Below are positions 1 to 64,000 of a DNA stretch of 64,000 bases, piece after piece. Each line of letters begins with the position of its first letter. Position 1 is the first letter of the stretch. Source of the DNA: Pararhodobacter aggregans (lineage in GTDB: Bacteria; Pseudomonadota; Alphaproteobacteria; Rhodobacterales; Rhodobacteraceae); the NCBI RefSeq assembly GCF_003075525.1, contig NZ_QDDR01000001.1, positions 186,001 to 250,000 of the forward strand, read 5' to 3'. Below the pieces are notes generated by a model, which saw only the letters and a program-made list of their open reading frames with translations, ran no database searches and was not told the origin of the DNA. The translations under genes and the position numbers were made by a program.

Positions 1-460
1 TCGCGGGCTTGTAGGACGACGAGGCGGTCTGCCCCTTCACCACCGGCTCGGTCTCGGTCACCTCGACGGTGATCCGCGCGGGCAGTTCGATCGAGATCGG
101 GATCGACTCGAAGGTCTGCAGATAGACCCGCATGCCCGGCTCCAGGAACGGCGCCGCATCGCCCACCACATCGGCGGTCGCGGTGACCTGCTCGAAGCTC
201 TCGGGGTTCATGAAGTGATAGCCCTCGCCATCCTCGTAGAGGAAGTCGTATTCCCGCTCGTCCACATCGGCCTTCTCGACCTGCTCGGTGGTCTTCCAGC
301 GCTCGCTCGTCTTCACCCCGTCCGAGATGCGGCGCATGTCGACCGAGGTGGTGGGCGTGCCCTTGCCGGGGTGGAAGTTCTCGGCCTTGAGCACGACGTA
401 GAGCTGGCCGTTCATGTCGACGACGTTGCCCTTGCGAAGAGAGGAAGCAATGACTTTCAC
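1..460 (-). CDS. efp: Elongation factor P (3' end missing)
   Basis: EF-P binds ribosomes stalled on polyproline and stimulates peptide-bond formation. The minus strand reads from a GTG start at 458-460, preceded by an AAGGAA Shine-Dalgarno about 5 bases upstream. The protein begins [12 protein letters not shown] and carries the KOW-like N-terminal domain with the loop [10 protein letters not shown] at residues 29-38, followed by the OB domains. Lys33 at the loop tip is the position modified by EpmA in this family, and epmA is the divergent neighbour at 559. About 153 codons are visible of a usual 187 or so; the C-terminus lies beyond the left edge. Identification is firm. The GTG start is inferred from the RBS and from the family's usual N-terminus. 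Confidence 0.96.
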
Positions 461-558
461 GGGTGGTTCCTTGTGGAGGGCCGCAGAGCGGATTATGCGC
501 GGATTGCTCCCGGCCCTAGCCGAAACCGAAACGGATTTCCAGTGAAGAGGTGCCCCTG

Positions 559-1587
559 ATGCGCGAAACCCCCTGGTGGCACCCCGCCCGGCACGAGGAC
601 CGCCGCCCGATCCTTCTGGCCCGCAACCGCATTCAGGGGGCGATTCGCGGCTTCCTGTCGGGGCAGGATTTCATCGAGGTGGACCCGGCCGCGCTGGCGG
701 TCAGCCCCGGCAACGAGGCGCATCTGCACGCCTTCGCCACCGAAGCCATCGGCAATGACGGCGTGGCGCGGGTGATGTACCTGCACACCTCGCCCGAATT
801 CGCGCTGAAAAAGCTGCTGGCGGCGGGCGAGCGGCGGATCGCTTCCTTCGCCCATGTCTGGCGCAACCGCGAGCGGGGGCCGAAGCACGCGCCCGAATTC
901 ACCATGCTGGAATGGTATCGCGCGGGCGAGGATTATGCGGTCCTGATGGAGGACGTGGCCGAAATGGCGCGGCTGGCCTGTCAGGCGGCGGGGACGGCGG
1001 TGCTGCGCTACGGCGATCTGACCTGCGATCCGTTCCAGCCCTATGAGCGGCTTTCGGTGGCGGAGGCGTTCCAGCGGTATGCGGGCGTCGATCTGCTGGC
1101 CACGCTGACCGGGCCCGAGCCCGATACGGCGGCTTTGCGCGGGCAGGCCCAAGGGTTGCAGATGGCGGCGGATGACACATGGTCCGACATCTTCTCTCGG
1201 TTGCTGTCGGAACGGGTCGAGCCGCATCTGGGGCGGGGGCGGCTGACGGTGCTGGACCGCTATCCCGCCTGCGAGGCGGCGCTGGCGCGCGCCTGCGCCG
1301 ATGACCGGCGCGAGGCCGAGCGGTTCGAGGTCTATGCCTGCGGGGTGGAGCTGGCCAACGGGTTCGGGGAACTCACCGACCCCGCCGAACAGCGCCGCCG
1401 CTTCGAGATCGAGATGGACGAGAAGGCCCGTGTCTATCGCGAACGCTACCCGCTGGACGAGGATTTCCTGGCCGCGCTGGCGCTGATGCCCGAGGCGTCC
1501 GGCATCGCGCTGGGTTTCGACCGGCTGGTCATGCTGGCCACCGCCGCGCCGCATATCGACGCGGTGCAATGGGTGCCGGTGGGGTAG
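559..1587 (+). CDS. epmA: EF-P--(R)-beta-lysine ligase EpmA (GenX/PoxA/YjeA)
   Basis: A stand-alone class II lysyl-tRNA-synthetase-like catalytic core of about 342 aa that attaches (R)-beta-lysine to the conserved lysine of EF-P. It lacks the N-terminal anticodon-binding domain of LysRS. Class II motif 2 is visible around residues 97-120 ([11 protein letters not shown]...EFTMLEWY) and motif 3 near the C-terminus ([12 protein letters not shown]). An in-frame GTG at 550 would add three residues, but GAAGAGG at 544-550 sits 8 bases before the ATG at 559, which favours the later start. It is divergent from efp, its substrate gene, 98 bp away. The aminomutase EpmB that makes beta-lysine is not in the window and may lie to the left. 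Confidence 0.93.
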
Positions 1588-1681
1588 GGGCGTGCCCGCT
1601 AGCCGTCGCCCCGGACCTGCTTGACTCCCCCCTGCGCACAACCTAGGGAGCCCGGCCCTGTACGGCACAAGGAACATGAGC

Positions 1682-2950
1682 ATGGCGCAACGAGCACTCG
1701 GGCTTGGGGTGGACTTCGGCACGTCGAACACCGCCGCAGGCTACATGCGGGACGGGCGGCCGCACCTCATCACCTTCGAGCCCGGCCAGACGACGATCCC
1801 GACGACCTTCTTCTTCGACTTCGACGCGCGCGCCCTGCTGATCGGCGAGCCCGCCAATCAGGCCTTGCTCGATGGCGTCGAGGGGCGCTTCATGCGGGCG
1901 CTCAAGCGCATTCTGGGCACCCCCCTGATGCACGAACCGCGGCAGCTCCTGAACGAGCGCGTGACCTTCGTCGAGATCATCGCCCGCTTCCTCGCGCAGG
2001 TGAAGGCGCGGGCCGAGGCCGAAGCGGGGATGCGCTTCGACCGGGTCCTGTCCGGGCGTCCGGTGGTGTTTCATGGCGCGAACAACCCGCGCGAGGCCGC
2101 CGCTGAAGCCGATCTGCGGGCCTGCTACCTGGCTGCCGGCTTCACCGAGGTGGACTTCATGCTGGAACCGCAGGCCGCCGCGATTGCCAGCGGCTCGGCT
2201 GAGGACGAGGGCGGGCTGGGGTTGATCGTCGATGTGGGCGGCGGCACATCGGATTTCTCGCTCTTCCGTTCGGACCGCGACGGGGTGACGATCCTCGCCA
2301 ATCACGGGGTGCGCATCGGCGGGACGGATTTCGACCGCTCGATCAGCATCGACCGGGTGATGCCGCATCTGGGCAAGGGAACCGAGCTGCGCAAGGTCCT
2401 CGGCTCGGGCAGCTCGCCCACGCCCAATGCGATCTTCAACGATCTGGCGACCTGGGAGAAGATCGCCTTCCTCTACACGCCGCAGAACCGACGGATGGCG
2501 GCCGAGATGGTGCGGCTGGCGCATGAGCCGGAGAAACTCGCGCGCCTCGCGACGGTGCTGGAGGACGAACTGGGGCACGAGCTGAGCTTTGCCGTGGAGC
2601 GGGGCAAGATCGCCGCCAATGGCGGGGCGGACAGCGCGTCGATCCGGCTGGACGGGATCGAACCGGGCCTCGTCATTCCCCTGTCGCCCGATGCCCTGAC
2701 GGAAAGCCTGGCCCGCCACGCCGACGACCTGGCCGAGGGCGCGCGCGAGACGCTGCGCATCGCCGGGCTCGACGCCGCCCGGGTCGAGACAGTGGTCTAT
2801 GTCGGGGGTTCCAGCCTGATGTCGCTGGTCTCGGAGACGATGAAACGGCAGTTCCCGCAGGCCGTTCATTCCTTCAGCGAGGTCTTTACGGCCGTGGCGA
2901 ACGGGCTGGTCATCGCGGCGGGGGACATGGGGGCGATGCGGCCGGTCTGA
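1682..2950 (+). CDS. Hsp70-family actin-like ATPase (YegD type)
   Basis: This is an Hsp70 nucleotide-binding domain without the usual substrate-binding domain (about 422 aa against roughly 640 for DnaK). Phosphate-1 motif GVDFGTSNT lies near residues 9-17, the phosphate-2 motif VDVGGGTSDF near residues 183-192, and an adenosine-loop VYVGGSS near 375. The same architecture is seen in E. coli YegD, whose function is not settled. AAGGA at 1669-1673 is well spaced for the ATG at 1682; the ATG at 1676 is too close. It is a single-gene unit with no visible co-chaperone nearby. The family assignment is strong; the client and role are unknown. Confidence 0.88.
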   Translation: MAQRALGLGVDFGTSNTAAGYMRDGRPHLITFEPGQTTIPTTFFFDFDARALLIGEPANQALLDGVEGRFMRALKRILGTPLMHEPRQLLNERVTFVEIIARFLAQVKARAEAEAGMRFDRVLSGRPVVFHGANNPREAAAEADLRACYLAAGFTEVDFMLEPQAAAIASGSAEDEGGLGLIVDVGGGTSDFSLFRSDRDGVTILANHGVRIGGTDFDRSISIDRVMPHLGKGTELRKVLGSGSSPTPNAIFNDLATWEKIAFLYTPQNRRMAAEMVRLAHEPEKLARLATVLEDELGHELSFAVERGKIAANGGADSASIRLDGIEPGLVIPLSPDALTESLARHADDLAEGARETLRIAGLDAARVETVVYVGGSSLMSLVSETMKRQFPQAVHSFSEVFTAVANGLVIAAGDMGAMRPV

Positions 2951-3039
2951 CGGGGCCGACAGCGTGTTCCCGCGGCGTCGGCCGGCGGAAGCCGGGGACG
3001 GCCCGGGGCAGCTGCATCGGCCTCAGCCCTGATCCCCCC

Positions 3040-3393
3040 TCAAACCTCGCCCCAACCCGCCTGCGGCAAAAGCGTTGCGATCTTGTAAAGCAGGTTCCGC
3101 GCCGCCCGCTGGCGGGGGTGAGCCGGGTCGTCGGCGAAGGCGCGCAAAGCCTCGCCCAGCACCGCCGCCTCGTCCGGGGTCAGGGTGGTCGGCGGCAGGA
3201 CCAGCGGCGTGCGCAGGATATAGCCCAGCCCCCGCTCGCCCTCGACCGGGATCCCGGTCGCCGCCATCATCGCCATGTCACGCCAGATGGTGCGGGTCGA
3301 AACCCCCATCACCTGGGCCAGTTCGGCGGCCGTGTGCAGCCGCCCGTCGCGCAGCACCTGCACCAGATCATAGAGCCTTTGGTCGCGGTTCAT
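3040..3393 (-). CDS. Small HTH_11 (YafY/DeoR-like) transcriptional regulator
   Basis: A 117-aa protein with an N-terminal winged helix-turn-helix: [17 protein letters not shown], then [20 protein letters not shown] as the HTH at about residues 20-40, then a GYxLR-type wing (GLGYILRTP). The C-terminal part ([13 protein letters not shown]...) resembles the linker of YafY/WYL regulators, but the protein stops before a WYL effector domain, so it may be a short single-domain repressor. The longer upstream ORF extension is glycine-rich and unlikely. The start at 3393 has GGAGG just upstream. An 18-bp inverted repeat lies 13 bp before the start codon and probably mediates autoregulation. Confidence 0.78.
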
Positions 3394-3405
3394 CCGGGCC
3401 TCCAA

Positions 3406-3423
3406 CTGACAAAATACTGTCAG
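3406..3423. promoter_or_regulatory. Palindromic operator upstream of the HTH_11 regulator
   Basis: Perfect inverted repeat CTGACA-N6-TGTCAG on the plus strand, centred about 22 bp upstream of the regulator's start codon and immediately before its Shine-Dalgarno. Position and symmetry fit a dimeric repressor site that blocks transcription of its own gene. The other side faces the tat operon, whose first gene starts 123 bp away, so an effect on tatA cannot be excluded. The palindrome is seen; the binding protein is inferred. Confidence 0.6.
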
Positions 3424-3545
3424 GAGACCGCCTCCGCCACCCCCCATGGACCCGGAATCGGTCTATGATCGCCGGGCGCGCCGGATTATTTCAGGGGCAA
3501 GGGCGCCCCCGGGACAGGATGGCGCCGGACCTGAAGGAGAGAGCC

Positions 3546-3776
3546 ATGCTCAACAATATCGGCCCCGTGGGCCTTATCCTGATTGCCGCCGTCGTGCTCG
3601 TCCTCTTCGGGCGCGGCAAGGTCTCCAGCCTGATGGGCGAAGTCGGCAAGGGCATCACCGCCTTCCGCCGCGGCGTCAAGGACGGCTCGGAAGAGATCGA
3701 GAACCAGCGCGCCGCCGAGGCTGCCGAACAGGCCCGCGACGTGACGCCCCAGCCGGCCGAGCGCGACCGCGCCTGA
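3546..3776 (+). CDS. tatA: Twin-arginine translocase subunit TatA
   Basis: A 76-aa protein with one N-terminal membrane helix (about residues 7-21, [15 protein letters not shown]) followed by an amphipathic helix ([22 protein letters not shown]) and an acidic/glutamine-rich tail. It forms the size-adjustable pore that moves folded proteins across the inner membrane. AAGGAGA lies 5-6 bases before the ATG. The following tatB and tatC are on the same strand, giving a tatABC operon. The [12 protein letters not shown] segment after the helix is the family signature in Rhodobacterales. Confidence 0.95.
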
Positions 3777-3809
3777 TCTTACCCTGCGCTCAAAGCCAAG
3801 GAGCGGCTT

Positions 3810-4448
3810 ATGTTCGACATCGGCTGGTCGGAAATGCTGGTCGTCGGCGTCGTGGCCCTGATCGTGGTCGGTCCCAAGGACCTGCCCAAGATGTTCCACA
3901 CGATCGGTGAATTGACCGGCAAGGCCCGGGGCATGGCGCGCGAATTCCAGCGCGCGATGGATGCTGCGGCCAAGGAAACCGGCGTCAGCGGGGCGATGAA
4001 GGATTTCAAGCGCGCCGCCTCGGGGCAAGGCCTGCGCGACACGGTCAAGGAAGCTGCCGGTTTCGACGATATCGAAAAGGATTTCCGCGACATCGGCCAT
4101 GACAAGCCGGCGGTCCGCAGCCCCGGCACCAAGGCCGGCCCGGCGATGCCGCCGAAATCGGCCGAAGTCTCGCCCGTCGCCATCGAGGACGAGTTCGACG
4201 AGGCCGAAGCCGATGAAATCGCCGCCCAGGACCTCGCCCGCCGCAATGCCGAGGTGTCGCAGACCGAGGCGCAGCGCCTGAAGAAGCAAAAGCAGGCCGA
4301 GGCCGCGCGCCAGAAAGCCGCCGCGATCCGCGCCGCCAAGGAGGCCGAGGCCGCCGAGGCCGACGTCGAACGCTGGCGCCCCGATCCCCGCGCGGACGAC
4401 GGGCGGCCCGCCGCCTCGACCAAGCCCCTCCCCGATCCCGAAGGCTGA
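3810..4448 (+). CDS. tatB: Twin-arginine translocase subunit TatB
   Basis: TatB works with TatC to recognise twin-arginine signal peptides. The start [12 protein letters not shown], one membrane helix at about residues 6-22 and the GPKDLPKM hinge are diagnostic. At 212 aa it is longer than E. coli TatB (171 aa). The extra length is a charged coiled-coil-prone tail ([34 protein letters not shown] at about residues 152-190, here described only by its ends) and a proline-rich end. The Shine-Dalgarno AAGGAG is 6-7 bases before the ATG. It is second in the tatABC operon, 33 bp after tatA. Confidence 0.95.
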
Positions 4449-4456
4449 GCCCCGTC

Positions 4457-5359
4457 ATGGTCGCCAAACCCAAAGCCGCGGATGCAATCGACGACAGTTC
4501 CGCGCCGCTGATCGAGCATCTCGCGGAACTCCGCAACCGGATCATCAAGTCGCTCGCCGCCTTCATCGTGGCGATGACCCTGTGCTTCACGGTCTGGAAC
4601 CCGATCTTCAACTTCCTGACCCGGCCTCTCTGCGACGCGCTGGAAAGCCAGGGCCAGGAATGCAACCTGATCCTGATCCAGTTGCAGGAAGGCTTCTTCG
4701 TCGCCGTCAACATCGCCATGCTGGGCGGCTTCGTGCTGGCCTTCCCGGTGATCGGCTACCAGCTGTGGCGCTTCGTGGCGCCGGGCCTCTACAAATCCGA
4801 GAAGAACGCGTTCCTGCCGTTCCTCGTGGCCTCGCCGCTGATGTTCTTCCTCGGCGCCGCCTTCGCCTATTACGTCATCATGCCGATGGGCTACACCTTC
4901 TTCCTGGGCTTCCAGCAGATTGCCATGGACCCCGCGACCGGTGCCGTGACCGGCGCGCCGGGGGCCGATGGTTTGCCCGTCACGCCCGAAGGCGCCATCG
5001 AATCCCTGCAGCATGCGGGGATCGCCTTCCAGGGCTCGGTCAACGAATACCTGTCGCTCGCCACCAAGTTCATCATCGCCTTCGGCCTCTGCTTCCAGCT
5101 GCCGGTGCTGCTGACGCTGATGGGCAAGGCCGGGCTCGTCTCGGCCCAGGCGCTGAAGAACGGGCGCAAATGGGCGGTGGTCGGCATCCTGGTGCTGGCG
5201 GCCCTTGCCACGCCGCCTGATGTCATCTCGCAGATCGTGCTCTTCTCGGTGGTCTATTCGCTCTATGAAATCTCGGTGATCCTGGTCGGCCGGGTGGAGC
5301 GCAAGCGCAACGCCGATCTGATGGCCGAGGGTCTTCTGGACCCCGAAGACCTGGAATAA
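4457..5359 (+). CDS. tatC: Twin-arginine translocase subunit TatC
   Basis: A polytopic six-helix inner-membrane protein of 300 aa, the receptor for twin-arginine signal peptides. It begins with the family motif [14 protein letters not shown] at about residues 18-31. Another family feature is the segment [22 protein letters not shown] in the second half, followed by [11 protein letters not shown]. The ATG is 8 bp after the tatB stop, so translation is probably coupled. A periplasmic insertion of about 40 residues ([16 protein letters not shown]...) is present between helices 3 and 4, typical of alphaproteobacterial TatC. Confidence 0.97.
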
Positions 5360-5369
5360 CCGCAAGCCC

Positions 5370-6212
5370 ATGACCGACCCGATCCTGACCCGCATCGCCG
5401 AGGCGCTGGAGCGCCTCAGCCCGCCGCCCGCCGCCGCGCCCGATTTCGCGGCCGCCGATGCCTTCGTCTGGCATACCGAGCCCGACCGGCTGGAGCCGGT
5501 GACCAAGGTCAGCCGCGTGCCGCTGGCGCTGCTTCAGGGCATCGGCCGGGTGCAGGGGATCTTGCTGGAGAACACGCTGCAATTCGCGCGCGGGTTCGGG
5601 GCCAACAACGCGCTGCTCTGGGGTGCGCGCGGGATGGGGAAATCCTCGCTGGTCAAGGCGGTGCATGCCGAGGTCCTGGCCCGGGGCCTGCCCTGCACGC
5701 TGGTCGAGATCCAGCGCGAGGATCTGCCCTCGGTCGGTCGGCTGCTCAATCACCTGCGGGCGGCGCCCGAGCGGCGGTTCGTGCTGTTCTGCGACGACCT
5801 CAGTTTCAGCCACGACGACACGCATTACAAATCGCTGAAGGCGGTGCTGGATGGCGGGATCGAGGGGCGGCCCTCGAACGTGATCCTTTACGCCACCTCG
5901 AACCGGCGGCATCTGATGCCCCGCGACATGATCGAGAACGAGCGCTCTACCGCCATCTCGCCCTCCGAGGCGGTCGAGGAGAAGGTCTCGCTGTCGGATC
6001 GTTTCGGGCTGTGGCTGGGCTTCCACCCCTGCACGCAGGACGAATATCTGGCGATGATCGACGGCTATGTCGGCGAATACGGGCTCAGCGTCGATCCCGA
6101 GCAGCTGCGCGCCGAGGCCATCGAATGGCAGGCGACGCGGGGCGGGCGGTCGGGCCGGGTGGCCTGGCAGTTCTTCTGCGATCTGGCCGGGCGGATGGGC
6201 AAGGCGATCTGA
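5370..6212 (+). CDS. DUF815-family AAA+ ATPase
   Basis: A 280-aa P-loop ATPase of the DUF815 family. Walker A (GARGMGKSS) is at about residues 85-93 and Walker B (VLFCDDLSF) at about 138-146. A sensor-1-like segment (VILYATSNRRHLMPRD) is at 171-186, and a C-terminal lid holds the RGGRSGRVAWQF stretch. The start is 10 bp after tatC and on the same strand, so it may be co-transcribed with tatABC; this linkage is common in Rhodobacterales. No specific function is established for the family. A REP cluster begins 18 bp after the stop. Confidence 0.85.
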   Translation: MTDPILTRIAEALERLSPPPAAAPDFAAADAFVWHTEPDRLEPVTKVSRVPLALLQGIGRVQGILLENTLQFARGFGANNALLWGARGMGKSSLVKAVHAEVLARGLPCTLVEIQREDLPSVGRLLNHLRAAPERRFVLFCDDLSFSHDDTHYKSLKAVLDGGIEGRPSNVILYATSNRRHLMPRDMIENERSTAISPSEAVEEKVSLSDRFGLWLGFHPCTQDEYLAMIDGYVGEYGLSVDPEQLRAEAIEWQATRGGRSGRVAWQFFCDLAGRMGKAI

Positions 6213-6229
6213 GCCCGGGCGTGCCGCAA

Positions 6230-6343
6230 GGTGGGTTGAAAACCCACCCTACAGGCGCGACCCCGTAGGGTGGGTTTTCAACCCACCGTCGGCGACCTCA
6301 GCCCCGCGCGTGCCGCGATGGTGCGTGCAAGCACGCACCCTAC
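6230..6343. repeat. REP-like palindrome cluster 1 (three copies)
   Basis: Three short hairpins with a GTAGGGTG foot. Copy 1a at 6230-6252 is inverted (ends CCACCCTAC). Copy 1b at 6265-6287 is direct (starts GTAGGGTGGG). They share the core GTGGGTTTTCAACCCAC and face each other. Copy 1c at 6320-6343 is inverted with a different core, GTGCGTGCAAGCACGCAC. The repeated string GTGCCGC precedes copies 1a and 1c. The cluster fills the gap between the convergent DUF815 and DUF1499 genes and could also act in mRNA 3' ends. It belongs to the same family as the clusters at 17.5, 40.6 and 58.6 kb. Confidence 0.8.
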
Positions 6344-6344
6344 C

Positions 6345-6773
6345 TCACTCCGGCAACCACCGCGCCAGCCGCGCCCGGTTCACCCCCCGGTCGCCATAGC
6401 CGAAGCGCGAGCGCGAGAAGGCGATTATGCGGGTGCCGCCGCCCTCGGCGACCAGCCGGATCGAGACGTAATCGGGATAGCCCATGATCGGCGTCCGGGC
6501 GATCCAGGTGGTCACGCCGCCGCCCGCGTCGAGGACCCGGGCGCCTTCGGCTTCGGCCCGGGCGGCGATGGTCGCGGCGACCTCGGCCGAGGGGGCGGCG
6601 ACCACCCGGTCGACCCGGGCGAAATTGGGCGAGGTCGGGTCCGGCACGGTCAGGGGATCGACATGCCAGCGCGCCGGATCCGAGGGGGCGAGCCGCACAT
6701 AGGCGGCGAAACCCGCGGCGAGCAGCAGCAGCACCAGGGCGGTCAGGGCGACAAAGCGCAGGGGGCGGGGCAT
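6345..6773 (-). CDS. DUF1499 family membrane-anchored protein
   Basis: A protein of about 142 aa with one N-terminal hydrophobic helix (FVALTALVLLLLAAGFAAYV, about residues 6-25) and a periplasmic domain with the DUF1499 features: TTWIARTPIMGYPDYVSIRL followed by GTRIIAFSRSRFGYGDRGVNRARLARWL. The family has no established function. The start at 6773 follows GAGGATCCC. It is divergently placed relative to nothing obvious and convergent with the DUF815 gene across the REP cluster; its stop lies 2 bp from the last REP. Confidence 0.8.
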   Translation of the reverse strand: MPRPLRFVALTALVLLLLAAGFAAYVRLAPSDPARWHVDPLTVPDPTSPNFARVDRVVAAPSAEVAATIAARAEAEGARVLDAGGGVTTWIARTPIMGYPDYVSIRLVAEGGGTRIIAFSRSRFGYGDRGVNRARLARWLPE

Positions 6774-6889
6774 GGGATCCTCGGCGTCAGGCTTCGACAG
6801 ATCGGCCCGAAGACCGTAGCACGGGGGCAACGCGCAAGGCCAAGCCTTTGATATCCGGGCGCGGGCGGCGAGGTCCCACGCGTGGGACC

Positions 6890-7855
6890 TCAGCTCTTTC
6901 GCCGGGTCCAGGCCCAGAGGCAGAGGATCTCCATCGCCACATGCGCCCCCGCGATCGCCGTGGCCCCGGTGGTGTCATAGGGCGGGCTCACCTCGACCAC
7001 ATCGCCGCCGGTCAGCCGGATCCCGGCCAGCCCCCGCAGGATCGCCGCCGCCTGCCAGCTGGCCAGCCCGCCCCAGACCGGCGTGCCGGTGCCGGGCGCG
7101 AAAGCCGGGTCCAGCGCGTCGATATCGAAGGTCAGATAGCAGGGCCCGTCGCCGACGATCTCCCGCACCCGCGCCGCCACCGCCGCCGGTCCCCTCTGAT
7201 GCACCGAGGGCGCGTCGATGACGTTCACGCCGAGATAATCCTCGCATTCCGTGCGGATGCCGATCTGTACCGAATGCGCGGGATCGACCAACCCCTTCTT
7301 CACCGCCTTGTAATAGAAGGTCCCGTGGTCGATCCGCTCGAAATCGTCGTCGGCCCAGAGGTCGGAATGCGCATCGAAGGTGATGACCCGCAGGGGCCCG
7401 AACCGCTCGGCATGGGCTTCCAGGATCGGCAGGGTGATCGAATGATCGCCCCCCAGCACCAGCGAGCCGCAGCCCGCGTCCAGAATCCCGCCGATATGGC
7501 GTTTCAGCGTGGCCGGGAATTCCGAGGTCTTGGCATAATCGAAAGCCAGATCGCCGTAATCCACGACGCTGAATTCCCCCAGCGGATCGAAGCCCCAGCC
7601 ATAGGGCGGGTCATAGGGTTGCAGGGTCGAGGCCTCGCGGATCGCCCGCGGACCGAAGCGGGTGCCGGTCCGATGCGTCACCGCCTGATCGAAGGGTACG
7701 CCGGTCACCGCCAGATCGGCGCCGGCCAGATCCTTGGTATAGGCGCGCCGGAGGAAGCTCACCGCGCCGCCAAAGGCGTTCTCGTAGCTCAGGCCCCGCC
7801 GGTCCTGGCGGGTGAAGGCCCCGTCAACCTCGGTCTTTGCGTCTTCCAGCGCCAT
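6890..7855 (-). CDS. speB: Agmatinase / ureohydrolase (arginase family)
   Basis: A manganese ureohydrolase of about 321 aa. The metal-binding motifs are all present: GGDHSIT, DAHSDLWAD and DIDALDPAFAPGTGTP. This points to hydrolysis of agmatine to putrescine plus urea, though related guanidinobutyrases and guanidinases share the motifs. The ORF extends 19 codons further upstream, but MALEDAKTEVDGAF is the usual family start and AAGGGG precedes it. It is divergent from glmU across a 177-bp intergenic region. With an ornithine decarboxylase elsewhere in the window, two putrescine routes may exist. Confidence 0.85.
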   Translation of the reverse strand: MALEDAKTEVDGAFTRQDRRGLSYENAFGGAVSFLRRAYTKDLAGADLAVTGVPFDQAVTHRTGTRFGPRAIREASTLQPYDPPYGWGFDPLGEFSVVDYGDLAFDYAKTSEFPATLKRHIGGILDAGCGSLVLGGDHSITLPILEAHAERFGPLRVITFDAHSDLWADDDFERIDHGTFYYKAVKKGLVDPAHSVQIGIRTECEDYLGVNVIDAPSVHQRGPAAVAARVREIVGDGPCYLTFDIDALDPAFAPGTGTPVWGGLASWQAAAILRGLAGIRLTGGDVVEVSPPYDTTGATAIAGAHVAMEILCLWAWTRRKS

Positions 7856-7978
7856 CCCCAGCCCCTTTGTCCTCGCCTCGGGCAGGGGAGCAAAAGCCGC
7901 CTGCAAAGGCAAGCGGGCAATTCCGGGCGGGGTTTTGCCTGTGTTTCAGACTGTCACGCGCTGTGATCGCGGGGAATC

Positions 7979-8006
7979 TTGCAATGGCCCAATGACAGGG
8001 TAAAAC
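7979..8006 (+). promoter_or_regulatory. Candidate sigma-70 promoter for glmUS
   Basis: TTGCAA at 7979-7984 and TAAAAC at 8001-8006 with a 16-bp spacer, 27 bp before the glmU start. Both boxes match the housekeeping consensus moderately. No ribozyme or other leader structure was recognised ahead of glmU or glmS. Inferred from sequence only. Confidence 0.4.
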
Positions 8007-8032
8007 GGGCGCAAATTTAGAGCAGGAAAACC

Positions 8033-9385
8033 ATGTCTGTATCCCTAGTCATTCTCGCCGCCGGCATGGGCAGCCGGATGAATTCCGCACGGCCCAAAGT
8101 TTTGCATCCGATCGGCGGCGCGCCGCTTCTGGCCCATGCCATGCGCGCGGGCGATATTCTGGAGCCCGAGCGCGTCGTGGTCGTCACCGGCCATGGGGCC
8201 GAGGCCGTCGCCAAGGCCGCGAAGACCGCCAATCCCGAGGTGCTGATCGCCCATCAGGCCGAGCAGCTGGGCACCGCCCATGCCGTCGCCCAGGCGCGCG
8301 CCGCGCTGGAAGGCTTCACCGGCGATGTGGTGATCCTTTACGGTGACACCCCCTTCGTCAGCCCCGAGACGCTGGAGCGGATGCGCGAGGCGCGCGAGCG
8401 TCACGCGGTCGTGGTGCTGGGCTTCGAGGCCGCCGATCCCGGGCGCTATGGCCGGCTGATCCTGAACGGCGAGATGCTGGAACGGATCGTCGAATTCAAG
8501 GACGCGACCGAGGCGGAGCGGGCCATCACGCTGTGCAACTCGGGCGTGGTCTGCGCCGACGCATCGGTACTTTTCCAACTTATCGACAGCGTGGGCAACG
8601 AGAATGCCGCGGGCGAGTATTACTTGACCGACATTGTGGCGATTGCCAGACAAAAGGGCCTCAGCGTCGGCGCGGTGCGCTGCGACGAGGCCGAGACGCT
8701 GGGCATCAACACCCGCGCCGAACTCGCCGCGGCCGAGGTCGCCTTCCAGACCCGCGCCCGGGCCGAGGCGCTGGAGAACGGCGTGACGCTGATCGCGCCC
8801 GAGACGATCTATTTCTCGCTGGATACGGTGATCGGGCGGGATGCGGTGGTCGGGCCGAACGTGGTCTTCGCCCCCGGCGTCACCGTCGAAAGCGACGCGA
8901 CGATCCGCGCCTTCTGCCATCTGGAGGGCTGCCACGTCAGCCGCGGCGCCACCGTCGGGCCCTTCGCCCGGCTGCGGCCCGATGCCTATCTGGCCGAGGA
9001 TGTGCATGTCGGCAATTTCGTCGAGATCAAGAATGCCAACATCGACGAGGGCGCCAAGGTCAACCATCTGACCTATATCGGCGACGCCGATGTCGGCGAG
9101 GGTTCGAACATCGGCGCGGGCACCATCACCTGCAATTACGACGGCGTCTTCAAGCATCGCACCACCATCGGCAAGAACGTGTTCGTGGGGTCGGACACGA
9201 TGCTGGTGGCGCCGGTGCGGCTGGGCGACGGGTCGATGACCGGCTCGGGTTCGGTCATCACCGAGGACGTGCCGGCCGGGGCGCTGGCGCTGGGCCGGGC
9301 CCGTCAGGAAAACAAGCCGGGCCTCGCGACCCGGCTCATGGAACGTCTGAAGGCCAAGAAGGCCGCGGCAAAGAAAGAGGGCTGA
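8033..9385 (+). CDS. glmU: Bifunctional GlmU: UDP-N-acetylglucosamine pyrophosphorylase / glucosamine-1-phosphate acetyltransferase
   Basis: It makes UDP-GlcNAc, precursor of peptidoglycan and lipopolysaccharide, in two steps. The N-terminal nucleotidyltransferase starts with LAAGMGSRMNSARPKVL (residues 7-23) and has YGDTPFV near residue 102. The C-terminal left-handed beta-helix acetyltransferase has many hexapeptide repeats (GRDAVVGPNVVFAPGV, GNFVEIKNANID, GSNIGAGTITCNYDG). Its 450 aa is the normal length. AGGAAAACC precedes the ATG. glmS follows after 4 bp, so the two hexosamine enzymes form an operon. Confidence 0.97.
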   Translation: MSVSLVILAAGMGSRMNSARPKVLHPIGGAPLLAHAMRAGDILEPERVVVVTGHGAEAVAKAAKTANPEVLIAHQAEQLGTAHAVAQARAALEGFTGDVVILYGDTPFVSPETLERMREARERHAVVVLGFEAADPGRYGRLILNGEMLERIVEFKDATEAERAITLCNSGVVCADASVLFQLIDSVGNENAAGEYYLTDIVAIARQKGLSVGAVRCDEAETLGINTRAELAAAEVAFQTRARAEALENGVTLIAPETIYFSLDTVIGRDAVVGPNVVFAPGVTVESDATIRAFCHLEGCHVSRGATVGPFARLRPDAYLAEDVHVGNFVEIKNANIDEGAKVNHLTYIGDADVGEGSNIGAGTITCNYDGVFKHRTTIGKNVFVGSDTMLVAPVRLGDGSMTGSGSVITEDVPAGALALGRARQENKPGLATRLMERLKAKKAAAKKEG

Positions 9386-9389
9386 TCTC

Positions 9390-11207
9390 ATGTGCGGGAT
9401 TGTGGGCGTTCTGGGAACGCACGAAGTGGCACCGCTGATCCTCGAGTCGCTCAAGCGGCTGGAGTATCGGGGATACGATAGCGCCGGGATCGCCACGGTG
9501 AACACCGGGCGGCTGGACCGCCGCCGGGCGGTGGGCAAGCTGATAAACCTGTCGGACCTGCTGGTGCACGAACCGCTGGCGGGCAAGGCGGGGATCGGCC
9601 ACACGCGCTGGGCCACCCATGGCGAGGCGAATGTGAAGAACGCGCATCCGCACAGCTCGGGCCCGGTGACGGTGGTGCATAACGGCATCATCGAGAATTT
9701 CCGCACCCTGCGCGAGGAGCTGGCCTCGGTCGGGCTGGGTCACGAGACCGACACCGACACCGAGACCATCGCGCTGCTGACCCGGCACCTGATGGAGCAG
9801 GGGATGGACCCCGAGGCGGCCGTGCGCGAGACGCTGGCGCGGCTGGACGGGGCCTTCGCGCTGGCCTTCATCTTTGAAGGGCATGACGATCTGATGATCG
9901 GCGCCCGCAAGGGCTCGCCGCTGGCGGTGGGCTGGGGCGACGGCGAGATGTATCTGGGCTCGGACGCGATCGCGCTGGCGCCGATGACCGACCGCATCAC
10001 CTATCTGGACGAGGGCGACTGGGTTGTTCTGACCCGCGGCGGCGCCACCTTCTACGATTTCGCGGGCAACCGGGTGAACCGTGATGTCAGCGTGATCCGG
10101 CTGGATCAGACGCGCGTCGACAAGGGCGGCCACCGGCATTTCATGGCCAAGGAGATCGCCGAGCAGCCCTCGGTCCTGGGCGCGGGGCTGGCCTTCCACC
10201 TGTCGCCCGACGGCAAGACCATCGCCTTCCCGCCCGAGGTGGATTTCCGCGGCATCGACCGGGTGACGATGGTCGCCTGCGGCACCGGCCATTACGCGAC
10301 CCAGGTGGCGAAATACTGGTTCGAGCAGATCGCGGGCCTGCCCTGCGACACCGATATCGCCAGCGAGTTCCGCTACCGCGAGCCGGTGCTGAGCGACAAG
10401 GGCATGGGCATCTTCGTCAGCCAGTCGGGCGAGACCGCCGACACGCTGGCGGCGCTGCGCTATGTCGACGGCAAGCTGAGCCGCACGGTCGGGGTGGTCA
10501 ATGTCTCGACCTCGTCCATCGCGCGGGAATCGGACGTGGCGCTGCCGATCCTGGCCGGGCCGGAGATCAGCGTGGCCTCGACCAAGGGCTTCACGGCGCA
10601 GCTGCTGGTCCTGCTGCTGCTGGCGCTGAAGGCCGCGCATGACCGCGGGCGGCTCGACGATGCGGGGCTGGCCGAGAAACTGGCCGAGCTGCGCATGCTG
10701 CCGGGCATCCTGGCCCAGGCGCTGGATCGCGAATCCGAGATCGAGGCGCTGGCGCACAAGATCTCCAGCGCCAAGGACGTGCTGTTCCTGGGCCGCGGCG
10801 TGATGTACCCGCTGGCGCTGGAAGCGGCGCTGAAGCTCAAGGAACTGAGCTATATCCACGCCGAGGGCTATGCCTCGGGCGAGCTGAAACACGGCCCCAT
10901 CGCGCTGATCGACGAGGTGATGCCGGTGGTGGTGCTGGCGCCCCGTGACGCGCTCTATGACAAGACCGTCTCGAACATGCAGGAAGTCATGGCCCGGCTG
11001 GGCAAGGTCATCCTGATCTCGGACCGCAAGGGCCTCGACGAGGCAGGCAAGGTCTGGGGCACGCTCACCATGCCGAACGTGCCGAGCCTGATCGCGCCCA
11101 TCGTCTATGCGGTTCCGGCGCAGATGCTGGCCTATCACACGGCGCTGGCCCGCGGCACGGATGTGGACCAGCCGCGCAACCTGGCGAAATCCGTCACGGT
11201 GGAGTGA
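9390..11207 (+). CDS. glmS: Glutamine--fructose-6-phosphate aminotransferase (isomerizing)
   Basis: First step of hexosamine synthesis, making glucosamine-6-phosphate. It has an N-terminal class II glutamine amidotransferase domain with the catalytic Cys2 (MCGIVGVLG) and RLEYRGYDSAG. Two SIS sugar-isomerase domains follow (CGTGHYA, SQSGETADT; then LGRGVMYPLALE, EGYASGELKHGP). The C-terminus ends in DVDQPRNLAKSVTVE, the normal family tail. Its 605 aa is full length. It starts 4 bp after glmU with GAGGG in the end of glmU. Confidence 0.97.
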   Translation: MCGIVGVLGTHEVAPLILESLKRLEYRGYDSAGIATVNTGRLDRRRAVGKLINLSDLLVHEPLAGKAGIGHTRWATHGEANVKNAHPHSSGPVTVVHNGIIENFRTLREELASVGLGHETDTDTETIALLTRHLMEQGMDPEAAVRETLARLDGAFALAFIFEGHDDLMIGARKGSPLAVGWGDGEMYLGSDAIALAPMTDRITYLDEGDWVVLTRGGATFYDFAGNRVNRDVSVIRLDQTRVDKGGHRHFMAKEIAEQPSVLGAGLAFHLSPDGKTIAFPPEVDFRGIDRVTMVACGTGHYATQVAKYWFEQIAGLPCDTDIASEFRYREPVLSDKGMGIFVSQSGETADTLAALRYVDGKLSRTVGVVNVSTSSIARESDVALPILAGPEISVASTKGFTAQLLVLLLLALKAAHDRGRLDDAGLAEKLAELRMLPGILAQALDRESEIEALAHKISSAKDVLFLGRGVMYPLALEAALKLKELSYIHAEGYASGELKHGPIALIDEVMPVVVLAPRDALYDKTVSNMQEVMARLGKVILISDRKGLDEAGKVWGTLTMPNVPSLIAPIVYAVPAQMLAYHTALARGTDVDQPRNLAKSVTVE

Positions 11208-11208
11208 G

Positions 11209-11749
11209 ACGGCCAGGCGCTTCGCGGCGTTCGAGGAGGACCATCTGCGGCTCATCGCCGGGCAGCAGATGGTCTTCGTCGCCACCGCGGCGCCCACGGC
11301 CGGGTGAACCTGTCACCCAAGGGCATGGACAGCCTCAGGGTGACGGGGCCGAACCGGCTGGTCTGGCTGAATGTGACCGGCTCGGGGAACGAGACGGCGG
11401 GTCATCTGCGCCTCGATCCCCGGAGGACGCTGATGTGGTGTTCCTTCACCACACGGCCGGTGATCCTGCGCGCCTGTGGCGCGGCCCGCACCCTGCATCC
11501 GCGGGACGCGGAATGGGCCGGGCTTATGGGCGGTTCTAGCCGACGCCGGGGGCGCGGCAGACCTACCTGCTGGATGTGGATCCGGTGCAGACCTCCTGCG
11601 GCTATGCCGTGCCGTTCGATGACCATGTGGCCGGGCGCGACACGCTCCGTCGCTGGGCCACGCCGCGGGACGAGGCGGCACTGCAGGCCTGTCGGGCCGA
11701 AAAGAACGCGCTGACGCTCGACGGTTTCCCCACCGGCACGCCAAAGTGA
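11209..11749 (+). pseudogene. Decayed pyridoxamine-5'-phosphate-oxidase-family (PPOX) gene
   Basis: One recognisable FMN-binding split-barrel protein can be pieced together from three frames. Frame one gives RFAAFEEDHLRLIAGQQMVFVATAAPT and stops at 11307. Frame three gives NLSPKGMDSLRVTGPNRLVWLNVTGSGNE...HPRDAEWAGLMG. Frame two then has a TAG at 11537-11539 followed by PTPGARQTYLLDVDPVQTSCGYAVPF...LDGFPTGTPK to a TGA at 11747-11749. The expected start position reads ACG (11209-11211) rather than ATG. At least two frameshifts and one stop make it non-functional unless the sequence contains errors. It lies directly downstream of glmS. Confidence 0.8.
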
Positions 11750-11800
11750 TCCGGCCGGGCGGGGCGCGCGTATCCCCTCGGTATCGCCCGGAGGCCCGCC

Positions 11801-12322
11801 ATGCTCACCCGCCGTCTGTTCCTGCTCGCCGCACCACTCCTCGCCGCGGGCTGCGCCACCCGCCCCGACGCCCCCGGGACCGCCGGTCCCCTGACGCTGC
11901 GCGACGTGTTCCTGGGCGAGGTCCGGGGCCGCGGTCTGTTCCGCGTCGACCTGACCGGCGCTGAGCGGCGCTTCACCGCGCGGCTGCACGGGCGGATGCA
12001 GGGCGAGCAGCTGATCGTGGCCGAGGATTTCACCTATGACGACGGCCAGACGGGCCGCCTGACCTGGGTGTTCCAGCCCCTCGGCCCCGGTCGCTGGAGC
12101 GGTCGGCGCGAGGATACGGTGGGTCTGGCCGAGGTGGTCGAGGAAGGCGAGACGATCCGCCTCGACTACACCGCCGATTTCGAGTCGCTCGAGGGTGTGA
12201 CGCGGCTCGCCTTCTCGGACGTGATCTATCGCGCGCCGGGGGGATTGGTTATCAACGAAGCCATCGTGCGGCGCTGGGGGATCCCCGTGGGCCGCGTCCG
12301 CTTCGAAATGACCCGAGCATGA
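11801..12322 (+). CDS. DUF3833 family lipoprotein
   Basis: A 173-aa lipoprotein. The signal peptide LTRRLFLLAAPLLAAGC has a lipobox ending at Cys18, so it should be lipid-anchored. The mature domain fits DUF3833: LRDVFLGEVRGRGLFRVDL, ERRFTARLHGRM, EDFTYDDGQTGRLTWVF, and the tail AIVRRWGIPVGRVRFEM. The function is unknown. It overlaps the next gene by 4 bp (ATGA), indicating coupled translation with the AlkD-like protein, although no functional link is obvious. An upstream GGAGG sits 5 bases before the ATG. Confidence 0.82.
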   Translation: MLTRRLFLLAAPLLAAGCATRPDAPGTAGPLTLRDVFLGEVRGRGLFRVDLTGAERRFTARLHGRMQGEQLIVAEDFTYDDGQTGRLTWVFQPLGPGRWSGRREDTVGLAEVVEEGETIRLDYTADFESLEGVTRLAFSDVIYRAPGGLVINEAIVRRWGIPVGRVRFEMTRA

Positions 12323-13002
12323 TTGACCCAGAGACCGCGCTATCCCGCCTGCACGCCCAGACCGATCCCACCCGCGCCGCCGAGATGCGCGCCTATCACA
12401 AGGTGGACCGGATCTATCTGGGCCTGTCGAACCCGCAGATCGACGCGCTGGTCGCCGAATGGCGCGCGGTTTGCAGCGTCGAGGAGCGCGTGGCACTGGC
12501 CGACGCGCTCTGGGCCAGCGGCATCCATGAGGCGATGATCGCCGCGGCCAAGCTGCTGACCCAGGCGCGGCTCCGGCCGGATGACGCGGCCTGGGCCCTG
12601 ATCGCCGGCTGGGCCGAGGGGTTCGACGGCTGGGCGGTGGCCGATACCGCCGCCGCCGCCGGAAGCCGCCGCCTCGCCGCGGATCCGTCGCGGCTCGATC
12701 AGGTCGAGGGCTGGACGCAGCACCCCAACATGTTCACCCGCCGCGCGGCGCTGGTCATGACCCTGCCCTGGGCGCGGCTCAACAACCCGAAAGCGGCCGA
12801 TCTGGCGGTGCGCGAGCGCGTGCTGGGCTGGGCCGCGGGCTACGCCGACGACCGCGACTGGTTTATCCAGAAGGCGGTCGCCTGGTGGCTGCGGGACCTG
12901 TCGAAACACGACGCCAACCGGACCCGGGCCTGGATCGCCGAGCACGGCGACCGGCTGAAACCTTTTGCCCGGAAAGAGGCCCAGCGGTTGCTCGCCGACT
13001 GA
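12319..13002 (+). CDS. DNA alkylation repair protein (AlkD-like, HEAT repeats)
   Basis: A 227-aa, all-alpha protein of the AlkD/DNA-7-methylguanine glycosylase superfamily. It begins with RLHAQTDPTRAAEMRAYHKVDRIYLGL, a typical N-terminus. It continues with helical repeats, including HPNMFTRRAALVMTLPWARL and a DRDWFIQKAVAWWLRDLSKHD segment where the family keeps its DNA-contacting tryptophans and aspartate. It probably excises alkylated bases or acts as a non-catalytic relative. Its ATG overlaps the DUF3833 stop. The dispersed hairpin element begins about 12 bp after its stop. Confidence 0.82.
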   Translation: MIDPETALSRLHAQTDPTRAAEMRAYHKVDRIYLGLSNPQIDALVAEWRAVCSVEERVALADALWASGIHEAMIAAAKLLTQARLRPDDAAWALIAGWAEGFDGWAVADTAAAAGSRRLAADPSRLDQVEGWTQHPNMFTRRAALVMTLPWARLNNPKAADLAVRERVLGWAAGYADDRDWFIQKAVAWWLRDLSKHDANRTRAWIAEHGDRLKPFARKEAQRLLAD

Positions 13003-13013
13003 GGGGACAGGGC

Positions 13014-13278
13014 ATGCGGGGGGCCAGCCCCCCGCGCCCCCCGCCAAAGGGGACCCTCGGGCCCCCTTTGGAAACCCCCGAGGATATTTAGAGAACAAAG
13101 ATGCAAGTTAAGAGCGCGTTAAGCCGCCTTCTTTGCGCTGCAAATATCCTCGGGGGGTGAATTGGCCGTCAGGCCAAGAGGGGGGCAGACGGCCCCCCTC
13201 CCTTCGGCGCGGCGGCACGCCGCGCCGCTGGTCGCCCGAGGCGCCCGCGGCAGCGGGCAACGAGGGCGAAACACCTCC
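13014..13278. repeat. Dispersed multi-hairpin element, copy A
   Basis: A non-coding element of about 265 bp between the convergent AlkD-like and doxX genes. In order it holds the GCGGGGGGCCAGCCCCCCGC hairpin, a CCAAAGGGG/CCCCTTTGG hairpin, and a long inverted pair CCCCCGAGGATATTT / AAATATCCTCGGGGG about 50 bp apart. A TTGGCCGTCAGGCCAA hairpin follows, then GGGGGGCAGACGGCCCCCC, a CGGCGCGGC/GCCGCGCCG hairpin, and the end GAGGGCGAAACACCTCC, which touches the doxX stop codon. It is nearly identical to copy E (62.4 kb). Confidence 0.85.
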
Positions 13279-13716
13279 CTAGCGGTCGAGCCTGAGCAGC
13301 CGGTCGACCGAGAGCCGACCCGGCCCGTAGGCCAGCACCGCCAGGAGGCTCGCAGCCCAGGTGCCATGCAGGACCCAGGCCTCGGGATAGACGAAGATCT
13401 GGATCACCGCCGTCATCGTCAGCAGCCCCGCCGCCGACAATCGCGTGCAGAGGCCGGCGATGATCAGCACCGAGAAGGCGTGTTCGCCCAGCGTGGCCAG
13501 TACCGCCGCCCAATCCGGGGGGATCAGCGGCAGCGCGTATTCGTGCTCGAACAGGTAGAAGGTCGAGGGTTTGATCGAAAACCCCTCGACCTTGGTCCTT
13601 GCCGACAGCCAGAAGGTCACGCCGACGAATATCCGTGCGGCGAGTTGCACGAGGTCGGCGGGGATCAGCCGGCCAGCGCGGGCGTTCAGCGACAGGATCC
13701 GGTTGCGCAGGGTCAT
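13279..13716 (-). CDS. doxX: DoxX-family membrane protein of the bufferin operon
   Basis: A protein of about 145 aa with four hydrophobic helices ([48 protein letters not shown] and [14 protein letters not shown] among them). It ends in SVDRLLRL, typical of DoxX proteins linked to DUF692/DUF2063 operons. Such DoxX proteins accompany bufferin genes; their exact role is not known and may be redox or copper related. Its ATG overlaps the bufC stop by 4 bp, making it the last gene of the minus-strand operon that starts with bufA at 16188. Confidence 0.85.
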
Positions 13717-14444
13717 GGGGTTTCTCCGATCTCGGCGATGAGGTGGTGGCGGATCAGCAGGGCCAGCAGCGGGGTCGGGTCGGTGGTGGCCTTGGCCAGT
13801 GGCTGACCCTGGAGCCACGCGCAGAGCAGCGCGTGGCTGTCGCGGCTCAGCGGTTCGACCGTAACGGCAAGGCCCGGCGTTCTGGCGATCAGCGCCTGTT
13901 CGGGGCCGCCGGGCAGGGGCGCGGGCGTCGCGCCGGGCTGGTTCAGGCGCCACAGGCTGACCGCCGGGCTTTCAGCCGCGAAGGCCTGCACCGAGGGCAC
14001 GAGCCGCAGGATCAGGCGTTCGGGATCCGCCTGTCCAAGCCTCGCGGGGTCCGCCGGGGCCGCGTCCGGCGCGTGATAGGCGAGGCCGCGCAGCCATTCC
14101 AGCCGGGCGACATCGGGCAGGTAGGGCAGCGATCGCGCGGGCGGGAAGCGCGCCAGGAAGCCCGGAAAAGCCGCGCCCCAGTCGAGGAGGACGGGCGAAT
14201 CGGGCGGGTGCTGCGCGGCAAAGACCCGGGCCATGGCGGCGAAGAATTCGGCGCCGACCAGCCGCTCGATCACCGGAAACCGGGCGGCCAGGGCGCGGGA
14301 CAGCCCGTGCTGGACATTGTTGCGATAGACGGCGAAGCGGCGGTCGCGGGTGGGGGCAGGGCCCAGGCCCTCGGGCGTCGCGGGCGTCCAGAGCGCGGCG
14401 GCGAGCCGGGCTTCGGTCACGGCGTGGTCAGCGGGAGGGGGCAT
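13713..14444 (-). CDS. bufC: DUF2063 / HvfC-BufC family partner protein
   Basis: A 243-aa protein with the DUF2063 N-terminal region: [37 protein letters not shown], followed by [20 protein letters not shown]. This family partners DUF692 multinuclear iron oxidases and helps bind the precursor peptide, as in methanobactin MbnC and bufferin BufC. The C-terminal domain is variable. It lies between a hypothetical ORF and doxX and overlaps doxX by 4 bp. The assignment by family and context is strong; the interaction with BufB is inferred. Confidence 0.87.
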
Positions 14445-14931
14445 CGGGGACCTCGGCGGTGTTCAGGGCGAGTGTGAGGCGGTGGCGTTGCGGCGGCGCG
14501 TGATGGTCTTGGAGGGCGGTTGCGGCGCGGGTCAGGGGCCGACGCGCAGGGGCCCCGAGCAGGTCGGTTTTGCCTGCCTTCGGGCGGCGAGCCGGGGGGG
14601 CGTCGGCCGGGCGCAGGGGGGCTCGCGGCGTGGCAGCGGGCGCCATGTTCCGGGCGAGCCGGTCGCGGTGCGGGCGGGCGTTGGAGGGCAGGGGCCGACC
14701 GGCTGGGGGCGGGGCGGCATTCGCGGTGCCTGCCTGCGTCATCTTTTGGCGCGAGGAGAGGCCGTTGCTGGTCAGCTCGCGCCTTAAGTCTTGCAGATGA
14801 TGAGGGGCGGCCGGACCCGACGCCCGCCTCGGTCCGGGCTGTGCGGTGAGGCGCCGGGCCTGGGGCGCGGGCCTCGCTGGGGGCGCCGCAGGTCCGGGCG
14901 GACGCCGGGCCAGGTCACGCGGCGTGGACAT
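14428..14931 (-). CDS. Possible Pro/Ala/Arg-rich protein inside the buf operon
   Basis: A 167-codon open frame that exactly fills the gap of about 470 bp between bufB and bufC, overlapping each by roughly 17 bp. The predicted product is low complexity, rich in proline, alanine and arginine, with no recognisable domain, signal peptide or cysteine. Third-position GC is high but includes rare codons such as TTA and AGG. It could be a disordered protein translated by coupling, or a chance frame in GC-rich spacer DNA. No other frame in this gap is more convincing. Confidence 0.3.
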
Positions 14932-15757
14932 GGCGGGTCCTGGCCAGCAGCGTCGCGGCGCGCCGGGTTTCGGACTGGAGCTGCGCGAAGGCGGGCACGT
15001 CGTTGTCCCATTCGATCAGCGTGGGGCGCGGACCGGTGCGGGCGATGACCTCGGCATAGAGCGTCCAGACCGGATCGGCTACGGGGCGCGAATGGCTGTC
15101 GATCAGCAGGGGGCCGTCCTCCAGCACCTCGACCTCGTGCCCGGCGAGGTGGATCTCGCCGACCAGCTCCAGCGGGAAATCGGCCAGATAGGCGCGGGGA
15201 TCGGTCCGGTGGTTCACCGCCGAGACGAAGACGTTGTTCACATCGAGCAGCAGGCCGCAGCCGGTCCTGCGGGCGATTTCGCGCAGGAAATCCGTCTCGG
15301 CCCAGGTGCTGTCGGCGAAGGTGACATAGGTGGCGGGGTTTTCCAGCAGCATCCGGCGGCCGAGCACCTCCTGCGTCTGGTCGATATGGGCGCAGATCGT
15401 GGTCAGCGACTGATCCGTATAGGGCAGCGGCAGCAGGTCGTTCAGCCAGGCCGCCCCGTGCGAGGACCAGGCGAGATGTTCGGAAAAGCTCTCGGGTTGA
15501 TAGCGGTCCAGCAGGCGCTTCAGCCGGGCGAGATGCTCGCGGTCCAGGGGACCCGCGCCGCCGATCGACAGGCCGACGCCGTGGATCGACAGCGCATGCG
15601 CCGCGCGCAGCCGTTCCAGCATGGCATGCGGGGCACCGCCCGCGCCCATGTAATTCTCGGCATGCACCTCGTAGAAGGCGACAGGCGCGCCGAGCGCCTC
15701 GCGGAAATGCTCGGGCTTGAAGCCGAGGCCGGGGGCGTCGGGAAGGGCGGCGGACAT
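14915..15757 (-). CDS. bufB: DUF692 multinuclear non-heme iron oxidase (BufB/MbnB type)
   Basis: A 280-aa TIM-barrel enzyme of the DUF692 (MNIO) family, which modifies cysteines of ribosomal peptides, for example to oxazolone/thioamide or thiooxazole groups. Likely metal ligands are visible in family order: ENYMG near residue 34, the IHGVGLSIG segment near 58, SEHLAW near 93, LENPATYV near 138, [12 protein letters not shown] near 170, EIHLAGHE and DSHSRPV near 200-220, and EWDND near 250. The adjacent upstream gene is bufA, the presumed substrate, and bufC lies downstream. Activity on BufA is inferred from characterised loci. Confidence 0.93.
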
Positions 15758-15810
15758 GGCGGGCTCCTGTCAGGGAAGGGGCCGCCCCGGGGCGCGGGGC
15801 GGCCCGGGGA

Positions 15811-16188
15811 TCACATCATGACCGGCATGTAGGTATCGGCGACCGCCATGTCGAAACCCGCGGGCAGGTCGCGGTTGATGCCGGGGCCGTAGCCGCCCGC
15901 TTCCAGTTGCTCGGCGGTGGCACCCATGCGGGCATGGCCCATGCCATCGGCGGGCAGTTCCATCGTGGCGCAGGTGCCGGCCGGGACCAGGGTCCAGGCA
16001 TTGCCCTGGTAGTCGATGGTCGAGGTGCCGGCGCAGCTGGTGCCCGGGCCCGCGGCGCAATCGTTCTGTCCGGCCATCGAGACGCCGTAGCAGCGCTCTT
16101 GCGCCATGTCGTCGGCCTGGGCGGCCCCGGCGGAAAGCGCCAGCGCGGCGGCGATCGAAGCGGCGAGGATCGGGGTTTTGGTATTCAT
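15811..16188 (-). CDS. bufA: Bufferin-type precursor (DUF2282), secreted
   Basis: A 125-aa DUF2282 protein. A signal peptide covers about residues 1-25 ([18 protein letters not shown], cleavage after AQA). The mature part starts [19 protein letters not shown] and continues [21 protein letters not shown] then [11 protein letters not shown], giving the four conserved cysteines at about residues 33, 44, 52 and 73. In Caulobacter, members of this family are bufferins, copper-binding peptides modified by DUF692/DUF2063 enzymes. A longer C-terminal tail (about 45 aa, Met/Gly-rich, ending MPVMM) is present. It is first in the minus-strand operon and has its own ECF-type promoter. Confidence 0.9.
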
Positions 16189-16239
16189 GGTTGGGATCTC
16201 CCGGTTGAAGGCCCCGCATCCGTTGCGGGCCTGCCCTTC

Positions 16240-16267
16240 AGGACGGTGCCGGACAGGGCGTCGTTAC
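16240..16267 (-). promoter_or_regulatory. ECF-type promoter for the bufABC-doxX operon
   Basis: Read on the minus strand: GTAACG (16262-16267), 16-bp spacer, CGTCCT (16240-16245), about 52 bp before the bufA start codon. The layout matches the promoter of the divergent sigma-factor gene (GTAACA-N16-CGTATC). It also resembles the GTAAC/CG type recognised by SigF-like ECF factors in Caulobacter. The pairing of two such motifs with identical spacing in one 183-bp intergenic region is the main support. Confidence 0.65.
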
Positions 16268-16325
16268 GCCTGCTCACGCAGCCGTGACATCGGTGCGTTT
16301 TTCGTCGATCTTGGCGGCGGGCGGT

Positions 16326-16353
16326 GTAACAACTCGGCCCATTGCACCGTATC
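16326..16353 (+). promoter_or_regulatory. ECF-type promoter for the sigma factor-nrsF operon
   Basis: GTAACA (16326-16331), 16-bp spacer, CGTATC (16348-16353) on the plus strand. A transcript would start near 16358-16362, leaving a very short leader before the ATG at 16372. The last three spacer bases and first three -10 bases (CAC CGT) are the same as in the divergent bufA promoter. It implies positive autoregulation of the sigma factor. Confidence 0.62.
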
Positions 16354-16371
16354 GGAGGTCGCGTGCCCCCC

Positions 16372-16911
16372 ATGGACGAACCGAGCTGGGAGTCGCTGAT
16401 GCGCGCCGCGAACCGCGGCGACCAGCGGTCCTATGCCCGGCTTCTGGGGGCGGTCACGCCGGTCGTGCGCGGAATCGTCCGGGCGCGGGGCGGGACGCTG
16501 GGTCCCGAGGCTTGCGAGGATGTGGTGCAGGAGGTGTTGCTGACCATCCACCTGAAACGGCAGAGCTGGCGCGAGGATGCGCCGCTCAGGCCGTGGCTCT
16601 ATGCCGTGACGCGGCACAAGGTGGTGGATGCGTTCCGCGCCCGGGGCCATCGGGTGGAGATCCCTGTCGAGGACGTGGCCGAGATCCTGCCGGCGCCCCC
16701 CGGCGAGGACCCGTTCGAGGCCCGCGACATGGCCCGGGTGATCGGGCGGCTGGAGCCCCGCGCGGCCGAGATCGTGCGCGCCATCGGCATCGACGGCGAG
16801 AGCGCGGCCGAGGCCGGCGCCCGGCTGGGCATGAGCGAGGGCGCCGTCAGGGTGGCATTGCACCGGGCCTTCAAGTCGCTGGCCCGGCTGCGGGAAAGGA
16901 TGATCGAATGA
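16372..16911 (+). CDS. ECF RNA polymerase sigma factor (SigF-like)
   Basis: A 179-aa ECF sigma factor. Region 2 spans about residues 12-80 (DQRSYARLLGAVTPVVRGIVRAR, then EACEDVVQEVLLTIHLKR and LRPWLYAVTRHKVVDAFR). Region 4 spans about residues 120-175 (RVIGRLEPRAAEIVRAIGIDGESAAEAGARLGMSEGAVRVALHRAFKSLARLR, described by its ends). It should direct transcription of itself and the divergent buf operon. Its stop overlaps the nrsF start (ATGA), so sigma factor and anti-sigma factor are translationally coupled. An alternative GTG start lies at 16363. Confidence 0.92.
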   Translation: MDEPSWESLMRAANRGDQRSYARLLGAVTPVVRGIVRARGGTLGPEACEDVVQEVLLTIHLKRQSWREDAPLRPWLYAVTRHKVVDAFRARGHRVEIPVEDVAEILPAPPGEDPFEARDMARVIGRLEPRAAEIVRAIGIDGESAAEAGARLGMSEGAVRVALHRAFKSLARLRERMIE

Positions 16912-17540
16912 AGACCGACGCGCTGATTGCGGCCCTTGCCGCCGATACCACGCCCCGGGTCGCCCCGGGCGCGCGGCTGGCGCGCAGCCTGCCGGTGGCG
17001 TTTGTGGTCTCGGTGCTGCTGCTGCTGGTCTTCTGGCAGGTGCGGCCGGATCTGGCCGAGGTCCTGACCTCGGTCCCGGTTTACAAGACGCTGGTGCCCG
17101 CGGCGATGGCGCTGGCGGCGCTGTGGCTGGCCCGCGGCATGGCGCGGCCCGAGGCGCGGGTCGGGGCCGAGGCCTCGGTCGTGGGCGTGCTGGGGCTGGG
17201 ACTGCTGGGGGCGCTGGCCTACGGGCTCGCGACCAACAGCCCGGCCGAGATCGCCGAGCTGCTGGATACCCGCGATTTCGAGAATTGCCTGATCTCGGTG
17301 CCGGTCCTCGCGGCGCTGCCGCTGGCGGGCGCGCTCTGGGCGATGAAGGCGGGGGCGCCGCGCCACCCGGTGCTGGCCGGGGCGGTCGCGGGCCTGTTGG
17401 CGGGGGGGATCGGGGCGGCGGTCTATTCGCTGCATTGTCCGCATGACCCGCTGATGTATTTCCTGTCGGCCTATGGGGGCGCGATGCTGGTCGTCGTGGC
17501 GTTGGGCGCAGTGATCGGCGGGCGGGTGCTGCGCTGGTAG
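16908..17540 (+). CDS. nrsF: NrsF-type membrane anti-sigma factor (DUF1109)
   Basis: A 210-aa inner-membrane protein with six hydrophobic helices and no large soluble domain, matching DUF1109/NrsF. Two cysteines stand in the family's conserved positions, Cys127 (FENCLIS) and Cys177 (LHCPHDP). In Caulobacter NrsF, paired cysteines are needed for release of SigF upon heavy-metal stress. It overlaps the sigma-factor gene by 4 bp. Its TAG stop codon (17538-17540) is supplied by the GTAG foot of a REP palindrome that starts at 17537, so the repeat sits exactly at the end of the gene. Confidence 0.9.
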   Translation: MKTDALIAALAADTTPRVAPGARLARSLPVAFVVSVLLLLVFWQVRPDLAEVLTSVPVYKTLVPAAMALAALWLARGMARPEARVGAEASVVGVLGLGLLGALAYGLATNSPAEIAELLDTRDFENCLISVPVLAALPLAGALWAMKAGAPRHPVLAGAVAGLLAGGIGAAVYSLHCPHDPLMYFLSAYGGAMLVVVALGAVIGGRVLRW

Positions 17541-17654
17541 GATGGGCAATATTGCCCATCCTACGGGGCGGGCAGGGGCAGGGATGGTGCGTGCGAGCAC
17601 GCACCCTACAGGAGGTTTTCCCCTTTGCCGGTAGGGTGCGTGCTCGCACGCACC
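17537..17654. repeat. REP-like palindrome cluster 2 (three copies)
   Basis: Copy 2a (17537-17564) is a perfect 28-bp palindrome with foot GTAGGATG and core GGGCAATATTGCCC; its GTAG includes the nrsF stop. Copy 2b (17586-17609) is inverted with core GTGCGTGCGAGCACGCAC. Copy 2c (17631-17654) is direct with core GTGCGTGCTCGCACGCAC, so 2b and 2c face each other 21 bp apart. They sit between the convergent nrsF and pirin genes. Confidence 0.8.
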
Positions 17655-17667
17655 GACACTCGGGCCC

Positions 17668-18600
17668 TCAATCCGGAAGCGGGATATATTCCTCCGTATC
17701 CCCCGGCGGCAGTTCGAACAGGCCCTTGCCCCAGTCACCCCGGCGCCAGGCCTCTTTCGCCTCTTCGATCTTCTCCTTCGAGGAGGAGACGAAATTCCAC
17801 CAGATATACCGCGGTCCGTTCAGCGTATCGCCGCCCAGCAGCATCAGCCGCGCGCCCGCCGGTCCCGCCTGAAGCGTGATCGCGTCGCCGGGACGGAAGA
17901 CCGCCATCTGCCCCGTCTCCAGCACCTGCCCGGCCACCGTGACCGAACCCGCCAGCACATGCAGCCCCCGGTCCTCGTGATCCATCGGCAGCGGGATCCG
18001 CGCGCCCGCTTCCAGCACCGCATCGGCATAGAACACGCCGCCAAAGGTCGAGACCGGCGCCTTCTCGCCCCAGGCGGTGCCGAGGATCAGCCGCACCCGT
18101 TTGCCTTCGGCCTCCAGCATCGGCAGGTCGCCCTTGCCGAAATGCTCGAAGGCGGGGGCCATCTCCTCGCGGTCCTCGGGCAGCGCCAGCCAGGTCTGCA
18201 CGCCGAACAGGTCGTGCGGCCCCTGCCGGACCAGCGGGTCGGTGCGTTCGGAATGGGTGATGCCGCGGCCCGCGATCATCCAGTTCACTTCGCCGGGGAT
18301 GATCTTCTGATCGGTGCCGAGTGAATCCTTGTGGATGAAATGGCCGTTGAGCAGATAGGTCACGGTGCCCAGTCCGATATGCGGATGCGGCCGCACGTCG
18401 ATCCCGGCGCCGGTGACGAATTCCGCCGGACCCATCTGGTCGAAGAAGACGAAGGGCCCGACCATGCGGCGCTGGGCGGCGGGCAGGGCGCGGCGCACCT
18501 CGAAGCCGCCCAGATCGCGGGTACGGGGCACGATCAGGGTTTCGATCGCGTCGGGATCTGTGGTCAGGGGGCCGGGGTCGAAGGCCGGGTTCCAGCTCAT
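17668..18600 (-). CDS. Pirin family protein
   Basis: A 310-aa bicupin protein of the pirin family. The N-terminal cupin has the metal ligands in RPHPHIGLGTVTYLLNG (about residues 70-86) and the later ITHSERT segment (about 113-119). PRYIWWNFVSSSKEKI near the C-terminus is a family hallmark. Bacterial pirins can be quercetin dioxygenases or regulators of pyruvate metabolism; which applies here is unknown. It is transcribed alone, with the rhomboid gene 86 bp upstream on the same strand. Confidence 0.92.
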   Translation of the reverse strand: MSWNPAFDPGPLTTDPDAIETLIVPRTRDLGGFEVRRALPAAQRRMVGPFVFFDQMGPAEFVTGAGIDVRPHPHIGLGTVTYLLNGHFIHKDSLGTDQKIIPGEVNWMIAGRGITHSERTDPLVRQGPHDLFGVQTWLALPEDREEMAPAFEHFGKGDLPMLEAEGKRVRLILGTAWGEKAPVSTFGGVFYADAVLEAGARIPLPMDHEDRGLHVLAGSVTVAGQVLETGQMAVFRPGDAITLQAGPAGARLMLLGGDTLNGPRYIWWNFVSSSKEKIEEAKEAWRRGDWGKGLFELPPGDTEEYIPLPD

Positions 18601-18686
18601 GATATCCTCCTTTGCTTTTCACAAAGATGGACTGCCGGGGCGGTCTCGCAAAGCCCCGCACAGCCTCTCTGCGCGGGCGAACAGGC

Positions 18687-19457
18687 TCAGTCGCGGCGGA
18701 AGAGGCCCCGGGGCTGCGGCGGCGGCAGCACGGCGCCGGCGCGGCGGACCACCGGGATTGCCGAGGCCGCCTCGGGATGGGGCGGCAGGCCGCCGAAGCG
18801 GCGCCAGAACCGCACGCCGCCGAGCCTGCGCCAGGTCTGGGCGGAAAGCCCGACGCCTGCCATGAAGCCGCCGATATGGGCCCAGAAGGCGGTGCTGCTG
18901 CCCGAGGGTGTGGCCAGCCCGCCCGCCACCTGCACCAGCAGCCAGACGCCGAGCAGCGCCCAGGCGGGCACGGCGAAGGTCCGCAGCCCGACCACGTAAT
19001 AGACCAGCAGATCGACGCGCGCCCGCGGAAACATGAGGAAATAGGCCCCCATGACCCCCGCCACCGCGCCCGAGGCCCCGGCGATCGGCACCCGGCCGCC
19101 CGGGCCTGCCAGAAATTGCAGCGCGAAGGCGATCAGCCCGCAGGCGAGATAGAAGCCGAGGAACCGCAGGGGCCCCATCTCGGCCTCGACATTGTCGCCG
19201 AAGACCCGGAGGAACAACATGTTCAGCCCCAGATGCACCCAGCCGCCATGGATGAACATGGCGGTGATAGGGGTGAGCAGGCCCTCACCGGCGCCGAGCC
19301 TTGCCGGGACCATCCCCCATTCCAGATACACGGCGCGCACCGAGGAATCGCTGCCCAAGGGGTAGAAGGCCATGAACAGGGTGATGTTCACGGCGATCAG
19401 CGCCCAGGAGAAGACGGGGACATGCCCCGAGGGGTTGTGGTCACGGACCGGCAGCAT
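18687..19457 (-). CDS. Rhomboid family intramembrane serine protease
   Basis: A 256-aa polytopic protein with six or seven membrane helices. Rhomboid features are MFIHGGWVHLGLNMLFLRVFGDNVE (helix 2 with its histidine and asparagine, about residues 67-91), the catalytic serine in GASGAVAGVMGAYF (about 127-140) and the catalytic histidine in AHIGGFMAGV (about 212-221). It cleaves transmembrane substrates within the bilayer; substrates are unknown. It is followed 86 bp downstream by the pirin gene on the same strand. Confidence 0.93.
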   Translation of the reverse strand: MLPVRDHNPSGHVPVFSWALIAVNITLFMAFYPLGSDSSVRAVYLEWGMVPARLGAGEGLLTPITAMFIHGGWVHLGLNMLFLRVFGDNVEAEMGPLRFLGFYLACGLIAFALQFLAGPGGRVPIAGASGAVAGVMGAYFLMFPRARVDLLVYYVVGLRTFAVPAWALLGVWLLVQVAGGLATPSGSSTAFWAHIGGFMAGVGLSAQTWRRLGGVRFWRRFGGLPPHPEAASAIPVVRRAGAVLPPPQPRGLFRRD

Positions 19458-19488
19458 CCTCTAGGCGTGCCGCGTGCTTAACAAATGG

Positions 19489-22400
19489 TCAATCCCCGGA
19501 TACGGCAACAAGCAGTTGCGCATTTCCGCCCGATGCCGTGGTGTCGATGCACAGGTGTCGTTCGGTCAGGGCATGGGCGCTGTCGGGTCTGGCGGTGACC
19601 AGAGGCAGGATCGGTCCCCTGCGGCGCGACAGCGCCAGCCCATAGGCCCGGGCCTCGGCCGCCTCGCCCCACCAGATCACACCGCTGAAGCCGTCGGCCG
19701 TTTCCAGCCACCCGGGCGCAACCGTGCCGCCCGCCACGACCGCCACGCCCCCCAGTGCGCGGATCGCCTCGGCCTGCGCGGCCTCCGTCTCGGCGCCGGG
19801 GCCGAGGCAGAGGACCGGCGCGCGGGGATGCAGGCTCAGCCGGTTCGATTCGCCGGTCGGGCCGGGCATGTCATGGGTGGCGATGGCCTCGGCCGGGACC
19901 GGGGTTTTCAGGGCCGTTGCGAGCGCCGTCAGGTCGGCCGGGACGCCGGCGCCGCTGGCGGTCGGCGCCGGCACGGGGGCCGCAAGGCGCGCGACATAGT
20001 CAGGCCCGCCCGCCTTCGGTCCGGTGCCGGACAGCCCCTCGCCGCCGAAGGGCTGCGAGCCGACCACGGCGCCGATCTGGTTGCGGTTGACGTAGAGGTT
20101 GCCGACGCGCAGCGCCTCGACCACCTCCTGCACCCGGTTGTCGATCCTTGTGTGCAGGCCGAAGGTCAGGCCGAAGCCGCGGGCGTTCACCGCGTCCAGC
20201 ACCTTGGGCAGGTCGCGGCCCTTGAAGCGGGCGACGTGCAGGACCGGGCCGAAGATCTCGCGCGGCAGCGCCTCGATCCCGGAAACCTCGATCACCACCG
20301 GGGCGACGAAATGCCCGGCATCCGGCGCGCGGAGTTCGTGCAGCACCCGGCCGGCGCGGCGGGCCTCGGTCACATAGGCACGGATCTCGCGCGCGGCCTC
20401 CAGGTCGATGACCGGGCCCACGTCGGTCGCCAGCTGCCAGGGATCGCCCAGCACCAGCGCCTGCATCGCGCCGCCCAGCATCTCCAGCATGCCCTCCGCC
20501 ACATCCTCCTGCACATAGAGGCAACGCAGCGCCGAGCAGCGTTGCCCGGCGGACTGGAAGGCCGAGGCGACGACATCGCGCACCGCCTGTTCCGGCAGGG
20601 CGGTCGAGTCGACCACCATGGCGTTGAGCCCGCCGGTCTCCGCGATCAGCGGCGCGCCGGGGGCGAGGTTGGCGGCCATCGCCCGGCGGATCGCCCGCGC
20701 CGTCTCGGTCGAGCCGGTGAAGACCACGCCATCGACCCGCGGGTCCGAGGTCAGCGCGGCGCCCACCTCGGCCCCCTCGCCGGGCAGGAGTTGCAGCGCG
20801 GTGCGGGGCACGCCCGCCTCATGCAGCAGCGCCACGGCGGCGGCGGCGATCAGCGGCGTCTGTTCGGCGGGTTTCGCCAGCACGGCATTGCCCGCCGCCA
20901 GAGCGCCCGCGATCTGGCCGGTGAAGATGGCCAGCGGGAAGTTCCAGGGCGAGATGCAGGTGATCCGGCCGCGCGGCGCCATGTCCGCCTCGATCCGCGC
21001 GGCGTAGTAGCGCAGGAAATCCACCGCCTCACGGACTTCACCCACGCAATCGGGCAGGCCCTTGCCCGCCTCCCGTGCCAGCAGGGCAAAGAAGCGGCCG
21101 AAGTCGCGCTCATAGAATTGGGCGGCGCGGGTCAGGACGGCGGCCCGTTCGGCGGGCGGCGCATCCCAGACCTGCGCGGCCCCCAGCGCGGCCTCCACAT
21201 CGGCCCGCGTGGCCTGCGTGACATGGCCCACCGTTTCGCCCGGACGGGCGGGGTTGCCGACGGGCAGCGTGGCGCCGCCCCGTGCCGGGACCGCCAGCAG
21301 CGGCACGGCGGCGAAACTCGTGGTGGCAAAGGGCGCCCGGGCGGCCTCGATCACCGCCAGATCCTCGGTGTCGGTCAGGTCGAATCCCTGCGAATTGCGT
21401 CGTTCGGGGGCGAAGAGGTCCGGCCCCTTGGTCAGCGCGCGGGGGCGATGGGCAGTCAGGGGATCGGCGACCACCTCCTCCGGCGGCACCTTCTCGTCGA
21501 CGATCTGGTTGACGAAGGAGGAATTCGCGCCGTTCTCCAGCAGGCGCCGGACCAGATAGGCCAAAAGGTCCCGATGCGCGCCCACGGGGGCGTAGATCCG
21601 GCAGCGCGTGCCCTCGCCGGTCAGCACCAGATCATGCAGCCGCTCGCCCATCCCGTGCAGGCGCTGGAATTCGAAGGCATCGCGCGGCAGGTCACGCGCC
21701 ATTTCTAGCACGGCGGCGACGGTCTGGGCGTTGTGGGTGGCGAATTGCGGATAGATCCGGTCGGTCAGGCCCAGCAGCTTCCGCGCATTGGCCATGTAGG
21801 AAATGTCGGTCGCGGTCTTGGCGGTGAAGACCGGGAAACCCGGCAGGCCCAGCACCTGCGCCCGCTTGATCTCGCTGTCCCAATAGGCGCCCTTCACGAG
21901 GCGCACCATGATCCGGCGGTTGAGCCGCCCGGCCTCGGCCGCCAGCCAGTCGATCATGGCGCCCGCGCGGGGCCCATAGGCCTGCACCACCACGCCGAAC
22001 CCGTCCCAGCCTTCCAGCGCCGGGTCGGCCAGCACCGCGGCAATCACGTCGCGCGAGAGAACCAGCCGGTCCTGCTCCTCGGCGTCGATGTTGAAACCCA
22101 TGTGGCGCTTGGCGGCCATCCGGGCGAGTTGCGTGACCCGCGGCACCAGCTCGCGCATGACCCGATCGCGCTGGCCTTCCTCATAGCGCGGATGCAGCGC
22201 GCTCAGCTTGACCGAGATGCCGGGATTGGCGCGGATGTCGGTGCCCTTGCAGCCCTTGCCGATCGCCTCGATGGCGCGGGCATAGGCGGCCCGATAGCGC
22301 AAGGCGTCGGCTTCGGTCCGCGCGGCCTCGCCCAGCATGTCGTAGGAATAGGCGTAGCCCCGCGCCTCCATCGCCGCGCCCCGGGTCATGGCGGCGGTGA

Positions 22401-22914
22401 TCGTCTCACCCAGCACGAACTGGCGGCCCATCTCCTTCATCGCGCGGGAGACGGCGGTGCGGATGACGGGCTCGCCCAGACGGCGGACGGCGGCGCGCAG
22501 GTGGCCGGCGATGCCGGGCTCGGCCTCGTCGTCCAGCACCCGGCCGGTCAGCATCAGCGCCCAGGTCGAGGCGTTGACCAGCGACGAGGCGGAATGGCCC
22601 AGATGCCGCCCCCAGTCCGAAGGGGCGATCTTGTCCTCGATCAGCGCGTCCATGGTGCCCGCGTCGGGGACGCGCAGCAGCGCCTCGGCCAGACACATCA
22701 GGGCGATGCCCTCGTCGGTGGACAGCCCGTATTCGGCGAGGAACACCTCCATCAGCCCCGGCTTCGCCCCCTCGCGGATCGCCCTGACCAGCGCCACGGC
22801 GCGCGCATGGATCCGGGCGCGGGCCTCGTCGGGCAGGGTGGCGGCGGCGGTGAGCGAGGCGACCAGCGCCTCCTCATCGGCGGGGATCGGAATGTGCAGC
22901 GGCTGGGTCGTCAT
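19489..22914 (-). CDS. putA: Bifunctional proline dehydrogenase / L-glutamate-gamma-semialdehyde dehydrogenase (type B PutA)
   Basis: Oxidises proline to glutamate in two steps on one 1141-aa chain. The N-terminal half is the FAD-dependent proline dehydrogenase barrel (NPGISVKLSALHPRYE, GFNIDAEEQDRL, LVKGAYWDSEIKRAQ, YPQFATHNAQTV). The C-terminal half is the aldehyde dehydrogenase with Glu in AETGG near residue 758 and nucleophilic Cys in SAGQRCSALR near 790. There is no ribbon-helix-helix DNA-binding domain, so it does not regulate itself; the divergent Lrp-type gene does that. A C-terminal pseudo-ALDH-like tail of about 150 aa follows. Confidence 0.97.
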   Translation of the reverse strand: MTTQPLHIPIPADEEALVASLTAAATLPDEARARIHARAVALVRAIREGAKPGLMEVFLAEYGLSTDEGIALMCLAEALLRVPDAGTMDALIEDKIAPSDWGRHLGHSASSLVNASTWALMLTGRVLDDEAEPGIAGHLRAAVRRLGEPVIRTAVSRAMKEMGRQFVLGETITAAMTRGAAMEARGYAYSYDMLGEAARTEADALRYRAAYARAIEAIGKGCKGTDIRANPGISVKLSALHPRYEEGQRDRVMRELVPRVTQLARMAAKRHMGFNIDAEEQDRLVLSRDVIAAVLADPALEGWDGFGVVVQAYGPRAGAMIDWLAAEAGRLNRRIMVRLVKGAYWDSEIKRAQVLGLPGFPVFTAKTATDISYMANARKLLGLTDRIYPQFATHNAQTVAAVLEMARDLPRDAFEFQRLHGMGERLHDLVLTGEGTRCRIYAPVGAHRDLLAYLVRRLLENGANSSFVNQIVDEKVPPEEVVADPLTAHRPRALTKGPDLFAPERRNSQGFDLTDTEDLAVIEAARAPFATTSFAAVPLLAVPARGGATLPVGNPARPGETVGHVTQATRADVEAALGAAQVWDAPPAERAAVLTRAAQFYERDFGRFFALLAREAGKGLPDCVGEVREAVDFLRYYAARIEADMAPRGRITCISPWNFPLAIFTGQIAGALAAGNAVLAKPAEQTPLIAAAAVALLHEAGVPRTALQLLPGEGAEVGAALTSDPRVDGVVFTGSTETARAIRRAMAANLAPGAPLIAETGGLNAMVVDSTALPEQAVRDVVASAFQSAGQRCSALRCLYVQEDVAEGMLEMLGGAMQALVLGDPWQLATDVGPVIDLEAAREIRAYVTEARRAGRVLHELRAPDAGHFVAPVVIEVSGIEALPREIFGPVLHVARFKGRDLPKVLDAVNARGFGLTFGLHTRIDNRVQEVVEALRVGNLYVNRNQIGAVVGSQPFGGEGLSGTGPKAGGPDYVARLAAPVPAPTASGAGVPADLTALATALKTPVPAEAIATHDMPGPTGESNRLSLHPRAPVLCLGPGAETEAAQAEAIRALGGVAVVAGGTVAPGWLETADGFSGVIWWGEAAEARAYGLALSRRRGPILPLVTARPDSAHALTERHLCIDTTASGGNAQLLVAVSGD

Positions 22915-22930
22915 GAGAGCACCGGAAGAT

Positions 22931-23010
22931 GTCGATTCGACGCAAGATACGCCGATTGCAGCCCGCGTTTTTCCCGATTACCGTTGGTTGGCAGGCAGAA
23001 ATGCCGATTT
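22931..23010. promoter_or_regulatory. Phased CGATT repeats between putA and putR
   Basis: The 115-bp divergent intergenic region holds four same-strand CGATT motifs starting at 22933, 22953, 22975 and 23005, spaced 20, 22 and 30 bp, close to two, two and three helical turns. Such face-matched repeats fit wrapping by an Lrp-type octamer. PutR proteins in alphaproteobacteria activate putA from this region in response to proline. The motif is seen; its role is inferred. Confidence 0.45.
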
Positions 23011-23029
23011 TCGCAGACCGGACAGGCGA

Positions 23030-23488
23030 ATGACCCGCGACGAACTGGACGATTTCGACCGGACGATCCTGCGCATCCTCGGCCAGGACGGGCGGATCAG
23101 CGTGACCGAGCTGGCAAGCCGGATCAACCTGTCGAAATCGCCGACCCAGACCCGGCTGCGGCGGCTCGAGAAGGCGGGATTCATCACCGGCTACCAGGCG
23201 CGGCTCGATCACCTGCGGCTGGGCGCAGGGCATGTGGCCTTCGTCGAGGTGAAGCTCTCGGACACCCGCGAGGCGGCGCTCAAGGCCTTCAACACCGCGG
23301 TGCGGGCTCTGGCCGAGGTCGAGGAATGCCACATGATCGCCGGCGCTTTCGACTATCTGCTGAAGGTGCGATCGGCCGATATCATGGCCTATCGCCAGAT
23401 CCTGGCCGAAAAGATCTCGGCCCTGCCGCATGTCGCCTCGACCTCGACGCATGTGGCGATGGAATCGGTGAAGGAAAGCGGGCGGTAG
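23030..23488 (+). CDS. putR: Lrp/AsnC-family proline-catabolism regulator PutR
   Basis: A 152-aa Lrp-type regulator with an N-terminal helix-turn-helix (LDDFDRTILRILGQDGRISVTELASRINLSKSPTQTRLRRLEKAGFI, about residues 6-52, described by its ends) and a RAM ligand-binding domain (HVAFVEVKL, VEECHMIAGAFDYLLKVRSADI). It is divergent from putA, the arrangement of known PutR activators. The longer upstream frame is antisense to putA and is rejected. The dispersed element copy B begins 45 bp after its stop. Confidence 0.93.
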   Translation: MTRDELDDFDRTILRILGQDGRISVTELASRINLSKSPTQTRLRRLEKAGFITGYQARLDHLRLGAGHVAFVEVKLSDTREAALKAFNTAVRALAEVEECHMIAGAFDYLLKVRSADIMAYRQILAEKISALPHVASTSTHVAMESVKESGR

Positions 23489-23532
23489 CGGGGTCAGGGT
23501 CACGCCCGCGGCAAGCCCGCGGAGATCGCAGA

Positions 23533-23805
23533 ATGCGGGGGGCCAGCCCCCCGCACCCCCCGCTCAAGGGGGTTTTCCACCCCCTTGAGAAACCCCCGAG
23601 GATATTTGGAGAACAAAGATGAAGAGTAAGGGGGCGTTAACGCCCATCTTTGTTCTCCAAGTATCCTCGGGGGGTGAATTGGCCGCAAGGCCAAGAGGGG
23701 GGCAGACAGCCCCCCTTCTTCGGCGCGGCGAAGCCGCGCCGCTGGTCGCCTGAGGGCTCGGCGCCGGAGGCGTCGCGGCCGAGGGCGAAACCCCTTCCCC
23801 TCCGG
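23533..23805. repeat. Dispersed multi-hairpin element, copy B
   Basis: A non-coding element of about 273 bp between convergent putR and xseA, in the same order of hairpins as copy A. Differences from A: the second hairpin is CTCAAGGGGG/CCCCCTTGAG rather than the CCAAAGGGG type. The centre carries a fuller inverted repeat (TTGGAGAACAAAGATG against CATCTTTGTTCTCCAA). The inner hairpin is TTGGCCGCAAGGCCAA. The right end GAGGGCGAAACCCCTTCCCC runs up to the xseA stop codon. This copy is the most symmetrical around its centre. Confidence 0.85.
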
Positions 23806-25311
23806 TCAGAAGAGCGAGCCCTGCCCCTTCGGCGGCTCGGCGGGTTTGCGGCGGGGGCGGGGGGAGCCGCCGACCGGGACCGCCTCGAAACTGCCGTCGC
23901 GCAATTCAGCGGTGACCACCGCTTGGCCGCGGGCGGCGTCGGCGGTGGTCAGCAGCCGCCCCTCCGCGTCGCGCAGCACGGCATAGCCGCGGGCCAGCGT
24001 CTCGGGGTAGCCGAGCGAGCGGTGCATGCGAGACAGCGCCTCCAGCCGCTCCGTCGCCCGGGTCAGCCGTTGCGACAGCGCCGCCTCCGCGCGGGGGCCA
24101 TAGCCCGGCCCCTCGAGCCGCTCGGCCTTGCGCGAAAGGCTCTGGGCCAGGGCTGGTGTCAGCCGCCTCCCCGCCTGCGCCAGCCTTTCGGTGCGTTGCT
24201 CGATCCGGGCGCGCAGCGTGCCGGGGCGCAGCCCGGCGCCCGCCCGGTTCAGCTCCAGCAATTTGCGCGCGGCCAGCGCCTTCAGCGAGCCCGCGAAGCG
24301 GTCGCCGGCGCGGTCGAGCCGCTGCACCGGCGTCGCCAGCAGTGCCTCGGGCCGGGGCAGGGCGCGGGCGAGGTCGCGCAGGCGCTGCGTCCGCATCTCG
24401 ACCGCCGCGCCCCCGGTCCGGTGCAGCCGGGCCCCGAGTGCCGCCACCTGCGCCAGCAGTTCGGCCCGGACCGGCACCGCCAGTTCGGCCGCCGCAGTCG
24501 GCGTCGGCGCGCGCAGGTCCGCCGCGTGGTCGATGAGCGTGGTGTCCGTCTCGTGCCCCACGGCCGAGATCAGCGGGATCGCCGAGGCCGCCGCTGCCCG
24601 CACCACCGCCTCGTCGTTGAAGCCCCACAGATCCTCGATCGAGCCGCCGCCGCGCGCCACGATCAGCACGTCGGGCCGGGGCACCGGGCCGCCCGGTTGC
24701 AGCGCGTTGAAGCCCTCGATGGCGCGGACCACGTCCCGGGGGCAGCGCTCGCCCTGCACCGCCACCGGCCAGACGATCACCCGGCGCGGAAAGCGGTCGG
24801 CCAGCCGGTGCAGGATGTCGCGGATCACCGCCCCCTGGGCCGAGGTGATCACCCCGATCACCTGCGGCAGAAACGGAATCGGCCGCTTGCGCCCGGCGTC
24901 GAACAGCCCTTCGGCCGCCAGCTTCTTGCGCCGCGCCTCCAGCATCGCCATCAGCGCGCCCGCGCCCGCGGGTTCGACGTTGTCGACCTGCAGCTGGTAT
25001 TTCGACTGCGGGGCGAAAGTGGTCAGGCGGCCGGTGGCGATGACCTCCATCCCCTCCTCGGGGCGGATCGTCATCCGCGCGACCTGACCCTTCCAGCTGA
25101 CCGAGGCAATCACCGCCCGGTCGTCCTTGAGGTCGAAATACATGTGCCCCGTGCGGGCGATGACCACGCGGCCCACCTCGCCGCGCACCCGCACGCGGCC
25201 GAACTCGCCCTCCAGCGTGCGCTTCACCGCGCCGGACAGGTCCGAAACGGTGTATTCATGGGCGTTGCCGGGGCGTTCGGGGCCGGGGAGGTCGTCGTCG
25301 ATCAGGTCCAT
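23806..25311 (-). CDS. xseA: Exodeoxyribonuclease VII large subunit
   Basis: A 501-aa XseA, which with XseB degrades single-stranded DNA. It has an N-terminal OB fold (YTVSDLSGAVKRTLEGEFGRVRVRGE, then GHMYFDLKDDRA) and the catalytic region (PQVIGVITSAQGAVIRDIL, VLIVARGGGSIEDLWGFNDE, SAVGHETDTTLID). A long helical segment and a C-terminal domain (LGYPETLARGYAVLRD) follow. xseB is not in the window. Its stop touches element copy B. Confidence 0.96.
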   Translation of the reverse strand: MDLIDDDLPGPERPGNAHEYTVSDLSGAVKRTLEGEFGRVRVRGEVGRVVIARTGHMYFDLKDDRAVIASVSWKGQVARMTIRPEEGMEVIATGRLTTFAPQSKYQLQVDNVEPAGAGALMAMLEARRKKLAAEGLFDAGRKRPIPFLPQVIGVITSAQGAVIRDILHRLADRFPRRVIVWPVAVQGERCPRDVVRAIEGFNALQPGGPVPRPDVLIVARGGGSIEDLWGFNDEAVVRAAAASAIPLISAVGHETDTTLIDHAADLRAPTPTAAAELAVPVRAELLAQVAALGARLHRTGGAAVEMRTQRLRDLARALPRPEALLATPVQRLDRAGDRFAGSLKALAARKLLELNRAGAGLRPGTLRARIEQRTERLAQAGRRLTPALAQSLSRKAERLEGPGYGPRAEAALSQRLTRATERLEALSRMHRSLGYPETLARGYAVLRDAEGRLLTTADAARGQAVVTAELRDGSFEAVPVGGSPRPRRKPAEPPKGQGSLF

Positions 25312-25381
25312 GCGGCGACCTTAGAGGCTGGGCCGGCCGCGTCAATCGCTGCCCGCCCCGCGTGGCGGCCCGGCGGCGCGG

Positions 25382-25813
25382 TCAAAGCCAGCGTTTGCGC
25401 ATCGGCTGATGGAAGCTCGCGATCACCAGCCAGACGAAAGTCGCGCCGATCAGCCCGGTCCAGAGGCCGGGCGACAGCGGCAGGTCCAGCAGATGCGCCG
25501 CCACCCCCAGGGCAACCAGCGCCGCCATGCCCGCCAGAGCGCCCTGCAACAGCCGCATCTGCCGCCGCTCGCGCCGCCCGAGCCACAGGCGCGGATCGGG
25601 GACGGCGTCGAACTCGGCGGCATAGAGCGGGATCGTGCCCTCGTGGAGGGCATCGAAGGGCGAGAACGGCCCGGTCAGGTGCCGGGGCAGCGCGGGCAGG
25701 GCCGCCAGCCGCATCGTGTCGTGCAGCCGCGCCACATCGGCCACCAGCGGCGGCGGCACGGTGCGCTCTGGGTCGATCCGCGCCAGATAGGCGCAACGGG
25801 CGTAATCGGTCAC
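25382..25813 (-). CDS. Hypothetical two-helix membrane protein
   Basis: A 143-aa protein starting with GTG. The N-terminal 80 residues are soluble (RIDPERTVPPPLVADVARLHDTMR, FDALHEGTIPLYAAEFDAVPDPRLWLGRRERRQMR), followed by two hydrophobic helices (GALAGMAALVALGVAAHLLDL and GLWTGLIGATFVWLVIASF). No family is recognised. It lies between xseA and a small ORF, all on the minus strand, and codon use is like its neighbours. The exact start is uncertain because no strong Shine-Dalgarno is seen. Confidence 0.65.
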   Translation of the reverse strand: MTDYARCAYLARIDPERTVPPPLVADVARLHDTMRLAALPALPRHLTGPFSPFDALHEGTIPLYAAEFDAVPDPRLWLGRRERRQMRLLQGALAGMAALVALGVAAHLLDLPLSPGLWTGLIGATFVWLVIASFHQPMRKRWL

Positions 25814-25834
25814 CAGAGCGCGTGCTTCGCCCTG

Positions 25835-25939
25835 TTATTTCACCAGCTTGCGAAGCGCGGCGGCGGCCAGTGCCTCGGCCTCGGGGCCGGCCAGCCAACT
25901 CTTGAGCGGTTGCCACAGGGCGGGGTCGCGGATCGGCAT
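25835..25939 (-). CDS. Possible 34-aa small protein
   Basis: A short frame with codon use like the neighbouring genes: it begins MPIRDPALWQPLKSW, continues LAGPEAEALAAAALRKLVK, and ends in TAA. An AAGG lies 9 bases before the ATG. The predicted chain is an alanine-rich amphipathic helix. Its stop is 22 bp before the GTG start of the two-helix membrane protein, so the two could be co-translated. No homologue is known to me; it might be chance. Confidence 0.35.
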   Translation of the reverse strand: MPIRDPALWQPLKSWLAGPEAEALAAAALRKLVK

Positions 25940-26015
25940 GTCGCTGCGCCTTGAGCACGGGGTGCAATCAGCCTAAAAGCCGCTCGCAAGGTTGTAAACG
26001 GGCAAGGGGCGCGGC

Positions 26016-27278
26016 ATGAACATCCTCATCCTGGGCGGCGGTGGGCGCGAACATGCGCTGGCCTGGGCGATCAAGCAGAACCCGAAATGCGACCGGCTGA
26101 TCGTCGCCCCGGGCAATGCCGGGATCGCGGCGATCGCCGAATGCGCAGCGCTGAACCCCGAGGACGGGGCCGAGGTGGTCGCCTTCTGCGAGGAGAATGC
26201 CATCGACTTCGTGGTCGTCGGGCCCGAGGCGCCGCTGGCCGCGGGCGTGGCGGATGCGCTGCGGGGCGCCGGGATCCTCTGCTTCGGGCCCTCGGCCGAG
26301 GCCGCGAGGCTGGAGAGTTCCAAGAGCTTCACCAAGGAAGTCTGCGACGCCGCCGGGGCACCGACCGCGGGCTGGGCGCGGTTCTCGGATCTGGAGGCCG
26401 CCAAGGCCCATGTCCGTGCGCAGGGTGCGCCCATCGTGGTCAAGGCCGATGGCCTCGCCGCGGGCAAGGGCGTGATCGTGGCGATGACGCTGGACGAGGC
26501 GCTGGCGGGGCTGGACGAGATCTTCGGCGGGGCCTTCGGCGCGGCGGGCGCCGAGGTGGTGATCGAGGAGTTCATGGCGGGCGAGGAGGCCAGCTTCTTC
26601 GTGCTGGTCGACGGCGAGACGGTGCTGCCCATCGGCACCGCGCAGGACCACAAGCGGGTGGGCGACGGCGATACCGGGCCCAATACCGGCGGCATGGGCG
26701 CCTATTCGCCCGCCCCGGTGCTGAGCCCCGAGATCGCCGAGCAGGCGCTGGACCGGATCGTCCGCCCGACCATGGCCGAGATGGCGCGGCGCGGCACGCC
26801 CTATCAGGGGGTCCTCTACGCCGGGCTGATGATCGAGAACGGCGTGGCGCGGCTGGTGGAATACAACGTCCGTTTCGGCGACCCGGAATGCCAGGTGCTG
26901 ATGATGCGGCTGGGAGCGCAGGCGCTGGACCTGCTGCTGGCCGCAGCCGAGGGGCGGCTGGCCGAGGCGCGGGTCAACTGGGCCGAGGATCATGCGCTGA
27001 CCGTGGTCATGGCCGCGCGGGGCTATCCCGGCGCCTATGAAAAGGGCAGCGAGATCAAGGGGCTGGACGGGCTGGGCGAGGACAGTTTCGCGATGGTCTT
27101 CCACGCGGGGACACGGGCGGATGGCGCCCGGATTCTGGCCCAGGGCGGCCGGGTCCTGAACGTCACCGCCCGGGGCGCGACCCTGGCCGAGGCGCAGGCG
27201 CGGGCCTATGCCATGGTCGATGCCATCGACTGGCCGGGCGGGTTCTGCCGCCGCGACATCGGCTGGCGGGCGCTCTGA
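26016..27278 (+). CDS. purD: Phosphoribosylamine--glycine ligase (GARS)
   Basis: Second step of purine synthesis, joining phosphoribosylamine and glycine with ATP. It is a 420-aa ATP-grasp enzyme with the N-terminal NILILGGGGREHALAW, the ATP-grasp region (PIVVKADGLAAGKGVIVAMT, EEASFFVLVDGE, AQDHKRVGDGDTGPNTGGMGAYSPAP) and the metal-binding YNVRFGDPECQV. It is followed immediately by recO with no gap, suggesting co-transcription. Confidence 0.97.
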   Translation: MNILILGGGGREHALAWAIKQNPKCDRLIVAPGNAGIAAIAECAALNPEDGAEVVAFCEENAIDFVVVGPEAPLAAGVADALRGAGILCFGPSAEAARLESSKSFTKEVCDAAGAPTAGWARFSDLEAAKAHVRAQGAPIVVKADGLAAGKGVIVAMTLDEALAGLDEIFGGAFGAAGAEVVIEEFMAGEEASFFVLVDGETVLPIGTAQDHKRVGDGDTGPNTGGMGAYSPAPVLSPEIAEQALDRIVRPTMAEMARRGTPYQGVLYAGLMIENGVARLVEYNVRFGDPECQVLMMRLGAQALDLLLAAAEGRLAEARVNWAEDHALTVVMAARGYPGAYEKGSEIKGLDGLGEDSFAMVFHAGTRADGARILAQGGRVLNVTARGATLAEAQARAYAMVDAIDWPGGFCRRDIGWRAL

Positions 27279-28001
27279 ATGGAATGGGCGGGCGAGGGCA
27301 TCCTGCTTGCCGCCCGTCCCCATGGCGAAACCTCGGCCATTCTTGACGTCCTGACGGCCGAACAGGGCCGGATGCGGGGCGTGCTGCGCGGCGGGACCTC
27401 GCGCAAACTGGCGCCGATCCTGCAGCCCGGCAACACGCTGGCGCTGAGCTGGCGGGCGCGGCTCGACGACCAGCTGGGCAGTTTCACGGTCGAGCCGCTG
27501 AACGCCCGCGCGGGCGCCATCATGGCCGATGCCGAGCGGCTGGCGGCGCTCAACGCCCTCTGCGCACTGGCGGTGTTCGCGCTGCCCGATCGCGACCCGC
27601 ACCCGCGGCTCCACACGCTGAGCCTGCATCTTCTGGACCGGCTGGCGCAGGGTGAGGCCTGGTTCGGCGCCTATCTCCTCTGGGAACGGCTGTTGCTGGA
27701 GGAAACCGGCTACGGGCTCGATCTGAGCGAATGCGCGGTGACGGGCGGGGTCGAGGGCCTGGCTTATGTCTCGCCCCGCACCGGCCGGGCGGTGACGCCC
27801 GAGGGCGCGAGCGACTGGGCCGACCGTCTGCTGCCGCTGCCGCCGCTGCTGCTGGACGCGACCTCGCCGGAAAGCCGCGCCCAGATGGCCGAGGGCTTGC
27901 GGACCACCGGGCATTTCCTGGCCGAGGTCCTGGCCCCTGCGCTGGGTTCGCGCCCCTTGCCCGAGGCCCGCGCCCGGCTGGTACAGCGCTTTCAGTCCTG
28001 A
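27279..28001 (+). CDS. recO: DNA repair protein RecO
   Basis: A 240-aa RecO with an N-terminal OB fold (WAGEGILLAARPHGETSAILDVLTAEQGRMRGVLRGG, described by its ends) and a helical C-terminal region (YLLWERLLLEETGYGLDLSECAVTG, LAYVSPRTGRAVT). It loads RecA on gapped DNA with RecR in the RecFOR pathway. The ATG follows the purD stop directly. The zinc-ribbon cysteines found in some RecO proteins are reduced to one (SECAVTG), as is usual in alphaproteobacteria. Element copy C starts right after its stop codon. Confidence 0.93.
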   Translation: MEWAGEGILLAARPHGETSAILDVLTAEQGRMRGVLRGGTSRKLAPILQPGNTLALSWRARLDDQLGSFTVEPLNARAGAIMADAERLAALNALCALAVFALPDRDPHPRLHTLSLHLLDRLAQGEAWFGAYLLWERLLLEETGYGLDLSECAVTGGVEGLAYVSPRTGRAVTPEGASDWADRLLPLPPLLLDATSPESRAQMAEGLRTTGHFLAEVLAPALGSRPLPEARARLVQRFQS

Positions 28002-28352
28002 AGGGGGGAGGGGTTTCGCCCTCGTTGCCCGCTGTCGCGGGCGCCTCGGGCGACCAGCGGCGCGGCGTGCCGCCGCGCCGAAACAGAAAGGGGGGCCGTC
28101 TGCCCCCCTCTTGGCCTGACGGCCTGGTCCGGCCCTGCGCTTACGCTCCGGGCGTTCGGGCCTGACGACGCGCCCCTGGCGCCTCGTCCGGGCGGCCCTC
28201 ACCCCCGAGGATATTTGACGCGCAAAGAAGGCGGCTTAACGCCCTCTTAATCTTCATCTTTGTTCTCTAAATGTCCTCGGGGGTTTCCAAAGGGGGCCCG
28301 AGGGTCCCCTTTGGCGGGGGGTGCGGGGGGCTGGCCCCCCGCTTCCTCCCGG
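28002..28352. repeat. Dispersed multi-hairpin element, copy C (inverted, with insertion)
   Basis: This element is in the opposite orientation to A, B and E. Its GAGGGCGAAACCCCTCCCC end touches the recO stop codon. Between the TTGGCC hairpin and the CCCCCGAGGATATTT arm it carries about 70-75 extra bases (roughly 28124-28198, itself rich in inverted GC repeats) that are absent from A, B and E. The rest matches: CAAAGGGGG/CCCTTTGG hairpin and GGGGGGCTGGCCCCCC hairpin at the far end. It fills most of the 403-bp gap between recO and the uracil-DNA glycosylase gene; I see no gene in it. Confidence 0.85.
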
Positions 28353-28404
28353 CCCGCGCCGCGACTCATTGGCGAGGCGCTGCCGATGGTCTAGTCTCGC
28401 GCCG

Positions 28405-29217
28405 ATGAATGCACATCTCGACTGGCATCTGGCCCGGGCGCTGCTGGAATGGCAGGCGGAACTGGGCGTGACGGAGGCGCTGGAGGCGCGGCCGCTGGAC
28501 CGATTCGCGCTGGTGGCCGAGGCGGCTGCGGCGCGTGCTGCGCCGGTGGCGCAGAAAGCCGTGGGGCCGGCGGGCGCGATTGCCGCGCCCGCGCTGCTTT
28601 CCGATCCGGATCTGGGCGTGGCCGAGGCGCAGCGCATCGCGGCCGCGGCGCCGGACCTCGGGGCGCTTGCCGAGGCGCTGGCGGGGTTCGATCATTGCCA
28701 GCTGAAGCTCGGCGCGCGGAATTGCGTCTTTGCCGATGGCAACCCGAAGGCCCGCGTCATGATCGTGGGCGAGGGGCCGGGCGCGGACGAGGACCGTCTG
28801 GGTCGTCCCTTCGTCGGTCGGGCCGGGCAGCTTCTGGACCTGATGTTTGGCGCCATCGGCCTGTCGCGGCAAAGCCCCGACCCGGGCAAGGCGCTCTATA
28901 TCACCAACACTGTCCCCTGGCGCCCGCCCGGCAACCGCGAGCCGACCAAGGACGAGCTGGCGATGCTGAAGCCCTTCCTGATCCGCCATATCGAGCTGGC
29001 CGATCCCGATCTGCTGGTGGTCGTCGGCAATGTCGCCTGCGACGCGCTGCTGGGCCTGCGCGGCATCCTGAGATTGCGCGGTAAATGGGCCGAGGCGCTG
29101 GGTCGTCCGGCGCTGCCGATGCTGCATCCGGCCTACCTGCTGCGTTCGCCCGAGGCCAAGCGCGAGGCCTGGGCCGACCTGCTGTCCCTGCAAGCGCGCC
29201 TGCGGAGCCTGCCGTGA
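28405..29217 (+). CDS. Uracil-DNA glycosylase (family 4/5-like)
   Basis: A 270-aa protein that removes uracil from DNA. The catalytic motif VGEGPGADEDRLGRPFVGRAGQLLD lies at about residues 116-140, with TNTVPWRPPGNREP near 170 and the C-terminal MLHPAYLLRSPEAK. A CxxxxxxxxC segment (CQLKLGARNC) before the motif corresponds to part of the iron-sulfur ligand set. The N-terminal 100 residues are an alanine-rich extension, usual in alphaproteobacteria. The ATG at 28405 is preferred over in-frame upstream codons that fall in repeat DNA. It overlaps the LysE gene by 4 bp. Confidence 0.92.
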   Translation: MNAHLDWHLARALLEWQAELGVTEALEARPLDRFALVAEAAAARAAPVAQKAVGPAGAIAAPALLSDPDLGVAEAQRIAAAAPDLGALAEALAGFDHCQLKLGARNCVFADGNPKARVMIVGEGPGADEDRLGRPFVGRAGQLLDLMFGAIGLSRQSPDPGKALYITNTVPWRPPGNREPTKDELAMLKPFLIRHIELADPDLLVVVGNVACDALLGLRGILRLRGKWAEALGRPALPMLHPAYLLRSPEAKREAWADLLSLQARLRSLP

Positions 29218-29828
29218 TCGATCCTGTCGTGCTGCTCGCCTATATCCCCGCCGCTTTGGCGCTCAATCTGACCCCGGGCGCGGATATGATGTTCTGCCTC
29301 GGCCAGGGGCTCAGGGGCGGGCCGCGGGCGGCAATGGCGGCCAATCTCGGCATCGGGCTGGGCTCGCTGGTGCATGTGCTGATCGCCGGGCTTGGGCTGG
29401 GCGCGCTGGTCGCCGCGCATCCGGGGCTCTTCGACGCGATCCGCTGGATCGGGGTCGCCTATCTGCTGTTCCTCGCCTGGAAATCCCTGCGGGCCAGCGC
29501 TTTGCCCGAGGTGCCGCGCGTCTCGCCCCGCCGGGCGTTTCGCGAGGGGCTGATGGTCAATCTGACCAATCCCAAGGTGATCCTGTTCGTGCTGGCCTTC
29601 ATCCCGCAATTCGTCGATCCCGCCCGGGCCATCCTGCCGCAGTTCCTGCTCTTCGGGGCGATCATCGGCCTGGGAGGGCTGGTGGTGAACGGCGCGGTCG
29701 GCCTTGCCGCCGGGGGCGCGGCGGGGCGGCTGATGCGCTCGGCGCGCTTTGCCGCATGGCTGGGGCGCGTCTCGGCGGCGATCTTCGCAGGGCTGGCGCT
29801 CAGGCTGGCACTCATTCAGAGGGGCTGA
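29214..29828 (+). CDS. LysE/RhtB-family amino acid exporter
   Basis: A 204-aa inner-membrane protein with six hydrophobic segments. The family N-terminus IPAALALNLTPGADMMFCLGQGLRGGPRAAMAANLGIGLGS and the segment GLMVNLTNPKVILFVLAFIPQFVDP (about residues 119-143) are diagnostic; both described by key parts. The start is a GTG inside the GTGA overlap with the glycosylase gene. The substrate is unknown. Confidence 0.9.
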   Translation: MIDPVVLLAYIPAALALNLTPGADMMFCLGQGLRGGPRAAMAANLGIGLGSLVHVLIAGLGLGALVAAHPGLFDAIRWIGVAYLLFLAWKSLRASALPEVPRVSPRRAFREGLMVNLTNPKVILFVLAFIPQFVDPARAILPQFLLFGAIIGLGGLVVNGAVGLAAGGAAGRLMRSARFAAWLGRVSAAIFAGLALRLALIQRG

Positions 29829-29831
29829 CCC

Positions 29832-30374
29832 ATGGGCCGCATCGACGAGACGAAACCCTTCATCCCGGTCCGGATCGCCGTGCTGACCGTTTCGGACACC
29901 CGTACCGCGGCCGAGGATCGCTCGGGCGAAACGCTGGTCGAGCGGATCGCGGCGGACGGGCATGTTCTGGCGGCCCGCACCATCCTGCCGGATGAACGGG
30001 CCGAGATCGCCGATCAGCTGCGGCGCTGGATCGCCGATCCCGGCATCGACGTGATCCTGTCGACCGGGGGCACGGGCCTCACCGGCCGCGACGTGACGGT
30101 CGAGGCGCATCGCGATGTCTATGAGAAGGAGATCGAGGCCTTCGCCACGGTCTTCACCATGGTCTCGATGCAGAAGATCGGCACCTCGGCGGTGCAATCG
30201 CGCGCCACCGGGGGCGTGGCGGGGGGGACCTACCTCTTTGCGCTGCCCGGCTCGCCCGGGGCCTGCCGCGATGCCTGGGACGAGATCCTGCACTGGCAGC
30301 TCGATTTCCGGCACCGGCCCTGCAATTTCGTCGAAATCATGCCCCGGCTGGACGAACATCTGCGACGGAAATAA
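29832..30374 (+). CDS. moaB: Molybdenum cofactor biosynthesis protein B
   Basis: A 180-aa MoaB/Mog-fold protein that adenylates molybdopterin or otherwise supports molybdenum insertion. It has IAVLTVSDTRTAAEDRSGETLVERI, the STGGTGLTGRDVTVEA loop (about residues 77-92), SRATGGVAGGTYLFALPGSPGACRDAW and the PCNFVEIMPRL tail. It starts 3 bp after the LysE gene. It is relevant to the lone molybdoprotein at 50.8-53.1 kb, though not adjacent. Confidence 0.95.
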   Translation: MGRIDETKPFIPVRIAVLTVSDTRTAAEDRSGETLVERIAADGHVLAARTILPDERAEIADQLRRWIADPGIDVILSTGGTGLTGRDVTVEAHRDVYEKEIEAFATVFTMVSMQKIGTSAVQSRATGGVAGGTYLFALPGSPGACRDAWDEILHWQLDFRHRPCNFVEIMPRLDEHLRRK

Positions 30375-30471
30375 CTCCGTGCTGCGTGAAACGGGGGCAC
30401 AGGCTGGCCCGCTGCGGTGATCCGGCCCCCACTTCGTCCCGTACCAGACGGGTCCTTCGGAAGGTCGATGC

Positions 30472-31941
30472 ATGCGGTTTCTGACCCGCAGCCTGATTGC
30501 TGTATTCCTCGGTGCGCTGGCGCTGGGCCTGTTGGGCTTTGCCGGCGGCATGATCCGCGACACGCTGGAGGCGCGGGCCTCCCGGGAGGACATGCCGCGC
30601 ACCGCGCGCGAGCGGGTGTTCACGGTGCGGGTGATGAGCCTTGAGCCGGGGGCGGTGGCGCCGGTGCTCTCGGCCTTCGGCGAGGTCGTGTCGCGCCGGA
30701 CGCTGGAACTGCGCGCGCCCTCGGCCGGGCGGATCGCCGAGATCGCGCCGGGGTTCGAGGAAGGCGCCATGGTCGAGGCCGGGCAGGTTCTGGTGCGGCT
30801 CGACCCGGCCGATGCGGTGACGGCGCGCGATCTGGTGCGCACCAATCTGGCCGAGGCCGAGGACGAGGCGCGCGATGCCGAGCGGGCGCTGGAACTCGCG
30901 CGGCTGGACCGGGCGGAATCCGACTCGCAGGTCGATCTGCGCCGCCGGGCCTTCGAGCGGCAGCAATCGCTCAGCGAGCGGGGCGTCGGCACCGCGGCGA
31001 CGGTCGAGGATGCGGAACTGGCCTTCGCCTCGGCCCGCGCCGCGCTGATCGCCCGCCAGCAGGCCGAGGCCAATGCCGAGGCCCGCGTGGCGAGCGCCCG
31101 CACGGCGCTGGAGCGGACCCGCATCAACCTGGCCGAGGCCGAGCGGCGGCTGGCCGAGACCGAGATCGTGGCGACTTTCGGCGGGGTGCTGAGCGGCACG
31201 GCGGCGGTGGCGGGCGGGCATGTGGCGGGCAACGAGCGGCTGGCCTCGGTCATCGACCCTGACGCGCTGGAGGTCTCGTTCCGGCTGTCCACGGCGCAAT
31301 ATCTGCGGCTGCTGGATCCCGAGGGCGCGCTGGTTCCGGCCCGGGCGCAGATCGCGCTGGACATGGGCGGGGTCGAGATCACCTCGCCCGGGTGGCTGAG
31401 CCGCGCCGCGCCCTCGGTCGGCGAGGGGCAATCGGGCCGCCTGGTCTATGCCCAGATCGAGGCGCCGCGCGGCTTTCGTCCCGGCGATTTCGTCACCGTC
31501 CGCGTCACCGAGCCGGAATTGCCGGGCGTCGCCATGATCCCCGCCGCGGCGGTGGGGGCGGATGGCGGCGTGCTGGTGCTGGCGGCCGATGACCGGCTGG
31601 AGGCGGCGACGGTCGAGGTGGTGCGGCGGCAGGGCGATCAGGTGCTGGTGCAGGTGGGCGCTCTGGCCGGGCGCGAGATCGTCGCGGCCCGCAGCCCGCT
31701 CTTGGGTGCGGGTATCCGCGTGCGTCCGCAGCGGGACGAAGGGACGGCCCGGATCCCCGCCGCGCCCGATCTGGTGACGCTGGACGCCGACCGCCGCGCG
31801 GCGCTGATCGCCCGGGTCGAGCAGAACACCCGCATGCCCGAACAGGTCCGCACGCGCATTCTTGCGCAGCTGGAGCAGCCCACGGTCCCGGCCCAGCTGA
31901 TCGAACGGCTGGAGCAGGGCGGCGGGCGGCAGGGGGGCTGA
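30472..31941 (+). CDS. RND efflux pump periplasmic adaptor subunit (MFP)
   Basis: A 489-aa membrane fusion protein. It has an N-terminal anchor helix (LIAVFLGALALGLLGFAGGMI), a lipoyl/barrel-sandwich half (SAGRIAEIAPGFEEGAMVEAGQVLVRLDPADA), a long alpha-hairpin with heptad-like alanine/glutamate/arginine repeats (about residues 120-230), and the second half motif (TFGGVLSGTAAVAGGHVAGNERLASVIDP). A C-terminal helical extension of about 60 residues (LDADRRAALIARVEQNTRMPEQVRTRILAQLEQP) is unusual. GGAAGG sits 7 bases before the ATG. It pairs with the permease that starts 3 bp later. Confidence 0.92.
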   Translation: MRFLTRSLIAVFLGALALGLLGFAGGMIRDTLEARASREDMPRTARERVFTVRVMSLEPGAVAPVLSAFGEVVSRRTLELRAPSAGRIAEIAPGFEEGAMVEAGQVLVRLDPADAVTARDLVRTNLAEAEDEARDAERALELARLDRAESDSQVDLRRRAFERQQSLSERGVGTAATVEDAELAFASARAALIARQQAEANAEARVASARTALERTRINLAEAERRLAETEIVATFGGVLSGTAAVAGGHVAGNERLASVIDPDALEVSFRLSTAQYLRLLDPEGALVPARAQIALDMGGVEITSPGWLSRAAPSVGEGQSGRLVYAQIEAPRGFRPGDFVTVRVTEPELPGVAMIPAAAVGADGGVLVLAADDRLEAATVEVVRRQGDQVLVQVGALAGREIVAARSPLLGAGIRVRPQRDEGTARIPAAPDLVTLDADRRAALIARVEQNTRMPEQVRTRILAQLEQPTVPAQLIERLEQGGGRQGG

Positions 31942-31944
31942 GGC

Positions 31945-34900
31945 ATGGCGAAGGAACGGATGATCGCCGCCACCTCGCTGGGCCTGTTTCGTTATTTCAC
32001 CCGCCACCGGACCGCCGCCAACCTGCTGCTGGTGCTGATGCTGGCGGCGGGGCTGGTCGCCGTGCCGCGGATGCATGCGCAATTCTTCCCCGATATCGTG
32101 GTCGACAGCGTTTCCGTCACCGTGCCTTGGCCCGGCGCGGGATCGGCGGATGTGGATGCCGCCATCGTCCAGATCGTCGAGCCGGTGCTGATGGCGGTCG
32201 AGGGCGTGACCTCGACCTCGTCGCGGGCCAGCGAAGGTCGGGCCCAGATCACCCTGGAATTCGAGCCGGGCACCGATATCGAGCGCGCGGCGCAGGATGT
32301 GCAGGACGCGATCGACGGCATCTCGACCCTGCCCGCCGATGCCGAGGACGCGCGCGTCAGCCGCTCGGCCTGGAGCGACCGGGTGACGAATGTCATCGTC
32401 TCGGGTCCGGTCGCGGTCGAACAGTTGGCGCGGTTCACCGATGAATTCGTGGCCCGGCTCTTTGCCGCCGGGATCACGCGGGCCTCGATCCAGGGCATCG
32501 CCACGCCCGAGGTCTCGGTCGAGGTGCCGGCGATGCGGCTCGTGCAATACGACGTGACGCTGGCCGAGATCGCCACCGCCATCGGCAACTCGGTCGCGGC
32601 CGACCCCTCGGGCGAGATTGCGGGCGGGTCGCAGCGGGTCCGCACCGGGCAGGCCCGCCGCACGCCCGAGGAGATCGGCGCCATCGTCCTGCGCTCGGCC
32701 GCGGATGGCAGCACGCTGACGGTGGGCGACGTGGCCAGCGTCACCGCCCGCAGCATCGACCGCGACCGCGCCTATTACGTGGGGCCCAGCCAGGCCATCG
32801 TCGTGCGGGTGAACCGCTCGGCCACGGGCGACGCCATCGGCATCCAGAACAGCGTGCAGCGCGTCGCGGACGAGATGGTGCTGTCCTTGCCCGAGGGCGT
32901 CGATATCCAGCTGGCCAACGCCCGCGCGCAGGAGATTTCGGCGCGGCTGAACCTGCTGGTGAAGAACGGCGCGCAGGGGCTGGCGCTGGTGCTGGTGCTG
33001 CTGTTTCTGTTCCTCAACGCCCGCACCGCGCTCTGGGTGGCGATGGGGATCCCGGTCAGCATGCTGTCGGCCGTGGCGGTGATGTATGTCGCGGGCATGA
33101 GCCTCAACATGATCTCGCTTTTCGCGCTGATCATCACGCTGGGGATCGTGGTGGACGATGCCATCGTCGTCGGCGAACACGCTGACTGGCGGCACCGGGC
33201 CTTGAAGGAAGGGCCGTTCGAGGCGGCCGAGAACGCGGCCACGCGCATGGGCATGCCGGTGCTGGCGGCGTCGATGACCACGATCATCGCCTTTGGCGGG
33301 CTGACGGTGATCGGCGGGCGCTTCGGCTCGATGATCGCCGACATTCCCTGGACGGTGATCGCGGTGCTGATCGCCTCGGTCGTCGAGTGTTTCCTGATCC
33401 TGCCCAACCACATGGCCCATGCGCTGGCCGGATCGGCCAGGGACCATTGGTACGACTGGCCCTCGCGGCAGGTGAACCGCGGCTTCGACTGGTTCCGGGC
33501 GCGGCTGTTCCGGCCCTTCATGATGCTGGTGATCCGCGCGCGCTATGTGGTGCTGGCGGGGCTCATGGTGCTGCTGGCATGGTCGGCCTCGATGCTCATC
33601 AGCGGGCAGGTGCAATGGCGCTTCTTCGCCTCGCCCGAGCAGGGGACGCTGAGCGCGAATTTCGTCATGGCGCAGGGGGCGACGCGCGACGACACGATGG
33701 CGATGATGCAGGAATTGCAGCGCGCGGCGAATGACCTGTCGGCGCGGCTGGAGGCCGAGCATGGCGAATGGCCGATGGCCTCCATCGTGGCCGAAGTCGG
33801 CGGCAACGCGGGCCGGGCGCTGGCGGCGGCGGACAATGCCGAGCCCGACCGGCTGGGCTCGTTGACCATCGACCTGATCGGCGCCGATCACCGGCCCTAT
33901 TCCTCGTTCGACTTCACCGCGATGCTGCAGCAGGAGGTGCGCCAGAACCCGCTGCTGGATGAGCTGAGTTTCCGCAGTTTCGGCTCGGGCCCCGGGGGAG
34001 ATTCGCTGTCGGTGGATCTGATCGGCCAGGATGCCGAGACCCTGAAAGCCGCGGCCGAGGCGCTGAAGGCGCAGCTCGAGCAATTCGCCAATGTCACCGG
34101 GCTGGAGGATTCGCTGGCCTATGACAAGGAAGAGATGCTGCTGCAACTGACGCCGCAGGGGCTGGCCTTGGGCTTTTCCACGGATGCACTGGCGCGCGAG
34201 CTGCGCCAGCGGCTGAGCGGGATCGAGGCGGCGACCTTTCCCGATGGCGTGCGCTCGGCCGAGATCTGGGTGACGCTGCCCGAGCATGAACGCGCGGCGG
34301 ATTTCCTGGAGAACACGCTGCTGCGCTCGGCCAGCGGGCGCTACCTGCCCCTGGGCGACATCGTGCAGGTCGAGACCCGGCAGGGTTTCAGTTCGATCCA
34401 GCGCGAGAACGGGTTGCAGCTGGTCACGGTGAGCGGGGTCCTCGACGAAGAGGACCCGGCCGCGGCCGCCGCCCTGCTGGCGCAGATGCAGGCCGAGATC
34501 CTGCCGCGGCTGGCCGAGGATTTCGGCATCACCTTCCGCCTGTCGGGTCTGAGCGAGCAGGAGAGTGAATTCCTCTCGGACGCGCTGCTGGGCGCCATCG
34601 GCTGCCTGATCGCCATCTACCTGACGCTGGCCTGGGTGTTTTCCAGCTGGCTGCGGCCGCTGGTGGTGATGTCGGTCATCCCCTTCGGCCTGATCGGTGT
34701 GATCTATGGTCACATGGCCTGGGGCATCGCGCTGAGCATGTTCTCGGTCGTGGGGATCATCGGCATGGCCGGGATCATCATCAACGACAGTATCGTGCTG
34801 GTCTCGACGGTCGATGAATATGCCCGGGACCGGGGGCTGTTTCCCTCGATCGCCGATGCGGCGGCGGACCGGCTCAGGCCGGTGCTGCTGACCACGGCGA

Positions 34901-35367
34901 CCACGGTTTTCGGGCTGGGGCCGCTGCTGTTCGAACGCTCGAACGACGCGCAATTCCTGCGCCCGACGGTGGTGACGCTGTCCTACGGGCTGGGTTTCGG
35001 CATGGTGCTGGTGCTGCTGATCGTGCCGGCGCTGCTGGCCTCGGGCCATGATCTGAGCCGCGCGGTGCGGTCGCTGCGTCGCGCCTTCCGCATGCCCGCG
35101 GGCCAGGTCGGGCGGGGGCTGAGGGCGCTGCCCTTCGCCGCGGCGGCGCTGGTGCTGGTGGCCTTCGGGCTGAGCATGGGCTGGACGCTGGTCTACGAGC
35201 GTCCGGGGCCGCTGACGGCGCTGGTCTGGGGCGGGGGCGAGGGGCTGGTCGCGGGCTTTGTCGTCTTCGCGGCGACGGTGGGCGCAGGGCTGGTGCTGCT
35301 CTGGGGGCTGGGCGGGTTGCTGATGCTGAAGCGGCCGGCGGGACCCGAGGCGCCACCGGCCGAATGA
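31945..35367 (+). CDS. RND-family efflux permease with C-terminal membrane extension
   Basis: A 1140-aa proton-driven pump. It has the HAE1-like N-terminus (LFRYFTRHRTAANLLLVLMLAAGL), the FFPDIVVDSVSVTVPWPGAGSADVD porter region, and the membrane core motif GIVVDDAIVVGEHADWRHRALKEG with its double aspartate (about residues 401-424). The second half repeats the fold (GMAGIIINDSIVLVSTVDEYARDRG). Typical pumps end near residue 1040; this one has about 100 extra residues with two more hydrophobic helices (LPFAAAALVLVAFGLSMGW and GLVAGFVVFAATVGAGLVLL). An outer-membrane channel gene is not nearby. The substrate is unknown. Confidence 0.93.
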   Translation: MAKERMIAATSLGLFRYFTRHRTAANLLLVLMLAAGLVAVPRMHAQFFPDIVVDSVSVTVPWPGAGSADVDAAIVQIVEPVLMAVEGVTSTSSRASEGRAQITLEFEPGTDIERAAQDVQDAIDGISTLPADAEDARVSRSAWSDRVTNVIVSGPVAVEQLARFTDEFVARLFAAGITRASIQGIATPEVSVEVPAMRLVQYDVTLAEIATAIGNSVAADPSGEIAGGSQRVRTGQARRTPEEIGAIVLRSAADGSTLTVGDVASVTARSIDRDRAYYVGPSQAIVVRVNRSATGDAIGIQNSVQRVADEMVLSLPEGVDIQLANARAQEISARLNLLVKNGAQGLALVLVLLFLFLNARTALWVAMGIPVSMLSAVAVMYVAGMSLNMISLFALIITLGIVVDDAIVVGEHADWRHRALKEGPFEAAENAATRMGMPVLAASMTTIIAFGGLTVIGGRFGSMIADIPWTVIAVLIASVVECFLILPNHMAHALAGSARDHWYDWPSRQVNRGFDWFRARLFRPFMMLVIRARYVVLAGLMVLLAWSASMLISGQVQWRFFASPEQGTLSANFVMAQGATRDDTMAMMQELQRAANDLSARLEAEHGEWPMASIVAEVGGNAGRALAAADNAEPDRLGSLTIDLIGADHRPYSSFDFTAMLQQEVRQNPLLDELSFRSFGSGPGGDSLSVDLIGQDAETLKAAAEALKAQLEQFANVTGLEDSLAYDKEEMLLQLTPQGLALGFSTDALARELRQRLSGIEAATFPDGVRSAEIWVTLPEHERAADFLENTLLRSASGRYLPLGDIVQVETRQGFSSIQRENGLQLVTVSGVLDEEDPAAAAALLAQMQAEILPRLAEDFGITFRLSGLSEQESEFLSDALLGAIGCLIAIYLTLAWVFSSWLRPLVVMSVIPFGLIGVIYGHMAWGIALSMFSVVGIIGMAGIIINDSIVLVSTVDEYARDRGLFPSIADAAADRLRPVLLTTATTVFGLGPLLFERSNDAQFLRPTVVTLSYGLGFGMVLVLLIVPALLASGHDLSRAVRSLRRAFRMPAGQVGRGLRALPFAAAALVLVAFGLSMGWTLVYERPGPLTALVWGGGEGLVAGFVVFAATVGAGLVLLWGLGGLLMLKRPAGPEAPPAE

Positions 35368-35379
35368 TCGGCTGCGTCC

Positions 35380-36222
35380 TCAGCCGCCGGTGCAGCCCTG
35401 CGACCAGGACATCCGCCCCTCGCTGAGGACGGTAAAGGCGATGGTGGAGCGGTCGATCCCCACCGCCTCGCTGCGCCGGGGCGGGCGCAGGCTGGCTTGC
35501 GCGACCAGCTCGTCGCCCTCGCGCCAGGTGCGGCTTTCGGTGATCCGGTAGGGGCTGCCCGGCAGTTCGAGGATGATATCCTCGGCCCGGCCCTGCGGCG
35601 GCAGGGTGGCGCGCAGCGTCAGTTCCGCGCCGCGCCCCTCGGGCACCAGCCGGCAGGTGGCGCGGGTCAGCCCCGCCCTTGCGCCCGGCTGGGCAGCGGT
35701 ATCGAGCGCGCCCGAGATGCGGCGATCCCGCTCGCCCGGGCCGCGCAGCACGCCCTGGACCGTGACATCGGCCGGGACGCAGGTCTCGTTGCAGACGCCG
35801 ATCGACAGCGCGCCCAGCAGCGCCATCGGGCGGCCGGGGTCCTGGGCCGTGACCTGAAGCGGCAGGATCAGCTCGTCCTCGTAGCCATAGCTGCGATAGC
35901 CGTTCTGGTCGAACACCCGGGGCCGGGGCCAGATCGGCACCACCGAGGCCACGTTCTGCGACTGCCCCCAGTCGAGCCGCGGCGCGATCCCCGCCTCGCC
36001 CGGGATCCGCCAATAGGTGTGCCAGCCCGGCGTCAGGATCAGCCGCAGCGCGGCCATGCGGGTGCCGTTCTGCGTCGTCCAGCCCGGCAGGATCTCGGCC
36101 TCGACCACGGGATTGTCGACCCGGCCCTGGGCCGAGGCGGTGCCGGAAAGGCCAAGGCTGAGGGCGAGGGCGGACAGCGCCGTCCCAAGGGCGGCGCGGC
36201 GGGTGCGGTACATGACGGTCAT
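35380..36222 (-). CDS. Secreted DsbD-alpha-like (thiol:disulfide interchange N-terminal domain) protein
   Basis: A 280-aa exported protein. The signal peptide covers residues 1-31 (ALGTALSALALSLGLSGTASA). The mature domain matches the N-terminal domain of DsbD/ScsB: LTPGWHTYWRIPGEAGIAPRLDW, ELILPLQV, IGVCNETCVPADV with the CxxxC pair at about residues 143-147. No membrane or thioredoxin domain follows, so it is a free-standing periplasmic version. It may carry electrons in periplasmic thiol chemistry or help cytochrome c or copper handling. It is convergent with the RND pump gene and divergent from yqgE. Confidence 0.85.
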   Translation of the reverse strand: MTVMYRTRRAALGTALSALALSLGLSGTASAQGRVDNPVVEAEILPGWTTQNGTRMAALRLILTPGWHTYWRIPGEAGIAPRLDWGQSQNVASVVPIWPRPRVFDQNGYRSYGYEDELILPLQVTAQDPGRPMALLGALSIGVCNETCVPADVTVQGVLRGPGERDRRISGALDTAAQPGARAGLTRATCRLVPEGRGAELTLRATLPPQGRAEDIILELPGSPYRITESRTWREGDELVAQASLRPPRRSEAVGIDRSTIAFTVLSEGRMSWSQGCTGG

Positions 36223-36342
36223 GCCCCGTGCTTAGCAGATGCGCCCGGGGCGAAAAGTCACAAATCGGCGAGAGGGGCGGGGACCCTGCCTTGGCTTTTG
36301 GGCCGGGGCGGGCCACATTGAGGGGGCGCTGGCCCAGACAGA

Positions 36343-36912
36343 ATGACCATGACCTTCGACCTGACCGGAAAACTGCTGATCTCGACACCCTCGATGGGGG
36401 ACCGGCGGTTCACGCATTCGGTCATCTATCTGTGCGCCTATGGCAGCGAGGGGGCTTTCGGGCTGGTGCTGAACCGGCCGCTGCCGCATCTGACGCTGGG
36501 CGATGTGCTGGACCAGATCGGCATCGACGAGCACGGCCCGCATGCGGAAAACCCGGTCCTGTCGGGCGGCCCCGTCGAGACGCAGCGCGGCTTCGTCCTG
36601 CATACCGCGGGCAGCGCCGAGGACGCCTCGGCCACGCTGCTGCCGGGCGGCCTGATGCTCAGCGCCTCGACCGACATCCTGCGCGCCATTGCCCGGGGCG
36701 AGGCGCCCGCGCGCTGGCTGCTGGCGCTGGGCTATGCCGGCTGGGGTCCGGGGCAGCTGGAGGCCGAGATCGCCCAGAACGCCTGGCTGACCGCGGCCGC
36801 GCCCGAGGATCTGGTCTTCGCCGCGACGCCGGGCGAGCATCAGTGGAACGGTGCGCTGCGGTCGATGGGGGTCGATCCCCTGAGCCTGTCGACGGTGGCC
36901 GGGCGGGCCTGA
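36343..36912 (+). CDS. YqgE/AlgH family protein (DUF179)
   Basis: A 189-aa protein of the conserved YqgE/AlgH family: LTGKLLISTPSMGDRRFTHSVIYLCAY, GAFGLVLNRPLP, VLSGGPVETQRGFVLHT, YAGWGPGQLEAEIAQNAWL. The function is not established. The gene lies divergent from the DsbD-alpha-like gene and convergent with the MarR gene 4 bp away. The ATG at 36349 is an equally possible start because no clear Shine-Dalgarno precedes either. Confidence 0.93.
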   Translation: MTMTFDLTGKLLISTPSMGDRRFTHSVIYLCAYGSEGAFGLVLNRPLPHLTLGDVLDQIGIDEHGPHAENPVLSGGPVETQRGFVLHTAGSAEDASATLLPGGLMLSASTDILRAIARGEAPARWLLALGYAGWGPGQLEAEIAQNAWLTAAAPEDLVFAATPGEHQWNGALRSMGVDPLSLSTVAGRA

Positions 36913-36916
36913 GGGC

Positions 36917-37411
36917 CTATTCGCTGTCGGGCAGGGCTTCGGTCACGATCCTGAGTTCGTTCAGCATATCGAGCAGGAGCATCATCTTCTCCTCGCCGAA
37001 GGCCTCGTCGATCTCGCGTCGCGAGGATTCCGAGGCTCCCACCAGCCGGTCGAACAGCGCCTGACCCTCGGGCGTCAGCGTCACCATGTGGCGCCGCGCG
37101 TCGTCGCATTCGACCGGGCGGATCAACCCGCGTTCCGACAGTGCCCGCAGGATCCGGGTCAGCGAGGGCGGCAGGATCACGCAGCGCTGGCACAGCGTGC
37201 CCGCGTCCAGCGCGTCGCCATCGGCCAGCGCCCTCAGCACCCGCCATTGCGGCAGCGACAGGTCGGCCTGATCGGCGTATTTCTTGAACCGTCGCATGGT
37301 CGATTCGCGCGCCCTGAGCAGCGCCACCGTCAGCGAGCGTTCGTAATATTCCTTGCCCGAGGGGATGCCCTCGGGAAGCGGGATCTGTGCACGTGCAGAA
37401 TCTGTTTTCAT
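36917..37411 (-). CDS. MarR-family transcriptional regulator
   Basis: A 164-aa winged-helix regulator: LTVALLRARESTMRRFKKYADQADLSLPQWRVLRALADGDALDAGTLCQRCVILPPSLTRILRALSERGLIRP (ends given), then the wing DDARRHMVTLTPEGQALF. The sequence style resembles HpaR-type repressors of aromatic degradation, but no such pathway genes are adjacent. An inverted repeat TTGCG-N8-CGCAA lies 11 bp upstream of its start codon and may be its own operator. It is divergent from ileS over 284 bp. Confidence 0.88.
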   Translation of the reverse strand: MKTDSARAQIPLPEGIPSGKEYYERSLTVALLRARESTMRRFKKYADQADLSLPQWRVLRALADGDALDAGTLCQRCVILPPSLTRILRALSERGLIRPVECDDARRHMVTLTPEGQALFDRLVGASESSRREIDEAFGEEKMMLLLDMLNELRIVTEALPDSE

Positions 37412-37421
37412 ATGGTAACAA

Positions 37422-37439
37422 TTGCGCCTTCCATCGCAA
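37422..37439. promoter_or_regulatory. Candidate MarR operator
   Basis: TTGCG-N8-CGCAA, an 18-bp inverted repeat just upstream of the MarR-family gene. Size and arms are typical of MarR dimer sites, but with only 5-bp arms a chance match is possible. Confidence 0.3.
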
Positions 37440-37695
37440 ATGCAAGCGTTTTTTACACGGGTGAAGCAAAAAATGCCTGCCTGCGGTGCCTCCGGGCGGC
37501 GGATCGGTCGGTCACGGCCTCTTTACCCGGCAGTCGCGGCAGCCTATACGCCGCGACATGTACGTCGCTTGCGGCATCCTTCGTCGAATTAGCGGCCCGG
37601 CGCTCTGAGTCCAGAGTTGCCGGGACAAGGCGTATGGCGACCTGCGCCGACCTTTGCTATTCCCCCAGACGATCCAGATGACCGGAGCCCACGCG

Positions 37696-40584
37696 ATGTG
37701 TGCCGATACCCCCGACTACAAGGACACCCTGTTCCTTCCCGAAACCGATTTCCCGATGCGCGCGGGCCTTCCCGCCCGCGAGCCCGAATGGCTGGCGCGC
37801 TGGGAGCGGATCGGCGTCTACGAGCGCCTTCGCGAGAAGCCGGGCCGCAAGCCCTTCATCCTGCATGACGGCCCTCCCTATGCGAACGGGCATCTGCACA
37901 TCGGCCACGCGCTGAACAAGACCATCAAGGACATCATCGTCCGCTCGCACCAGATGATGGGTTTTGACAGCCGCTATGTGCCGGGCTGGGATTGCCACGG
38001 CCTGCCGATCGAATGGAAGATCGAGGAGCAATACCGCGCCAAGGGGCGGAACAAGGACGACGTGGATATCGTCGCCTTCCGCCAGGAATGCCGCAAATTC
38101 GCCGAGGGCTGGGTCGAGGTCCAGCGCGAGGAATTCAAGCGGCTGGGCGTGACCGGCACCTGGGACGACCCCTATCTGACCATGGATTTCCACGCCGAGG
38201 CGGTGATCGCCGAGGAATTCATGAAATTCCTGATGAACGGCGCGCTCTATCAGGGCTCGAAGCCCGTGATGTGGTCGCCGGTGGAAAAGACCGCCTTGGC
38301 CGAGGCCGAGGTCGAGTATCACGACCACACCAGCCATCAGGTCTGGGTGCGGTTCAAGCCGGTGAATGCGGTGCTGGACGGGGCCTCGGTGGTGATCTGG
38401 ACCACCACGCCCTGGACCCTGCCGCAAAACCGCGCCGTGGCCTATAATCCGGGGATCGATTACGCGATCTTCCGGGTGCTGTCGGCTGACGAGAAGGCGA
38501 CGGTGGCCGAGGGAGAGACGCTGGTTCTGGCCGAGGCGCTGGTTTCGGCGGTGATGGCGGCGGCCAAGGTCACCGGCTTCGAGAAGGTGCGCAGCGTGTC
38601 GGCCGGGGAACTCTCGGGCCTGGTGCTGGCCCATCCGTTCCGCGGCGTGGCCGAGGGCAATGGCGAATGGGACTATGACGTCCCCATGCTGCCGGGCGAC
38701 CATGTGACCGACGATGCGGGCACGGGCTTTGTGCATACCGCGCCCTCGCACGGCGACGACGATTATGTGCTGGGGCTGAAGCACGGCCTCAAGATGACCT
38801 ATAACGTCGAGCCGGACGGCAGCTACCGCGCCGATCTGCCGCTGTTTGCCGGTCAGCACATCATCACCCCGGACGGCAAGGAAGGCCCGGCCAATGTCAG
38901 CGTCATCAAGCAGCTGGCCTGGTCGGGTGCACTGCTGGCCAAGGGCAAGCTGAAGCATTCCTACCCGCATTCCTGGCGCTCGAAGGCGCCGGTGATCTAT
39001 CGCAACACGCCGCAATGGTTCGCCGCCATCGACAAGACGCTCGACGACGGGATGGGCCAGTATGGCGACACGATCCGCCAGCGGGCGCTGAAGTCGATCG
39101 AGGATCTGGTGAAGTTCACCCCGGTCTCGGGGCGCAACCGCCTGCATTCGATGATGGAGACGCGGCCCGACTGGGTGCTGAGCCGTCAGCGCGCCTGGGG
39201 CGTGCCGCTGACCTGCTTCGTCAGGAAGGGCGCGAAACCGGATGATGCGGAGTTCCTGCTCAAGGATCCGCGGGTCAATACCCGGATTCGTCTGGCATTC
39301 GAGGCCGAAGGCGCCGATGCATGGTATGTGCAAGGCTTCAAGGAAAAGGTGCTGAAAGACCTGCACGATCCGGACGCCTATGAGCAGGTTTTTGACATTC
39401 TGGACGTGTGGTTCGACTCGGGCTCGACCCATGCCTTCGTGCTGCGCGACCGGGCGGACGGCGTGCCGGACGGCATCGCCGATGTCTATATGGAAGGCAC
39501 CGACCAGCACCGCGGCTGGTTCCATTCCTCGATGCTGCAGGGCTGCGGCACCAAGGGGCGGGCGCCTTACCGCAACGTGGTGACCCACGGGTTCACGCTG
39601 GACGAGAAGGGCATGAAGATGTCCAAGTCCATCGGCAATACCGTGGTCCCGCAGGAGATCATCGACCAGTACGGCGCCGATATCCTGCGGCTCTGGGTGG
39701 CGCTGGCGGATTACACCCAGGACCAGCGCATCGGGCCCGAGATCCTGAAAGGCACCGCCGACAGCTACCGCCGGCTGCGCAACACGCTGCGCTTCATGCT
39801 GGGCGCGCTGGGCGATTTCGACCCGGCGCAGGCCGTCGCGCGCGAGGATATGCCCGAGCTGGAGCAGCTGATGCTGCACCGGCTGGCCGAACTCGACGCG
39901 CTGGTGAAGAAGTCCTATGCCGCCTTCGACTTCCAGGGCGTGTTCCAGGCGCTGTTCACTTTTGCGACCACGGACCTGTCGGCTTTCTATTTCGACGTGC
40001 GCAAGGATGCACTTTACTGCGATCCGAAGGGCTCGGCCGTGCGGCAGGCCTGCCTGACGGTGATGGATGCGCTGTTCCACCGGCTGACCACCTGGCTGGC
40101 GCCGATCCTGCCCTTCACCATGGAAGACGTCTGGCTGTCGCGCTTCCCCGGCGAGGGCGAGAGCGTGCATCTGCAGGACTTCCCGGCAACGCCCGACAGC
40201 TGGCTGGATGCCGAACTGGCGGCGCGGTCGGCCAAGGTCCGCGCCGTGCGCCGCGTGGTGACCGGCGCGCTGGAGGTGGAACGGCGCAACAAGACCATCG
40301 GCGCCTCGCTCGAGGCCGCGCCGACCGTCTATCTGTCGCCGGAACTGGCGCAGATCGTGACGAACCCCGACACTTTCGCCACGCTCTGCATCACCTCGTC
40401 GCTGACGCTGACGACCGATCCCGCCCCGGAAGGCGCCTTCATGGCAGAGGACGTGGCAGGGGTCGGCGTGGTCTTCCACCATGCCGAGGGCGAGAAATGC
40501 CAGCGCTGCTGGAAGATCCTGCCCGATGTCGGCAGGCACAAGCACCCCGGCACCTGCGCCCGCTGCGACGCGGCGTTGGGCTGA
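37696..40584 (+). CDS. ileS: Isoleucine--tRNA ligase
   Basis: A class I synthetase of 962 aa from the chosen start. The HIGH motif is in YANGHLHIGHALNKT (about residue 60) and KMSKS in GMKMSKSIGNTV (about 640). The editing domain (WTTTPWTLPQNRAVAYNPG, TAPSHGDDDYVLG) and a C-terminal zinc-binding tail (CQRCW ... CARCD) are present. The frame opens earlier, but ATG 37696 (MCADTPDYKDTLFLPETDF) follows CCGGAG at 7 bases and matches Rhodobacterales IleS N-termini. A REP palindrome follows 6 bp after its stop. No T-box was seen. Confidence 0.97.
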   Translation: MCADTPDYKDTLFLPETDFPMRAGLPAREPEWLARWERIGVYERLREKPGRKPFILHDGPPYANGHLHIGHALNKTIKDIIVRSHQMMGFDSRYVPGWDCHGLPIEWKIEEQYRAKGRNKDDVDIVAFRQECRKFAEGWVEVQREEFKRLGVTGTWDDPYLTMDFHAEAVIAEEFMKFLMNGALYQGSKPVMWSPVEKTALAEAEVEYHDHTSHQVWVRFKPVNAVLDGASVVIWTTTPWTLPQNRAVAYNPGIDYAIFRVLSADEKATVAEGETLVLAEALVSAVMAAAKVTGFEKVRSVSAGELSGLVLAHPFRGVAEGNGEWDYDVPMLPGDHVTDDAGTGFVHTAPSHGDDDYVLGLKHGLKMTYNVEPDGSYRADLPLFAGQHIITPDGKEGPANVSVIKQLAWSGALLAKGKLKHSYPHSWRSKAPVIYRNTPQWFAAIDKTLDDGMGQYGDTIRQRALKSIEDLVKFTPVSGRNRLHSMMETRPDWVLSRQRAWGVPLTCFVRKGAKPDDAEFLLKDPRVNTRIRLAFEAEGADAWYVQGFKEKVLKDLHDPDAYEQVFDILDVWFDSGSTHAFVLRDRADGVPDGIADVYMEGTDQHRGWFHSSMLQGCGTKGRAPYRNVVTHGFTLDEKGMKMSKSIGNTVVPQEIIDQYGADILRLWVALADYTQDQRIGPEILKGTADSYRRLRNTLRFMLGALGDFDPAQAVAREDMPELEQLMLHRLAELDALVKKSYAAFDFQGVFQALFTFATTDLSAFYFDVRKDALYCDPKGSAVRQACLTVMDALFHRLTTWLAPILPFTMEDVWLSRFPGEGESVHLQDFPATPDSWLDAELAARSAKVRAVRRVVTGALEVERRNKTIGASLEAAPTVYLSPELAQIVTNPDTFATLCITSSLTLTTDPAPEGAFMAEDVAGVGVVFHHAEGEKCQRCWKILPDVGRHKHPGTCARCDAALG

Positions 40585-40590
40585 GACCTG

Positions 40591-40634
40591 GTAGGATGGG
40601 CAATATTGCCCATCCTACGCCCCCATCCTACGCC
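40591..40634. repeat. REP-like palindrome 3 plus partial copy
   Basis: A perfect 28-bp palindrome at 40591-40618, identical in core (GGGCAATATTGCCC) and foot (GTAGGATG) to copy 2a at 17.5 kb. The string CCCATCCTACGCCCC that ends it is repeated directly afterwards as a half copy. It sits between ileS and ogt and could also act as a 3' hairpin for ileS. Confidence 0.75.
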
Positions 40635-40677
40635 CCCGGGGCTGGGCGGTCGGCGGGCGTTATGCCATGCTGCCGCC

Positions 40678-41133
40678 ATGCCCGCCCTCACCCTCGACAC
40701 CCCGACCGGCGCCTTCACGCTCATCGAGCGCGACGGCGCTCTGGTCTCCGCGCGCTGGGGCGGCGCGCGGGGGCAGGACGAGACGCCGCTCCTGCGGGAA
40801 GCCGCCCGCCAGGTGGCGGCCTATTTCGGGTCGGAGGATGCCGATTTCGACCTGCCGATCAGGATCGATGGCAGCGCCGCCCAGCAGGCGGCCTGCGCTG
40901 CCATGTCGGCCATTCCCCGCGGCGAGACCCGGACCTATGGCGCCATCGCCCGCGACCTCGGCGTCAGCGCCCAGGCCATGGGGCAGCTTTGCGGGCGCAA
41001 CCCGATCCCGTTGATCGTGCCCTGTCACCGGGTTCTGGGGACCGGCGGACTCGGCGGGTTCTCGGCCCCGGGCGGGGTCGAGACCAAGGTCTGGTTGCTG
41101 CGGCACGAAAAGGCCGGGGGGCTTCTGATCTAG
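40678..41133 (+). CDS. ogt: Methylated-DNA--protein-cysteine methyltransferase
   Basis: A 151-aa suicide DNA repair protein that removes alkyl groups from O6-alkylguanine. The active-site motif is IVPCHRV (Cys at about residue 119), preceded by the DNA-binding helix region GETRTYGAIARDLGVSAQAMGQLCGRNPIP and followed by GTGGLGGFSAPGGVETKVWLLRHE. The upstream frame extension overlaps the REP repeat and is rejected. Its stop overlaps the stop of convergent pcs by 3-4 bp. Confidence 0.95.
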   Translation: MPALTLDTPTGAFTLIERDGALVSARWGGARGQDETPLLREAARQVAAYFGSEDADFDLPIRIDGSAAQQAACAAMSAIPRGETRTYGAIARDLGVSAQAMGQLCGRNPIPLIVPCHRVLGTGGLGGFSAPGGVETKVWLLRHEKAGGLLI

Positions 41134-41825
41134 AGCGTCTCGCGGTAGAGGAGCTGCTGCACGAAGCCCGCGCACATCAGGTAGACGCTGGTCACGATCA
41201 GACCCAGCGTCACCAGCGGCGGCTGGGTGAAATCGGTCCAGGCGGCGGCGGTGGCGAAGGCGACCCAGGCCAGCGCCATCGGCAGCGTCAGATAGCGCCA
41301 GCGCTGCGTCCGGACCGGATGCACGAATTTGACCCGCAGGAACATGGTCACCGACAGGATCACGACCACGCCGAGGATGACCCAGAAATCCGGCCGCGTG
41401 GCGAAGACCACCAGCGCCACCATGTTCCAGCAGGACGGAAAGCCCGAAAACGAGTAATCCGCCGTCTTCATCCGCGTGTCGGCGAAATAGAGGACCGAAG
41501 CGAAGGTGATGACGATGATCGCCGTCCAGCCGGTCCAGCCGGGCAGGAGGCCCGAGTTGAACAGGGCGAAGGCCGGGATGAAGACATAGGTCAGATAGTC
41601 GATGATAAGGTCCAGCAGGATCCCGTCGATGATCGGCGCCTTGGTCTTCACGTCGTATTTGCGCGCCATCGGCCCGTCGATCCCGTCGACGATCAACGCC
41701 ACGACCAGCCACAGGAACATCAGCGCCCATTCGGACTCGACCGCGGCCAGCATCGCCAGCATGGCGAAAACGGCCCCGGTGGCGGTGAACATATGGACGA
41801 AATAGGCGCGGAAGGTCTCGATCAT
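41130..41825 (-). CDS. pcs: Phosphatidylcholine synthase (CDP-alcohol phosphatidyltransferase)
   Basis: A 231-aa integral membrane enzyme that joins choline to CDP-diacylglycerol. The catalytic CDP-alcohol motif is seen as DGIDGPMARKYDVKTKAPIIDGILLDLIIDY (about residues 47-77, ends and aspartates given). Pcs-specific features are SFSGFPSCWNM and FLRVKFVHPVRTQRWRYLTL. About eight hydrophobic helices span the rest. Presence of pcs is typical of Rhodobacterales that make phosphatidylcholine. Confidence 0.93.
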   Translation of the reverse strand: MIETFRAYFVHMFTATGAVFAMLAMLAAVESEWALMFLWLVVALIVDGIDGPMARKYDVKTKAPIIDGILLDLIIDYLTYVFIPAFALFNSGLLPGWTGWTAIIVITFASVLYFADTRMKTADYSFSGFPSCWNMVALVVFATRPDFWVILGVVVILSVTMFLRVKFVHPVRTQRWRYLTLPMALAWVAFATAAAWTDFTQPPLVTLGLIVTSVYLMCAGFVQQLLYRETL

Positions 41826-41891
41826 GCCCTTGTCTGCCGGTTTTGGGCGCTTGGCGCAAGGACCTGAGCGGTCGGCGCTTCGCGAAATGCG

Positions 41892-41921
41892 ATGCCCCCG
41901 GCCTGGGGGGACCGGGGGCAT
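41892..41921. terminator. GC-rich hairpin upstream of pcs
   Basis: Perfect 10-bp stem ATGCCCCCGG / CCGGGGGCAT with a 10-base loop. It lies between the second small ORF (stop at 41940) and pcs. No strong T-run follows on either strand, so termination is possible but weakly supported. Confidence 0.4.
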
Positions 41922-41939
41922 GCCTGTGGCCGGCGTGCT

Positions 41940-42104
41940 TCAGGCAACCGAAGCAAGCGCCGGGGTCAGCTGGGCGGCCGGCGTGCTGCGCTCGGCGAGG
42001 GGCAGGGCAAGGCGGGGCAGCGGCGCGGCCTGCCCGCCCAGACCGATCAGCACCTGCAGGGCGAAAGCGGCCGAGAGGCGCAGGGCGAGGGTCCGGTCAG
42101 GCAT
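41940..42104 (-). CDS. Possible small hydrophobic protein (54 aa)
   Basis: A frame starting MPDRTLALRLSAAFALQVLI, with a hydrophobic, helix-prone N-terminal half that could be a membrane or signal segment, and a proline/alanine-rich tail ending PALASVA. Codon use is like the neighbouring genes. It starts 9 bp after the stop of the 26-aa ORF upstream on the same strand, suggesting a bicistronic small-protein unit downstream of the rpiB terminator. No homologue is known to me. Confidence 0.4.
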   Translation of the reverse strand: MPDRTLALRLSAAFALQVLIGLGGQAAPLPRLALPLAERSTPAAQLTPALASVA

Positions 42105-42113
42105 GGTCGTCTT

Positions 42114-42194
42114 TCAGCGGGGCGTCACGGGCAGGGCGGGACGCGGGGCGTGGAGTTTCGGCTTGGGCGAGAAAAGGGTGAAGCGGCGGGTCAT
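42114..42194 (-). CDS. Possible 26-aa basic peptide
   Basis: A frame starting MTRRFTLFSPKPKLHAPRPA and ending LPVTPR, basic and proline-rich. It has a good Shine-Dalgarno (GGAG about 7 bases upstream) and lies between the rpiB terminator and the 54-aa ORF. It could be a leader peptide or a small protein; its function is unknown. Confidence 0.4.
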   Translation of the reverse strand: MTRRFTLFSPKPKLHAPRPALPVTPR

Positions 42195-42246
42195 GGCAGT
42201 CTCCGGTGTTTCCTGCCCGTAGGTCGGGCGGGCAGGCGGGACGGTT

Positions 42247-42278
42247 CAAAGAAAAACAGCGCCCGGGAGGGGGCGCCG
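42247..42278 (-). terminator. Rho-independent terminator of rpiB
   Basis: On the minus strand a GCGCCC/GGGCGC stem is followed by TGTTTTTCTTT, about 25 bp after the rpiB stop codon. The T-run and spacing are good, so this is the clearest intrinsic terminator in the window. Confidence 0.75.
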
Positions 42279-42302
42279 CTTGCGGTCGGGTTCGGGTCGG
42301 GC

Positions 42303-42737
42303 TCAGCCCTCGATCATCGCCACCCGGGTAGCGTGGCGGCCGCCTTCGAACTCGGCGGCGAGGAAGGCCTCGGCGATTTCCAGCGCCAGACCCTCGCCCA
42401 CCACGCGGGCGCCGATCGACAGCATGTTGGCGTCGTTGTGCTGGCGGATCATCCGGGCCGAGAACGTGTCCGAGCAGACGCCGCAGCGGATGCCCGGCAC
42501 CTTGTTGGCGGCCATCATGATGCCCTGCCCGGTGCCGCAAAGGATGATCCCCAGATCGCACTCGCCCGAGGCGACGCGCTCGGCCGCGGCCTTGCCGTGC
42601 AGCGGGTAATGCGTGCTTTCGGGCGTGGTGGGGCCGATGTCGACCACCTCCCAGCCCAGCGTCGCGGCGTGGGAGGCGATGGCCTGGCGCAGCGCGATGG
42701 CGGCATGATCGCTGGAGAGGACGAGGCGTTTGCTCAT
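42303..42737 (-). CDS. rpiB: Ribose-5-phosphate isomerase B
   Basis: A 144-aa RpiB/LacAB-family isomerase that interconverts ribose-5-phosphate and ribulose-5-phosphate. Family features are LVLSSDHAAIALRQAI (substrate phosphate region), CGTGQGIMMAANKVPGIRCGVCSD with the catalytic cysteine (about residues 67-90) and RQHNDANMLSIGARV. It is a monocistronic unit ending at a strong terminator. A transaldolase-like gene for the same sugar pathway lies 2 kb away on the same strand. Confidence 0.95.
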   Translation of the reverse strand: MSKRLVLSSDHAAIALRQAIASHAATLGWEVVDIGPTTPESTHYPLHGKAAAERVASGECDLGIILCGTGQGIMMAANKVPGIRCGVCSDTFSARMIRQHNDANMLSIGARVVGEGLALEIAEAFLAAEFEGGRHATRVAMIEG

Positions 42738-42809
42738 GGCGGGATCCGTTGGCTGAAGGGGCGAGTCGCGTCCCCATAGCGCGTTTGGCCTGCGGGCGCC
42801 ACGCGGCGG

Positions 42810-43757
42810 CTAGCCGCCCTGCGCCCTCGGATGCGCGGCGCGGTAGCTTTCCATCAGCCGGGCGCTGTCGACCGCGGTATAGACCTGCGTGGTCGAGAGT
42901 TTGGCGTGGCCCAGCAATTCCTGGATCGCCCTGAGGTCACCGCCCGCGCTGAGCAGATGGGTGGCGAAGGAATGCCTGAGCGCATGGGGCGTGGCCGTCG
43001 CGGGCAGGCCGAGGCGCAGGCGCACCCCCTCCATCGCCCGGGCGATGAGCCGGGGGTTCAGGGGGCCGCCGCGCTGGCCGCGGAACAGCGGGCCGTCGGG
43101 GTCCAGCGGATAGGGGCTGAGCTTTAGATAGGCGGCGACGGCGGCGGCGGCGGCGGGGATCACCGGCACCAGCCGTTCCTTGCCGCCTTTGCCGAGGATC
43201 CTGAGGCTGGCGCCCGGGCTGTCGATCAGCGCCGCGTCGCGCCCGGTCAGGCCCAGCGCCTCGGATATCCGCAGGCCCGAGCCATAGAGCAGCGTCACCA
43301 CGGCGGTGTCGCGGGCGCGGATCCATGCCTCGGCCTTGTCGTCGCTGATTTGCCGGGTGACGGCGCGGGCGGCGTCCTCGTCCAGCGGGCGGGGCAGGGG
43401 TTTCTGGTGGCGTGGCGCGCGGGCCGAAAGGATGGCGGTGGCGTCGAAATCCGCCTCGCGGTCGGACAGCCAGCGCGCGAAGGCCTTCACCGCCGAGAGC
43501 GCCCGGGCGAGCGAGCGCGCGCCAAGCCCCCGGGCCCGGGCCTGCGCCATCCAGGCGCGCAGATCGCCGGTTTCGACCGCGCGCAGCTGCGCCATCCCGG
43601 CGGCACCGCCGTGGTGGCGGGCGAGGAAATCGAGGAAACCGGTGACATCGGCGCGATAGGCCTCGACCGTGTGGGGCGAGGCGTCGTTCAGCGCGGCGAG
43701 ATGGGTGAGCCAACCCGCCAGCGCATCGCGCAGGGCCGGGCTGATCGCCAGGGTCAC
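42810..43757 (-). CDS. xerC: Tyrosine recombinase XerC
   Basis: A 315-aa integrase-family recombinase that resolves chromosome dimers at dif with XerD. It has the N-terminal SAM-like domain (LTHLAALNDASPHTVEAYRADVTGFLDFL) and the catalytic residues of the C-terminal domain: Arg in YGSGLRISEALGL, Lys in GKGGKERLVPV, HxxR in PHALRHSFATHLL, His/Trp-position GHAKLSTTQ and Tyr in TTQVYTAV. It starts with GTG and overlaps the DUF484 gene by 4 bp. It is a housekeeping copy, not a phage integrase. Confidence 0.94.
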   Translation of the reverse strand: MTLAISPALRDALAGWLTHLAALNDASPHTVEAYRADVTGFLDFLARHHGGAAGMAQLRAVETGDLRAWMAQARARGLGARSLARALSAVKAFARWLSDREADFDATAILSARAPRHQKPLPRPLDEDAARAVTRQISDDKAEAWIRARDTAVVTLLYGSGLRISEALGLTGRDAALIDSPGASLRILGKGGKERLVPVIPAAAAAVAAYLKLSPYPLDPDGPLFRGQRGGPLNPRLIARAMEGVRLRLGLPATATPHALRHSFATHLLSAGGDLRAIQELLGHAKLSTTQVYTAVDSARLMESYRAAHPRAQGG

Positions 43758-44470
43758 GACAGCCAGCGCCGGAGCACGCGCTCGAACGTGCCGGTGAAGA
43801 AGGCCAGCAGGTCGGTGCCCTGCCCGGGCTTGAAGCGGTGCGGGTCCTCGGACCCCATGGCCAGCATGCCCGGCAGCCGCCCCTTGCCCAGATCGAGCCG
43901 CATCAGCGCCTCGGACCTCAGGTCCGCCGCCACCTCGCCATAAGGGCCTGACGACGGCGGCACGCCTTGGCGCAGGACGATGGGCCGGGCCGGGGCCGGG
44001 CGGCCCCCGCTCATGTAATGTTCGGTAAAGCCCGGCTTTTTCACCCGCAGGATGGTGTCGAGCTTGCCCAGGCTCGCACCCGGCTCGGCGCTTTCCAGCA
44101 CCAGCCGCACGGCCTCGACCCCCAGAATCTCGGCGACCGAGCCGCCGAGGTCCATGACGAAGGTCTCGAACTTGTCGGCATCGAGCAGCTTCAGCAGTGC
44201 CCGGTGGATCTGGTTGGTCGAGGCGAGGTTCTCGTAGGCGGCGGCGATGACGGCGCGGTGGGTATCCTCCAGCCGCTCCAGCCGCGATTCGAGCCGCTCC
44301 ATCGCCATGCCGCGCAGATCGACGACATTGCCGCCCATCGCCCGTTCCGAGGTCAGGACGAGGGCGCGCATGACCTCGGGATCATCCAGCACCAGCCCGG
44401 GGTCAGCCAGCACGCGCGCGCGCCATTCGTCCTGCACTCTGCTGTCCTGCGCCGGTCCGGTGGCAGCCAT
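43754..44470 (-). CDS. DUF484 family (GAF-like) protein
   Basis: A 238-aa protein of the DUF484 family, commonly upstream of xerC. It has RVLADPGLVLDDPEVMRALV, the VVDLRGMAMERLESRLERLEDTHRAVIAAAYEN coiled-coil segment (ends given) and a GAF-like C-terminal half ending with SEALMRLDLGKGRLPGMLAMGSEDPHRF. Its exact function is unknown. The GTGA overlap with xerC makes translational coupling likely. Confidence 0.9.
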   Translation of the reverse strand: MAATGPAQDSRVQDEWRARVLADPGLVLDDPEVMRALVLTSERAMGGNVVDLRGMAMERLESRLERLEDTHRAVIAAAYENLASTNQIHRALLKLLDADKFETFVMDLGGSVAEILGVEAVRLVLESAEPGASLGKLDTILRVKKPGFTEHYMSGGRPAPARPIVLRQGVPPSSGPYGEVAADLRSEALMRLDLGKGRLPGMLAMGSEDPHRFKPGQGTDLLAFFTGTFERVLRRWLS

Positions 44471-44512
44471 GTCGTCCCCGATCTTGTGTCCTTCGGCCGA
44501 TCCTATACCGGA

Positions 44513-45166
44513 TCAGACGATTTTCTGCCCGGTTTTTTCCCAGTCCTTCATGAACTGTGCCAGACCTGCATCGGTCAGCGGGTGCGAGGCCAGCTTGCGG
44601 ATCACTTCCGGGGGCGCGGTCATCACATCGGCGCCGACCAGCGCGGCCTGCGTCACATGGTTCACCGTGCGGATCGAGGCGGCGAGGATCTCGGTCGCGA
44701 AGCCGTAATTGTCATAGATCGTGCGGATGTCGCCGATCAGGTCCATCCCGTCGAGGTTGATGTCGTCCAGCCGGCCGATGAAGGGCGAGATGAAGGTGGC
44801 GCCAGCCTTGGCCGCCAAGAGCGCCTGGTTGGCCGAGAAACAAAGCGTCACGTTGACCATCAGGCCCGCGTCCGAGAAATACTTGCAGGCCTTGAGCCCG
44901 TCCCAGGTCAGCGGCAGCTTGATGGCGATGTTCGGCGCGATCTCGGCCAGTTTCTTGCCCTCGGCGATCATCGCGTCCGCTTCCAGCGCCACGACCTCGG
45001 CCGAGACCGGACCTTCGACGAACGAGCAGATTTCCTTGGTGACCTCGATGATGTCGCGGCCCGATTTCAGGATCAGCGACGGGTTGGTGGTCACGCCATC
45101 GACCATGCCCAGGGCGTGAAGGTCGCGGATCGCGGCCACATCGGCGGTATCGACGAAGAATTTCAT
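44513..45166 (-). CDS. tal: Transaldolase (TalC/FSA-type)
   Basis: A 217-aa small transaldolase of the pentose phosphate pathway (or fructose-6-phosphate aldolase, which looks alike). It has [16 protein letters not shown], the catalytic Lys region [15 protein letters not shown] (about residues 79-93), [31 protein letters not shown] and [12 protein letters not shown]. The start at 45166 is preferred over an upstream arginine-rich extension. It is divergent from priA over 108 bp. Confidence 0.94.
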
Positions 45167-45274
45167 GGCTCTCTCGGTGCTCTGTCGACGCCTGGCGGCA
45201 GACGTCTTGCGGTTGCGAAGGGGGTTCGGTCGCGTCATACCCTATCGCAACCCCGCCCGAAAGGTCTTTCGCCC

Positions 45275-47479
45275 GTGCCCCTGGTTGCGCAAACAGGCAT
45301 CGCTCCCCGGTTCGAGCCCGGCCAGCCGCTGGCTGTGCTGACCACGCAGCCGCTGGACCGGCTGCTGGATTACAAGGCACCGGAAGGCGGCGCGCAGCTG
45401 GGCGATTTCGTCGAGGTGCCGCTGGGGCCGCGGCTGGTGCTGGGCTGCGTCTGGGGCCCGGCCGAGGGCGGGTTGCCGGTGAGCAAGCTGCGCGCGGTCA
45501 ACCGGGTGCTGGACGTGCCGCCGATGCGGGACGAATTGCGCCAGTTCCTGGTAAAGGCCGCCGAATACACGCTGACGCCGCTGTCCCTGATGCTGTTTCT
45601 GGCGACCCGGGCGCCGGGGCTGTTCCAGGGACCGGCGACGATCCGCGTCTATGCCCCGGGCGAGCCGCCCTCGCGGATGACCGATGCCCGCAAGCGCATC
45701 CTCGATGTGTTCGAGACCTATGGCGGCGCCGCGCTGACCGTGGGCGAGATCACGCGCGCCGCGGGCGTCACCGGATCGGTCGTGCACACGATGGCGGCGC
45801 AGGGCGCGCTGATCGAGATGGAGGCGCCCAAGGACCAGCCCTATCCCCGCCTCGACCCCGAGCGCGCTGGCAAGGAGCTGAGCGAGGATCAGGCGGCGGC
45901 GGCCGCGGTGCTGCGGTCGCGTGCGGATGCGTTCGGCGTGACGCTGCTGAAGGGCGTGACCGGCTCGGGCAAGACCGAGGTCTATCTGGAAGCGGTCGCC
46001 GAATGCCTGCGCAAGGGCCGTCAGGCGCTGGTCCTGCTGCCCGAGATCGGGCTCACCGAGGGCTTCCTCGAACGGGTCGAGGCGCGATTCGGCCATCGTC
46101 CCGGCGAATGGCATTCCGGCGCCACCACGACCGAGCGGCGGCGCCTGTGGCGCATGGTCGGCGAGGGCGGGGTGCAGATGGTGGTGGGCGCCCGTTCGGC
46201 CCTGTTCCTGCCCTACCGCGACCTCGGCCTGATCGTCGTCGACGAGGAACACGACAGCTCCTACAAGCAGGACGAGGGCGTCCTTTACAACGCCCGCGAC
46301 ATGGCGGTGCTGCGCGCCTCGCTGTCCTCGGCGCAGGTGGTGCTGGCCTCGGCCACGCCGTCTCTGGAAAGCTGGGCCAATGCCGAAAGCGGCAAATACG
46401 AGCGGCTGGACCTGCACGCCCGCTTCGGCGTGGCGGAACTGCCCGAGATGCGGGCGCTGGACCTGCGCGGCCAGAAACTGCCGCACGGCCGCTGGATCAG
46501 CCCGGCGCTGAAAGAGGCGGTGGACCAGCGGGTCGGCTCGGGCGAGCAATCGCTTTTGTTCCTCAACCGCCGCGGCTATGCGCCGGTCACCACCTGCCGC
46601 GCCTGCGGCCATCAGATCGCCTGCAACCAGTGCGACGCCCGGATGGTCGAGCATCGGTTTCTGAACCGGCTGATGTGCCACCAATGCGGCGCCACGGCAC
46701 CGATCCCGACCGCCTGTCCGGCCTGCAAGACCGAGGGCTCGATGCATCCGATCGGCCCGGGGGTTGAGCGGCTGGAGGAGGAAGTCCGCGCCACCTGGCC
46801 CGAGGCCCGGGTGGCGGTGCTGTCCTCGGACCTGTTCGGCTCGGCCCGGGCGCTGAAGGAGCAGATCGCGGCCATTGCCGGAGGCGGCGCCGATATCGTC
46901 ATCGGCACGCAGCTGGTGGCCAAGGGGCACAATTTCCCGCTGCTGACGCTGGTCGGTGTGATCGACGCGGACCTCGGCCTGCATGGCGGCGACCTCAGGG
47001 CGGCGGAACGCACCTTTCAGCTGATCCGGCAGGTTGCGGGCCGGGCCGGGCGGCACGAGAAGCCGGGACTGGCGCTGTTGCAGACCCACCAGCCCGACCA
47101 TCCGGTGATCCAGGCCATTCTCAGCGGCGATGACGAGGGCTTCTGGCGCGCCGAAGCGGCCGAGCGGCAGGCGCTGGGCATGCCGCCTTACGGGCGGCTG
47201 GCGGGGATCATCATCTCCTCGACCTCGGTCGAGCAGGCCTTCGAGACCGGCAACCTGCTGGCCCAGCACGCGGGGCCGCTGCACGCGATCGGCGCCCAGC
47301 TGTTCGGTCCGGCACCCGCCCCCGTGGCCCGGGTGCGCGGCCGCCACCGCGTGCGGCTTCTGATAAAGGCGGCCAAGGGCGCGCCGCTGCAGGGCGCGAT
47401 CCGGGCCTGGCTTGCGGGTCTGAAACCGCCCGGCGATACAAGGCTCGCCGTCGATATCGACCCGCAGAATTTCTGGTAA
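45275..47479 (+). CDS. priA: Primosomal protein N' (replication restart helicase PriA)
   Basis: A 734-aa superfamily 2 helicase that reloads DnaB at stalled forks. It has the N-terminal DNA-binding domain (VLTTQPLDRLLDYKAP), Walker A (LKGVTGSGKTEVYLEAVAE), DEEH (LIVVDEEHDSSYKQDEG), zinc-binding cysteines (CRACGHQIACNQCDARMVEH...CHQCG...CPAC) and motif VI region (LIRQVAGRAGR). The reading frame is open far upstream antisense to other genes. GTG 45275 gives the family N-terminus VPLVAQTGIAPR. It is convergent with the secreted hypothetical protein, with no gap. Confidence 0.96.
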   Translation: MPLVAQTGIAPRFEPGQPLAVLTTQPLDRLLDYKAPEGGAQLGDFVEVPLGPRLVLGCVWGPAEGGLPVSKLRAVNRVLDVPPMRDELRQFLVKAAEYTLTPLSLMLFLATRAPGLFQGPATIRVYAPGEPPSRMTDARKRILDVFETYGGAALTVGEITRAAGVTGSVVHTMAAQGALIEMEAPKDQPYPRLDPERAGKELSEDQAAAAAVLRSRADAFGVTLLKGVTGSGKTEVYLEAVAECLRKGRQALVLLPEIGLTEGFLERVEARFGHRPGEWHSGATTTERRRLWRMVGEGGVQMVVGARSALFLPYRDLGLIVVDEEHDSSYKQDEGVLYNARDMAVLRASLSSAQVVLASATPSLESWANAESGKYERLDLHARFGVAELPEMRALDLRGQKLPHGRWISPALKEAVDQRVGSGEQSLLFLNRRGYAPVTTCRACGHQIACNQCDARMVEHRFLNRLMCHQCGATAPIPTACPACKTEGSMHPIGPGVERLEEEVRATWPEARVAVLSSDLFGSARALKEQIAAIAGGGADIVIGTQLVAKGHNFPLLTLVGVIDADLGLHGGDLRAAERTFQLIRQVAGRAGRHEKPGLALLQTHQPDHPVIQAILSGDDEGFWRAEAAERQALGMPPYGRLAGIIISSTSVEQAFETGNLLAQHAGPLHAIGAQLFGPAPAPVARVRGRHRVRLLIKAAKGAPLQGAIRAWLAGLKPPGDTRLAVDIDPQNFW

Positions 47480-47836
47480 TCAGTTCAGGCTGGCGGTCGT
47501 GACCCGACCCTGCCCGCGCTGGGCGGTCGCCCGCAGCTCATTGCCCTGCAGCTCGATGAGCTGGCAATCGGTGCCCAGGTCATTGCTGCCGATGCGCAGC
47601 GTCCGGCAATGGAACCCGTCGCTCCAGGTCCAGCTGCCGACCATCGGCGTCCCGTTCCATGCGCCCGCGGCGCTGCCATCGGCGGCAAAGGTCACATGGC
47701 CGTTTTCCAGGGTGATCTGGCGGCCGGCGACCCGCTCGCGATACTGCGCTTCGGTCTGGATCCGCTCCCAGGCGCCTGCGGCGCCTGCCGCCACGGACAA
47801 TCCGACGCTGAGAATGATGGTGGTGGCCTTGAACAT
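47480..47836 (-). CDS. Hypothetical secreted protein
   Basis: A 118-aa protein with a signal peptide (MFKATTIILSVGLSVAAGAAGA, cleavage near residue 22). The mature part is about 96 residues, beta-rich in appearance (ITLENGHVTFAADGSAAGAW, MVGSWTWSDGFHCRTLRIG), with two cysteines (FHCRTL and TDCQL) that could pair. No family is recognised. It is divergent from the methyltransferase gene and convergent with priA at zero distance. Confidence 0.7.
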   Translation of the reverse strand: MFKATTIILSVGLSVAAGAAGAWERIQTEAQYRERVAGRQITLENGHVTFAADGSAAGAWNGTPMVGSWTWSDGFHCRTLRIGSNDLGTDCQLIELQGNELRATAQRGQGRVTTASLN

Positions 47837-47934
47837 GGACTGCGCTCCCTCGATACTTGACGATGAATGCCGAAAAATTTCGTTACCAAGGCGAGTCTGT
47901 CAATGAATTTCAATCCCAAGGGGAAATCTTGACC

Positions 47935-48528
47935 ATGTGGGAAGACCGCTATCGCGGCAGCGACGAATACCTCTTCGGCACCGCGCCCGCGCGCTTTCTG
48001 GTCGAAAATCCCTGGGCGCTGATCCCGGGGGCCACCGCCCTCGCCGTTTCGGACGGCGAGGGGCGCAACGGTGTCCATCTGGCCGCGGCCGGGATGCATG
48101 TCACCAGCTTTGACCTGTCGCCCACGGCGGTGGCCCGGGCCCGGGCGCTGGCGGCGGGGCGTGGCGTGGCGCTGGACGCGCGGGTCAGCGACTGGAAGGC
48201 CTGGGAATGGGAGCGGCCCTATGACCTGGTCATGGGGATCTTCATCCAGTTCATGCCGCCCGACCAGCGCCCGGCGCAATTCGCCGATCTCGCCCGCACG
48301 CTGAAACCCGGCGGGCGGCTGGTGCTGCATGGCTACACGCCCGAGCAGGTGGGGCTGGCCACCGGCGGGCCCCCGAACCCCGCGCAGATGTGGACACCCG
48401 AGATCCTGCGTGCCGCCTTCCCCGGCTGGCGGATCGAGCGTCTGGCGACCTATGAGCGCGACGTGCAGGAGGGCCGCGGCCATTCCGGCCGCTCGGCGCT
48501 CATCGACTTCGTGGCCCGCAAACCCTGA
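47935..48528 (+). CDS. Class I SAM-dependent methyltransferase (TehB-like)
   Basis: A 197-aa small methyltransferase: MWEDRYRGSDEYLFGTAPARFL, the SAM site ALAVSDGEGRNGVHLAAAGMHVTSFDLS (about residues 37-64), and LARTLKPGGRLVLHGYTPEQ. The EYLFGTxPxxFL opening is typical of the TehB/thiopurine-methyltransferase-like group; the substrate is not known. AAGGGGA lies about 9 bases before ATG 47935; the earlier in-frame ATGs lack this and are less likely. Confidence 0.87.
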   Translation: MWEDRYRGSDEYLFGTAPARFLVENPWALIPGATALAVSDGEGRNGVHLAAAGMHVTSFDLSPTAVARARALAAGRGVALDARVSDWKAWEWERPYDLVMGIFIQFMPPDQRPAQFADLARTLKPGGRLVLHGYTPEQVGLATGGPPNPAQMWTPEILRAAFPGWRIERLATYERDVQEGRGHSGRSALIDFVARKP

Positions 48529-48531
48529 GCC

Positions 48532-48665
48532 ATCTTTGTTCTGGAAATATCCTCGGGAGGATTTTCAAGGAGGGTGGAAAACCCTCCTTGAAGCGGGGGG
48601 CCCGGGGGGCGGCAGCCCCCCGCCCTTTGTATGAACTCGGGGCGGCAGCCCCCCGTCCTTTGCGG
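48532..48665. repeat. Dispersed multi-hairpin element, copy D (half element)
   Basis: Only one half of the element is present, inverted. It starts CATCTTTGTTCTGGAAATATCCTCGGGAGG, continues with a TCAAGGAGGG/CCCTCCTTGA hairpin in place of CCAAAGGGG, and ends in a GCGGGGGG/CCCCCCGC region repeated once (GGCGGCAGCCCCCCG occurs twice). The arm that would touch a stop codon is missing. It lies between the convergent methyltransferase and thioesterase genes. Confidence 0.7.
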
Positions 48666-48694
48666 TCTCTGGCGGCGGCTGCCTCGCTACTCCC

Positions 48695-49180
48695 TCACGC
48701 CCGCATGATGATGCAGGTCGTGGAGCCCGTGGCGTAGATCTTGCCATCCTCGACGCCGGTGATCGTGGCCTCGGCCACGGCGGTCGAGCGGCCGGCGTGC
48801 TGGACGCGGGCCCGGCATTCGACCAGCACGCCGGGTTTCAGCGCCCGGGTCAGGTTCACCTTGTATTCGAGCGTGGTATAGACCGAGCCCTTCTCCAGCA
48901 CCGTCGCCACCGCGCAGCCGAGCGCGCTGTCGAGGATCGTGCCGTACCAGCCGCCATGCACGCCACCCATCGGGTTGGAATGCCGGAACTCGGCCGATCC
49001 GCGGAAGGCGACCTCGCCCTTCGTCGCTTCATGCAGGCGGAAGTTCATCACCTCGGCGATGGGGGCGCCCGGCAGGGTGCCGTCGCGGATCGCCTCGATG
49101 AAGGCAAGGCCGGTCATCCCCGCCATGGTCTCGCGGTCGGGGATCTCGGCGGGGGAACGGGCGACGTGTTGTTCGGGCAT
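48695..49180 (-). CDS. PaaI-family acyl-CoA thioesterase
   Basis: A 161-aa hotdog-fold thioesterase: TGLAFIEAIRDGTLPGAPIAEVMNFRL, RHSNPMGGVHGGWYGTILDSALGCAV (the HGG region with the catalytic asparagine and glycines, about residues 67-92) and YTTLEYKVNLTRALKPGVLVECRARV. Such enzymes hydrolyse acyl- or phenylacetyl-CoA; the substrate is not known. It is transcribed alone. Confidence 0.88.
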   Translation of the reverse strand: MPEQHVARSPAEIPDRETMAGMTGLAFIEAIRDGTLPGAPIAEVMNFRLHEATKGEVAFRGSAEFRHSNPMGGVHGGWYGTILDSALGCAVATVLEKGSVYTTLEYKVNLTRALKPGVLVECRARVQHAGRSTAVAEATITGVEDGKIYATGSTTCIIMRA

Positions 49181-49268
49181 CGGGACCTCCCTTTGGGTGC
49201 GGGAAAGCTAGGCAGGTCCCCGGCGCGGGGCCAGCCCTGCCCTCCGGCCCCGACGCAACGTCACGCGG

Positions 49269-49646
49269 TTACTGCCCGGCGGGCGGATTGGCGTCCAGCC
49301 AGCCGCGCATGAAGGCGATCTCGGCCTCCTGCGCCGCGATCACCGCTTCGGCCATGGCGCGGATCTGCGGGTCCCGGCCGTGTTCCAGCACCACACGGGC
49401 CATGTCCACCGCGCCCTGATGGTGCGGGATCATGCCCAGCACGAAATCGCGGTCGGCGTCGCCGGTGAGGGGGACCGCCATGTCGGCATGCATCCGGGCG
49501 TTGATCTCGGCATAGGCCTCGGCCGCGGGCGAGGGTGCCTGCATGGTCGTGGCGGGGGCCATGCCATGGCCGGAATGGTCACTGGTCTGCGCCAGCGCCG
49601 GCAGGGCGGTCAGGGCGAGGGCGGCGGCGGTCAGGGCGATGCGCAT
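49269..49646 (-). CDS. DUF305 secreted protein
   Basis: A 125-aa exported protein with a signal peptide ([20 protein letters not shown], residues 1-20) and a DUF305 ferritin-like domain: [48 protein letters not shown] (ends given). A His/Met-rich start ([11 protein letters not shown]) follows the signal peptide. Family members are often linked to copper handling, though the biochemical role is unknown. Confidence 0.88.
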
Positions 49647-49723
49647 GGGGGATCCTCCGGGTCAGATGCCGGGGCAGGGAACAGGATTCCCCCTGCTGGA
49701 AGGCAAATCACGCTGCGGTGAGG

Positions 49724-50830
49724 TCAGCCCTGCCGGGCCTCGGCCAGCGCTTCTGGCAGAACCCGGGCGAAGGCGGCGAGCTGGGCCTCGGGTCCGGCCG
49801 AGACGCGGATGCAGCGGTCATGGGGGGCGACGAAGGGCATGCGGATGAAGACCCCGCGTTTCACCACCCCGGCCAGTACCCGGCGGGCGAAATCGCCATC
49901 CCGTCCGCAGTCGATGGTCACGAAATTGGTGGCCGAGGGCAGCGCGCGCAGCCCGTTCTCGGCGGCGATGGCGTTGAGGCGGGCGCGGGCCGCGACCACC
50001 TGGGCGATGGTCTGCGCCAGATGCCCCTCGTCCGCCAGCGCCGCCAGCGCGCCGATCTGCGCCGCGCGGTTCATGCCGAAATGGTTGCGCACCTTGTCGA
50101 AGGCGGCGATCAGCCCGGGCGCCCCCACCGCGTAGCCGACCCGCGCCCCCGCCAGCCCATAGCCTTTCGAAAAGGTGCGCAGGCGGATCACCCGCTCGTC
50201 ATCGGGGTCGATCTCGGGCGCGGTGCCTTCGGGGGCGAACTCGACATAGGCCTCGTCCAGCGCCAGCAGCGTGCCAGCGGGCACCTGTTCGATGGCGCCG
50301 CGGATCACCTCGGCCCCGTGCCAGCTGCCCATCGGGTTGTCGGGGTTGGCGAGGTAGACGAGCTTCGCCTCGACCTCGCGCGCGCGGTGCATCAGCGCCG
50401 TGGGATCCTCGTGATCGCCGAGATACGGCACCTTGTGCAGCACGCCGCCGAAGCCCGCGACATGGTAGTTGAAGGTGGGATAGGCGCCCTCCGAGGTCAC
50501 CACGGCATCGCCCGGCTCGATCAGCAGCCGCACCAGATAGCCCAGCAGCCCGTCGATCCCCTCGCCCACGATGAGATGCGCGGGCGTGACGCCCAGCCTC
50601 AAGGCAAGCGCCTGTTTCAGGTCGTGGTTCTCGGGGTCGCCATACATCCACTGATCGCCCGAGGCCTTCGCCATCGCCTCGATCGCCCGGGGCGAGGGGC
50701 CGAAGCCGTTCTCGTTGGCGCCGAGACGCGCCTCGAAGGCCGCGCCCCGGGCGCGTTCCTGCGTCTCGGGGCCGACGAAGGGCACGGTGGCGGGCAGGGT
50801 ATCGACCAGACGGGTGTAGCGAGGGCTCAT
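49724..50830 (-). CDS. PLP-dependent aminotransferase (HisC-like)
   Basis: A 368-aa fold-type I aminotransferase in the histidinol-phosphate aminotransferase group: LGANENGFGPSPRAIEAM, LYLxNPDNPMGSW-type segment (LANPDNPMGSWH), LALDEAYVEFAPEG and the PLP lysine in RTFSKGYGLAGARVGYA (about residues 221-237). It may act on histidinol phosphate or an aromatic amino acid; a dedicated hisC role is not shown by context. Its ATG overlaps the molybdoprotein gene stop by 4 bp, so the two are co-translated. Confidence 0.87.
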   Translation of the reverse strand: MSPRYTRLVDTLPATVPFVGPETQERARGAAFEARLGANENGFGPSPRAIEAMAKASGDQWMYGDPENHDLKQALALRLGVTPAHLIVGEGIDGLLGYLVRLLIEPGDAVVTSEGAYPTFNYHVAGFGGVLHKVPYLGDHEDPTALMHRAREVEAKLVYLANPDNPMGSWHGAEVIRGAIEQVPAGTLLALDEAYVEFAPEGTAPEIDPDDERVIRLRTFSKGYGLAGARVGYAVGAPGLIAAFDKVRNHFGMNRAAQIGALAALADEGHLAQTIAQVVAARARLNAIAAENGLRALPSATNFVTIDCGRDGDFARRVLAGVVKRGVFIRMPFVAPHDRCIRVSAGPEAQLAAFARVLPEALAEARQG

Positions 50831-53115
50831 CGGGTGGGTTCCTTGGCGTCCTGGAGCCAGGTCCAGATCCGGAGGGGGGTGAGGGGCATGTCGACATGGC
50901 GCACGCCCCGACCCCAGAGGGCATCGAGCGCGGCGTTGGAAAGGGCCGAGAGCGCGCCGACGGTGCCGGCCTCGCCACAGCCCTTCATGCCGATCGGGTT
51001 GTTCTTGGAGGGCGTCGGTTCGCTGAAGAAGCGGATGAAGGGCACATCCGCGGCGCGCGGCATGGCGTAATCCATCAGCGAGCCGGTCAGCAGCTGGCCG
51101 TCATCGTCAAAGCGCAGATCCTCGGTCACCGCCTGTCCGAAGCCCTGCACGACGCCGCCATGCACCTGACCCTCGGCCAGTTGCGGATGCATCAAGACGC
51201 CCAGATCATCGACGGCGAGGTAGCGGTCCAGCCTGAGCGCGCCGGTCTCGGGGTCGATCTCGACCTCGCACAGATGGGCGCCGTTGGGAAAGCTGCGCCC
51301 GGCCAGCTGGCTGCGTTTCTCGTGCCGCAGCAGGTCCTTGCGGCCCTTCTGGCGGGCAAGGTCGGCGGCTTCCAGCAGGGTCAGACGGCGGTTCGAGCCG
51401 GGGGCCGAGAAGATGCCGTCGTCGAAGGTGAAGGGCGCGGCCTCGATCTCCGCCTCCAGGAAGGCGGTGAAAGCGGCGACCATCTGCTCGACCGTGCCCA
51501 GCGTCGCCGCCGATTGCACGGTGACCGAGCGCGAGCCGCCGGTGCCGCCGCCGCGGGTGATCAGGTCGCTGTCGCCCTGCACCACCTCGATCCCGTCGAA
51601 GGGCAGGCCGGTCAGATCGGCGAGGTACTGGGCATAGACCGTCTCATGCCCCTGTCCGTTCGACTGGGTGCCGACATAAAGCTTCGCGCCGGTCTCGGTC
51701 AGTTCGACCACGGCGGCCTCGCTGTCCTCGCCGAGGATGGATTCGATGTAATAGCTGAGGCCGAGGCCGCGCAGCAGGCCCTTGGCCTCGCTTTCAGCCC
51801 GCCGCTTGGCGAAGCCCGCGACATCGCCCAGCGTCCCGGCCCGGGCCAGCACCCGGCCGAACGAGCCCACGTCATAGGTCATTTCGCCCGGGGTACGGTA
51901 GGGGAAGGCGCCCTCGGGGATGAAATTGCGCTGGCGGATCTCGAGCGGCGAGAGGCCCAGCTCGCGCGCCGCCATGTCCATGGTGCGTTCCAGCAGCGTG
52001 ATCGCCTCGGGGCGGCCGGCGCCGCGATAGGCATCGACCGGCGTGGTGTTCGTATAGATCCCCTGCACGTCGAGCGTGGCGCAGGGGATGTCATAGACCC
52101 CGGTCAGCACCTTCGAGAACATCTCGCACTGGATGTTCTGGCCGAATTGCGAGTTGTAGGCACCGAGGTTCGAGCGGTTCTGCACCCGGTAGGCCAGGAT
52201 CCTGTGATCGGCGTCGAAGGCCAGTTCCGCCACGCTGTCCAGATCCCGCGCGCCGTTGTCGGCCAGCATCGCCTCGCTGCGGTCGGAAATCCAGGCGACC
52301 GGACGGCCAAGGGTCATGGCGGCCTGCGCCAGCGCGTATTGTTCGGGGTATTGCATGGATTTCATGCCGAAGCCGCCGCCCACATCGGGGGTGGTGACAT
52401 GCACCTGCTCGGGCCTGAGGTTCAGGAACTTGGCCAGTTCCCGCTTGTGGCCCCAGACGCCCTGTCCGTTATAGGCGAAATGCAGCCGCTCGCCGTCCCA
52501 ATGGGCGAAGGCGGCGCGGGGTTCCATGCTGACGGTGGTGACGCGGTTCTGGCGCACCGACAGACGGGTGACATGGGCGGCCTTGGCAAAGGCGGCCTCG
52601 ACCGCCTCGGTATCGCCCAGATGCCAGTCGACGGGCAGGTTGTCGGGCACCTCGGCATGGACGGCGGGGCCACCGGGGAAAAGGTTCAGATGCGCCGGCT
52701 TCTCGTCATAGTCGAGGGCGATGGCCTCGACCGCGTCCTGCGCCTGGGCCTGCGTCTCGGCCAGGACGATGGCCACCGGCTCGCCCATGTGGCGCATGAC
52801 GCCATCGGCCAGCGCCGGACGATGAGTGGCGCGGCCGGGGCGGCCCAGCCGGTCCTTGGCCAGCACCGCCCAGAGGCTGGCGGTGATGCCCGCGGCTTTC
52901 AGATCCTCGGCCGTCAGGATGGCGTGGACGCCGGGCAGGGCCATGGCATCGGCGGTGTCCAGCCCGGTGATCACGCCATGCGCGACCGGCGCGCGCAAAA
53001 AGGCCGCCCTGAGCGTGCCCTCGGGCAGGATGTCGGACAGGTAGCGGCCGGTCCCGGTCAGAAACCTCAGATCCTCGCGCCGCAAGACGCCTTGCGCTTT
53101 GCCGAAAGCCCGCAT
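50827..53115 (-). CDS. Molybdopterin-binding large subunit, xanthine dehydrogenase/CO dehydrogenase family (form II CoxL-like)
   Basis: A 762-aa molybdenum hydroxylase large subunit. It begins RREDLRFLTGTGRYLSDI and has GGGFGMKSMQYPEQ, the form II active-site loop AYRGAGRPEA at about residue 361, QSNGQGHETVYAQ and the catalytic glutamate in GCGEAGTVGAL near residue 710. AYRGAGR rather than AYxCSFR argues against a true CO dehydrogenase. Neither the iron-sulfur small subunit nor the FAD subunit gene is adjacent, which is unusual. It precedes and overlaps the HisC-like gene. The substrate is unknown. Confidence 0.9.
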   Translation of the reverse strand: MRAFGKAQGVLRREDLRFLTGTGRYLSDILPEGTLRAAFLRAPVAHGVITGLDTADAMALPGVHAILTAEDLKAAGITASLWAVLAKDRLGRPGRATHRPALADGVMRHMGEPVAIVLAETQAQAQDAVEAIALDYDEKPAHLNLFPGGPAVHAEVPDNLPVDWHLGDTEAVEAAFAKAAHVTRLSVRQNRVTTVSMEPRAAFAHWDGERLHFAYNGQGVWGHKRELAKFLNLRPEQVHVTTPDVGGGFGMKSMQYPEQYALAQAAMTLGRPVAWISDRSEAMLADNGARDLDSVAELAFDADHRILAYRVQNRSNLGAYNSQFGQNIQCEMFSKVLTGVYDIPCATLDVQGIYTNTTPVDAYRGAGRPEAITLLERTMDMAARELGLSPLEIRQRNFIPEGAFPYRTPGEMTYDVGSFGRVLARAGTLGDVAGFAKRRAESEAKGLLRGLGLSYYIESILGEDSEAAVVELTETGAKLYVGTQSNGQGHETVYAQYLADLTGLPFDGIEVVQGDSDLITRGGGTGGSRSVTVQSAATLGTVEQMVAAFTAFLEAEIEAAPFTFDDGIFSAPGSNRRLTLLEAADLARQKGRKDLLRHEKRSQLAGRSFPNGAHLCEVEIDPETGALRLDRYLAVDDLGVLMHPQLAEGQVHGGVVQGFGQAVTEDLRFDDDGQLLTGSLMDYAMPRAADVPFIRFFSEPTPSKNNPIGMKGCGEAGTVGALSALSNAALDALWGRGVRHVDMPLTPLRIWTWLQDAKEPTR

Positions 53116-53178
53116 GTTACCCCCTTGATGGTCAGGGCGGAGATTACCCGCCGGGGCCGCGAGGGCAAGGGGAGGCGC

Positions 53179-54333
53179 TCAGGCGCCGAGGTCGAGCACC
53201 AGATGATGCCGCGCCGCGCCGAAGCCGTTGAAGCGGGTGGCGATGGCGGCGGAATAGGCGCCCATGCCCTGGACCAGCAGGTAGTCGCCCTCGGCCAGAT
53301 CCTCGGGCAGCGCGGGTTCGCCCGGCAGCCGGTCGAGGGAATCGCAGGTCGGGCCGAAAACCACGCGCGGGCGGGCGGGGCCGGTGCGGGGCAGGCCCTC
53401 GGGCGAGAGGGCGCAGAGGCGGTCGGGCGTGCCGATGCTGGGCAGTTCGGCGAAGGCGCCATAGATCCCGTCATTCAGGAACACCGGCCCGTCATCGCGC
53501 AGCGCCTTCACCTGTGCGGCCAGCGCCATGGCATCGGCGACCATGGCCCGGCCGGGCTCGCAGACCAGCGCCGGGGCGTCCGGGCCGAAGACCTCGGCCG
53601 TGGTGCGGGCGATGGTGGCGAAGATCGCTTCCAGCGGCGGGGCATCGGCGTGGTGGCGGCGCGAGGGGAAGCCGCCGCCGGTGTTGAGCCGGGACAGGCG
53701 GATCGGCCCGGCGATGCGGCGCGCGGCGCGGATATAGGCCTCCCAGGCGGCGGGGTCCTGGCATTGGGTGCCGGGGTGGAAGGTCAGCGCGGGGGCGAAA
53801 CCGGCCTGCGCCACGCGGTCGAGGAGGGTTGCCGCCAGCCCCTCGTCCGCGCCGAATTTGGCGCCGAAATCATAGGCGGCGCCGGGGACCGGCAGCTTGA
53901 AGCGCACGGCGATCTCGGTTTGCGTGCCTGAGGCGCGGCGGGGCGGGACCAGCGCGATCAGCTTGTCGAGTTCGCTCTGCGCATCGACCGAATAGCTGGC
54001 TACGTCCTGCGCCACGGCCAGCGCGATCTCGGCCCGGGCCCGCACCGGGTTGTTGTAATGCAGCGCCGCGCCGGGGATCAGGCGGCGGACCAGCGCGATT
54101 TCCTCGGGCGAGGCGACGTCGAAGCCGGTGATCCCGGCGGCGGCGAGATTGGCGAGGATCGTCTCGTCCGGGTTGGCCTTCACCGCATAGGTGACGAGGC
54201 CGGGAAACCCCGACAGGAACCGTCGGGCCTGCGCCTGAAGCGCGGCGGGCGAGAGGAAGAGGACCGGATCCTCGGGCTGATGCGCCCGCAGGTAATCGAC
54301 CGGATCGGACCAGAGGCTGTCGGCAAATCCCAT
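53179..54333 (-). CDS. Ornithine decarboxylase (fold-type III PLP enzyme)
   Basis: A 384-aa decarboxylase of the eukaryotic-like ODC family, making putrescine. It has PLP Lys52 in TYAVKANPDE, LTFHPGTQC near residue 200, RLNTGGGFPS near 223, CEPGRAMVADA near 260 and the substrate cysteine in FGPTCDSLDRL (about residue 329). Bifunctional lysine/ornithine activity cannot be excluded. A divergent Lrp-type gene 156 bp away and the operator-like palindrome there suggest amino-acid-responsive control. Confidence 0.92.
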   Translation of the reverse strand: MGFADSLWSDPVDYLRAHQPEDPVLFLSPAALQAQARRFLSGFPGLVTYAVKANPDETILANLAAAGITGFDVASPEEIALVRRLIPGAALHYNNPVRARAEIALAVAQDVASYSVDAQSELDKLIALVPPRRASGTQTEIAVRFKLPVPGAAYDFGAKFGADEGLAATLLDRVAQAGFAPALTFHPGTQCQDPAAWEAYIRAARRIAGPIRLSRLNTGGGFPSRRHHADAPPLEAIFATIARTTAEVFGPDAPALVCEPGRAMVADAMALAAQVKALRDDGPVFLNDGIYGAFAELPSIGTPDRLCALSPEGLPRTGPARPRVVFGPTCDSLDRLPGEPALPEDLAEGDYLLVQGMGAYSAAIATRFNGFGAARHHLVLDLGA

Positions 54334-54457
54334 GGCGTGTCCTTTCGCGCCGCTGCTCGATGGGGCCGGTTCAGGCCGGCTCTGCTTTCAGGATGCCGCG
54401 AAATGATGCGTCCCGAAGCCAGCATTTCGGTTGATCTGCGCCATGGCCCCGTTATTT

Positions 54458-54474
54458 TGACGAGGAATTCGTCA
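54458..54474. promoter_or_regulatory. Palindrome upstream of the Lrp-type gene
   Basis: Perfect inverted repeat TGACGA-GGAAT-TCGTCA, 15 bp before the regulator's start codon. A second inverted repeat, CGAAATG (54399-54405) / CATTTCG (54423-54429), lies nearer the decarboxylase gene. Both sit in the 156-bp divergent region and fit sites for the adjacent Lrp-type protein. Confidence 0.5.
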
Positions 54475-54489
54475 TTTTGCAGGATGGCC

Positions 54490-54921
54490 ATGGACGAGCT
54501 GGACCGGGCGCTGGTGTCGCTGCTCATCGCCGATGCGCGTCAGCCGCTGGCGACGCTGGCCCGCAGGCTGAAAGTGGCGCGCAGCACGGTGCAATCGCGG
54601 CTGGAGCGGCTGGAGGCTTCGGGCCTGGTGCAGGGCTATACCGTGCGGCTGGCGCAACCGGCGGAGCGGCCGCTGATCCGCGCCTCGGTGCTGGTCTCGA
54701 TCGAGCCGCGCAACCAGACCAACATTCTGGCGCGGCTCAAGGCCATGCCGGAGGTCGAGCGCGCCTTCACCACCTCGGGGCGGGTGGATCTCTTGTTGCA
54801 GGTGGCGGCGCCGACCACCGAGCAGCTGGACGCGGTGCTGGATGCCATCGGGGCGATGCCGGGGGTCAGGTCGTCGGAAAGCCTGATCCACCTGAGCGTC
54901 AAGATCGACCGCGGCGCCTGA
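54490..54921 (+). CDS. Lrp/AsnC-family transcriptional regulator
   Basis: A 143-aa regulator: DELDRALVSLLIADARQPLATLARRLKVARSTVQSRLERLEASGLVQGY (HTH, ends given) and a RAM domain (VLVSIEPRNQTNILARLKAMPEVERAFTTSGRVDLLLQV). The ATG at 54490 has AGGA 6 bases upstream; ATG 54484 is too close. Divergent placement suggests control of the ornithine decarboxylase gene. Its stop abuts the convergent DUF3592 gene. Confidence 0.9.
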   Translation: MDELDRALVSLLIADARQPLATLARRLKVARSTVQSRLERLEASGLVQGYTVRLAQPAERPLIRASVLVSIEPRNQTNILARLKAMPEVERAFTTSGRVDLLLQVAAPTTEQLDAVLDAIGAMPGVRSSESLIHLSVKIDRGA

Positions 54922-55635
54922 TCAGTAATCGCCGCTCCAATAGCCCCGGCCCTGCAGGGGGTCGATGTAGACGGTGACGGTGCTGCCCGGGGGCGGCAGG
55001 TCGGCGGCGGGGCGGGGCACGGCGATCCCGGCAAGGCCGGTGCCGTCCTGCCAGTGCAGCCGCGCCTTGCCCTTCTTGCCCCAGGTCTGATGCTGGCTCA
55101 CCGTGGCGCTGCGGGCCTCGCCTGCCTCGACCGCCCGGCGGCGCGAGGAGACTTGGCGCCGCGCGTGACCCAGCAGCAGCAGCGCGGCCCAGAGGATCGC
55201 CCCGCCAAGCAGCCCGAAAACGCTGCCGAAGCGGCGGTTTCGTCCCGGCTCGATCTCGGCAATCGCGGGATTGGTGGCGACATAGCGCAGCTCGACCCCG
55301 GAACGGCCGCGGGATTCGGCGTAAAAGCCCTGCGATACCTGGAAGACCGCGGAATGCAGCTGCCCGGCCTCGTCCCGGAAGCTGACGTCCATGTAATGGC
55401 GGTAGCTGAGCCCGCCGTCGCGCCGCCGCGCGGTGGTGGAATAGGCATGGTCGATCTGTGCAAGGGTCGTCACACCGCCGCGGGAGAGGCGCAGGTCATG
55501 ATACAGGTGCCAGAGCCCGACCGAGCCGAAGGCAAGGCCCGCCAGCAGCAGCACGACGCCGGGCCAGAAGCCGGGCCGTTCGACGTAGAGCCGGGCTGAG
55601 GGCAGGGGGCGGGGGCCGGAGGACAGATCCGTCAT
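54922..55635 (-). CDS. DUF3592 membrane protein 1
   Basis: A 237-aa protein with two membrane helices (FWPGVVLLLAGLAFGSVGLWHLYHDL and FGLLGGAILWAALLLLGHA) flanking an extracytoplasmic DUF3592 domain (TLAQIDHAYSTTARRRDGGLSYRHYMDVSFRD, ELRYVATNPAIAEIEPG). The cytoplasmic end has VYIDPLQGRGYWSGDY. It is paralogous to the next gene upstream, which ends VYVDPRSGRGWWEGDY. Function unknown. Confidence 0.78.
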   Translation of the reverse strand: MTDLSSGPRPLPSARLYVERPGFWPGVVLLLAGLAFGSVGLWHLYHDLRLSRGGVTTLAQIDHAYSTTARRRDGGLSYRHYMDVSFRDEAGQLHSAVFQVSQGFYAESRGRSGVELRYVATNPAIAEIEPGRNRRFGSVFGLLGGAILWAALLLLGHARRQVSSRRRAVEAGEARSATVSQHQTWGKKGKARLHWQDGTGLAGIAVPRPAADLPPPGSTVTVYIDPLQGRGYWSGDY

Positions 55636-55774
55636 GGCAATACCGGGCTGGAAATATCGTGCATCAATCCCTCGGAATGATGCGGGTTTCGGCCCCGGGT
55701 TCAAGCCGGAGCCGAGGACATCACGCGCTCTTGCACCGGGGGCGCCGCAGGCGGGCCGTGGCGGTGGTCAGGGG

Positions 55775-56473
55775 TCAGTAATCCCCTTCCCACCAGCCGC
55801 GCCCGCTGCGCGGATCGACATAGACCGCGACCGGCGCGCCGATGTCGGGCAAGGCCTCGGTGGTGACCGGACCCGAGCGGCCACGGGTGGTGCCCGCTTC
55901 CCAGCCGAAGGTCCAGCGGTTGGACTTGGCCTTGCCGATGCGCTTGTGGTCGGTGACTGTCGCCATCCGACGCTCGCCCTCCTGCGCGGCCCGGCGCTGG
56001 GCGCCCGCCCCGCGCAGCAGCACCAGCAGTGAGATCAGCACCGCGATGGCGAAGCCGATGGCGATGAAGCCCACGATCTTGCCGGTGCGTCCGGTCTGGC
56101 CCGGGACCAGCTCGATCGTCGTCGGATGGGAGCGGGCGTAGCGGACCGGCAGGGTGGAGCCGGTGCGGTTCGACTCGTAAAGCCCGGCACTGACCGAACG
56201 GTTGACCTCGACCGGGGTGCCATCGGGGCCGGTAAAGCGGATCACCAGCGTGTAATTGCGCGAGGTGGAGCCGTTCGAGCGCCGGGTGACGCTGGTCGAG
56301 CGGTCGATGACGACGCCGGTCGTGTCGACGCCCTCGCTGGCCAAGAGCGCGGCCTCGCGCAGTTCGTAAACGCTGAAAGCGGCCGTGAGGCCGCCCAAGA
56401 TCAGGAAAACGAAGGCGAGGGCAAAGCTCGCGCGGCGGGTATAGATCTTTCGGGAAAGGCTCGGGCGGTCCAT
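55775..56473 (-). CDS. DUF3592 membrane protein 2
   Basis: A 232-aa paralogue of the neighbouring gene with the same plan: helix (ALAFVFLILGGLTAAFSVYEL), DUF3592 domain (DTTGVVIDRSTSVTRRSNGSTSRNYTLVIRF, LPVRYARSHPTTIELVPGQ), helix (VGFIAIGFAIAVLISLLVLLRG) and the shared C-terminal motif VYVDPRSGRGWWEGDY. The pair probably arose by tandem duplication. Function unknown. Confidence 0.78.
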   Translation of the reverse strand: MDRPSLSRKIYTRRASFALAFVFLILGGLTAAFSVYELREAALLASEGVDTTGVVIDRSTSVTRRSNGSTSRNYTLVIRFTGPDGTPVEVNRSVSAGLYESNRTGSTLPVRYARSHPTTIELVPGQTGRTGKIVGFIAIGFAIAVLISLLVLLRGAGAQRRAAQEGERRMATVTDHKRIGKAKSNRWTFGWEAGTTRGRSGPVTTEALPDIGAPVAVYVDPRSGRGWWEGDY

Positions 56474-56540
56474 GAAACGCTCCTGAAAACGGGCAAATAT
56501 CGCGCCCGCTTCCGAAGTGATATCCGCCGCCCGCCGAAAA

Positions 56541-57728
56541 TCAATCGCTGGCGAGGGCCCGTGCCGCGGCCTCCACCGCGCCCGGCCCGTGGTCGATCCC
56601 CAGCGCCTTCATCCCGGTATCCATGACCGCCAGCGCCCCCAGCGTCATATGCGCGTTTACATGGCCCATATGGGCGATGCGGAAATAGGCGTCGCCCGCG
56701 GGATCGCCGGGTTCCGCCATGCCCAGACCGATGCCCAGCGTGACGCCCGCCTGATGTTCGCACCATTGCCGCAGCCGCGTGCCGTCCTTGCCCGAGAGCC
56801 GCGCGGCGGTGACCGAATGGCCGCGCCGGGCCGGGTCCTGGATGTTCAGACGGAAGGCGCCGCCCTGGCCCCAGGCCTCGGCCGCGGTCCAGACGGCCCG
56901 GGCCAGTGCGCTGTGGCGGGCCCAGACATTCTCCAGCCCTTCCTCGTGGATCATCGACAGCGCCTCGCGCAGGCCGAAAAGGTGATGCGTGGGCGCCGTG
57001 CCGTACCAGTTCTCATAGAAGAACTGGGCGGTATTGCGGGGCGTCCAGTCCCAATAGGGCGTGCGCAGGTCCGAGGTTTTGCCGACCTCCTTCGCCTTGT
57101 CCGAGAAAAAGACGAAGCCCAGACCGGGCGGCGTCATCAGCCCCTTCTGGCTGGCCGAGATCATCACGTCGACGCCCCAGTCGTCCATGCGGAATTCGTC
57201 GCAGGCCAGCGAGGCGATGCAATCGACCATCAAAAGGCCCGGGTGGCCGAGGTCGTCCATCAGCCTGCGCACCGCCGCCACGTCGTTCAGCGCGCTGGTC
57301 GCGGTATCGACATGGGTAACCATCACGGCGCGGGCATCGGGGGCGGCTTTCAGCGCGGCTTCGGCCCGGGTCAGGTCGATGGGTTCGCGGCCGAAGTCGG
57401 TTATCAGCGGCTCCACGCCCAGCAGGCGGGCGTGTTCGGCCCAGCCATGGCCGAAGCGCCCGGTGGCCAGCACTACCGCCTTGTCGCCGCGGCGGAAGAC
57501 GTTGGTGTTGGCGGCCTCCCATGTCGCGTGGCCGTTGCCGATGTAGATGGCGAGGTTCTGCTCGGTGCAGGCGACCCTCTTCAGATCGGCGCGCAAGGGC
57601 GCCACCATGTCCACCAGCGAGCCCTCGTAGATATTGGGCGCGGCGCGGTGCATGGCGTTGAGCACGCGGTCGGGCATGACCGAGGGGCCGGGGATGGCCA
57701 GATAGGGACGGCCATTGGCGAGCGACAT
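56541..57728 (-). CDS. Serine/alanine--glyoxylate aminotransferase family protein
   Basis: A 395-aa class V PLP aminotransferase: IPGPSVMPDRVLNAMHRA, YIGNGHATWEAANTNVFRRGDKAVVLATGRFG, VTHVDTATSALNDV, LMVDCIASLACDEFRMDDWGVDVMISASQKGLMTPPGLGF with the PLP lysine near residue 190 (long segments given by their ends). It fits serine-glyoxylate or alanine-glyoxylate aminotransferase of C1/glyoxylate metabolism. It stands alone and is divergent from ygfZ. Confidence 0.9.
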   Translation of the reverse strand: MSLANGRPYLAIPGPSVMPDRVLNAMHRAAPNIYEGSLVDMVAPLRADLKRVACTEQNLAIYIGNGHATWEAANTNVFRRGDKAVVLATGRFGHGWAEHARLLGVEPLITDFGREPIDLTRAEAALKAAPDARAVMVTHVDTATSALNDVAAVRRLMDDLGHPGLLMVDCIASLACDEFRMDDWGVDVMISASQKGLMTPPGLGFVFFSDKAKEVGKTSDLRTPYWDWTPRNTAQFFYENWYGTAPTHHLFGLREALSMIHEEGLENVWARHSALARAVWTAAEAWGQGGAFRLNIQDPARRGHSVTAARLSGKDGTRLRQWCEHQAGVTLGIGLGMAEPGDPAGDAYFRIAHMGHVNAHMTLGALAVMDTGMKALGIDHGPGAVEAAARALASD

Positions 57729-57839
57729 GCCGGGAACTCCTGAACCTGTGTAGTGTGTCGCCGGACATTAGGCACGGGGGCGGGGGCTGTGCAAGGGGCG
57801 GCGGCGGACCTATATCCGGGGCTGATGGAGAGAATGCCG

Positions 57840-58631
57840 ATGCCCGATCCGATCCTGTCGCCCGATGCCCGCTGCGCCCCGGTTCCCGGGCGCGGATTCC
57901 TGCGCGTGACTGGCCCTGACCGCGAGAAATTCCTGCAAGGACTGGTGACGCAGGACATGGGTCGGGTGATCCGCGACGGCATCGGCTATGGCGCGATGCT
58001 GACGCCGCAGGGCAAGCTGCTGGCCGATTTCCTGCTGGTGGCGGAACCCGAGGCGGTGCTGATCGACGTGGCCGAGGATCTGGCCGAGGATCTGGCGCGG
58101 CGGCTGGTGATGTTCAAGCTGCGCTCGAAGGCCGCGGTGGAGCGGGTCGAGGGCGTGGTCACCCGCGGGATCGGACCGAGGCCCGAGGGCGCGCTGGCCG
58201 ATCCGCGCGATCCGGCGCTGGGCTGGCGGCTTTACGGCGTGGCGCTGGAACAGGGCGCGCCGGTCGATTGGGAGGCGCTGCGCATCGCGGCGCTGGTGCC
58301 CGAGACCGGGGCCGAGCTGGTGCCGGGCGACAGTTTCGTGCTGGAACTGGGGTTCGAGCGGCTCAACGGCGTTGATTTCCGCAAGGGCTGCTACGTCGGG
58401 CAGGAGGTCACGGCGCGGATGCACCACAAGACCACGCTGCGCCGGCAGTTGATGGTCCTGTCGGTCGCCGAGCCGGTGCCGGTGGGAACGCCTGTCCTGA
58501 TGGAGGACGGACGCGAGGCCGGGGTCCTCTATACCCAGGCCGGGGGCCGGGGGCTTGCGCTGATGCGGGTCGACCGGGCCGAGGGGGCGCTGACGGTGGG
58601 CGGGCAGCCGGTGACGGTTGTGCCGGAGTGA
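57840..58631 (+). CDS. ygfZ: Folate-binding protein YgfZ (iron-sulfur cluster repair, CAF17 family)
   Basis: A 263-aa protein from the chosen start. It has the aminomethyltransferase-like folate domain (RGFLRVTGPDREKFLQGLVTQDMG, LTPQGKLLADFLL) and the CAF17 signature KGCYVGQEVTAR (about residues 182-193) with the conserved cysteine. It helps maintain iron-sulfur enzymes with tetrahydrofolate. ATGs also lie at 57825 and 57834, but GGAG at 57827-57830 best serves the ATG at 57840. A REP cluster follows its stop by 13 bp. Confidence 0.93.
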   Translation: MPDPILSPDARCAPVPGRGFLRVTGPDREKFLQGLVTQDMGRVIRDGIGYGAMLTPQGKLLADFLLVAEPEAVLIDVAEDLAEDLARRLVMFKLRSKAAVERVEGVVTRGIGPRPEGALADPRDPALGWRLYGVALEQGAPVDWEALRIAALVPETGAELVPGDSFVLELGFERLNGVDFRKGCYVGQEVTARMHHKTTLRRQLMVLSVAEPVPVGTPVLMEDGREAGVLYTQAGGRGLALMRVDRAEGALTVGGQPVTVVPE

Positions 58632-58644
58632 GAATGGTCGCCGA

Positions 58645-58762
58645 GGTGGGATGAAATCCCACCCTACGGGGGTGGCGATCCTGGGCGGTGCGGCGGGGTA
58701 GGGTGGGATTTCATCCCACCATCGCCCCGCGGTGGCCCTGTAGGGTGGGATTTCATCCCACC
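58645..58762. repeat. REP-like palindrome cluster 4 (three copies)
   Basis: Copy 4a (58645-58667) is inverted; 4b (58698-58720) and 4c (58740-58762) are direct. All share foot GTAGGGTG and core GTGGGATTTCATCCCAC, different from the cores at 6.2, 17.5 and 40.6 kb. The cluster fills the gap between convergent ygfZ and the Mth938-domain gene. Confidence 0.8.
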
Positions 58763-58774
58763 TTCCGCGACCCG

Positions 58775-59140
58775 TCAGTCGGCCTTGCCCACCGCCAGCA
58801 GCGCCACACCGACACGCCGCCCCTCGGACAAAAGCACGTTATAGGTCCGGCAGGCGGCGGGCGAGGCCATCGGCTCGGCGGCGATCCCGGCCGCTTCCAG
58901 CGTCTCGCGGAAGTCCTTTGGCAGATGGGCGATCTCGGCCCCGGTGCCGACGAAGAGCACGTCGAGCTGACCGGCCAGCGGCAGCAGCGTCGCGGTATCC
59001 CCGAACCCGCCCCAGGCCACCACCTGCCCGGGCACGATCACCAGGGGCGCGGGATGCGCCACCCCGCCGATGCGGAAGAAATCGGCACCATAGCCCTCGA
59101 TGGGCTGGGCGGTGCCGAAGTCGATCTCGGTCAGCCTCAT
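58775..59140 (-). CDS. Mth938-domain (DUF498) protein
   Basis: A 121-aa protein: LTEIDFGTAQPIEGYGADFFRIGG, DVLFVGTGAEIAHLPKDFRETLEAAGI and PAACRTYNVLLSEGRRV. It is the last gene of the yajC-secD-secF operon and overlaps secF by 4 bp, a linkage widely conserved in alphaproteobacteria. It is related to mitochondrial complex I assembly factor NDUFAF3; its bacterial role is unsettled. Confidence 0.92.
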   Translation of the reverse strand: MRLTEIDFGTAQPIEGYGADFFRIGGVAHPAPLVIVPGQVVAWGGFGDTATLLPLAGQLDVLFVGTGAEIAHLPKDFRETLEAAGIAAEPMASPAACRTYNVLLSEGRRVGVALLAVGKAD

Positions 59141-60111
59141 TTCGAGGACGAGGTGGCGAATTGCGTGCCTGCCTTGTCGCCGCCCTTGCCCCAGTCGCGC
59201 TTGACGCCCAGCAGCTTGACGATGACCGCGGCGACATAGATCGACGACCAGGTGCCGACGAAAATGCCCCAGATCATGGCGAAGACGAAGCCGCGGAGCA
59301 CGTCGCCGCCCAGCACGAAGAGCGCGATGAGCGCGATCAGCGTGGTGAACGAGGTCATCAGGGTCCGGGTCAGCGTCTCGTTCAGGGACAGGTTCATCAC
59401 GTCCAGAACCGGGCGCTGCTTATACTTGATGAGGTTCTCGCGCATCCGGTCGAAGACCACCACCGTATCGTTCAGCGAATAGCCGACGATGGTCAGAAGC
59501 GCGGCGATGATCGCGAGGTCAAAGCGCAGCTGCAGGATCACGAAGACGCCGATGGTCAGGATCAGGTCATGGACCAGCGCCGCCACCGCGCCCAGCGCGA
59601 ATTGCCATTCGAACCGCAGCCAGATGTAGATCAGCACCGCCCCCAGCGCGGCCAGCACGGCCAGGATCGCCTCCTGCACCAACTCGCCCGAGACCTTGGG
59701 CCCGACCGATTCGACCGAGGCGAAGGTGATCGAGGGATCGACGCCCTGCAACGCGCTCTGCACCTGGGCCAGCACCGCGGGCGAGACGGCCTCGCCGTCG
59801 TCCGGCGCCTGGATGCGCATGCTCGCCACATGCTGGTCGTCGCGGAAGCTCGGGTCATAGACCTCGGTGATGGCGATGTCGCCCAGGTTCAGGGGCGCCA
59901 GGGCCTCGCGGTAGGCGCCGACATCGACCGGCTGGGTGGCTTCCGTGCGGATCGTGGTGCCGCCGCGGAAGTCGATGCCGAAGTTCAGGCCGATGGCGAA
60001 GAAGACGGCGATGGAGGCGGCGATCAACACCATCGACAGGCCGAAGGTGTATTTCCACGGCCCCATGAAGTTGATGTCGGTGTCGTCGGGAACGATTTTC
60101 AGCCGATACAT
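59137..60111 (-). CDS. secF: Protein translocase subunit SecF
   Basis: A 324-aa inner-membrane protein with six helices: YTFGLSMVLIAASIAVFFAIGLNFGIDFRGGTTI (first helix and the DFRGGT motif), the periplasmic domain, then GYSLNDTVVVFDRMRENL and ALFVLGGDVLRGFVFAMIWGIFVGTWSSIYVAA. With SecD it uses the proton gradient to pull exported proteins through SecYEG. It is the third gene of the operon, 13 bp after secD. Confidence 0.97.
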   Translation of the reverse strand: MYRLKIVPDDTDINFMGPWKYTFGLSMVLIAASIAVFFAIGLNFGIDFRGGTTIRTEATQPVDVGAYREALAPLNLGDIAITEVYDPSFRDDQHVASMRIQAPDDGEAVSPAVLAQVQSALQGVDPSITFASVESVGPKVSGELVQEAILAVLAALGAVLIYIWLRFEWQFALGAVAALVHDLILTIGVFVILQLRFDLAIIAALLTIVGYSLNDTVVVFDRMRENLIKYKQRPVLDVMNLSLNETLTRTLMTSFTTLIALIALFVLGGDVLRGFVFAMIWGIFVGTWSSIYVAAVIVKLLGVKRDWGKGGDKAGTQFATSSSK

Positions 60112-60124
60112 TCTGTGTCGCTCC

Positions 60125-61789
60125 TCAGAGGTTCAGCGTCTTGGGACGGCGGCGTTCGAACCACCAGACGATGATCAGCCGCGTGACGAAGATCGCCGAG
60201 AAGACCGAGGTGACGATGCCCAGGCCCAGGGTGATGGCGAAGCCCCGCACCGGGCCCGAGCCCAGCGCATAGAGGATCGCCGCGGTCATGAAGGTGGTGA
60301 TGTTGGCATCGAGGATCGCCGACATGGCCCGCTCGTAGCCCAGTTCGATGGCCCGGGCGGGACCGCGCGCGGTGCGCAATTCCTCGCGGATCCGTTCGAA
60401 AATCAGCACGTTGGCGTCCACGGCCATACCGATGGTCAGCACGATGCCGGCGATGCCGGGCAGGGTCAACGTGCCGCCGATCAGCGACAGGATGGCGAAG
60501 ATCATCGCCACGTTCATCATCAGCGCGACATTGGCGATCCAGCCGTAGAAGCCGTAGCTCAGCCCCATGTAGAGGAGCACCGCCGCCATGGCGACGACCG
60601 CGGCGACCTTGCCGGCATCGACGCTGTCCTGGCCCAGTTCCGGCCCGATGGTGCGCTGTTCCAGCACCTGGATCGAGGCGGGCAGGGCGCCCGCGCGCAG
60701 CAGGATGGCCAGCTGCGTCGATTCCTCGATGGTGAAGCGGCCGGTGATGATGCCCGACCCGCCGGGAATGGCGCTCTGGATCACCGGGGCCGAGATCACC
60801 TCGTTGTCCAGCACGATGGCGAAGGGATTGCCGATGTTCTCGGCGGTGTAGAGGCCGAAGGCGCGCGCGCCCGCCGGGTTGAAGCGGAAGCTCACCGCCG
60901 GGCGGCCGTTCTGGTCGAAGGTCGGCTGCGCGTCGGTCAGCTGCTCGCCCGAGACGACGGCGGTCTGTTCGAGGACGTAATAGACGCCCTGTTCATTCAT
61001 TGCCGGATAGACCACCTGACGCGGGCCCGGGGCCTCGTTGCCATTGGAGGTGGTGCGCACGACCGGATGGAAGGTCAGCCGCGCGGTGCGGCCGATCAGG
61101 TCGAGGATCTCGTCCGCCGAGCCCACGCCCGGCACCTGGATCAGCACGCGGTCGGCGCCCTGACGCAGGATGGTCGGCTCCCGCGTGCCGGCCTCGTCGA
61201 CGCGGCGGCGGATGATCTCCAGCGACTGGCGCATGGTGCGGTCATCGGTCGCCAGACGCTCGGCCTCGGAAAGGGTGACGATGATCTGGCCGTTGTCCTC
61301 GTGGATGTCGAGGTCCTGCTGGCCGATCCCGGTCAGGGTCTGCATCGGCTGCGAGAGGGTGCGCACGACCTCGAGGGCGCGCTGCATCCCCTCGGCATTG
61401 CCGATGGCGACGCGCAGGACGCCCGGATCGTCCGAGGGCATGCGGCGGACGCCGCCCACCGTGGCGCGCTCGGTCCTGAGCAGGTCGCGGACCTCGGGCC
61501 AGAGGGCATCGATGCGGTCGGCATAGACATCCGAGACCCGGACCTCGACCAGCAGATGCGCCCCGCCCCGCAGGTCGAGGCCCAGATTGATCGTGTCCGA
61601 AGGCAGCCAGTCGGGCCACAGCGCCCGCTCGGCCTGAAGTTCGGGCGTGTCGTTCCCCGCGGCGATCTGGGCCACGGCGTCGTTATGGCGCTCGACACGG
61701 TCGTAAAACAGGTTGGGCGCGGAGAACACCACGGCGGCGAGGCAGATCAGGATGACCAGCGCGCGCTTCCAGAGCGAGAATTGCAGCAT
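60125..61789 (-). CDS. secD: Protein translocase subunit SecD
   Basis: A 554-aa inner-membrane protein: first helix LVILICLAAVVFSAPNL, the NLGLDLRGGAHLLVEV motif, a large periplasmic domain (RVDEAGTREPTILRQGADRVLIQVPG) and five membrane helices at the C-terminus (GMAVDANVLIFERIREEL, with conserved AVDANVLIFER). It forms the SecDF complex with the next gene and is part of yajC-secD-secF. Confidence 0.97.
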   Translation of the reverse strand: MLQFSLWKRALVILICLAAVVFSAPNLFYDRVERHNDAVAQIAAGNDTPELQAERALWPDWLPSDTINLGLDLRGGAHLLVEVRVSDVYADRIDALWPEVRDLLRTERATVGGVRRMPSDDPGVLRVAIGNAEGMQRALEVVRTLSQPMQTLTGIGQQDLDIHEDNGQIIVTLSEAERLATDDRTMRQSLEIIRRRVDEAGTREPTILRQGADRVLIQVPGVGSADEILDLIGRTARLTFHPVVRTTSNGNEAPGPRQVVYPAMNEQGVYYVLEQTAVVSGEQLTDAQPTFDQNGRPAVSFRFNPAGARAFGLYTAENIGNPFAIVLDNEVISAPVIQSAIPGGSGIITGRFTIEESTQLAILLRAGALPASIQVLEQRTIGPELGQDSVDAGKVAAVVAMAAVLLYMGLSYGFYGWIANVALMMNVAMIFAILSLIGGTLTLPGIAGIVLTIGMAVDANVLIFERIREELRTARGPARAIELGYERAMSAILDANITTFMTAAILYALGSGPVRGFAITLGLGIVTSVFSAIFVTRLIIVWWFERRRPKTLNL

Positions 61790-61852
61790 GGGGGAACCTT
61801 GCGTGGAGGTCCGCCCGCAGCCTCGCCGCGGGCAGGATCCGGAGCGGCGGGC

Positions 61853-62185
61853 TTAGTCGGCCGTGGCGGGCTCGGTCTTCGACAGGACGCTGGTCACGGT
61901 CGAGCGGACGACGCGGACCTTGACGCCCTCGGCGATCTCGACCTCGATCTCGCCGTCTTCCTTGACCTTCGAGACCTTGCCGATCAGGCCGCCCGCGGTG
62001 ATCACCTGGTCACCCCGGCGCAGGCCTTCGACCATCGCACGGTGCTGCTTCATTTTTTTCTGCTGCGGGCGGATCAGCAGCATCCACATGATCAGGAAGA
62101 TCAGCGCGAAGGGAATGATCTGCGTGGCGAGACCGGCAACGCCGGCATCGCCGGCGGTCTGCGCGAAGGCGGGGGTGATGAACAT
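61853..62185 (-). CDS. yajC: Preprotein translocase subunit YajC
   Basis: A 110-aa single-helix membrane protein: FALIFLIMWMLLIRPQQKKMKQHRAMVEGLRRGDQVITAGGLIGKV (described by its ends) is the family signature. It joins the SecDF complex. The chosen start follows GAGGAG by 5-6 bases; the longer frame lacks one. It is first in the yajC-secD-secF-DUF498 operon, 63 bp before secD. Confidence 0.95.
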   Translation of the reverse strand: MFITPAFAQTAGDAGVAGLATQIIPFALIFLIMWMLLIRPQQKKMKQHRAMVEGLRRGDQVITAGGLIGKVSKVKEDGEIEVEIAEGVKVRVVRSTVTSVLSKTEPATAD

Positions 62186-62359
62186 GAGGCTCCTCAGGTG
62201 GGGACGGGACCGGAGAGGCCCGTCAGATCTGGCGCGCACCCTATATGGGGGCCGGTGCGAGTTCAAGCGAGAGGGCAGGGCGCAGAAACCGCCCCGTTCC
62301 GGCGGTTTTTCGCAGTGCAGGCCGGGTCATGCGGGGGCAAGCCCGGAGACGGCAAAGAG

Positions 62360-62638
62360 CGGGGGGCCAGCCCCCCGCACCCCCCGCCAAAGGGGACCCT
62401 CGGGCCCCCTTTGGAAACCCCCGAGGATATTTGGAGAACAAAGATGCAAGTTAAGAGCGCGTTAAGTCGCCTTCTTTGCGCTCCAAATATCCTCGGGGGG
62501 TGAATTGGCCGTCAGGCCAAGAGGGGGGCAGACGGCCCCCCTTCTTCGGCGCGGCAACGCCGCGCCGCTGCTTGCTCCCCGTTTCGTCTTTTGGAGCCAC
62601 GGCGTCGGAGGTGTCGCGGCCGAGGGTGCACCCCCTCT
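62360..62638. repeat. Dispersed multi-hairpin element, copy E
   Basis: The element lies in the 453-bp gap between gpsA and yajC. Over its first 200 bp it is almost identical to copy A (about ten differences by eye), including the centre GATGCAAGTTAAGAGCGCGT. Its right third diverges (TTGCTCCCCGTTTCGTCTTTTGG) and ends GAGGGTGCACCCCCTC at the gpsA stop codon. The remaining 175 bp towards yajC shows nothing recognisable apart from a GC-rich CCGGCGGTT stretch. Confidence 0.85.
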
Positions 62639-63610
62639 TCAGCCGCGTTCGTGCCGCAGGGGGCGCGACAGGAGCAGGTCCTTGGCCTCATCCAGTGACA
62701 CCTGGCCCTTGAGCAGCGCCGAGACCATGCAGGTCACCGGCAGCGTGTCGGAATCGCCGTCTGCCGCCAGCGCATGCGCGGTCATCACGCCCTCGACCGT
62801 CTGCGCGCCGTCCGGCAGTTCGCCACGGCCGATCGCCTGGCCGTGGCGGAAGTTGCGGGATTTCTCGGAGGTGCAGGTCAGCACCAGATCGCCGAAGCCC
62901 GAGAGTCCGGCCAGCGTCTCGGGCAGGGCGCCCCGGCTCTCGGCCAGGCGCTGGATCTCGGCGAAGCCGCGGGTCATCAGCGCCGCGCGGGCGCTTTCAC
63001 CGAAGCCCGCGCCCAGCACCACCCCCGCGGCGATGGCGATCACGTTCTTCAGCGCGCCGCCCAGCTGCGCCCCCAGCGCGTCCTCGGTCAGGTAGAGGCG
63101 CAGGTCGGGCGTGGCGAGTTCGGCCTGCAGCGCCTCGCCGCCCCGATGCGCGGTGGCGAGCGTCAGCGCGGTGGGTTTGCCCAGGGCGATGTCCACCGCG
63201 AAGCTGGGGCCGGTCAGCACCGCGGTCCGCGCGCCGGGGATCGCCTGTTCCAGCACCTCGGTCGGCAGGAGGCCACTGCCCAGTTCCACCCCCTTGCAGC
63301 AGGCGACCAGTGTGCGGCCGGCCAGCGCCCCGGCCTGCGTCTCGGCGAGCCGGCGCAGGGTCTGGGTGGGGACGGCGAGCAGCAGGATCGGCGCGGCGGC
63401 GGCCTCGGCCACGGCGGCGGTCGGTCTGAGGCTGGGCGGCAGCGGCACGCCGGGCAGGCGGGCGGCGTTCTCGCCCGTCGTCCGCATCCGGTCCACCTGT
63501 GCCTCGTCGCGGGCGTAGAGCGACACGCGTCTGCCCGCCCGTGCCAGTGTGATCGCAAGCGCCGTTCCGAAGGCGCCAGCGCCCAGAACCCCGATCTCGG
63601 GCCGTTCCAT
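62639..63610 (-). CDS. gpsA: Glycerol-3-phosphate dehydrogenase [NAD(P)+]
   Basis: A 323-aa enzyme reducing dihydroxyacetone phosphate for phospholipid synthesis. It has the Rossmann motif IGVLGAGAFGTALA (residues 6-19), the catalytic lysine in GALKNVIAIAAG (about residue 188), LSGFGDLVLTCTSEKSRNFRHG, and the C-terminal segment PVTCMVSALLKG. It is divergent from pncB over 84 bp and is followed by element copy E. Confidence 0.96.
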   Translation of the reverse strand: MERPEIGVLGAGAFGTALAITLARAGRRVSLYARDEAQVDRMRTTGENAARLPGVPLPPSLRPTAAVAEAAAAPILLLAVPTQTLRRLAETQAGALAGRTLVACCKGVELGSGLLPTEVLEQAIPGARTAVLTGPSFAVDIALGKPTALTLATAHRGGEALQAELATPDLRLYLTEDALGAQLGGALKNVIAIAAGVVLGAGFGESARAALMTRGFAEIQRLAESRGALPETLAGLSGFGDLVLTCTSEKSRNFRHGQAIGRGELPDGAQTVEGVMTAHALAADGDSDTLPVTCMVSALLKGQVSLDEAKDLLLSRPLRHERG

Positions 63611-63694
63611 GCCGATCCTTTCTGCCCATTCGGGCTTTGCAGCCGAAGCAGCGTGACGTTATGACGGACCGAACCCCGGTTTCAGGACGGTCTC

Positions 63695-64000
63695 ATGGTC
63701 GATATCGCAACCCGCGTCCACAATCACAACTGGAAGATCGATCCGATCGTCCGGTCCCTGATCGACACGGATTTCTACAAGCTACTTATGTGCCAGTCGA
63801 TTTTTCGCAACCGGCCGGACACGCGGGTCACGTTTTCGCTGATCAATCGCACGAAGGATGTGCGCCTGGCCGAGCTGATCGACGAGGGCGAATTGCGCGA
63901 GCAGCTGGACCATGTGCGGGGGCTCAGCCTGACCCGGGGCGAGAGCACCTGGTTGAGGGGCAACACCTTTTACGGCAAGCGGCAGATGTTCCGTTCCGAT
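63695..64000 (+). CDS. pncB: Nicotinate phosphoribosyltransferase (5' end only)
   Basis: The first 102 codons of PncB, which makes nicotinate mononucleotide in the NAD salvage pathway. It starts [22 protein letters not shown] and carries [18 protein letters not shown] and [32 protein letters not shown] (ends given), typical of the family. AGGA lies about 8 bases before the ATG. The rest of the gene is beyond the right edge. Confidence 0.93.

Follow-up and report, generated by a model that had tools for sequence, protein, structure and literature searches.

Bufferins are a recently named and widespread family of copper-handling peptides. Leprevost et al. 2024 (PNAS) is said to be the founding bufferin paper. 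The literature describes the modification of the central Buf1 cysteines as a thiooxazole. In Buf1 peptides, the central cysteines are modified and the outer cysteines form a disulphide, and Buf1 clusters accompanied by sigma/NrsF genes have been described (Antoine et al. 2025, PMC12452194). In Caulobacter crescentus, the sigma-F dependence of CC3252-CC3257, their promoters and a role of two NrsF cysteines (C131 and C181) were shown, according to the main text of PMC3511200. That text gives chromium and cadmium as the inducers of sigma-F, and the word "copper" is absent from it. The gig operon of Cupriavidus metallidurans is induced by copper and gold. The available text of PMC10304878 states that sigma control of this homologous operon could not be shown and that it is the housekeeping sigma factor on which rpoQ-rsqA depends.

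Gene content of the locus and likeness to known systems

The window is the whole 64-kb stretch of DNA that was analysed. The first-pass annotation had placed six genes in it, and all six were found at those positions as open reading frames with Pfam matches above the gathering cut-offs (Table 1). In NCBIfam, BufB matched MNIO_BufB (NF050167) with 378.9 bits against a cut-off of 310, and the sigma factor matched NF009165 with 205.8 against 198. BufA, BufC, DoxX and NrsF matched related NCBIfam equivalogs with scores below the cut-offs (NrsF, 90.6 against 300).

Table 1. Features of the bufferin locus, with positions in the window
Feature	Coordinates	Strand	Description
doxX	13279..13719	-	DoxX membrane protein, 146 aa; PF07681 2.2e-17
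bufC	13713..14444	-	DUF2063 MNIO partner, 243 aa; PF09836 1.4e-24; HvfC-like below NCBIfam cut-off
bufB-bufC spacer	14445..14914	-	470 bp, without detectable gene
bufB	14915..15757	-	MNIO (DUF692) bufferin maturase, 280 aa; PF05114 1.4e-104; NF050167 above cut-off
bufA	15811..16188	-	DUF2282 (Buf1) bufferin precursor, 125 aa; signal-peptide-like N-terminus by hydropathy; PF10048 1.7e-24
BufA tail	15814..15969	-	52 codons after Cys73; ends DTYMPVMM
bufA promoter site (putative)	16243..16267	-	GTAAC-N17-CGT; begins 79 nt before ATG
sigF promoter site (putative)	16326..16350	+	GTAAC-N17-CGT; begins 46 nt before ATG
sigF	16372..16911	+	ECF sigma factor, 179 aa from ATG; PF04542 and PF08281 (Sigma70_r2, r4_2); NF009165 above cut-off
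nrsF	16908..17540	+	six-helix anti-sigma factor, Cys127 and Cys177; PF06532 1.2e-42

This gene set closely follows described systems. In the Caulobacter account (main text of PMC3511200), CC3254-CC3257 encode DUF2282, DUF692, DUF2063 and DoxX proteins beside sigF-nrsF in the same numbered order as in the window, and NrsF likewise has six transmembrane segments and two conserved cysteines. CC3254 has only 93 residues, however, and Caulobacter has a second buf operon, whereas the whole genome of the window contains one DUF2282 gene and one MNIO gene. The Buf1 clusters of Antoine et al. 2025 (PMC12452194) match the window in their four-cysteine DUF2282 precursor, MNIO, DUF2063, DoxX and sigma/NrsF genes. 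Their precursor bears a signal peptide, and the window BufA has a signal-peptide-like N-terminus; the window BufA differs in its long C-terminal tail. In C. metallidurans, as in the window, the genes of gigPABT for a small four-cysteine peptide and for DUF692-like, NGO1945-like and DoxX-like proteins are divergent from an ECF sigma/anti-sigma pair, rpoQ-rsqA; the mature part of GigP is 72 aa (available text of PMC10304878).

The four BufA cysteines (33, 44, 52 and 73) are invariant in 46 aligned sequences, namely the window and 45 of the 80 named loci. The N-terminus is hydrophobic and ends in AQA, as judged by the hydropathy profile. An AlphaFold model of BufA built with the 46 sequences had a mean pLDDT of 62 and a pTM of 0.46. 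Its pLDDT averages 63-82 in blocks between residues 61 and 120 and 44 in the Cys44/Cys52 stretch, and the model is not good enough for a fold search. BufB carries 21 His/Asp/Glu/Asn positions that are invariant in 173 of 173 sequences, and it matches the solved DUF692 chains 3bww and 8hci as well as MbnB. BufC is a DUF2063 partner (PME type 1) placed after the MNIO gene; its length is close to the 250-260 residues reported for such partners, and no solved relative was found at E 0.01. NrsF had been annotated as a six-helix protein with two conserved cysteines, which is borne out by six hydrophobic segments in the hydropathy profile and by the presence of Cys127 and Cys177 in all 35 aligned NrsF sequences. 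An alternative GTG start of sigF is possible at 16363.

Putative divergent promoter sites and proposed working of the module

GTAAC-N17-CGT occurs in the 64 kb only upstream of bufA and sigF (0.22 sites expected; two or more in 2 of 100 shuffles). This pair of sigma-F-type sites on both divergent genes is a new observation. The Caulobacter sigma-F promoter, GTAACC-N16-CGAA, has the same spacing as the bufA site, GTAACG-N16-CGTC (3 differences in 10 bases), and the sigF site, GTAACA-N16-CGTA (2 differences in 10 bases). The GTAAC -35 element is common to both organisms, whereas the -10 element is CGT at both window sites and CGAA in Caulobacter (main text of PMC3511200). Sigma residues that might explain the -10 change were sought among 41 sigma sequences, some truncated by automatic start choice, and none of the 8 group-specific columns was a clear specificity determinant.

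A survey of 175 distinct loci linked the motif to the sigma gene. Where sigF is divergent, 22 of 26 loci carry an exact GTAAC-N17-CGW upstream of bufA; so do 12 of 14 with a downstream sigF and 2 of 131 without a detected sigF, against rates of 0.2-0.5% in shuffled upstream sequence. Among the divergent loci, the exact bufA site is missing in 4 of 26 and the exact sigF site in 5 of 26. This co-occurrence of motif and nearby sigF provides a sequence rule for likely sigma-F-controlled bufferin operons. The family as a whole is not under sigma-F control, because no sigma factor was detected nearby in 134 of the 175 loci. No wider sigma-F regulon is claimed either: the 5.08-Mb genome has 14 exact GTAAC-N17-CGT sites, including those of sigF and bufA, and the reversed control pattern has 89. 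Of the other 12, L246 is 41 nt before an ORF that we take to resemble acetate kinase, and an ORF likewise follows L250 and L252.

The best explanation of the locus is, with high probability, a self-contained sigma-F/NrsF-controlled Buf1 bufferin module. The protein families, the gene set and order of Caulobacter CC3252-CC3257, the NrsF cysteine conservation and the paired promoter sites support this reading, which the first-pass annotation had put forward; the genes, their conservation, the paired sites and the co-occurrence of promoter and sigF were observed directly in this analysis. Points that weigh against it are the sub-cut-off NCBIfam scores of four of the proteins, the divergent loci that lack an exact site, the many loci without a nearby sigma factor, the chromium and cadmium induction in Caulobacter and the missing evidence for sigma control of gig. 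For the release mechanism, the chemistry, the metal and the disulphide, we infer the steps from homologues. Inner-membrane NrsF would hold the ECF sigma factor, which would be freed upon thiol-reactive metal stress sensed via Cys127 and Cys177. The freed sigma factor would fire the two divergent promoters, one for sigF-nrsF and the other for bufABC-doxX. BufB and BufC would then oxidise the central Cys44 and Cys52 of BufA to thiooxazoles, BufA would be exported by Sec, and Cys33 and Cys73 would form a disulphide. In the periplasm, the modified peptide may buffer copper and perhaps other soft metals, with an accessory role for DoxX.

The proposed copper binding and thiooxazole formation follow what characterised homologues do, and the metal could differ. 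The module may be expressed and modified as described, yet have chromate, cadmium, gold or oxidants in place of copper as main ligand or signal. In favour of this, Cr and Cd act on Caulobacter sigma-F (main text of PMC3511200) and the gig genes respond to gold besides copper (available text of PMC10304878), but copper chelation via thiooxazoles has been reported for characterised bufferins, and a main ligand or signal other than copper is rather unlikely.

The BufA tail and the bufB-bufC spacer

The window locus belongs to a known system and is ordinary within it; its tail variant is modestly interesting. By sequence comparison, the sole unusual feature of the module is this longer, methionine-tipped tail, common to a minority of relatives. 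The first-pass annotation had described a tail of about 45 aa, Met-rich at its end, that may differ from characterised members. The tail is real and ends in methionines, but its length is 52 residues, and a comparison of tail lengths bore out the difference: 160 of 175 distinct loci have 16-31 residues after Cys4, and the other 15 have 43-70. Literature searches found no published description of a methionine-rich or extended bufferin tail, and "Met-rich" and "methionine" are absent from the main text of PMC12452194.

A query of Cys73 plus the tail against 295 genomes matched in 9 genomes, once in each. Two of these, the window's own genome and G222, were already known from the locus survey. 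The count is a lower bound because the query, which is partly common to ordinary tails (ELP and similar), missed the known long tails L040, L135 and L144. Occurrence of the tail on other proteins gained no support, as all nine matches lie on bufA frames; in this lower-bound search, absence is unproven.

Whether the long tail has a role was weighed on this evidence. Neutral C-terminal drift comes close to an even chance. Pooled pN/pS is 0.37 in the tail against 0.14 in the BufA core, so purifying selection is weaker on the tail; its length ranges from 52 to 70 within the Pararhodobacter group, and published Buf1 precursors already span 30 to 835 residues (PMC12452194). However, the tail value is still well below 1, the two length classes have no intermediates in 175 loci, and a loosely defined RDLP-like motif occurs in 158 of 175 tails. 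Comparable long tails also sit on two distant BufB branches, and the BufB tree rejects a grouping of all long-tail loci in a single clade (p-AU 1.9e-5). A functional reading, which we regard as distinctly unlikely, is that the segment after Cys4 is, in this alphaproteobacterial family, a RiPP "follower" (a conserved ELP...G...LE...RDLP block) read by an RRE-like part of BufC, and that long-tail bufferins add a Met/acid-rich end beyond RDLP as a second, thioether copper(I) site. If true, long-tail bufferins would be a recurrent functional subclass on both branches. To our knowledge, there is no settled account of how the bufferin maturase complex recognises precursors that have a Sec signal in place of a leader. 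Truncating the conserved tail block, or its long variants, would be a simple experiment.

The 470-bp gap between bufB and bufC, a detail absent from the first-pass annotation, is the largest of the 175 loci. The spacer looks non-coding: it has no Pfam match, and Rfam gave no match within 13000-18000. A mobile element is unsupported, as the spacer is single copy in its own genome and, within the genus, matched in 8 of 18 genomes including its own, the other matches listed being short pieces of about 28-76 bases. A 167-aa frame at 14428-14931, which extends into bufB at one end and into bufC at the other, could encode an extra operon protein, comparable to the uncharacterised products of inserted genes (adjamnio-VI) that are reported to lie between an MNIO gene and its partner gene. 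This is very improbable, since the frame has no Pfam match, yields nothing but short matches, in 7 of the 17 other genomes of the genus that were searched, and has a GC content by codon position of 0.80/0.70/0.81, against 0.87-0.89 at the third and 0.47-0.58 at the second position of bufA, bufB, bufC and doxX. It is also missing from the nearest relative, L173, in which the gap is 66 bp. The 470-bp spacer could weaken bufB-bufC coupling, a point against the proposed module.

The bufferin module and its setting

The locus is, with high confidence, a known bufferin module. All six genes claimed in the first-pass annotation (bufA, bufB, bufC and doxX, with divergent sigF and nrsF) were found, and their families are backed by Pfam matches. 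A genome-wide family search (5.08 Mb, 32 contigs) found a single DUF2282, a single MNIO and a single NrsF gene. According to PMC3511200, Caulobacter CC3253 (sigF) and CC3252 (nrsF) adjoin CC3254-CC3257, encoding DUF2282, DUF692, DUF2063 and DoxX proteins; sigma-F drives both transcription units from the promoter GTAACC-N16-CGAA, and Cys131 and Cys181 of NrsF matter. The protein lengths given there for sigF, nrsF, bufA, bufB, bufC and doxX (179, 214, 93, 280, 254 and 150) agree with those in the window (179, 210, 125, 280, 243 and 146), except for BufA. PMC12452194 describes Buf1 clusters with the same parts, including sigma and NrsF, and with precursor lengths between 30 and 835 residues. PMC12668002 supports 5-thiooxazole as the shared modification. 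By analogy with known systems, the module may have a copper role.

The surrounding genes are unremarkable. One flank carries a glmS-like gene, DUF3833 and a gene for DNA-alkylation repair; the opposite flank carries genes for a pirin, a rhomboid and a proline dehydrogenase. Of 295 genomes sampled from the same family, 211 had a DUF2282 match; therefore, the system is common there. The best named BufA matches are from Pararhodobacter sp. CCB-MM2 and P. zhoushanensis, and the top four also include contigs recorded as Novosphingobium sp. MW5 and Rhodobacter sp. NTK016B. The locus on the contig titled Novosphingobium sp. MW5 (L032) is almost the same as that of Pararhodobacter; the record may be mislabelled or contaminated, or the locus may have been transferred. 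Some relatives (L073, L085, L090, L096 and genome G007) carry two bufA genes close together.

The comparison set comprised 183 sequences (80 named loci, 102 fetched regions and the window), all parsed, of which 175 were distinct; L113 and short loci were omitted. It is biased to relatives of the window BufA, high-scoring DUF2282 and the same genus, so its frequencies are not population estimates.

Coordinates of features in the window
Feature	Position	Strand
bufC start by homology	14444	-
bufB-bufC spacer (470 bp)	14445-14914	
Start codon equivalent to the bufC start of L034	14931	-
bufA sigma-F-type site, CGT	16243-16267	-
sigF sigma-F-type site, CGT	16326-16350	+
TAGGGTGCGTGCTCGCACGCACC, inverted pair directly past nrsF	17586-17609 and 17631-17654	
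TAGGGTGCGTGCTCGCACGCACC, further copy	6320-6343	

The BufA tail

The tail of BufA, the residues after its fourth cysteine, is the sole feature of the locus worth an experiment. It spans 16-31 residues in 160 of the 175 loci and 43-70 in 15. An RDLP-like block (loose pattern) occurs in 158 of 175 tails and closes the usual tail; in 143 it sits at the C-terminus or close to it. Long tails carry additional residues ahead of this block (a 17-residue stretch in the window) and 13-34 beyond it. Methionine makes up 51 of 277 residues (18%) beyond the block, compared with 7% in short tails, and is unevenly distributed, with 1/13 in L040 and L163 and 8/34 in L035. Within the Pararhodobacter group, conservation is weaker in the tail than in the core (pooled pN/pS 0.37 vs 0.14), and two genus members, L174 and L175, have short tails.

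Tail labels were fixed before any tree was built. The BufB tree requires seven changes of tail class, of which starred branches force at least two (173 rows); a careful 54-row tree, whose 40 short-tail rows were chosen after the first tree was seen, forces at least three. L179, one of the 15 long-tail loci, is absent because a run of N breaks its BufB frame. A single clade for all 14 long-tail rows was rejected (p-AU 1.9e-5), and one for the eight long-tail rows of the window's group was not (p-AU 0.38). These changes may reflect multiple gains, multiple losses or the swapping of bufA ends, which look alike here.

Sigma-F-type promoter sites

Regulation by sigma-F is likely. sigF was scored present at >60 bits to the window's own sigF, and exact GTAAC-N17-CG[AT] was searched ≤200 nt upstream of bufA. 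Among loci with divergent sigF, 22 of 26 had the site, as did 12 of 14 in which sigF lies downstream and the single locus with sigF upstream. sigF was not detected near bufA and bufB in 134 of 175 loci, including Ruegeria and other roseobacters (among them L037, L039-L043, L050 and L052). The motif is almost never present there (2/131, after three loci with short upstream sequence were dropped, of which L180 has it). Upstream of sigF, the exact site occurs in 21 of 26 divergent loci and 0 of 15 others. GTAAC-N17-CGT matches the window only at the bufA and sigF sites; two of 100 shuffles had at least two.

In the window's group (the window, L032-L035, L173-L175, L177, L179 and L180, with L032 placed by BufB position alone), all 11 bufA and nine sigF sites found have CGT, compared with CGA in 26 of 27 bufA and 10 of 12 sigF sites elsewhere, counts that are non-independent through common ancestry. 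A joint shift of -10 specificity is possible; sigma sequence comparison found no clear residue matching the change.

Spacer and palindromic repeats

bufB and bufC normally overlap or touch (median -20, homology-based starts, 175 loci), and the window has the largest gap, followed by apparent gaps of 266 (L185), 203 (L228) and 174 (L179, an artefact of a run of N). In L034, the two genes overlap at the bufB stop and bufC start; the window keeps a start codon at the equivalent place. The 66 bp gap of the nearest relative, L173, showed no similarity to the spacer beyond flanks and short chance-level matches. The spacer has a GC of 0.78, with GC by codon position unlike coding sequence, and gave no gene or RNA match.

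The palindromic repeat has 87 genome copies at ≤1 mismatch (reversed control 0). A genome-wide search for Y1_Tnp (PF01797) gave no match. Copies are often closely paired and inverted, as in REP/BIME elements.
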